Shown here piece by piece: positions 1 to 21,228 of a stretch of 21,228 nt of DNA. The stretch's first letter is position 1; each line of letters begins with the position of its first letter. The notes beneath the pieces are model-generated. The model made no database searches and was not told where the DNA came from. It saw nothing but the letters and a program-made list of their open reading frames with translations. The stretch covers positions 1-21,228 of IMG/VR virus record IMGVR_UViG_3300025645_003892; one strand, given 5' to 3'. The translations under genes and the position numbers were made by a program. Source of the stretch: a virus.

Positions 1-18
1 AATACGAATGTGAAACGT

Positions 19-30
19 GATTCGCGAATC
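19..30. repeat. 12-bp perfect palindrome GATTCGCGAATC
   Basis: GATTCG is followed directly by its reverse complement CGAATC. The symmetry stops at the flanking bases (T18 and G31). This fits a binding site for a dimeric protein or a modification site. There is no second copy next to it. Confidence 0.5.
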
Positions 31-63
31 GCAAATCCTCACAACGATGAACCTTAAATTGTC

Positions 64-79
64 ACAAAATAAGGGTAAA
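64..79 (+). repeat. 16-bp direct repeat, copy 1
   Basis: ACAAAATAAGGGTAAA is identical to the copy at 97-112. The start-to-start distance is 33 bp, about three helical turns, so both copies face the same side of the DNA. Its place ahead of the replication and recombination genes suggests an operator pair or a minimal iteron set. Confidence 0.6.
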
Positions 80-96
80 ATTGTACGTTTAAGCAT

Positions 97-112
97 ACAA
101 AATAAGGGTAAA
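97..112 (+). repeat. 16-bp direct repeat, copy 2
   Basis: Exact second copy of the unit at 64-79. The sequence between the copies (80-96) is unrelated to the unit and carries TACGTTTA, which is close to the Bacteroidota -7 element. A protein bound at both copies could therefore control that candidate promoter. Confidence 0.6.
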
Positions 113-159
113 CCTTCACATTATACGTACACACATATAACCTTTAACACCAAAGAGAA

Positions 160-237
160 ATGAAAACACTAATTGTACTTACACTTATGCTTGCTGTCTT
201 GTTTATGTATCTAACCGGTAAAGGAGAACAGCAATGA
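160..237 (+). CDS. Tiny 25-aa hydrophobic peptide
   Basis: The ORF reads MKTLIVLTLMLAVLFMYLTG followed by KGEQQ and stop. Nearly the whole chain is one membrane-spanning stretch (about residues 3-19) with a short polar tail, so it would be a one-TM micropeptide or a leader peptide. The start is preceded by an A-rich run (caaagagaa). Its stop overlaps the start of the next ORF in an ATGA arrangement, the same coupling used between many genes of this module, and that is the main reason to believe it is translated. It resembles no family I can name. It is short enough to be fortuitous. Confidence 0.4.
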   Translation: MKTLIVLTLMLAVLFMYLTGKGEQQ

Positions 238-377
238 AAAGGATGAAACAATTTATGCGCATAGCAATGGCAAGGCTACGCCCTATCTACAAACACCCCG
301 CTCAACGCAGAGCGTGGGCTGCAAACATGTACAGAAGATGGCAAGAAAGAAAGAATGGACACTCTACAAAGAAGTAG
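234..377 (+). CDS. Small basic protein, 47 aa
   Basis: Starts at the ATG inside the ATGA overlap with the 25-aa ORF and ends inside the following HTH gene, in another frame. The product is rich in Arg, Lys and aromatic residues (for example RRAWAANMYRRWQERKN near the C-terminus) and has a strong positive charge, which would suit a nucleic-acid-binding or host-takeover peptide. The overlapping start and stop arrangement matches the rest of the + strand block and supports translation. No family is recognised. The overlap of about 40 nt with the next gene is longer than usual here. Confidence 0.4.
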   Translation: MKRMKQFMRIAMARLRPIYKHPAQRRAWAANMYRRWQERKNGHSTKK

Positions 378-583
378 AGGGAATGAAGTACCCCCAAGAG
401 GACTTGAACATCGAGAGACATTGGAGGATAATGGTAAGGTACGCATTGTGCAAGCACCAGAATGTTAAGGAGGCATCCAAGGAACTAGGGGTAACACCCC
501 GCACAATATTCCGGCTCATCAACAGGTGGGATATTGAGTGGAGACTTCCAGATCTTGAGCCGTTGAAAAAAAAAACAGTGTAA
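338..583 (+). CDS. Fis-type helix-turn-helix DNA-binding protein
   Basis: The 81-aa product has an HTH resembling the Fis/NtrC C-terminal domain in its second half: an ERHWRIMVRYALCKHQNVKEA helix region, then SKELGVTPRTIFRLINRW, matching the family pattern of N-V-x-x-A-A-x-x-L-G-(I/V)-x-R-x-T-(L/I). It probably binds DNA, perhaps the repeats at 64-112 or the promoter just downstream, and regulates early transcription; that role is inferred. I chose the ATG at 338. A GTG at 314 in the same frame adds eight residues, and an ATG at 383 would keep the whole HTH. The end of the gene contains a run of ten A (566-575) coding Lys-Lys-Lys, where slippage could alter the tail. Confidence 0.65.
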   Translation: MARKKEWTLYKEVEGMKYPQEDLNIERHWRIMVRYALCKHQNVKEASKELGVTPRTIFRLINRWDIEWRLPDLEPLKKKTV

Positions 584-585
584 CA

Positions 586-617
586 TTTGTTAGTTAAATG
601 TGGATACTGTAAATTTG
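586..617 (+). promoter_or_regulatory. Bacteroidota-type promoter (TTTG-N20-TAAATTTG)
   Basis: A TTTG at 586-589 is followed after exactly 20 nt by TAAATTTG at 610-617. This matches the known Bacteroidota consensus, -33 TTTG and -7 TAnnTTTG, with normal spacing. It lies 20 nt before the ATG at 638, leaving a short leader of about 14 nt. It indicates that transcription of the recombination genes can start here using the host sigma factor, and it is the strongest host clue in the window. Confidence 0.75.
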
Positions 618-637
618 AATCAATTAAATTTTATACT

Positions 638-1174
638 ATGTCTAACACTTATCAGTTCAAAACAACGAACATCAAAGGCAAGCAGTACGTTGAGGTTAAT
701 CAACGTGTCATTGCATTCCGTACTCTATCAGAGTACAAAAATTTCTCATTGGAAACACAGGTGCTACACCTGGATCCAGAGTCATGTGTCATACAAGCAA
801 CCATATCAAACGCTGACGGAAACGTAGTGGCTCAAGGTATGGCGCAAGAGGACAAGAGTTCCTCTCGAATCAATCAAACCTCATACGTAGAGAATTGTGA
901 AACGTCCGCTGTAGGTAGAGCCCTTGGGTTCTTAGGTATAGGGATAGAGACATCAATCGCTACGGCTGATGAGGTAGGCATGGCAATCGCTAAGGAAGGG
1001 GAGCCTGCACCCAAAAGTAAGGAAAGTCTCAACGAGATATTCAAGAAGTCAGTGGAGTACATCAAGGCAGGTAAGAACAAGCCTGATCGTAACACACGCT
1101 TCACTGCGATACAAGACAAATACAAAGGCACCATGACTGCTTCTCAGATTTCTAAGTTAGAGAAGTTAGTATGA
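638..1174 (+). CDS. Putative single-strand annealing protein (phage recombinase)
   Basis: The 178-aa protein has a central block, ETSAVGRALGFLGIG (residues 88-102), preceded by TSYVENC. This resembles the helix conserved in Rad52/Erf-like phage annealing proteins and in many phage proteins annotated as single-strand annealing or ssDNA-binding. The N-terminal half looks like beta strands (for example VIQATISNADGNVVAQGMA), and the C-terminal tail is Lys-rich. The start at 638 was chosen over the in-frame TTG at 587 because the promoter -7 element (610-617) lies between them. The gene overlaps the next by ATGA and is followed by a RecE-like exonuclease, the classic exonuclease/annealing partner arrangement of phage recombination. 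Assignment to one SSAP superfamily is not certain. Confidence 0.6.
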   Translation: MSNTYQFKTTNIKGKQYVEVNQRVIAFRTLSEYKNFSLETQVLHLDPESCVIQATISNADGNVVAQGMAQEDKSSSRINQTSYVENCETSAVGRALGFLGIGIETSIATADEVGMAIAKEGEPAPKSKESLNEIFKKSVEYIKAGKNKPDRNTRFTAIQDKYKGTMTASQISKLEKLV

Positions 1175-1950
1175 CTCATGGATGGTTTGAGTCTTTAGTA
1201 AAGAAGACAGGAAAGAAGTACCTATCGTACTCTTCAATCAAGCATGCACTGCAAGACATTGCGCTGTTTGAATTATATATGCAAGGCAAGTTGCGTAAGG
1301 AATCGGAGGCACTCACTTTTGGGAGTGCTTACGATTGTCTTTTGTTTGAGCCTCACAAGTTTGACAATCAGTTTCACGTCATGGATGACACTGAGATTAT
1401 CAAAGAAGTCGGAGGCAAGAACCCTCGTGTCACGAAAGTGTACAAGGAATGGAAGGCTGAAGAAAAAACAAAAGCAAAAGACAAGACTGTTGTATCTATA
1501 GAGGACTACCAACAATGCATCGACATGATAACAAGGCTCGATGAATCGAAGGTGCTGAACATATACCTAGATGGCGACTATCAAGTAGAGTTCTTACAAG
1601 AACTTGAAATTGGCGGGGAGGTAGTTCCCTTCCGCGGTTTCCTTGACTGCCTCGGCAAAGGATTCATAGCAGACAGTAAGTCTTCTCGTAGCGTGAAGGG
1701 ATTCCCGAGAGATGTACGTGTATTCGGATACGACATACAAGCATTCCTATACACACACGCATTCGGAGTAAAGGATTTCTATTGGGTAGTGCAGGAGAAA
1801 GCATACCCGTATTTACCAGCAGTATATAAAGCATCAGAGGAAACCCTTGACTCTGGTAGACGTAAAGTGGCTCGTGCCTTGAGCATAATCAAGGAACATT
1901 ATGAGAATGACAAGCCATCGACTACGTTCTTTTTACAAGGGGAAATTTAA
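1171..1950 (+). CDS. RecE/Cas4-like PD-(D/E)XK exonuclease (DUF3799-like)
   Basis: The 259-aa product follows the RecE C-terminal nuclease pattern. LSYSSIKHAL (18-27) and ALTFGSAYDCLLFEP (47-61) match the N-terminal family signature. RGFLDCL (155-161, with D159) and ADSKSS (167-172, D168-x-K170) are the metal-binding Asp and the catalytic D-x-K. YDIQAFLYTHAFG (187-199) is the conserved Q-A-x-x-Y helix. Such enzymes resect double-stranded DNA 5' to 3', leaving 3' single strands for an annealing protein. The gene overlaps the upstream SSAP-like gene by ATGA and is followed after 13 nt by an SSB-like gene, so the three probably form one recombination unit. I am confident of the nuclease fold, less so of polarity. 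Confidence 0.82.
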   Translation: MTHGWFESLVKKTGKKYLSYSSIKHALQDIALFELYMQGKLRKESEALTFGSAYDCLLFEPHKFDNQFHVMDDTEIIKEVGGKNPRVTKVYKEWKAEEKTKAKDKTVVSIEDYQQCIDMITRLDESKVLNIYLDGDYQVEFLQELEIGGEVVPFRGFLDCLGKGFIADSKSSRSVKGFPRDVRVFGYDIQAFLYTHAFGVKDFYWVVQEKAYPYLPAVYKASEETLDSGRRKVARALSIIKEHYENDKPSTTFFLQGEI

Positions 1951-1963
1951 TCAATCAATTGCT

Positions 1964-2245
1964 ATGTCACAACAACAAAGCAAGGGAGTTTACATGGGAT
2001 ATGTAGGCGAACGCAAAGAGTTTGATAGTGGTGTTGTCAAGTACAACATCTCTTTCAAGGAAGATCAGTTGGATGAGATGAAGAAGTATCTAACGGGCGC
2101 AGGTAATGTGAACGTGGACTTCATCATTAAGACCGACGGAACTGCATTCACGAGTGTGTTCAACCCACGTGCAAACGGGGGAGCGAACACTCAAAGCCAA
2201 GCCGCTAAAGCAGTGGCTCAAGGCAACGACGGATTGCCGTTCTAA
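1964..2245 (+). CDS. Small SSB-like protein with SSB-type C-terminal tip
   Basis: The 93-aa protein has a beta-rich N-terminal part (about 8-66), an Asn/Gly/Gln-rich linker (67-87), then the C-terminal tip NDGLPF. That layout, compact domain, disordered linker and acidic-hydrophobic tip ending in Pro-Phe, is the hallmark of bacterial and phage SSB proteins, whose tip recruits recombination and replication partners. The body is shorter than a standard OB-fold SSB (about 110 residues), and I cannot confirm an OB fold by eye. I chose the ATG at 1964, 13 nt after the exonuclease stop; an upstream in-frame ATG at 1901 lies wholly inside the exonuclease gene. The neighbours support a role in binding ssDNA during recombination. 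Confidence 0.55.
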   Translation: MSQQQSKGVYMGYVGERKEFDSGVVKYNISFKEDQLDEMKKYLTGAGNVNVDFIIKTDGTAFTSVFNPRANGGANTQSQAAKAVAQGNDGLPF

Positions 2246-2250
2246 ATTAC

Positions 2251-2318
2251 TAATGTAAGGGAGGGGATTCAATCATGTTAAGCAAAACTCCCCTGTTCAA
2301 GGGCCCCTCCCTGCATTA
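2251..2318 (+). promoter_or_regulatory. Large structured RNA hairpin between genes
   Basis: The 5' arm at 2251-2266 and the 3' arm at 2304-2318 pair as TAATG, a small internal bulge (TA against C), then AGGGAGGGG with CCCCTCCCT, giving about 14 base pairs closed by a 37-nt loop. Inside the loop TCCCCT (2289-2294) can compete for the same AGGGGA (2262-2267), so two mutually exclusive folds exist. The element starts 5 nt after the SSB-like stop and ends 12 nt before the next ATG. No U-run follows it, so it is not a textbook terminator; attenuation, mRNA protection or processing are alternatives. Confidence 0.65.
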
Positions 2319-2330
2319 ATACTTTACATT

Positions 2331-2528
2331 ATGAATGGAAACTTTGGAGATAAAAGAAAGACGGCTGGTGGTCAACACAGTGTGCGCACTTATAACATTA
2401 AATACAATAGACGAAAAAAAAGATGGCAACTAAACAAAGGAATAAACCCAATCTTCAGCGCGAAGCAGAAGGAGGACGTAGAGTGGTGGTACAAGGAAGT
2501 GATAACGAAGAACTGCGTGATATTCTAA
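2331..2528 (+). CDS. Hypothetical small basic protein, 65 aa
   Basis: First ORF after the hairpin, starting after an A/T-rich leader. The product is rich in Lys, Arg and Trp: RTYNIKYNRRKKRWQLNKG in the middle, then an amphipathic stretch around EDVEWWYKEV. It has no Cys pair, signal peptide or recognised domain. Its last third overlaps the 5' end of the next gene in another frame for about 105 nt, so either this ORF or the upstream part of its neighbour is not real. The clean initiation context after the hairpin makes me favour this ORF being translated. Function unknown. Confidence 0.45.
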   Translation: MNGNFGDKRKTAGGQHSVRTYNIKYNRRKKRWQLNKGINPIFSAKQKEDVEWWYKEVITKNCVIF

Positions 2529-2878
2529 TCGCTGTATACGGTACACTGAAGCGTGGCTTTGGTAACAACATACTACTAAGCAATGCTGTATACGTTTCGA
2601 ATGCAAAGACAGAGAGACAATACCCTATGGTAGTACATGGATCAGGACTACCCTTTCTCGTAGAGAAGCCTGGTGTTGGATTCAACGTAGATGTAGAACT
2701 ATACTTAGTATCGGAGGATGAACTTAAACAATTGGATATGTTAGAAGGACACCCCGATTGGTATAAAAGAAAGAGACGAGGGGCGGTCACACCCGAAGGT
2801 GAAACGCTGTTGCCTTACATATATTTTGCACCCGATGAGTACTATCACAAATCAGAGACGCTTCATGAGTGCTACTAA
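2423..2878 (+). CDS. Gamma-glutamylcyclotransferase-like (GGCT/AIG2) protein
   Basis: The core starts near residue 35 with AVYGTLKRG (37-45), the substrate-binding loop of the GGCT fold, and continues to LDMLEGHPDWYKR (104-116), where E108 sits at the place of the catalytic Glu. The family converts gamma-glutamyl peptides or amines into 5-oxoproline plus the free amine; the substrate of this phage version is unknown. The first 34 residues do not belong to the fold and overlap the 65-aa ORF. The true start could be later, near 2521, but there is no ATG, GTG or TTG at the expected place. The stop overlaps the FkbM gene start by 14 nt. Confidence 0.72.
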   Translation: MATKQRNKPNLQREAEGGRRVVVQGSDNEELRDILIAVYGTLKRGFGNNILLSNAVYVSNAKTERQYPMVVHGSGLPFLVEKPGVGFNVDVELYLVSEDELKQLDMLEGHPDWYKRKRRGAVTPEGETLLPYIYFAPDEYYHKSETLHECY

Positions 2879-3473
2879 ATGTTTTGTTGAGATAGGTAGT
2901 TGTGATTTTAACACACTGAATGACCTAGGTAAGAATGGGTGGACAGGAGTTATCATTGAGCCGGTACAAGAGTACCTAAACAACTTAGAGAAGCACGATG
3001 GTGTAACGTACATGAACTGCGCGATTGATGTGAGTAGAGGCTCAAGACAGATGGATGTATTCAAGCAGTCTGTCATTGAAAAAGACAGAGACTTTGCGGG
3101 CATGAGTTCGTTCTCTGAGTACACTCTCAAGGGCAACAAGAACCTAGTGGAGTCAAGGTTAGTTGAATCAATTACCTATGACGACATGATAAAGGAGTCT
3201 GGTATAAGCCAGATCGACTTCTTAAAAATCGACACCGAAGGGCATGACTTGGTTATCCTTAATCAAGTTGCATACGAGGGTGCGTTGCGACCCAAACTGA
3301 TTAAGGCAGAGCACAAGCACGTTGCAAATGGATGGGCATCCATGAGGGAATTACTTGAGAGCAGAGAGTACCTAGTCTATCAAGAGTTTGATGACGTGTA
3401 TGCTATAGACATGCGCACCAGTTCTAGCAGAGATCCCTTCAAGAATCATTTCGAATTTAATCTGAAAGAATAA
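2865..3473 (+). CDS. FkbM-family SAM-dependent methyltransferase
   Basis: The 202-aa protein shows the FkbM plan: a SAM-binding motif I (FVEIGSCD, residues 7-14), an acidic motif II (VIIEPV, 29-34) and the diagnostic IDFLKIDTEGHDLVIL block (117-132). FkbM enzymes methylate hydroxyl groups, usually on sugars, polyketides or surface glycans. The ATG at 2865 was chosen because the protein then begins just before motif I, while the in-frame ATG at 2799 adds 22 non-family residues inside the GGCT-like gene. It overlaps that gene by 14 nt and the next by TAATG. With a sulfotransferase and a glycosyltransferase nearby, a sugar or surface-glycan substrate is likely, but not shown. Confidence 0.85.
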   Translation: MSATKCFVEIGSCDFNTLNDLGKNGWTGVIIEPVQEYLNNLEKHDGVTYMNCAIDVSRGSRQMDVFKQSVIEKDRDFAGMSSFSEYTLKGNKNLVESRLVESITYDDMIKESGISQIDFLKIDTEGHDLVILNQVAYEGALRPKLIKAEHKHVANGWASMRELLESREYLVYQEFDDVYAIDMRTSSSRDPFKNHFEFNLKE

Positions 3474-3700
3474 TGGACAAGATATGTAAGAGCGCGTATC
3501 GCGCCAACATGTGCACTCTTGTACGCGCGCAAGTGGATGAGCAGTTAGAGAAATTAGCGACACTGCACACTTCGTTTGGTACTAAAGGTAAGGGTGATAA
3601 AAGAACAAAGAAGGAACTTAAGGAAGCAGAGGCTGTGCTGTACAGGGAAATCAAAAGGCTAGTGCCAGAGTATTACAAACGAATTATAATTGACAAGTAA
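3473..3700 (+). CDS. Hypothetical helical protein, 75 aa
   Basis: Coupled by TAATG to the FkbM gene upstream and to the DUF3820-like gene downstream. The product is charged and probably all-helical: a helix around VRAQVDEQLEKLATLH, a flexible GTKGKGDKRTKK linker, then a second helix ELKEAEAVLYREIKRLV ending in an aromatic-basic tail. Two Cys (5 and 14) are too far apart for a simple metal knuckle. No family recognised; the tight coupling on both sides supports a real gene. Confidence 0.55.
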   Translation: MDKICKSAYRANMCTLVRAQVDEQLEKLATLHTSFGTKGKGDKRTKKELKEAEAVLYREIKRLVPEYYKRIIIDK

Positions 3701-3927
3701 TGAATAAGTCTCAACTAAGAGAGATGAACAATACCTCTCTCAATAATAATGCGATACCAATGAAGAAACTGCAACCATTCAGAAGAAGTGATGGGCGGTT
3801 ATTGGTTGGTCGCTACAAAGGTCAATCGCTCAAAGATGTACCTAGGTCATACATTACATGGATGCTCAACAACATTGAGTTGGACTCATCCTCTATTAGT
3901 TACTTGAGAAATGAAAAACTAATATGA
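3700..3927 (+). CDS. DUF3820-like small protein
   Basis: The 75-aa product contains GRYKGQSLKDVPRSYITWML (37-56), matching the DUF3820 signature of F-G-K-Y-K-G-x-x-(L/I)-x-(D/E)-(I/V)-P-x-x-Y-(L/I)-x-W. This module occurs alone or at the C-terminus of exonuclease-like proteins in bacteria and phages; its biochemical role is not established. The N-terminal 25 residues are Asn-rich and probably disordered. It is joined to both neighbours by short overlaps (TAATG upstream, ATGA downstream), and the gene after it is DnaA-like, so a role in replication or repair is reasonable. Confidence 0.7.
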   Translation: MNKSQLREMNNTSLNNNAIPMKKLQPFRRSDGRLLVGRYKGQSLKDVPRSYITWMLNNIELDSSSISYLRNEKLI

Positions 3928-4373
3928 CTGAGTATCAAATAGAAAGAAGCATAGAGCAGAACGCTATAACCCTAGCGACCTCTGTGTTCTCGAAGATTAA
4001 CCGAGCACACAAGGAAAGTTTAACAATGAGCAGAAGGGATAGAGAGTTAGTGGAAACTAGGCAGATGATATGGGCTTATCTAAAAGAGAACACAAGACTT
4101 ACCATGTCCTATATGGGCAGTGTATTTAATAGACACCACAGTACCGTGATAGCAGGTCTAAGGGTGCATAACAAGAACATGGATGTGTTCAGCAATGGTA
4201 AGCCTATTAACCCCTTGTATGTAAGCAAGTATGAAGAGGGTTCAGTTATCCTGGATCAGGCGCTTGCCCACACACGTGAGAAGAATAAGTCCCTAGTGTA
4301 CCGAGTAGTATTATACACCAACAACACTGAGACGTTAGATAAATATGAAATAGTAAATGTAACCAAGGTATGA
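3924..4373 (+). CDS. Stand-alone DnaA domain IV-like DNA-binding protein
   Basis: Residues about 36-83 read like the C-terminal domain of DnaA: SRRDRELVETRQMIWAYLKE, then TRLTMSYMGSVFNRHHSTVI. The last part matches the DnaA signature (consensus G-R-D-H-S/T-T-V), with R70, H71, H72, S73, T74 and V75 as the DNA-contacting turn. The AAA+ ATPase domain of DnaA is entirely absent: the protein is 149 aa and has no Walker A. It may bind DnaA boxes of phage or host, helping phage initiation or blocking host initiation; both are inference. The C-terminal 60 residues are not recognised. ATGA overlaps join it to both neighbours. Confidence 0.8.
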   Translation: MTEYQIERSIEQNAITLATSVFSKINRAHKESLTMSRRDRELVETRQMIWAYLKENTRLTMSYMGSVFNRHHSTVIAGLRVHNKNMDVFSNGKPINPLYVSKYEEGSVILDQALAHTREKNKSLVYRVVLYTNNTETLDKYEIVNVTKV

Positions 4374-5008
4374 TTATATCAGACAAATTTAAGTTCATCT
4401 TCGTAAAGATTCCGAAGAACGCAAGCACCTCAATGGAGGAAGCACTGCTTAAACTAGACCCAGAGGCAATGGTCATGGATAATAATAGTCCACCATTTGG
4501 TCACGAGACAATGGCTACTATCAAAAAGATAGCCGGTGAAGATAGGTGGAACGAGTACTTTAAGTTTGGGTTTGTCAGAAATCCGGAGAGAAGATTTATA
4601 TCACACTATGTATACAACTGCGATTACCACTACAGGAATAACCCCAGTGTTGCGTGGGTGTTTGACGAGACAGGCAACTTCCCTGCCCCGGAAGACAAAA
4701 TAATAACAAGGGATATGCTCATGCAGTTTCATTTCTTTGACAAGTTCTGGAGTAAGCCCTACCTTAAGTATCAGCAGGTTGAATGGATGGAAGATGACAT
4801 GTGGCTAGGCGTGGTTGAAAACATCGAGGAGGATTGGCAGTATGTTTGTGAGCGCATTGGAGAAACCATTCCGCTGTTTAAAACTAATGCTACCAACTCT
4901 AAGATCTGGAGTCTAGGCGATGAGGCCAAGAAGGTTTTTGAAATCTTGTATGAAGATGACATAAAAATGTACAACGACAGGATAGCATATGGAATGGGAC
5001 TTAAGTGA
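4370..5008 (+). CDS. Sulfotransferase (PAPS-dependent family)
   Basis: The 212-aa protein has the two cofactor motifs of the sulfotransferase superfamily. FIFVKIPKNASTSMEEAL (9-26) is the 5'-phosphosulfate-binding loop, with K-x-x-(K/G)-(S/T)-like features in PKNASTS. FGFVRNPERRFISHYV (66-81) is the 3'-phosphate-binding motif with R70, N71, P72 and S78. These enzymes move sulfate from PAPS to a hydroxyl, most often on carbohydrates or lipids. The length is slightly short but complete. No signal peptide or TM segment is present, so it should act in the cytoplasm. ATGA overlap with the DnaA-like gene; the next gene starts inside its 3' end. Confidence 0.85.
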   Translation: MIISDKFKFIFVKIPKNASTSMEEALLKLDPEAMVMDNNSPPFGHETMATIKKIAGEDRWNEYFKFGFVRNPERRFISHYVYNCDYHYRNNPSVAWVFDETGNFPAPEDKIITRDMLMQFHFFDKFWSKPYLKYQQVEWMEDDMWLGVVENIEEDWQYVCERIGETIPLFKTNATNSKIWSLGDEAKKVFEILYEDDIKMYNDRIAYGMGLK

Positions 5009-5285
5009 GAAGCAACCTATACACTACTATAATGTAGACATTATATGGCAGACCAAGCGTGGCAAAAAAATGTATACCAATAAATGGAAAGGGCTAGAGT
5101 GTGTGAGCAGAGCGAAAGACCTTAAGGGTTTGAATAAGGATAAGAAAGCATTAGAATTTTTAGAGGGCCTTACAAAACTTACAGCCAAGAAACTAAACTT
5201 CAGAGTATACAAAATCAATAGCAAAGAGATAGTAGGGTACTCAGAGATTCACAAAGAAAAAGACTACGACAATGAGTTCAAGTGA
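4989..5285 (+). CDS. Hypothetical basic protein, 98 aa
   Basis: Begins 20 nt before the sulfotransferase stop and ends 14 nt into the primase-helicase gene. The product is Lys-rich and appears to alternate beta strands and helices: a strand around NVDIIWQTKRGKKMYTNKW, a helix around KALEFLEGLTKLTAKKL, then another strand pair. It has no signal peptide, TM segment or known motif. Placement directly before the primase-helicase suggests an accessory replication role at most. An in-frame ATG at residue 28 is a possible later start. Confidence 0.55.
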   Translation: MEWDLSEKQPIHYYNVDIIWQTKRGKKMYTNKWKGLECVSRAKDLKGLNKDKKALEFLEGLTKLTAKKLNFRVYKINSKEIVGYSEIHKEKDYDNEFK

Positions 5286-7062
5286 GACAATCACAATGTT
5301 TCCGTCTGTAACGGATATAGATAACCCACATTACACAACACTAGATGAATCCCTCACACGTATACGTGAAGGAAAAAGTCAAGCCAAGGTCGAGCAAGTT
5401 AGAGCAGGCAATAAGGATGTAAAGAAAACCCTGCCTATCGCACTGTTCTCTGGTGTATTTGAAGGCAGAAGAGACAGCCAGATCCTGGGGCATAGCGGTA
5501 TAATAGTATTGGACTTTGACCATATAGATGTAGAGGATTACAAGTCATTACTTGGCACCGATGATTACATACGTGCCTGTTGGACGTCTCCGAGTGGAGA
5601 CGGATTGAAAGCACTTGTACAGGTTACAAATCCCGAGAGACACCGTGATCACTTCCGTGCGTTGCAAGCCTACTTCGATAGAACATATGGACTAGAGGTT
5701 GACCCTTCTGGAATAAATCTTTCGCGTGCTTGCTTTGAAAGTTATGACCCAGACCTTGTAAGTAATGAAGACCCTCATGTGTTTGGGCTAATGCTTTCAG
5801 AAGGCAGTGAGCATCAAGAGGTAGTACAGCGTGAGGCATACACCGACTACGAGAAGTTAGATATTGTAGTACACATGATACGCAAGGCTGATGATGGAGA
5901 TAAACATCGTACGCTTTTACGTGCTTCCATATTGTGTGGTGGATACATCGCCGCAGGAAGGATGGAAGAGGACGAAGCACTGCGTGTTATGGAGCGTGAA
6001 CTTGTACGTAGAGATGTACAAGACATAGACCTAGCACGTAAGACTATGGGTGACGGCATCAACCAGGGTAAGACCATGCCTATCCGTGAGATTATTGATG
6101 ACGAGAACAAGATTAAAAGAGAGTTCCGTATCAACGATGGAGACATGTCTTTTATATCTTCGGATGCCACTGATCTGGAATGGATAAATGATTTCGCAAC
6201 AGGTAAGATAGAGAAGGGACTTACCACCGGGCTAACAAACCTAGATAAGTACTACTTGTTTAAGAAAGAGTTTACTATTATCAATGGTCACAGTAATGTA
6301 GGTAAGACTACAATGGCCTTGTATCTAATGGTGACAGCATCTGTACTACACAATTGGAGATGGATTATATATTCTTCCGAGAACAGAACTGCCGCTGTTA
6401 AGATGAGGCTTATGGAGTTCTTAGTTGATGTACCTGTTAGTGACATGCACTATGAGGAAAGAGTAGCCGCATACAAGTGGGTGAACAAACATTTTACGAT
6501 TATAAATAACAATCAAGTGTATAGTTACACCGACCTTATAGTATTCGCTGAGAAACTTATACGACAAGAGCCTTATGATGGTATACTGATTGACCCTTAC
6601 AACTCATTGAAGACAACCATATCAAAGAACGCTCAACTATCTTCTCATGAGTATCACTACGAGGCCGCATCAGAACTACTCACCTTTAGTGTCAACAACA
6701 ACATGGCAGTGTGGCTGAACACCCACTCGGTTACTGAGGCTCAAAGAATTAAAGGCCCCGATGGATTGCCTGTAGCACCGAGTGCTGCTATGACTGAGGG
6801 CGGCGGTAAGTTCGTGAATAGGGCCGATTCTTTCCTCACATTTCATAGAAAAACGCAGTCAAACGACTACGATATACGCCAACGTACAGAGATTCATGTG
6901 CGTAAACAACGTAACCAAGAGACCGGTGGTCAACCCACACCTTGGGATGATCCTGTGGTTCTTGAAATCAATAGTTCACGTACAGGTTTTAGGAATCTTG
7001 GTAGTAGTGAAAAAAGTTTTACTCCTTTAGCGTACAAGAACAGTAGTTTAGACTTATATTAG
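5272..7062 (+). CDS. Primase-helicase: BT4734/VirE_N-type primase domain fused to RecA-like helicase
   Basis: The 596-aa protein has two parts. The N-terminal part (about 40-175) matches the BT4734/VirE_N domain, related to archaeo-eukaryotic primases: LPIALFSGVFEGRRDS, HSGIIVLDFDHID with D81-x-D83, SPSGDGLK (106-113) and ACFESYDPDL. The C-terminal part (about 310-590) is a DnaB/RecA-like ATPase: Walker A GHSNVGKTT (339-347), Walker B YDGILIDP with D441, and a THS motif after NNNMAVWLN. It should unwind DNA and lay primers at the phage fork. No separate DNA polymerase is visible, so host polymerase is probably used. The gene is followed after 3 nt by the RusA-like gene. Confidence 0.85.
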   Translation: MSSSETITMFPSVTDIDNPHYTTLDESLTRIREGKSQAKVEQVRAGNKDVKKTLPIALFSGVFEGRRDSQILGHSGIIVLDFDHIDVEDYKSLLGTDDYIRACWTSPSGDGLKALVQVTNPERHRDHFRALQAYFDRTYGLEVDPSGINLSRACFESYDPDLVSNEDPHVFGLMLSEGSEHQEVVQREAYTDYEKLDIVVHMIRKADDGDKHRTLLRASILCGGYIAAGRMEEDEALRVMERELVRRDVQDIDLARKTMGDGINQGKTMPIREIIDDENKIKREFRINDGDMSFISSDATDLEWINDFATGKIEKGLTTGLTNLDKYYLFKKEFTIINGHSNVGKTTMALYLMVTASVLHNWRWIIYSSENRTAAVKMRLMEFLVDVPVSDMHYEERVAAYKWVNKHFTIINNNQVYSYTDLIVFAEKLIRQEPYDGILIDPYNSLKTTISKNAQLSSHEYHYEAASELLTFSVNNNMAVWLNTHSVTEAQRIKGPDGLPVAPSAAMTEGGGKFVNRADSFLTFHRKTQSNDYDIRQRTEIHVRKQRNQETGGQPTPWDDPVVLEINSSRTGFRNLGSSEKSFTPLAYKNSSLDLY

Positions 7063-7065
7063 AGG

Positions 7066-7440
7066 GTGGATGAAGTCACCGAAATCAAATTGGAGTTACC
7101 AAAGCCGCCTTCGCTTAATCAATTTTACAGTGGGAGGCATTACGCGGTACGCTCAAAGTACAAAAAAACTTACTGGGAAAAAATCCAAAAGGTTCTTGAA
7201 GGATTTGATAAGTGGCACATGGAGTCTATGTCTATTCATGTTTACTACAATTGCCGTTATGATGTTGATAACGCTATTTGTTGCAGTAAATTTCTTGCTG
7301 ATTATCTACGAAACAATGGTTATATTGATGACGATAGTCCTAGATTTTTCACATCACAGTCTACGCATTACGACGGGACGGTGGCCAAGGACACCTTTGT
7401 AGCAAAAATAAAAGCGCATGGATACGAAACTATTAAGTAA
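7066..7440 (+). CDS. RusA-like Holliday-junction resolvase
   Basis: The 124-aa product matches the RusA family in length and motifs: LPKPPSLNQFY (11-21) at the N-terminus, RYDVDNA (64-70) with D66 and D68, then SKFLADYL (74-81) and GYIDDDS (85-91), which together carry the acidic catalytic residues and conserved Lys of RusA. RusA cuts four-way junctions symmetrically, which phages use to finish recombination and debranch DNA before packaging. The start is a GTG at 7066, just after the helicase stop; no ATG lies between it and the first motif. Alternate-frame ORFs over this gene are shadows. Confidence 0.8.
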   Translation: MDEVTEIKLELPKPPSLNQFYSGRHYAVRSKYKKTYWEKIQKVLEGFDKWHMESMSIHVYYNCRYDVDNAICCSKFLADYLRNNGYIDDDSPRFFTSQSTHYDGTVAKDTFVAKIKAHGYETIK

Positions 7441-7642
7441 AGTTTATTTCCTGGCGACTGCAAGAATGCAGGAAGCAGCCATAGAGTTGTACGAAGACCT
7501 ACACACAAACAGTGGTGAGGCTCGTACCGATGCTGAACGTCTGCATAACACCATACGAAAGCATAAGAGAAGCATAGATACAGAATTTGATTTAATAAGA
7601 GCCGCATTGTTAGAGCATTATGATGACGCTGATTTATCTTGA
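7418..7642 (+). CDS. Hypothetical helical protein, 74 aa
   Basis: Starts 23 nt before the RusA stop and ends 23 nt inside the glycosyltransferase gene. The sequence looks all-helical and mildly acidic (for example ARMQEAAIELYEDLH, then ERLHNTIRKHKRSIDTEFDL), resembling small coiled-coil phage proteins. No domain recognised. The overlaps on both sides and the lack of a better ORF in the interval support translation. Confidence 0.5.
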   Translation: MDTKLLSKVYFLATARMQEAAIELYEDLHTNSGEARTDAERLHNTIRKHKRSIDTEFDLIRAALLEHYDDADLS

Positions 7643-8585
7643 CGGCCTAAATGGTATCAACTATCACCGGCTAATGACACCCTTCCTTAGACTTAAGGAA
7701 GAGGAGGATCTGGAGATACACTTTATAGAAAACTTTAATGACCTTAAAGAGTTCGACCTTTCAAAGGTCAAGAACCTTGTAGGGTCAAGAAGGTTTAGCG
7801 TCTCCAATCATAAAGCATTCAAGCAGTATCTGGTAGACAATGATGTCAAACTTATATTAGACAACGATGACTATTGGAAACTACCAAAGGATAATCCTGC
7901 TTACGAATACTACAAGAACCATCAGTCAAAAGATATCAAGGCGAGTATACTCATAGCCGATGAGATTTGGAGTCCCTCTGCGTTTCTTGTAGAGATAATG
8001 AAAGACATAAACCCTTCCGCTGTATACCGGGTGATACCGAATACCATACATCAAAAGGAGGAGCAATGGATTGATTGGGAAAAGGATATGCCTAAAGACT
8101 ACAAGGTTCGCTTTGGATATCTCGGAGCCAATGGACATCAAAAAGATTTAGAGCAGATGGGTATGACGTTTGAAGACCATGAGTTATATTGCATGGGTCT
8201 GATGGACTATCCAGAAAAGTTAAAAGCAAAGTATAGAATGAACCCTGTGGATATTACTCAGTACGCTAAGTTGTACAAGTTCTTCGATGTCTCCCTTAGC
8301 CCCTTGAAGGACTCCAAGTTCAACAAAAGCAAGTCTGAATTAAAAGTAGTTGAAGCAGGGTTCACTCGTACTGCAATCATAGCATCAAACGTAACGCCAT
8401 ATAAGGAGGTTATAAAGCACGGAGAGACAGGCATCCTGTGTGACACACCACAAGAATGGAAGGAGGCCGTAGAGGGCATGACATTACCCAAGGCTATGAG
8501 GCTTGGTAAGAATCTTTACGAGTATTGTAAAGAGCATTATGATTTGTCTACCATAAATAAACTGCGGCTTGAAGGACTCTCATGA
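7620..8585 (+). CDS. GT-B glycosyltransferase (GT4-like)
   Basis: The 321-aa protein has the C-terminal half of a GT4-type enzyme: RFGYLGANGHQKDL (164-177), which opens the second Rossmann domain, then LSPLKDSKFNKSKSELKVVE (226-245) and SNVTPYKEVIKHGETGILCD (256-275). The last two carry the nucleotide-sugar-binding Glu region and the conserved G-x-x-G-(I/L)-L turn. It should move a sugar from a nucleotide donor; donor and acceptor cannot be read from sequence. The N-terminal domain is shorter than in typical GT4 enzymes (about 360-400 aa). There is no TM segment. Two consecutive ATGs (7620, 7623) could both start translation. The stop overlaps the nuclease gene by ATGA. Confidence 0.78.
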   Translation: MMTLIYLDGLNGINYHRLMTPFLRLKEEEDLEIHFIENFNDLKEFDLSKVKNLVGSRRFSVSNHKAFKQYLVDNDVKLILDNDDYWKLPKDNPAYEYYKNHQSKDIKASILIADEIWSPSAFLVEIMKDINPSAVYRVIPNTIHQKEEQWIDWEKDMPKDYKVRFGYLGANGHQKDLEQMGMTFEDHELYCMGLMDYPEKLKAKYRMNPVDITQYAKLYKFFDVSLSPLKDSKFNKSKSELKVVEAGFTRTAIIASNVTPYKEVIKHGETGILCDTPQEWKEAVEGMTLPKAMRLGKNLYEYCKEHYDLSTINKLRLEGLS

Positions 8586-9091
8586 AAGACCAGATCCCAT
8601 CATACCTAAAAGAATATGCCAATGACCTTACGTTAAGAAGGATTGATGCTAATCGCAGAAGGTATAAGGGTACTCACAAACAGAGAAAGGGTACAAAGCA
8701 ATCAGTATTATTGGGAGAAGTATCAAGAGAGTATTACACAGAGTACATAGGCATACTTGGTGAGTTGCTTATCCGTCATTACTTTGAGGTTACACCAGAG
8801 GTAACTAGATATACAGTGTCTACGCTGTTAAAAGAAACAAAGAATGTTACTGATGACCCAGACATTATAGTAGAGTCAACAAAGATTAAGTACGGACTTA
8901 GTGTAAAGACTTGTGAGAAAACATTCAAGGCTAACAAGAGAGCGATGGATAAAGAAGAGTCCGACATAGTACTCTTCATCTTGTTTACATCACCAGACGA
9001 ATATCTATTTGCCGATTTCACACCCGACGATGTAAGGCTCTGGGATGTAAGGCACGCATACTCACCCTATTACGAAATGAAACCTCTATAG
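8582..9091 (+). CDS. Putative PD-(D/E)XK-type nuclease
   Basis: The 169-aa product has the outline of a restriction-endonuclease-like fold: GILGELLIRHYF (58-69, E61) as the first helix, DDPDIIVESTKIKYGLSVKT (91-110) with D94 and the second motif S107-V-K109, and FILFTSPDEYLFADF as a late strand. The residue two before the catalytic Lys is Ser instead of the usual Glu or Gln, which some members tolerate. It may degrade host DNA, act in recombination or process phage ends. It has a basic N-terminal tail (RRRYKGTHKQRKGTK). It is the last substantial gene of the + strand block; two hairpins follow. Confidence 0.55.
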   Translation: MKDQIPSYLKEYANDLTLRRIDANRRRYKGTHKQRKGTKQSVLLGEVSREYYTEYIGILGELLIRHYFEVTPEVTRYTVSTLLKETKNVTDDPDIIVESTKIKYGLSVKTCEKTFKANKRAMDKEESDIVLFILFTSPDEYLFADFTPDDVRLWDVRHAYSPYYEMKPL

Positions 9092-9106
9092 ATACGTTTT
9101 GTATCT
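9090..9106. terminator. Hairpin 1 at the convergent junction
   Basis: AGATAC and GTATCT form a 6-bp stem around the loop GTTTT, beginning inside the nuclease stop codon. There is no long U-run, so termination would be weak. Because the + and - modules converge a few hundred bases on, it could help stop either transcript. Confidence 0.4.
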
Positions 9107-9114
9107 TCGATGCT

Positions 9115-9130
9115 CCCACAATTTCGTGGG
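9115..9130. terminator. Hairpin 2 at the convergent junction
   Basis: CCCAC and GTGGG make a 5-bp G/C-rich stem with a 6-nt AATTTC loop, 8 nt after hairpin 1. Two hairpins in a row next to converging operons suggest a bidirectional stop, though neither has a typical U-tract on the + strand. Confidence 0.4.
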
Positions 9131-9156
9131 TTACAAACAATTATTTATCGCTCATT

Positions 9157-9255
9157 ATGGAAGACTTCGACAAATTCGTAGCAGAACTTGAATCGGCTGA
9201 ACAACCGACTTGTAACACCTTAAACCCGGAAGACTGCGAAGCGTGTGGCTCCTGA
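9157..9255 (+). CDS. Small acidic Cys-containing peptide, 32 aa
   Basis: ATG at 9157 after an A/T-rich leader; the stop ends exactly one base before the - strand spanin-like gene begins. The peptide is strongly acidic (MEDFDKFVAELESAEQ, then three Cys in PTCNTLNPEDCEACGS). A Cys-x2-Cys pair at the end might bind a metal or form a disulphide. No homology recognised. The exact back-to-back fit with the converging gene favours a real ORF, but the size makes chance possible. Confidence 0.4.
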   Translation: MEDFDKFVAELESAEQPTCNTLNPEDCEACGS

Positions 9256-9672
9256 TCAGGAGATTAATTTCTTACGTAAGAAAAGCACAGATAGAAGAAG
9301 CAACAGTAAGTAAAAAGAAAACTTGTAAACCTTGTTGTACCACCTGTCGCTGTCCTTCATAACGATGGACGGGACAGGTACTTCTATCACCTGTACAATA
9401 GTATCACTTTCGCAAATTGCGTCTACCATAATGGTGTCAAACGAACGCACGATGTTAACCTTAAGTCTATCCTTAGTGATGGTAATGGTGTCCCGCTGTT
9501 GAAGAGTTATGGTATCACGCACCGAGACCGGTGCAGTTACAATCGTATCCGTAACAACAACCGTGTCTTTCCTTAGTACGCTGGGGTCTTTCTTGATTGC
9601 TTTTCTTAGGTGCCACTGCGCGCTGCAACTGCTCAATGATAGCACTATTATTAATAAGGATAGCCATTTCAT
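9256..9672 (-). CDS. Unimolecular-spanin-like lipoprotein
   Basis: The 138-aa protein starts with a lipoprotein signal (MKWLSLLIIVLSLSSC, lipobox L13-S-S-C16), so Cys16 should be lipid-anchored in the outer membrane. It ends with a TM helix (about 117-132) and a short basic tail, RKKLIS, suited to the inner membrane. Between them lies a beta-rich stretch with six Asp-Thr-(Ile/Val) repeats (36, 42, 53, 61, 79, 90). One chain tethered to both membranes is the design of u-spanins such as T1 gp11, which fuse inner and outer membranes at the last step of lysis. It is the final gene of the - strand lysis region. High confidence in topology, good in function. Confidence 0.75.
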   Translation of the reverse strand: MKWLSLLIIVLSLSSCSAQWHLRKAIKKDPSVLRKDTVVVTDTIVTAPVSVRDTITLQQRDTITITKDRLKVNIVRSFDTIMVDAICESDTIVQVIEVPVPSIVMKDSDRWYNKVYKFSFYLLLLLLSVLFLRKKLIS

Positions 9673-10752
9673 TTATCTCAACTGATAGTTAACACCCGCT
9701 CTTAGGTTGAATATATTTCTGTCCCAATACTTCATGTACTCGACCTCTGTAAAAAAGCCCCAACGCTTTCCTGGTTTCCATCCAAAGACAAGACCTGTAC
9801 TGTAGTCAACCCATTGATTCCCATCTACGTAGTTGCTATAAGAAAACTCTTCTTTGTCACCTACGTGCATGTGGTAAGGAAGAATGTTTAACCAAGAGTG
9901 TATCCAAAAGTCATCCTCATAGTGATAATAGTCTACCCCAATTATCGCAGACACAGACTGAATAAGACCAACACTATCTATGCTAAGTTTGTTGAATTCA
10001 TTTACGATACCAGGGTAGATATATCTGCGGAAGTCTTCATCGGTATCAGCAACCTTCTCCCCTTCTGGGTCTAACCAGAACCAGTCGCCGTTATCTATCT
10101 CATCATCATTGTCGTAATCAATGCCATAGTAGACGTCTTCATAACCCATGTTGCGTACTAAGTCCCACCAAGGGTTGTGTGCTAAGAAGTCTGCTATTGG
10201 ATTATATCCATATGACCTGTGTAAACGCCCGGCAACACCTGCTGAAAAATCTAACTCACCTATATGTAATCTTAGTCTTGATTCTACTTGCGTATAATTC
10301 AAATCAACAAGCCCTTGACTATAGTACTCGCCCTTTACCATAAAGTATTTAGCAAGGTATCTAAGGAAGTATCTTTGGTTTACGTATGCTGACCCTTGCT
10401 GACGACCCACGTCGTACTGAGCAAGGTATTCAAGTCCCTTCACAGAACCAACTGTAGCAGACAACGCTGTTGTAGACTCTGTTTGTCCGTCATAGAACCT
10501 GTTCTGTCTGTTCTCATAGTCATACCGAGCAACCCTACGTACTCCTATGGTTGCCTTATAATCAAACGGATTCTCTATAGTTATGTTTTGAAGATCCCCG
10601 CCTTGAGTTACATAGTATTCTTTTTGAGCAGGCATTGGTGAAGAAGCAAAAGCACTCGTGTAAAATGTAGCGTACTTAAATATACCCCCCACCACCTGTG
10701 CCTGGGAGAATATGGAGGACAGTACAAAGAAAGTAATTAGTATGTTTCTCAT
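9673..10752 (-). CDS. Secreted outer-membrane-type beta-rich protein in the lysis region
   Basis: The 359-aa product has a signal peptide (about 1-18, cleavage after SQA) and is rich in alternating aromatic strands ending in FNLRAGVNYQLR, similar to the last strand of Bacteroidota outer-membrane barrels although the final residue is Arg. A Ca-binding-like loop with D212, D214, D216, D220 and D223 lies near the middle. It overlaps the thioredoxin-like gene by TGATG and abuts the spanin-like gene. It may sit in the outer membrane and aid lysis or block superinfection; no known phage family was recognised, so the role is inferred. A periplasmic beta-rich protein is an alternative. Confidence 0.5.
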   Translation of the reverse strand: MRNILITFFVLSSIFSQAQVVGGIFKYATFYTSAFASSPMPAQKEYYVTQGGDLQNITIENPFDYKATIGVRRVARYDYENRQNRFYDGQTESTTALSATVGSVKGLEYLAQYDVGRQQGSAYVNQRYFLRYLAKYFMVKGEYYSQGLVDLNYTQVESRLRLHIGELDFSAGVAGRLHRSYGYNPIADFLAHNPWWDLVRNMGYEDVYYGIDYDNDDEIDNGDWFWLDPEGEKVADTDEDFRRYIYPGIVNEFNKLSIDSVGLIQSVSAIIGVDYYHYEDDFWIHSWLNILPYHMHVGDKEEFSYSNYVDGNQWVDYSTGLVFGWKPGKRWGFFTEVEYMKYWDRNIFNLRAGVNYQLR

Positions 10753-11084
10753 CAGAATTTACTTGCTCCAGTTATTTTATCAATGACATCCTGTATATCC
10801 TGGTGTGTAACAGAAAGGCTTAACGAAAGACCTGGCTCCCACCGCTGTATCTCTTTACCGTTTTCGTAAAGTATTATTGTAGGAACAGACTTTATGTCTG
10901 CGTATTCTTTAACCTCAGCATCATCAATCCATGCGTCGATAACCCGGGCGTCACTAATTTTTTTTAATGGTACGCTGTTGCTAGAATTAAACTCAGCGTT
11001 ATAATGAACCACCACCAATCCCCTGATCGGTACCTTGAAGGCACACAGCAGGGTGAATGCTATGGCGAGGGCAGCCTTTTTCAT
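10752..11084 (-). CDS. Secreted thioredoxin-fold protein lacking the CxxC active site
   Basis: The 110-aa product begins with a signal-peptide-like segment (MKKAALAIAFTLLCAF) and then follows the thioredoxin pattern: VVVHYNAEF (24-32), where the family has a strand and the W-C-x-x-C turn, and SVPTIILYENGKEIQRWEPG (66-85) with cis-Pro P68 and the typical strand-Asn-Gly-Lys turn. The redox motif is replaced by NSSN (33-36), so both catalytic Cys are Asn; the only Cys, C14, is in the signal segment. It cannot do thiol exchange and probably acts as a binding scaffold in the periplasm. It overlaps the upstream one-TM gene by ATGA. Fold call is good, function unknown. Confidence 0.7.
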   Translation of the reverse strand: MKKAALAIAFTLLCAFKVPIRGLVVVHYNAEFNSSNSVPLKKISDARVIDAWIDDAEVKEYADIKSVPTIILYENGKEIQRWEPGLSLSLSVTHQDIQDVIDKITGASKF

Positions 11085-11374
11085 TTCATCTCGAAGAGAC
11101 GCCCCTCTATTTTGTCTAGTTGCTTCTTGATGTCATCAACATCCGACTTGGTGTTCATGATTGTGGTGCGTATCAACTCATCTTTTAAGTCGTACTCTGT
11201 TCTTCCTATCACTGGTGCAGGTAATTCTTTTGCCTCTTGCACCTCAGCCTTTAGGTCAAAGTATCCAAGGCTAACTATCACTGCGCCGCCGATAATCATA
11301 CCAACGGTCTTTAGTGATAGCCCTACTACTGTGTCCTCTGATATTTCTTTATTTATCTCCACCGGACTTAGCAA
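11081..11374 (-). CDS. One-TM coiled-coil protein in the lysis region
   Basis: The 97-aa protein has one membrane helix near residues 20-37 (LKTVGMIIGGAVIVSLGYF) followed by a charged, heptad-like C-terminal segment (for example SDVDDIKKQLDKIEGRLFE). This layout occurs in holin partners and in small inner-membrane phage proteins. It overlaps the holin-like gene by 26 nt and the thioredoxin-like gene by ATGA, so the three are probably made together. The exact role is not readable; a holin regulator or membrane scaffold is reasonable. Confidence 0.55.
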   Translation of the reverse strand: MLSPVEINKEISEDTVVGLSLKTVGMIIGGAVIVSLGYFDLKAEVQEAKELPAPVIGRTEYDLKDELIRTTIMNTKSDVDDIKKQLDKIEGRLFEMK

Positions 11375-11582
11375 ATTTTTCTAATCCAGCAATTCCAAAA
11401 CATCCTATCGTGACGTACACGAAAGAGTTGTAGACACCTTCATTGATTACTAAATCCTTTCCTAACGCACCTGTTACCAGATCAAGCGTCATGACACAAA
11501 CCATTACAGCAAATGAAAGCGCACCGAGAATACTCTTCTCGTTCCAGTCATTGCTGTCTTTAAATATTTCTTTCCAACTCAT
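11349..11582 (-). CDS. Holin-like protein, two TM segments
   Basis: The 77-aa product has two hydrophobic helices, SILGALSFAVMVCVMTLDLV (about 17-36) and SFVYVTIGCFGIAGLEKFA (about 53-71), a short polar hairpin between them, and charged ends. Size, two-TM topology and position just before the coiled-coil and spanin-like genes fit a class II holin that permeabilises the inner membrane at lysis. It is joined to the Gly-Ser-Ser gene by TAATG. No endolysin is recognised in the same cassette, so the partner enzyme is elsewhere or unrecognised. Confidence 0.65.
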   Translation of the reverse strand: MSWKEIFKDSNDWNEKSILGALSFAVMVCVMTLDLVTGALGKDLVINEGVYNSFVYVTIGCFGIAGLEKFAKSGGDK

Positions 11583-11782
11583 TACTTGCCCGATGATCCC
11601 GAAGAACCAGACGATCCAGAGGAACCCGATGAGCCAGATGAGCCAGAGGAACCCGATGAACCAGACGAACCAGACGGGGAACTAGCCCCCGAGCCATTGT
11701 CGCTCTTGCCTTCGCAGTATTTACTTTTTCTTTTAAAAACCTTTACGGCTAGCCAACAATATAATTTCTTTAATCTTTCCAT
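11582..11782 (-). CDS. Gly-Ser-Ser repeat protein, 66 aa
   Basis: The N-terminal third is basic with aromatic and hydrophobic residues (MERLKKLYCWLAVKVFKRKS) and two Cys; the C-terminal half is an array of eight Gly-Ser-Ser triplets ending in GK. The array is a 9-bp minisatellite (about 11585-11669). Codons vary freely between Ser and Gly synonyms while the amino acids stay perfect, which indicates selection on this frame. The opposite strand would encode a Pro-Asp-Glu array in which Asp and Glu alternate irregularly, as expected of a shadow. It is preceded by a -7 box and coupled to the holin by TAATG. A flexible linker or membrane-associated peptide is possible; function unknown. Confidence 0.6.
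   Translation of the reverse strand: MERLKKLYCWLAVKVFKRKSKYCEGKSDNGSGASSPSGSSGSSGSSGSSGSSGSSGSSGSSGSSGK
11585..11669 (-). repeat. 9-bp imperfect tandem repeats coding Ser-Ser-Gly
   Basis: Units of the type TCN-TCN-GGN on the - strand, about nine in a row, differ from one another only at third codon positions. A fresh slippage array would show near-identical units, so this one has been under protein-level selection for some time. Confidence 0.65.
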
Positions 11783-11786
11783 TCTA

Positions 11787-11794
11787 CAAATATA
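11787..11794 (-). promoter_or_regulatory. Candidate -7 box TATATTTG before the lysis region
   Basis: On the - strand TATATTTG matches the Bacteroidota -7 consensus TAnnTTTG exactly and lies 4 nt before the ATG at 11782, in one of only two real gaps of the - strand block. No clear TTTG is present 20 nt upstream, so the match is partial. A transcript from here would start at or near the ATG and be close to leaderless. It could give the lysis genes their own promoter. Confidence 0.4.
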
Positions 11795-11800
11795 AGTATC

Positions 11801-14800
11801 CTATTTGGGAAGTTCGAGGTCGTACTTCACATACATAGCCTCCTCTGGGCTCTTAGCAAACGTCCTGTCAATAGTGCTCTCTACACTAGAGATGATACTG
11901 TAGTTGCCAAACTTAGCAGAATAATTAGCAGCGAATTGATACGCTCTCTTTATCTCATCCAACCGCACCTGTCTGTTGACCTTTTCTGCATCACTCAATG
12001 AGGTGTAAGGCTTGCGGAAATTCTGCTCGCTCATATTGTAGTAGAACTGTCTTGCTATATCAACAGGATAGTCTCTAAAGATTACGGCAGTAGATAACTC
12101 AGCCGCTGTTTCAAGGGGTTGCAACTCTATGTCTGGGTTTTCCTTCGCTTCCTTCATGCGCTTGCGATATGCACGAGCGATGTAGTTAAAGTTAGGCGGT
12201 ATAAAAGTCTCCTTAAAGATATAAGAACCATAAGCATCTGACCACTCCGTTAGGTTAGGCCCAATGATGTACCTGTGGAACCAACCTACGTCATCGTTAC
12301 TAAGGATTGGCCGTCCATAAGAGTCCTTTCCATCAACAAGATTAAAGAGTAATCGCGCTGCAAGGTTAGGGTCTTTGAAATCAGCGGCTATACTTTGTAG
12401 CATATTGCTTCTGGATATACCGTTACGTCCATATATAAGCCCTTGCAATTCATCGTATGGGTCTTCCGAACTCATGTTAGCAAATCGAATCTTACCGTCT
12501 TTGTCCATCCCTACAGCGACAATGTTTGAGCCCTGCATCCATGGAGGTAATACATAATTAGTAGACCTTGCTTGTTGTCCAAGTTCATCTTCCTCGTCGT
12601 CCTTCAATAACAAACCTGCTATGGCTTGATACCCTACCTTAGATAAGCCGGCAAGTGCGAGCCCCATGCTTAGTGTACCTGCACCATCTGTCATGTACGC
12701 ACCACGTTGTGATTTGGTTAGGTTCTCGTTAGTCATAGCCTGTCCCAGATCTGCAACTGCATTACGATAGATGCTAAAGAAACTACGGAAGGCTTCCACA
12801 CGGAACGAAAGGAAGTCACCAACAGGTAACTTAAATAGATTGCGTAATGACGGATGTATACGAGACATGGTAGGCATGTTCTGCTTGATACGCTCGGCTG
12901 TCATCTCGTCCACCTGCTGCTTCTGAGCAAAAGAAAGTTCATCGTATGACTTACCCTCGGGATTAGACTCAAGTCTCTTAGCGAAGTTCTCACGCTTAGT
13001 GAGGTAAGCAATCATCTTGGTATAGTCATCAATGAATCCATACTGATAGGCGGTACGTGCTGCCTTTATACCTAGTTCCTGCTGTGCTTTTTTCACCCCT
13101 GCTGGTAACCACTTCCACGCTAACTCTGGCGACACACCTTCCAATTGCTGGATGAATGAATCATTGATGTCACTAAACATACCCATGTTTGGAGATGAGC
13201 CAAGCAATCCAAGTTCTCCCATGCGGTCAAGAATTTTTTCATACTCTGGATCTAACTCACCGTCCTTCATTTTCTTGAACCTGTTCCTCAAGTCTTCCAT
13301 TGCAGTAAGCCCTCCTCTGTGCTTATTAAATGGAAGCACAAAGTTTGCTCCTAAGAAATACCAACCACCCATGATGTTCTTTCTCCAGGTAGGTAGGTTG
13401 TATAGTACACGCACACGACGCATCTGTAACAGAAGTTTATAGTATCCTTGAAGAACCTTGTTGTCAGACTGATACATCGGTGTTTGCTTCAGCATGCTAA
13501 CGAAGTCATTCTTCACAGCCTTGCCGCTCATTGGAGATTTCTTCTCCTCAATAACCGTATAGTTCTCTAGAAAGTAATCCTTTAGTTTGTCTTCGATGTA
13601 GTCAATACGATCTGAAGGAAACGCAGGGGTTTGACCATCTATTAGTTGACCACCTGTTCTTGTATAGAAATCATCAAAGGACTCTTCCTTACCCATAAGG
13701 CCCATGTCACGTGCAATTTGAGGAACCCTTACACCAAGTCTTTTCTCTGGGTCTTTAGACATGATGGCACGTACAATCGGAGTAGTAACAATTAAATCCC
13801 CAAGGTCACTACGCTGTGCAATCTCATTTACTCTATCCACCAGTGTGAACTGTTGCACCATGTTGGTAAGAGTAGCAACGGTTTGACTGAACTTAATGTA
13901 TGGGTCTTTCTCTACGCCCATGTAGTCCATCAACTCAATAGGTAAGTCTTGACGCTGTTTTAATTTCTTAGTAGGTATTCTTAGTTTACCCAAGTCTTTA
14001 GTGCCTGCCAAGCCTTCGCCATATCTACCTTGAGATTCTCGTGATGCTGCCTCTATGTTTCTTAGACTATCCTTGACCCTGTTCTTAACCTCTTCTATCT
14101 GAGTTGTCTCTACGAACTGAACAATGTCATCTAACTCATTCATATCAAGATTCCTTGCCTCCATCTCCTCAAACATTTCATCAGTGAAGTTGTCGTTTTC
14201 ATATATGTCAAAAGCGATGTCGTATATCATGGCATCTACCATAGATTTCTCAGCGGCTGCTCTTAGTTGTGGGTCGAACTTAAAGTTGGGATCAGTAAAC
14301 GCACGATATGTTCTTGTGCCGTATGACGCTGTGTTATCTATAATAGTCTCCTGCAATTCACTGCTTAGGTTATCAAAGACAGCGCTGTTCTGTATAGACT
14401 CCTGCATAGAAGCACGTATCGCTGTTAATCTTCCAAGTTGTTTCATCAACTCGGGGTTTATTTCTTGCAGTTTATCGAAGGCTTCTCGTCTTGTCTCTTC
14501 CTTTGCACCAAACAGATAGTCATTAGACAGGTCAGCCACCTCTTGTCTCTGCTCGTCTGGTAACTTATTTGTTATCTTATTTATCTGACGCAACGCAAGG
14601 TAAAATCTATTGATGTGCTGTACGTTTATAGACTCCGAAATCTCCAATGCTTGAAGCACATCTCTACGTGTTCCTCTAAGCCTGTCTATACCAAGAACCT
14701 TCTCGAGTTTCTTTGCTAATGCGTTTAGTTTAGGGCCTAGAATTCCGGTTAGTTTTTCTAGAGGATCAAAGGTCTTGTCGTAGTTCTCTGGATCTGGTAT

Positions 14801-17575
14801 ACCTGCCACGTTTTTACTTGGCTCTACATCCATCTCGCCCGTAGGCTTTTCAAACCCGTACTCGTCCTTCTCTGTTTTTTCCGTAGTCGTTGGTCGCTCT
14901 CTTTGAAAGCGTTCTGTCTGCAAGGATTCGGCCATAGGTACTTGACTGATGTCTGCACCAGCACGTACAGCCTTACTCATTCCTTTCATGTACTCAGAAA
15001 TATCTTTAGCCAGACCAGCCTCTTCAAATATCTGTACACGATTGCCTGTTATCTTACTTACGACACCATTTAAAAACGCTTTGAGTTCCTCGAGAAAAGA
15101 TGCTTCAAAAACAATTCTTTCACTACCGAGTAAGCCACCAAGTTGAACCATAAATTCCTCTGACTTGTAAGCACCAGCAGATTCTCCATCCTCACGCTCC
15201 ATGTATCGCTCCGCAAAAGCATTTAACTCCTTGACATTGCTCTCGCTTAACCTACGAATCACAAGTTTCCTAAACTGATTGAAGTCAATAGGTCTGTCGT
15301 TAAAAAACTTTGAGAATATCTTGTGGTAAACCTCATGATACGCAGTGCCTTCTGCTGTATATCTATCTACCTTACCTCTCTGAGATAGGGATTCATCTGC
15401 GGATGGTATAGACACTATAATAGGAGCGTCTTTAGTGCCTACTCTACCAGAGGTTATACCAGCAGCATTTTTTAAATCTGCTTTTTTAAAGCCAGCCGCT
15501 TTACCCGCTGCGTAGAAACCCTTTCTTCCAAACCCTACATTGAAATCTTTAGAGTCTGGATTCAAAAGTCTGTAGGCCTCACTTGCTAACACAAGTTTGC
15601 TTAGTATCCGCTGTTCTTTTATAGGTATCCTTTTACCGTCGCTATATTTTCCTTCCTCCAGCATTGTTCGCAATGCACCCGCGTCGTTCTTATCAAACAG
15701 GTTAAAGAAAACTCCTTTCTTCCTGTCTCTGTTGTATTTAAAATCAGTCAGCGCGTCGGCTACACTTTTACTTCTTGATTTTCTACCTACTTCTTCTTGG
15801 CGTGCTTGAAGTATTCCACTAATTTGAGCCTTCGCTCTGCTTGTTTCCGACTTGGGTACGTCCCCAAGTTCTTCCCCGACTTGCTCTGCACCTGGTACTT
15901 CTTCGGGCTTAACTTTTTTATCATCTGGTTGCGCTTGTGTTTGCTCTTCTGTTTGGCCCGACAGCAACTGGTCTAACTCTTTGGCTGACTGCTCCATCTC
16001 TTCTTCGATAGCAGCCTTTTCTTCCGCAGTAATATTACCTTCCTTTAATACTGCCGCTGCTGCATTAAGGTCACGCGTTAACTGGTCTGCTATTTCTTCT
16101 TGTACCCCCTCTAGTTTCATAACTCTCTCAGAGGTTTCTCTAAGTAGGCTGTACTTTTCTTGTTTTAGTCGCTGTAGTTTAGCGTCTACGGCTTTCTTTG
16201 TGGTTGGGTCTTTCTTCTTAGACTCTCTAAGTTTTTGAATCTCATTATCTATAGATGCAATCTCCCCATTGTTAGCCACAAAAGATATCTCATTGGCTAC
16301 AGAGAGTTTCTTCTGATCCTGTTCTTTTGCCCAGTCTATGTATGATAATTCACCAGGTGTTTTACCGATGCGACCTGCAAGATTGTAGGCCATTACGGGT
16401 GCTGCTGGGCCTAACTCAGCGAATGCCTCGAGTGCTATGTCTCTTGGTCTGATTTCCTCACCCGATATTACCTGTCCCGCAAACTCACCAGTACCCCCAA
16501 GCCCTGCTTGAACCAAGGTTTCTGCCGCAGCCACCTTCATGGCTCTGTTTGTCGCTGATTTACCTACAGATTTTACGAGTACGTTACCCACTTTACCCGC
16601 AGTACCCCCCGATATAGCATCGAATACCGCGATAGGGATACCACGCTTGAGGCCTTTCTCTCGTGCCTTAGACATTATTCTTTGGTCACGTGATGCTTCC
16701 CTTAGTTGATCTGGAGAAGTGACGTCTACGCCCTCCTCACGAAGTACATCCATAATAGAATGACCATACTCAAGAGCCAATGATGTTCCACCAAAGTATC
16801 CTGCTATAGCACCAGTAGTTGCACCTGCCGCTGTACCTGCACCGGGAATAACAGAGCCTACTCCTGCACCTACACCAGCACCTGCCGCTGCACCTCTGAC
16901 ACCAGTCTCATACGCAGTAGCCATAGAGATTAATGACTCTGGTATAGTGCGTATTACATCAAGCACAAAACTACCTACAGGATTATCGGTGTCGTATAGG
17001 TAGTCTTCTTCTTTTGGTGCGTCTCTTTGAACTATGTTGTTGAGGTAGGCTATCTTTTCGTAGTCCATCACCCCTGTGATTTCTGCCTCTTGTATTTCGT
17101 TAGCAAGAATACCACCAGATACAGCGCGATTCCACAATCTACCTAACTCACTTGGGTTATCGTCAATGATTAACCAGTGGTCTTTCATCTTGCGATTAAC
17201 AGGACGTTGAGACTCTATGGTTTTGTAGTATTGACTGGCTAAATTGTACGCGTCATCAGACAACTTACCCTGCATTTGCTCAAGGGTAACACCGCGTTCC
17301 TGTGCTGACTTTACAGCATCTAACAAACCAGAAGAAACCGCCTTTGAATCAGAGTCGAGTCGAGTAGATAGAGATACCGTACCGTTTACCGAAGGCTCTG
17401 ATGCTGATACCGAAGGACTGGCGATCTGAGAATCTTCGGTACCATCTTTTTTTTTTGAAAAGAAATCTTGTGCGACAACCATTGCGTCATCGCTAAGTTT
17501 ACCCTGCATCTGCTCAAGGGTTACCCCTCTATTGTACGCGGACTCAAGTGCTTCTAATAACTGCTCGTCTTCCAT
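11801..17575 (-). CDS. Giant internal virion protein (gp16-like position) with HEVYH zincin motif
   Basis: The 1924-aa protein is the last of three consecutive tail/internal genes, the place T7 gp16 holds, and may be ejected with the DNA. Visible parts are: two copies of GVTLEQMQGKLSDDA (17-31, 95-109); a Gly/Ala-rich, membrane-active-looking segment (about 217-263); a charged coiled-coil region (about 400-560); a zincin-type HEVYH (747-751) in AYHEVYHKIF, with E806/E807 in SEEFMVQ as possible third ligand; long helical domains (about 950-1700) like those of phage large polyvalent proteins; and a hydrophobic segment (about 1629-1657). No lytic transglycosylase domain was recognised. A metallopeptidase role is inferred from the motif only. 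It begins by TAATG overlap with the 565-aa gene. Confidence 0.65.
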   Translation of the reverse strand: MEDEQLLEALESAYNRGVTLEQMQGKLSDDAMVVAQDFFSKKKDGTEDSQIASPSVSASEPSVNGTVSLSTRLDSDSKAVSSGLLDAVKSAQERGVTLEQMQGKLSDDAYNLASQYYKTIESQRPVNRKMKDHWLIIDDNPSELGRLWNRAVSGGILANEIQEAEITGVMDYEKIAYLNNIVQRDAPKEEDYLYDTDNPVGSFVLDVIRTIPESLISMATAYETGVRGAAAGAGVGAGVGSVIPGAGTAAGATTGAIAGYFGGTSLALEYGHSIMDVLREEGVDVTSPDQLREASRDQRIMSKAREKGLKRGIPIAVFDAISGGTAGKVGNVLVKSVGKSATNRAMKVAAAETLVQAGLGGTGEFAGQVISGEEIRPRDIALEAFAELGPAAPVMAYNLAGRIGKTPGELSYIDWAKEQDQKKLSVANEISFVANNGEIASIDNEIQKLRESKKKDPTTKKAVDAKLQRLKQEKYSLLRETSERVMKLEGVQEEIADQLTRDLNAAAAVLKEGNITAEEKAAIEEEMEQSAKELDQLLSGQTEEQTQAQPDDKKVKPEEVPGAEQVGEELGDVPKSETSRAKAQISGILQARQEEVGRKSRSKSVADALTDFKYNRDRKKGVFFNLFDKNDAGALRTMLEEGKYSDGKRIPIKEQRILSKLVLASEAYRLLNPDSKDFNVGFGRKGFYAAGKAAGFKKADLKNAAGITSGRVGTKDAPIIVSIPSADESLSQRGKVDRYTAEGTAYHEVYHKIFSKFFNDRPIDFNQFRKLVIRRLSESNVKELNAFAERYMEREDGESAGAYKSEEFMVQLGGLLGSERIVFEASFLEELKAFLNGVVSKITGNRVQIFEEAGLAKDISEYMKGMSKAVRAGADISQVPMAESLQTERFQRERPTTTEKTEKDEYGFEKPTGEMDVEPSKNVAGIPDPENYDKTFDPLEKLTGILGPKLNALAKKLEKVLGIDRLRGTRRDVLQALEISESINVQHINRFYLALRQINKITNKLPDEQRQEVADLSNDYLFGAKEETRREAFDKLQEINPELMKQLGRLTAIRASMQESIQNSAVFDNLSSELQETIIDNTASYGTRTYRAFTDPNFKFDPQLRAAAEKSMVDAMIYDIAFDIYENDNFTDEMFEEMEARNLDMNELDDIVQFVETTQIEEVKNRVKDSLRNIEAASRESQGRYGEGLAGTKDLGKLRIPTKKLKQRQDLPIELMDYMGVEKDPYIKFSQTVATLTNMVQQFTLVDRVNEIAQRSDLGDLIVTTPIVRAIMSKDPEKRLGVRVPQIARDMGLMGKEESFDDFYTRTGGQLIDGQTPAFPSDRIDYIEDKLKDYFLENYTVIEEKKSPMSGKAVKNDFVSMLKQTPMYQSDNKVLQGYYKLLLQMRRVRVLYNLPTWRKNIMGGWYFLGANFVLPFNKHRGGLTAMEDLRNRFKKMKDGELDPEYEKILDRMGELGLLGSSPNMGMFSDINDSFIQQLEGVSPELAWKWLPAGVKKAQQELGIKAARTAYQYGFIDDYTKMIAYLTKRENFAKRLESNPEGKSYDELSFAQKQQVDEMTAERIKQNMPTMSRIHPSLRNLFKLPVGDFLSFRVEAFRSFFSIYRNAVADLGQAMTNENLTKSQRGAYMTDGAGTLSMGLALAGLSKVGYQAIAGLLLKDDEEDELGQQARSTNYVLPPWMQGSNIVAVGMDKDGKIRFANMSSEDPYDELQGLIYGRNGISRSNMLQSIAADFKDPNLAARLLFNLVDGKDSYGRPILSNDDVGWFHRYIIGPNLTEWSDAYGSYIFKETFIPPNFNYIARAYRKRMKEAKENPDIELQPLETAAELSTAVIFRDYPVDIARQFYYNMSEQNFRKPYTSLSDAEKVNRQVRLDEIKRAYQFAANYSAKFGNYSIISSVESTIDRTFAKSPEEAMYVKYDLELPK
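17249..17527 (-). repeat. Duplicated segment within the giant protein gene
   Basis: The 15-residue peptide GVTLEQMQGKLSDDA is encoded at 17483-17527 and again at 17249-17293, 78 codons apart. The flanking residues (LLEALESAYNR and LLDAVKSAQER before; AQDFF and ASQYY after) are also alike, so a unit of about 40 residues was duplicated. The DNA copies differ at many silent positions, so the duplication is not recent. Confidence 0.7.
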
Positions 17576-19272
17576 TAAATATCAATTTTCAATTGTAGTC
17601 TTAATTCATTGCGAACTTTAGCCAATTCGTTTTTACGCTCAGTAGGTGTCATCGTGTCCCATTTTCTGCGTTGACGACCATTGAGTTCAACTGTCTCGCT
17701 GTTACGATTTACTGCTTCATCCATGATGAAGTTCCGCTGTGCTGGCTTGCTCATGTCACTCCACTCGTCTACTGTGATTTCAATTGTAGGCTCTGCAGTA
17801 GAACCTTGTGGACGTACAAACTGACCTGCCATTGTACCTTGGTCGGATGTCCCGACACCCTTGGGAGCAGCAGGGCCTTGCATTACGCCTGTTTCGCTTG
17901 TCTCGACTTCCATTTCACCAAGGACATTTATATCTCCCTGGAAGTTTTGCTGTGGCTCACGACCCGCAAAGTTTGCCGACCACATAGGTAGCATATTGTT
18001 GTATGTCTGACGAATCTTATCTGCTTGCTTGGCGTTACTCAATCCATTCAACGGTATTTCAGATGCGTCTACCACTGTTCTAGCAACGTGAGTTTCAGTT
18101 TTATTACTCCTGTTCTTTACTGACTGATTAGTTCTAATAATAGCAATCATCTTCCCGTCTTGGTCTATACCAATGCTCTCGATATAATTTTGATTACCAT
18201 TCACGTCTCTGTACATAGGTTGTGTGCCCTCTATACTCGCGTGAATTGCCATGTTAGCGTTAGCCAATTCTGGGTCACTAGTTTTTAAAACATTTCCATT
18301 GGCGTCTGGAGTAATAGGTGGCATGTATTGTAAATCACCAGCCTCTACAACAAATCCACTGTACCCAGAAGCGTTCGACGCTGCCCTCGATTCTTCTGCT
18401 TGTATTCTTGATTTGGTTCTGTAGTCAGAGAGTTCCGCTTGACGCTTCTCCCGCTCTGTTGTTATATCTTCAGCCAACATATTTTGCAAAGAACCAGTAA
18501 CATACTGCGCGTACTGACCTATGTATCCTTCACGCTCTTCATCTGATAGGTTTCTAATTTTAGAAAGGTCATCCATAGAACCGTTTAAACCACCGAGTTG
18601 GTGGAGTACGTATGCAATGGCCTGGTCTTCTTCTTGTTGTGACAGAGAATTACTATTGAACCATGCGGTAACACTGGAGGCTACTGAATCTGGGTCAATC
18701 TCTCCAGATCCACTCATGTCGTAGAAGTTATTGATACCACCAGAGGTTTTCAAGTTCTCCAGTATCATGCCTGCTGCTGCGTTAGGAGCAATCTCTGGCA
18801 AAGAAAATCTTCGGAACTCATTTAGTGATGGTAATTCACCCGCTACTAAACCTATGTTTTGAGCACTCACCTGTACATTACGTGCATCTTCTAATTGAGA
18901 CATTAAATCAGCAGGGTCATTGTATGCATTTGGGTCTGCTAGTATAGATGCCTCTAAATCATTAACAGTGTTTGCGTATTCAAGAGCATCGGCAGCGTGT
19001 TGCTTGTAGTTATTATACAGCCGCTGTCTTCGGGCCTTTGCCTCAAGAGACATATCTCCCTGATCCAGGTCGGATTCAATAGCATCCCACTCTGCTTGCA
19101 GTTCATCCTGCATACCCGTAGTGAAAGCACCACGTTCCTGTTGGAACTGGTTAAGGTATTGTAGTTTCTTCTCTTCTTCTAACTCGCGACGGGCCTTGGC
19201 GTTTCTGTACACCGCACCATAATCTACTTGTGGTACCTGGCCCACCGCCATGAATGTGGATGTATCAGCCAT
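17575..19272 (-). CDS. Probable internal virion protein (gp15-like position)
   Basis: The 565-aa product lies between a gp14-like and a gp16-like gene and is joined to both by TAATG overlaps. The first 130 residues are highly charged helices likely to form coiled coils (for example KARRELEEEKKLQYLNQFQQ). The middle and C-terminal parts are richer in beta-type segments and polar linkers with a Gln/Gly/Pro-rich stretch. It has no signal peptide, TM helix or catalytic motif I can identify. Gene order alone suggests an ejection-apparatus or tail protein; sequence similarity to T7 gp15 is not visible, so the name is positional. Confidence 0.55.
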   Translation of the reverse strand: MADTSTFMAVGQVPQVDYGAVYRNAKARRELEEEKKLQYLNQFQQERGAFTTGMQDELQAEWDAIESDLDQGDMSLEAKARRQRLYNNYKQHAADALEYANTVNDLEASILADPNAYNDPADLMSQLEDARNVQVSAQNIGLVAGELPSLNEFRRFSLPEIAPNAAAGMILENLKTSGGINNFYDMSGSGEIDPDSVASSVTAWFNSNSLSQQEEDQAIAYVLHQLGGLNGSMDDLSKIRNLSDEEREGYIGQYAQYVTGSLQNMLAEDITTEREKRQAELSDYRTKSRIQAEESRAASNASGYSGFVVEAGDLQYMPPITPDANGNVLKTSDPELANANMAIHASIEGTQPMYRDVNGNQNYIESIGIDQDGKMIAIIRTNQSVKNRSNKTETHVARTVVDASEIPLNGLSNAKQADKIRQTYNNMLPMWSANFAGREPQQNFQGDINVLGEMEVETSETGVMQGPAAPKGVGTSDQGTMAGQFVRPQGSTAEPTIEITVDEWSDMSKPAQRNFIMDEAVNRNSETVELNGRQRRKWDTMTPTERKNELAKVRNELRLQLKIDI

Positions 19273-20225
19273 TATTTAAATTGTTCTTTGTTTAGTAAGT
19301 TACGAACGAATTCGTGTAGTTCGGTATCTCCTGCCTTAGAAAGTTTACGCATTTCTTCAGCCTGCTCTGGGTTAAATATGTATTCTCCTCCAGTCATCTC
19401 CCCGATTTTTGCTCCCTCTTGAACGATATCTATAGGATTGTCATCATGCGAGAACTCTCCTGGTGTTTTCTGAATACCACCTTCTTCCATTGGTCTGATA
19501 GCATCTAGTTCATCAACCATTTCATCGGTGATAACATTTGATTCATCCTCCAGTATATTGAAAGATGCTGCTTTATCTGCCTTGGTCTGTTTAGTAAAAT
19601 CTATAAGCCCTTGCTGTGTTCCCTGCAGAGCAGCGTTAGACATAGCGGTTAAAGCATCTGTCTTCGGGGCAACAGGATTAGTAGCAGGTAGTTCCAATGC
19701 TTCTGGCTTCTTCTTTTTAAATCCAGTTTTTGCAACCGAGCCAAGAATTTCTGCCCCACCTTGGATTGCAGTTGATACACCACCTATAGTTGTTTGTCTT
19801 GCTGCATCTGCTGCACGACTAAGCCTGTTTAAGTTAAGACGGGCCTGCTGGTTTTGACCTGCGGTTAAAGATGTTTCGTCAAGCGTAGGGACGCTGTTAA
19901 TAGCACGATTCGAGGCTAATTCTGTTGCTCTCATTAAGCCAGGTGTTGCTGACTGAAGAGCACGAGCGCCACCCTGTGATGCTAAACGGTCTGCCGCTGT
20001 AGCCTGTGCGCGTAATGCTGAATCCACACCCGCTTGAGCATCACTTGTTTGACGTGCAATTCTTTGGCGTGCCGCTTGTGATCTGATTGGGCCAGTGGCT
20101 GCTTCGTCTGCCTGTGCCATTTTCTTTTTGGCTTGACGCTCTTGATACGCACCGTATGCTGCTGTACCGAGCCCTGCCGCTACATTTATTAGGCCTCCTA
20201 CAAAATAATTTTTCATCTTTTTCAT
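19272..20225 (-). CDS. Probable internal virion protein (gp14-like)
   Basis: The 317-aa protein starts with a short hydrophobic Gly/Ala segment (FVGGLINVAAGLGTAAYGAY), then a long Ala/Arg/Gln-rich helical region (about 28-170), which resembles T7 gp14-type internal core proteins. The C-terminal 75 residues carry a distinct ordered block: KTPGEFSHDDNPIDIV, then KIGEMTGGEYIFNPEQAEEM, a pattern I associate with phage tail or internal proteins. Gene order nozzle, 317 aa, 565 aa, 1924 aa matches T7 genes 12, 14, 15, 16. Two in-frame ATGs (residues 1 and 4) are possible starts. A -7-type box lies 4 nt upstream. Confidence 0.6.
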   Translation of the reverse strand: MKKMKNYFVGGLINVAAGLGTAAYGAYQERQAKKKMAQADEAATGPIRSQAARQRIARQTSDAQAGVDSALRAQATAADRLASQGGARALQSATPGLMRATELASNRAINSVPTLDETSLTAGQNQQARLNLNRLSRAADAARQTTIGGVSTAIQGGAEILGSVAKTGFKKKKPEALELPATNPVAPKTDALTAMSNAALQGTQQGLIDFTKQTKADKAASFNILEDESNVITDEMVDELDAIRPMEEGGIQKTPGEFSHDDNPIDIVQEGAKIGEMTGGEYIFNPEQAEEMRKLSKAGDTELHEFVRNLLNKEQFK

Positions 20226-20229
20226 AATA

Positions 20230-20237
20230 CAAAAATA
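20230..20237 (-). promoter_or_regulatory. Candidate -7 box TATTTTTG before the gp14-like gene
   Basis: TATTTTTG on the - strand fits TAnnTTTG and is 4 nt before the ATG at 20225, the same geometry as the box at 11787-11794. It lies in the other true gap of the - strand block (20226-20246). There is no TTTG at the expected -33 place, so the promoter call is tentative. Confidence 0.35.
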
Positions 20238-20246
20238 CTGATAATA

Positions 20247-21228
20247 CTATTGCCCTTGCTGGTTGTGTAAATTGGACTTAGTGTATATAAAGTTTATAGC
20301 ATACAACTCATGCTTTGAGGTTGTGGAGTTTACAAACCTGCCCTTCAAGTAATAGTCTCGCAAAGAGTCACCTTCAATAGCAGAATTAGCAATCAATACA
20401 ATCTCATCATTAGCAGTAACACCACTTACGGTTCCGTTACACTGTAATACTTTCTCTCCATCAAGGGCTGTGGCATATAGATTTAGTGGTACCAGATTGG
20501 CCCCGCTAACTTTAAACAATGCCGTTGTTACACCTAGCGGAAATCCTATACTGTTAATTGAGTTCTTAAATGTTATCTTATCTGTAGCAATAGATGCCGC
20601 AGACCCTAAGCCAAAGACCTCAGACGTTCCGCTAATGGAACTAATATTTGCTGTTGCTGTATAAGACACATTGTTAGTTGAGTCCTGGTGTAAGGGTGCG
20701 TAGTAAAACCCTTCTTTCTCCTCCCATATAGAAGTAGCAATCGTGCTTGTTTGGTCAACATTAGTTAGTGTTACACTCCAATCTTTATTGTCACCCTCAA
20801 GGCTTACCGCTTCGTAGACCTTGACCATAGATGGATTGAAGTTAGAAATACACTCTACAATACTATCTCCTGCAACACCATAGAATGTATTACGGGTAGC
20901 ATCTGGATTATGCTCATATATACCGCCGTTTTTAAAGGTGTATAACCTGTCGGAAAGACCTATTATATTTTCTGCTTGATAAGAATATCTTGTGCTCCAG
21001 TAATCAGACTTTACATCATAGGCTATAGTGAACTCTGCAAGAGTCTCTGATGTATTGCTTATAGTTAAAGAAGATTGACCTGCACTATCGGGAGTTACCA
21101 CACCAGTAACCTGATCGTATCTCCCTGTATGATACGCCTGGTAAGCCGATGAGGTAATTAATATAGGTATGCTTGTAGTCACGCCAGTAATGCTCGGAGA
21201 TTGATCTTGAGACAGTCCTACGATAGGG
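20247..21228 (-). CDS. Tail nozzle/stabilisation-like protein, 5' end cut by the window
   Basis: The frame stays open to the right edge, so the N-terminus is missing. A GTG at 21182 is in frame but is not needed as a start: the upstream codons read PIVGLSQDQSPSITG without a stop. The visible part (about 326 codons) is beta-rich and contains YSYQAENIIGLSDRLYTFKN, GGIYEHN and NTFYG, followed by SNFNPSMVKVYEAVSLEG. This is the pattern of a C-terminal domain common to tail nozzle or head-tail stabilisation proteins of Bacteroidota podoviruses, including crAss-like phages. Its position just before the gp14-like gene equals T7 gene 12. The exact family needs a profile search. Confidence 0.6.
   Translation of the reverse strand, partial: PIVGLSQDQSPSITGVTTSIPILITSSAYQAYHTGRYDQVTGVVTPDSAGQSSLTISNTSETLAEFTIAYDVKSDYWSTRYSYQAENIIGLSDRLYTFKNGGIYEHNPDATRNTFYGVAGDSIVECISNFNPSMVKVYEAVSLEGDNKDWSVTLTNVDQTSTIATSIWEEKEGFYYAPLHQDSTNNVSYTATANISSISGTSEVFGLGSAASIATDKITFKNSINSIGFPLGVTTALFKVSGANLVPLNLYATALDGEKVLQCNGTVSGVTANDEIVLIANSAIEGDSLRDYYLKGRFVNSTTSKHELYAINFIYTKSNLHNQQGQ

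Follow-up and report, generated by a model that had tools for sequence, protein, structure and literature searches.

The window, by which we mean the whole stretch of DNA analysed here, is a virus record of 21,228 bases. It encodes a small secreted-looking protein, T, which is homologous to thioredoxins, lacks both active-site cysteines and belongs to a family in which this loss is conserved. Its gene lies in a conserved cassette together with the genes for C, a putative single-TM protein, and B, a predicted 12-stranded outer-membrane beta-barrel, and lysis-type genes are neighbors of this cassette in many loci. Both catalytic cysteines are gone from T and are mostly replaced by Asn, suggesting that T is probably a structural adaptor and not an enzyme; we are fairly confident that it is a redox-dead adaptor. 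For the three proteins together, we tentatively favor, at somewhat below an even chance, a reading in which this adaptor is part of a C-T-B envelope complex with a late, lysis-linked role. The genes of the minus-strand row and the segments discussed below are as follows.

11801-17575, minus strand: giant protein, at the upstream end of the tight minus-strand row.
11582-11782, minus strand: repeat protein of 66 aa whose tail carries GSS-type repeats (its collagen Pfam match fell below the cut-off).
11349-11582, minus strand: HOL77, a 77-aa hydrophobic protein and frequent neighbor of the cassette, recognized from its ORF and relatives.
11081-11374, minus strand: C, 97 aa, TTG start as listed, with an N-terminal hydrophobic segment and then a charged stretch.
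10752-11084, minus strand: T, 110 aa, secreted-looking thioredoxin-fold protein (sequence profiles) without active-site cysteines.
10977-10988, minus strand: NSSN codons of T, residues 33-36, at the CxxC position in the HMMER alignment to 7ool.
10878-10889, minus strand: cis-Pro loop SVPT of T, residues 66-69, with the Pro kept in relatives.
10755-10760, minus strand: C-terminal Lys-Phe of T; an aromatic C-terminus is kept in relatives.
9673-10752, minus strand: B, 359 aa, predicted 12-stranded outer-membrane beta-barrel (AlphaFold, VIA-align).
10438-10533, minus strand: residues 74-105 of B, which form the turn from strand 2 to strand 3, on the periplasmic side by inferred topology.
9964-10218, minus strand: residues 179-263 of B, an insert of 85 aa that separates strands 7 and 8, at the cell surface by inferred topology.
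9256-9672, minus strand: candidate unimolecular spanin with an LSSC lipobox and a C-terminal hydrophobic segment at 114-138 (sequence and hydropathy).

The genes for C and T overlap by 4 nt and those for T and B by 1 nt. The counterpart of the repeat protein in L011 has 63 aa. Elsewhere in the window, plus-strand genes at 2799-3473, 4370-5008 and 7620-8585 matched FkbM methyltransferase, sulfotransferase and glycosyltransferase families, respectively (Pfam, above the cut-off), and these three possibly act in sugar or surface modification. The minus-strand region 20247-21182 matched the C-terminal domain of the crAss-like phage muzzle protein (PF25729, E 1.3e-09).

T has a hydrophobic N-terminus (residues 4-26 by hydropathy), the stretch VVVHYNAEFNSSN and the segment SVPTIILYENG. 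By itself, the T protein of the window scored 14 bits against Pfam Thioredoxin (PF00085), below the cut-off of 23.5. A first relatives-based profile matched PDB thioredoxins at 1.1e-05, and HMMER placed NSSN over the CSPC of the solved thioredoxin 7ool. A second profile matched 127 PDB sequences at E<=0.01, and a 25-row profile matched 185 at E<=0.001, of which the 60 listed were all thioredoxins or thioredoxin-domain proteins by name, one of them a designed Trx. The top value of the 25-row profile, 1.8e-16, adds up three domains within a single chain; among single-domain thioredoxins, the best match was at 3.9e-11. Pfam Thioredoxin itself matched 12 of 15 T members at E<=0.01, and across 24 records a match at this level was present in all 24, with the curated cut-off exceeded in 11. 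In a scan that also took in a CGPC control as a tenth protein, eight of nine cassette T proteins passed the curated cut-off, the exception being that of L043. The AlphaFold model of T, built from 14 sequences, was poor (mean pLDDT 56.2, with residues 31-55, including NSSN, below 50), so the fold assignment rests on the profiles and the model was left out of the fold search. By profile homology, T is assigned to the thioredoxin fold, and the original prediction of such a fold with NSSN at the CxxC position, behind a signal-like N-terminus, was thereby confirmed. In L055 (5629-6273) and L056 (5635-6273), T continues the reading frame of a basic protein encoded upstream, giving ORFs of 214 and 212 aa; these are either real fusions or missed starts.

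It had also been considered that the missing cysteines might be local decay among relatives that keep CxxC. Among the matches listed, 142 distinct T relatives included none with CxxC, 122 with NxxN and one with Cys at either site, counted over rows that share ancestry and are therefore not independent; local decay in that sense did not occur, and the non-redox role originally suggested for T gains support from the same count. The cis-Pro column held Pro in 139 of these relatives and a gap in three, which describes the sequence column and not its geometry. Asn occupied the first site in 49 and the second in 51 of the 65 distinct T sequences of the first set, all 65 of which kept the cis-Pro; CxxC occurred in none, and the lone active-site Cys was that of L116. 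Loci fetched by C alone, a route that carries no bias towards any T motif, gave 74 distinct T sequences with Asn in 73 and 72 at the two sites, Cys in none and the cis-Pro in 73, the remaining row being partial. CxxC occurs elsewhere in the T proteins of L143 and L218, by eye within the signal-like N-terminus. Some sub-branches carry V, T, I or A at NxxN and retain the gene. Values of pN/pS for T ranged from 0.04 to 0.25 in 12 pairs, indicating purifying selection at the sequence level. An aromatic C-terminal residue was present in 138 of 139 distinct complete T proteins (the exception, L182, ends in FNKFQ; three partial rows were not counted).

A second thioredoxin, with CGPC, is encoded in 5 of 23 virus records (G011, G016, G018, G023 and G026) and likewise on the MAG contig of L145; by eye, these CGPC proteins have no signal-like start. 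A tree built from 48 T representatives of the cassette and six CGPC thioredoxins split the two groups at 100/97. The sequences thus support a single origin of the cysteine loss; this falls short of proof because the tree has only 96 columns and a midpoint root. When three T queries were compared with INPHARED by tblastn, 2, 5 and 8 records were matched, some annotated as thioredoxin. Five records of the eight-record query were examined, and all five matches were ordinary CxxC thioredoxins found by the T profile at E values of 3e-10 to 3e-14, with B and C absent from the fetched stretch. The T profile is thus able to find CxxC thioredoxins, and the absence of CxxC at the cassettes is not a detection effect. 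One record, L234 (NC_073930.1, 52-564), is that of an ssRNA phage with an ordinary CVPC thioredoxin frame before the maturation gene, possibly an assembly artefact.

That T belongs to a conserved, by prediction envelope-spanning cassette had not been part of the original prediction. Among the matches listed, T and C stood beside B in 64 of 69 distinct barrel-fetched loci; four of the exceptions (L111, L120, L122 and L139) are cut by the contig end, and one (L144) is uncut. Fetching by C gave all three genes in 74 of 80 loci, again among the matches listed. L166 and L171 end at the contig edge, and L155, L164, L173 and L204 hold C and T only; the barrel of L155 lies elsewhere in the contig, and for L164, L173 and L204, whose records span 34-38 kb, a search found no barrel. 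These sets are samples, with 80 of 556 confirmed matches taken for the barrel and 80 of 582 for C, and identical copies (exact tail match) were removed before counting. In the pool of T-fetched and B-fetched loci, a mixed set from which the 69 B-fetched loci were recounted separately, the whole trio was found in 68 of 74 distinct loci, or in 69 of 74 when the longest-flank copies were used. The order was C-T-B in 53 of the 68 loci, B-C-T in 13, C-B-T in one and B-C-T with a CGPC thioredoxin in one, and all three cassette orders keep the genes together. Compared with the window, L016 shows 39% identity in the upstream giant gene and 90, 97, 83, 96 and 100% in HOL77, C, T, B and the spanin candidate, respectively, a contrast which suggests that these five genes travel as a block. 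In three IMG/VR contigs (L003/L015, L057/L058 and L203, the last in G019), all or part of the cassette is present twice, in diverged form, representing either two copies per phage or chimeric assembly.

The AlphaFold model of B, built from 43 sequences, had a mean pLDDT of 83.2, a pTM of 0.76 and twelve long strands. The best VIA-align 2 match was to the barrel of TamA (Z 11.0, rmsd 3.6, 180 aligned), followed by CymA (Z 10.8, rmsd 5.7, 202 aligned). Foldseek against the PDB returned mostly outer-membrane barrels, with TM values of 0.15-0.31 by query and E<=0.001 in six only. B is thus predicted to be an outer-membrane beta-barrel; sharing this fold with other barrels shows no function. The closest predicted viral structure was A0A516LKJ4 (TM 0.78, 25% identity), so a named relative of B may exist. 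With sidedness inferred from strand order, the turn at residues 74-105 would face the periplasm. At 3.15 bits, compared with 2.87 for all strands, it exceeds the other measured loops in conservation, and its pLDDT is low; conservation in spite of low pLDDT fits a partner-binding segment, and we regard the turn as a candidate docking segment. The insert at residues 179-263 scored 2.71 bits, near the strand value. In C, a hydrophobic segment at 16-41 (by hydropathy) is followed by a charged stretch that, by eye, forms a putative coiled coil.

The lysis-region setting that had been proposed for T held up in many loci. In several loci, matches to a PHROG endolysin (phrog_894) and a PHROG holin (phrog_3427) are found close to the cassette, and 35 of the 74 distinct loci have M15 endolysin or 3-TM holin relatives in their flanks; in the other 39, no such relative was present within the fetched flank. 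Relatives of the u-spanin candidate were found in 20 of the 74, of HOL77 in 22 and of any lysis-type protein or HOL77 in 56. The original prediction had set T between a holin-like pair and an outer-membrane-type protein. The latter agrees with the predicted barrel B, but the former did not stand: HOL77 had no Pfam or PHROG match, so it cannot be called a holin, and C is a putative single-TM protein that is not holin-like.

At 9256-9672, the features of a unimolecular spanin (a lipobox and a C-terminal hydrophobic segment) are present in terms of sequence and hydropathy, and the match to the PHROG Rz-like spanin was at E 0.94 only. The candidate has a Cys after its lipobox, unlike the 58 u-spanins treated in PMC6139136, none of which has one according to the passages concerned. 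In 18 of 74 loci, all three cassette genes are accompanied by a u-spanin candidate, and in two more such a candidate accompanies a barrel that the contig end cuts off. The trio was rejected as a general spanin replacement on this count, and the candidate in the window together with these 18 loci implies that outer-membrane disruption may already be covered. As for a two-component spanin, the B protein of the window is a predicted barrel whose N-terminal segment lacks Cys, leaving no lipoprotein partner. T is not a lipoprotein family either, given that Cys is entirely absent from 19 of 65 T rows.

We searched for the trio in reference collections and in the literature. tblastn with seven barrels and one C protein against INPHARED gave no match, and no trio protein matched a PHROG better than E 0.0029, in keeping with the original remark that no standard lysis gene resembles T. 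The weak PHROG matches (T of L138 to phrog_11971, C of L150 to phrog_12220 and phrog_473, and C of L138 to phrog_37816) were to families of unknown function; the one exception is phrog_473, matched at 0.0082, which is a family of virion structural proteins. PADLOC at E<=0.01 gave nothing for T, B, C and two neighbors in the window or for the L145 trio, and a defence system was rejected on this basis; PADLOC is built for defence systems, and exclusion proteins may fall outside it. No description of a C-T-B trio was found in the open-access literature searched.

A genome scan found six loci, all on MAG contigs. Three were labeled Bacteroidetes, Flavobacteriaceae or Flavobacteriales; the other three, labeled Alphaproteobacteria (one) and Woesearchaeota (two), are perhaps misbinned phage contigs. 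The host is probably a member of the Bacteroidota, and most contigs are presumably of marine origin, judging by the sample numbers. Portal families differ between L055 (phrog_156) and L062 (phrog_33693), which suggests more than one phage lineage. C-fetched loci often have, next to the cassette, a large gene whose product carries a T9SS type A sorting domain. TIGR04183 matched large secreted-looking proteins in L145 (5000-7984, E 1.7e-14), L150 (755-3871, 3.1e-13) and L155 (6292-9387, 5.3e-08), and proteins of this kind adjoin the cassette in further loci of the range L146-L225. A regular expression for the C-terminal T9SS motif flagged 37 of 226 sequences, and the profile confirmed three proteins and five records. 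By virus record, TIGR04183 was found in 5 of 20, all five C-fetched, and in none of the 15 among them that were T- or B-fetched; the barrel-fetched MAG contig L145 also has a match. A T9SS cargo was therefore rejected as a constant partner, TIGR04183 being present in only 5 of 20 virus records. Cryophage has been described as encoding proteins with T9SS type A sorting domains (PMC7468147), like those seen beside the cassette; unlike the trio loci, Cryophage is presented there without the word thioredoxin in the main text, and the T9SS domain was not found in any of the 15 T- or B-fetched records. The L145 contig also contains, around its CGPC thioredoxin (13151-15782), QueC and a PTPS-family protein (both above the Pfam cut-off) as well as a radical-SAM-like protein (below it), which we read as a putative 7-deazaguanine DNA-modification set.

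In the reading we favor, C would sit in the inner membrane and extend a putative coiled coil into the periplasm, B would form the outer end of a phage-encoded three-protein envelope complex as a 12-stranded outer-membrane barrel, and T would be a periplasmic, redox-dead thioredoxin-fold adaptor between the two. T would hold C and B via its retained cis-Pro groove and perhaps also its aromatic C-terminus, with the conserved turn 74-105 as the candidate dock on B. The complex would be expressed late, its genes lying in one row with the lysis-type genes, and would help to open or destabilise the outer membrane, adding to the spanin where one is present. This reading is supported by the thioredoxin homology of T, its conserved Cys loss, the conservation of the trio, the predicted barrel, the lysis-type neighbors in many loci, the gene overlaps in the window and the block-like travel in L016. 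Against it stand the poor model of T, the low Foldseek TM values of B, the 39 of 74 loci without an M15 or 3-TM holin relative, the spanin candidate of the window and its co-occurrence with the trio in 18 of 74 loci, and the C-T pairs without a barrel (L164, L173 and L204) or with the barrel elsewhere (L155). In many C-fetched relatives, moreover, the cassette has a T9SS-tagged gene next to it, which would also fit a surface role. A late, lysis-linked role of the trio is nevertheless the likeliest.

The main rival is superinfection exclusion or receptor masking, in which B would sit on the surface of the infected cell, its insert would cover or occupy a receptor, and T and C would anchor or assemble B. 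We consider this unlikely, while giving it the most weight among the alternatives. The 85-aa insert of B, which lies at the surface by inferred topology and is nearly as conserved as the strands, favors it, as do the T9SS-tagged cargo genes that adjoin the cassette in many C-fetched relatives. However, lysis genes are adjacent in many loci, surface loops would be expected to be more variable, and PADLOC gave no match, with the caveat that it may not cover exclusion proteins. An uptake or secretion channel (a nutrient porin or an export pore), whose periplasmic stem would consist of C and T, would account for structural matches of B that include CymA, NanC, OmpG and TamA. We judge a channel to be distinctly improbable, since a common barrel fold shows no function and a lysis setting and a fixed trio would be unusual for a metabolic gene.

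The trio could also belong to the virion or to DNA ejection, given that the cassette of L062 lies downstream of a portal gene and that of the window downstream of a 1924-aa gene; the signal-like hydrophobic starts of T and B and the predicted barrel would be unusual for packaged proteins, and there seems little to recommend this role. Still less credible is an enzyme of thioredoxin fold with a new NxxN active site and non-thiol chemistry. The motif is strongly kept (122 of 142), yet the sub-branches with V, T, I or A at this position retain the gene. Local decay of a phage thioredoxin, which the weak Pfam similarity of the single protein might suggest, is contradicted by the absence of CxxC in all 142 relatives and by the purifying selection seen in 12 pairs, and the CGPC thioredoxin alongside in 5 of 23 virus records argues in the same direction; its probability is negligible.

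Among known systems, the T7 DNA polymerase has host thioredoxin as a scaffold-like, redox-independent subunit. T would share with it the use of the fold as a scaffold, whereas the T7 case concerns a host protein in DNA replication. The host thioredoxin used in filamentous phage assembly bears CxxC and is cytoplasmic. It is required for that assembly, its redox property is not (PMC5408679), and according to the passages on this process it acts with inner- and outer-membrane phage proteins, as we propose for T; the difference is that it belongs to the host. TraF of the F-plasmid T4SS, as described in the relevant passages of PMC7555446, is a periplasmic protein with a thioredoxin-like fold, no CxxC and an association with the outer-membrane complex, and the same element encodes a CxxC homologue, TrbB. 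TraF thus resembles T, for which a periplasmic location is likewise proposed, in its CxxC-less fold and in the CxxC homologue of the same element. It differs in belonging to pilus and conjugation machinery, in its size of 26 kDa and in an extra N-terminal domain, and the passages on it mention no trio with a barrel and a single-TM protein. Two T relatives gave weak matches to Pfam TrbC_Ftype, below the cut-off. The spanins Rz-Rz1 and T1 gp11 are, in the account given in passages of PMC6139136, phage lysis proteins that span the envelope, as the trio would. C, with its putative N-terminal TM segment and putative coiled coil, would resemble an i-spanin; unlike spanins, the trio would have a predicted barrel instead of a lipoprotein as outer partner and a third member of thioredoxin fold.

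Taken as a whole, the trio may exceed T in novelty, T being a variant on the theme of thioredoxin-fold adaptors. We put at only a little under even the chance that a coiled-coil C, a Cys-free T and a barrel B form an undescribed phage envelope machine that bridges the periplasm, serves to open the outer membrane or to control the surface in addition to holin, endolysin and spanin, and is common to otherwise different phages, probably infecting Bacteroidota. About 13% of the phages surveyed in PMC6139136 had no recognisable spanin, and the passages concerned ask about another route through the outer membrane; Bacteroidetes phages are reported with unimolecular spanins only in the part of PMC12596118 that covers them. 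A conserved trio that is predicted to span the envelope and, in uncultured phages, often lies by endolysin or holin genes makes the question of an alternative route testable. The T family also offers a clean natural case of the passage from thioredoxin enzyme to scaffold, in which the CGPC paralogues of the same records would serve as internal controls.
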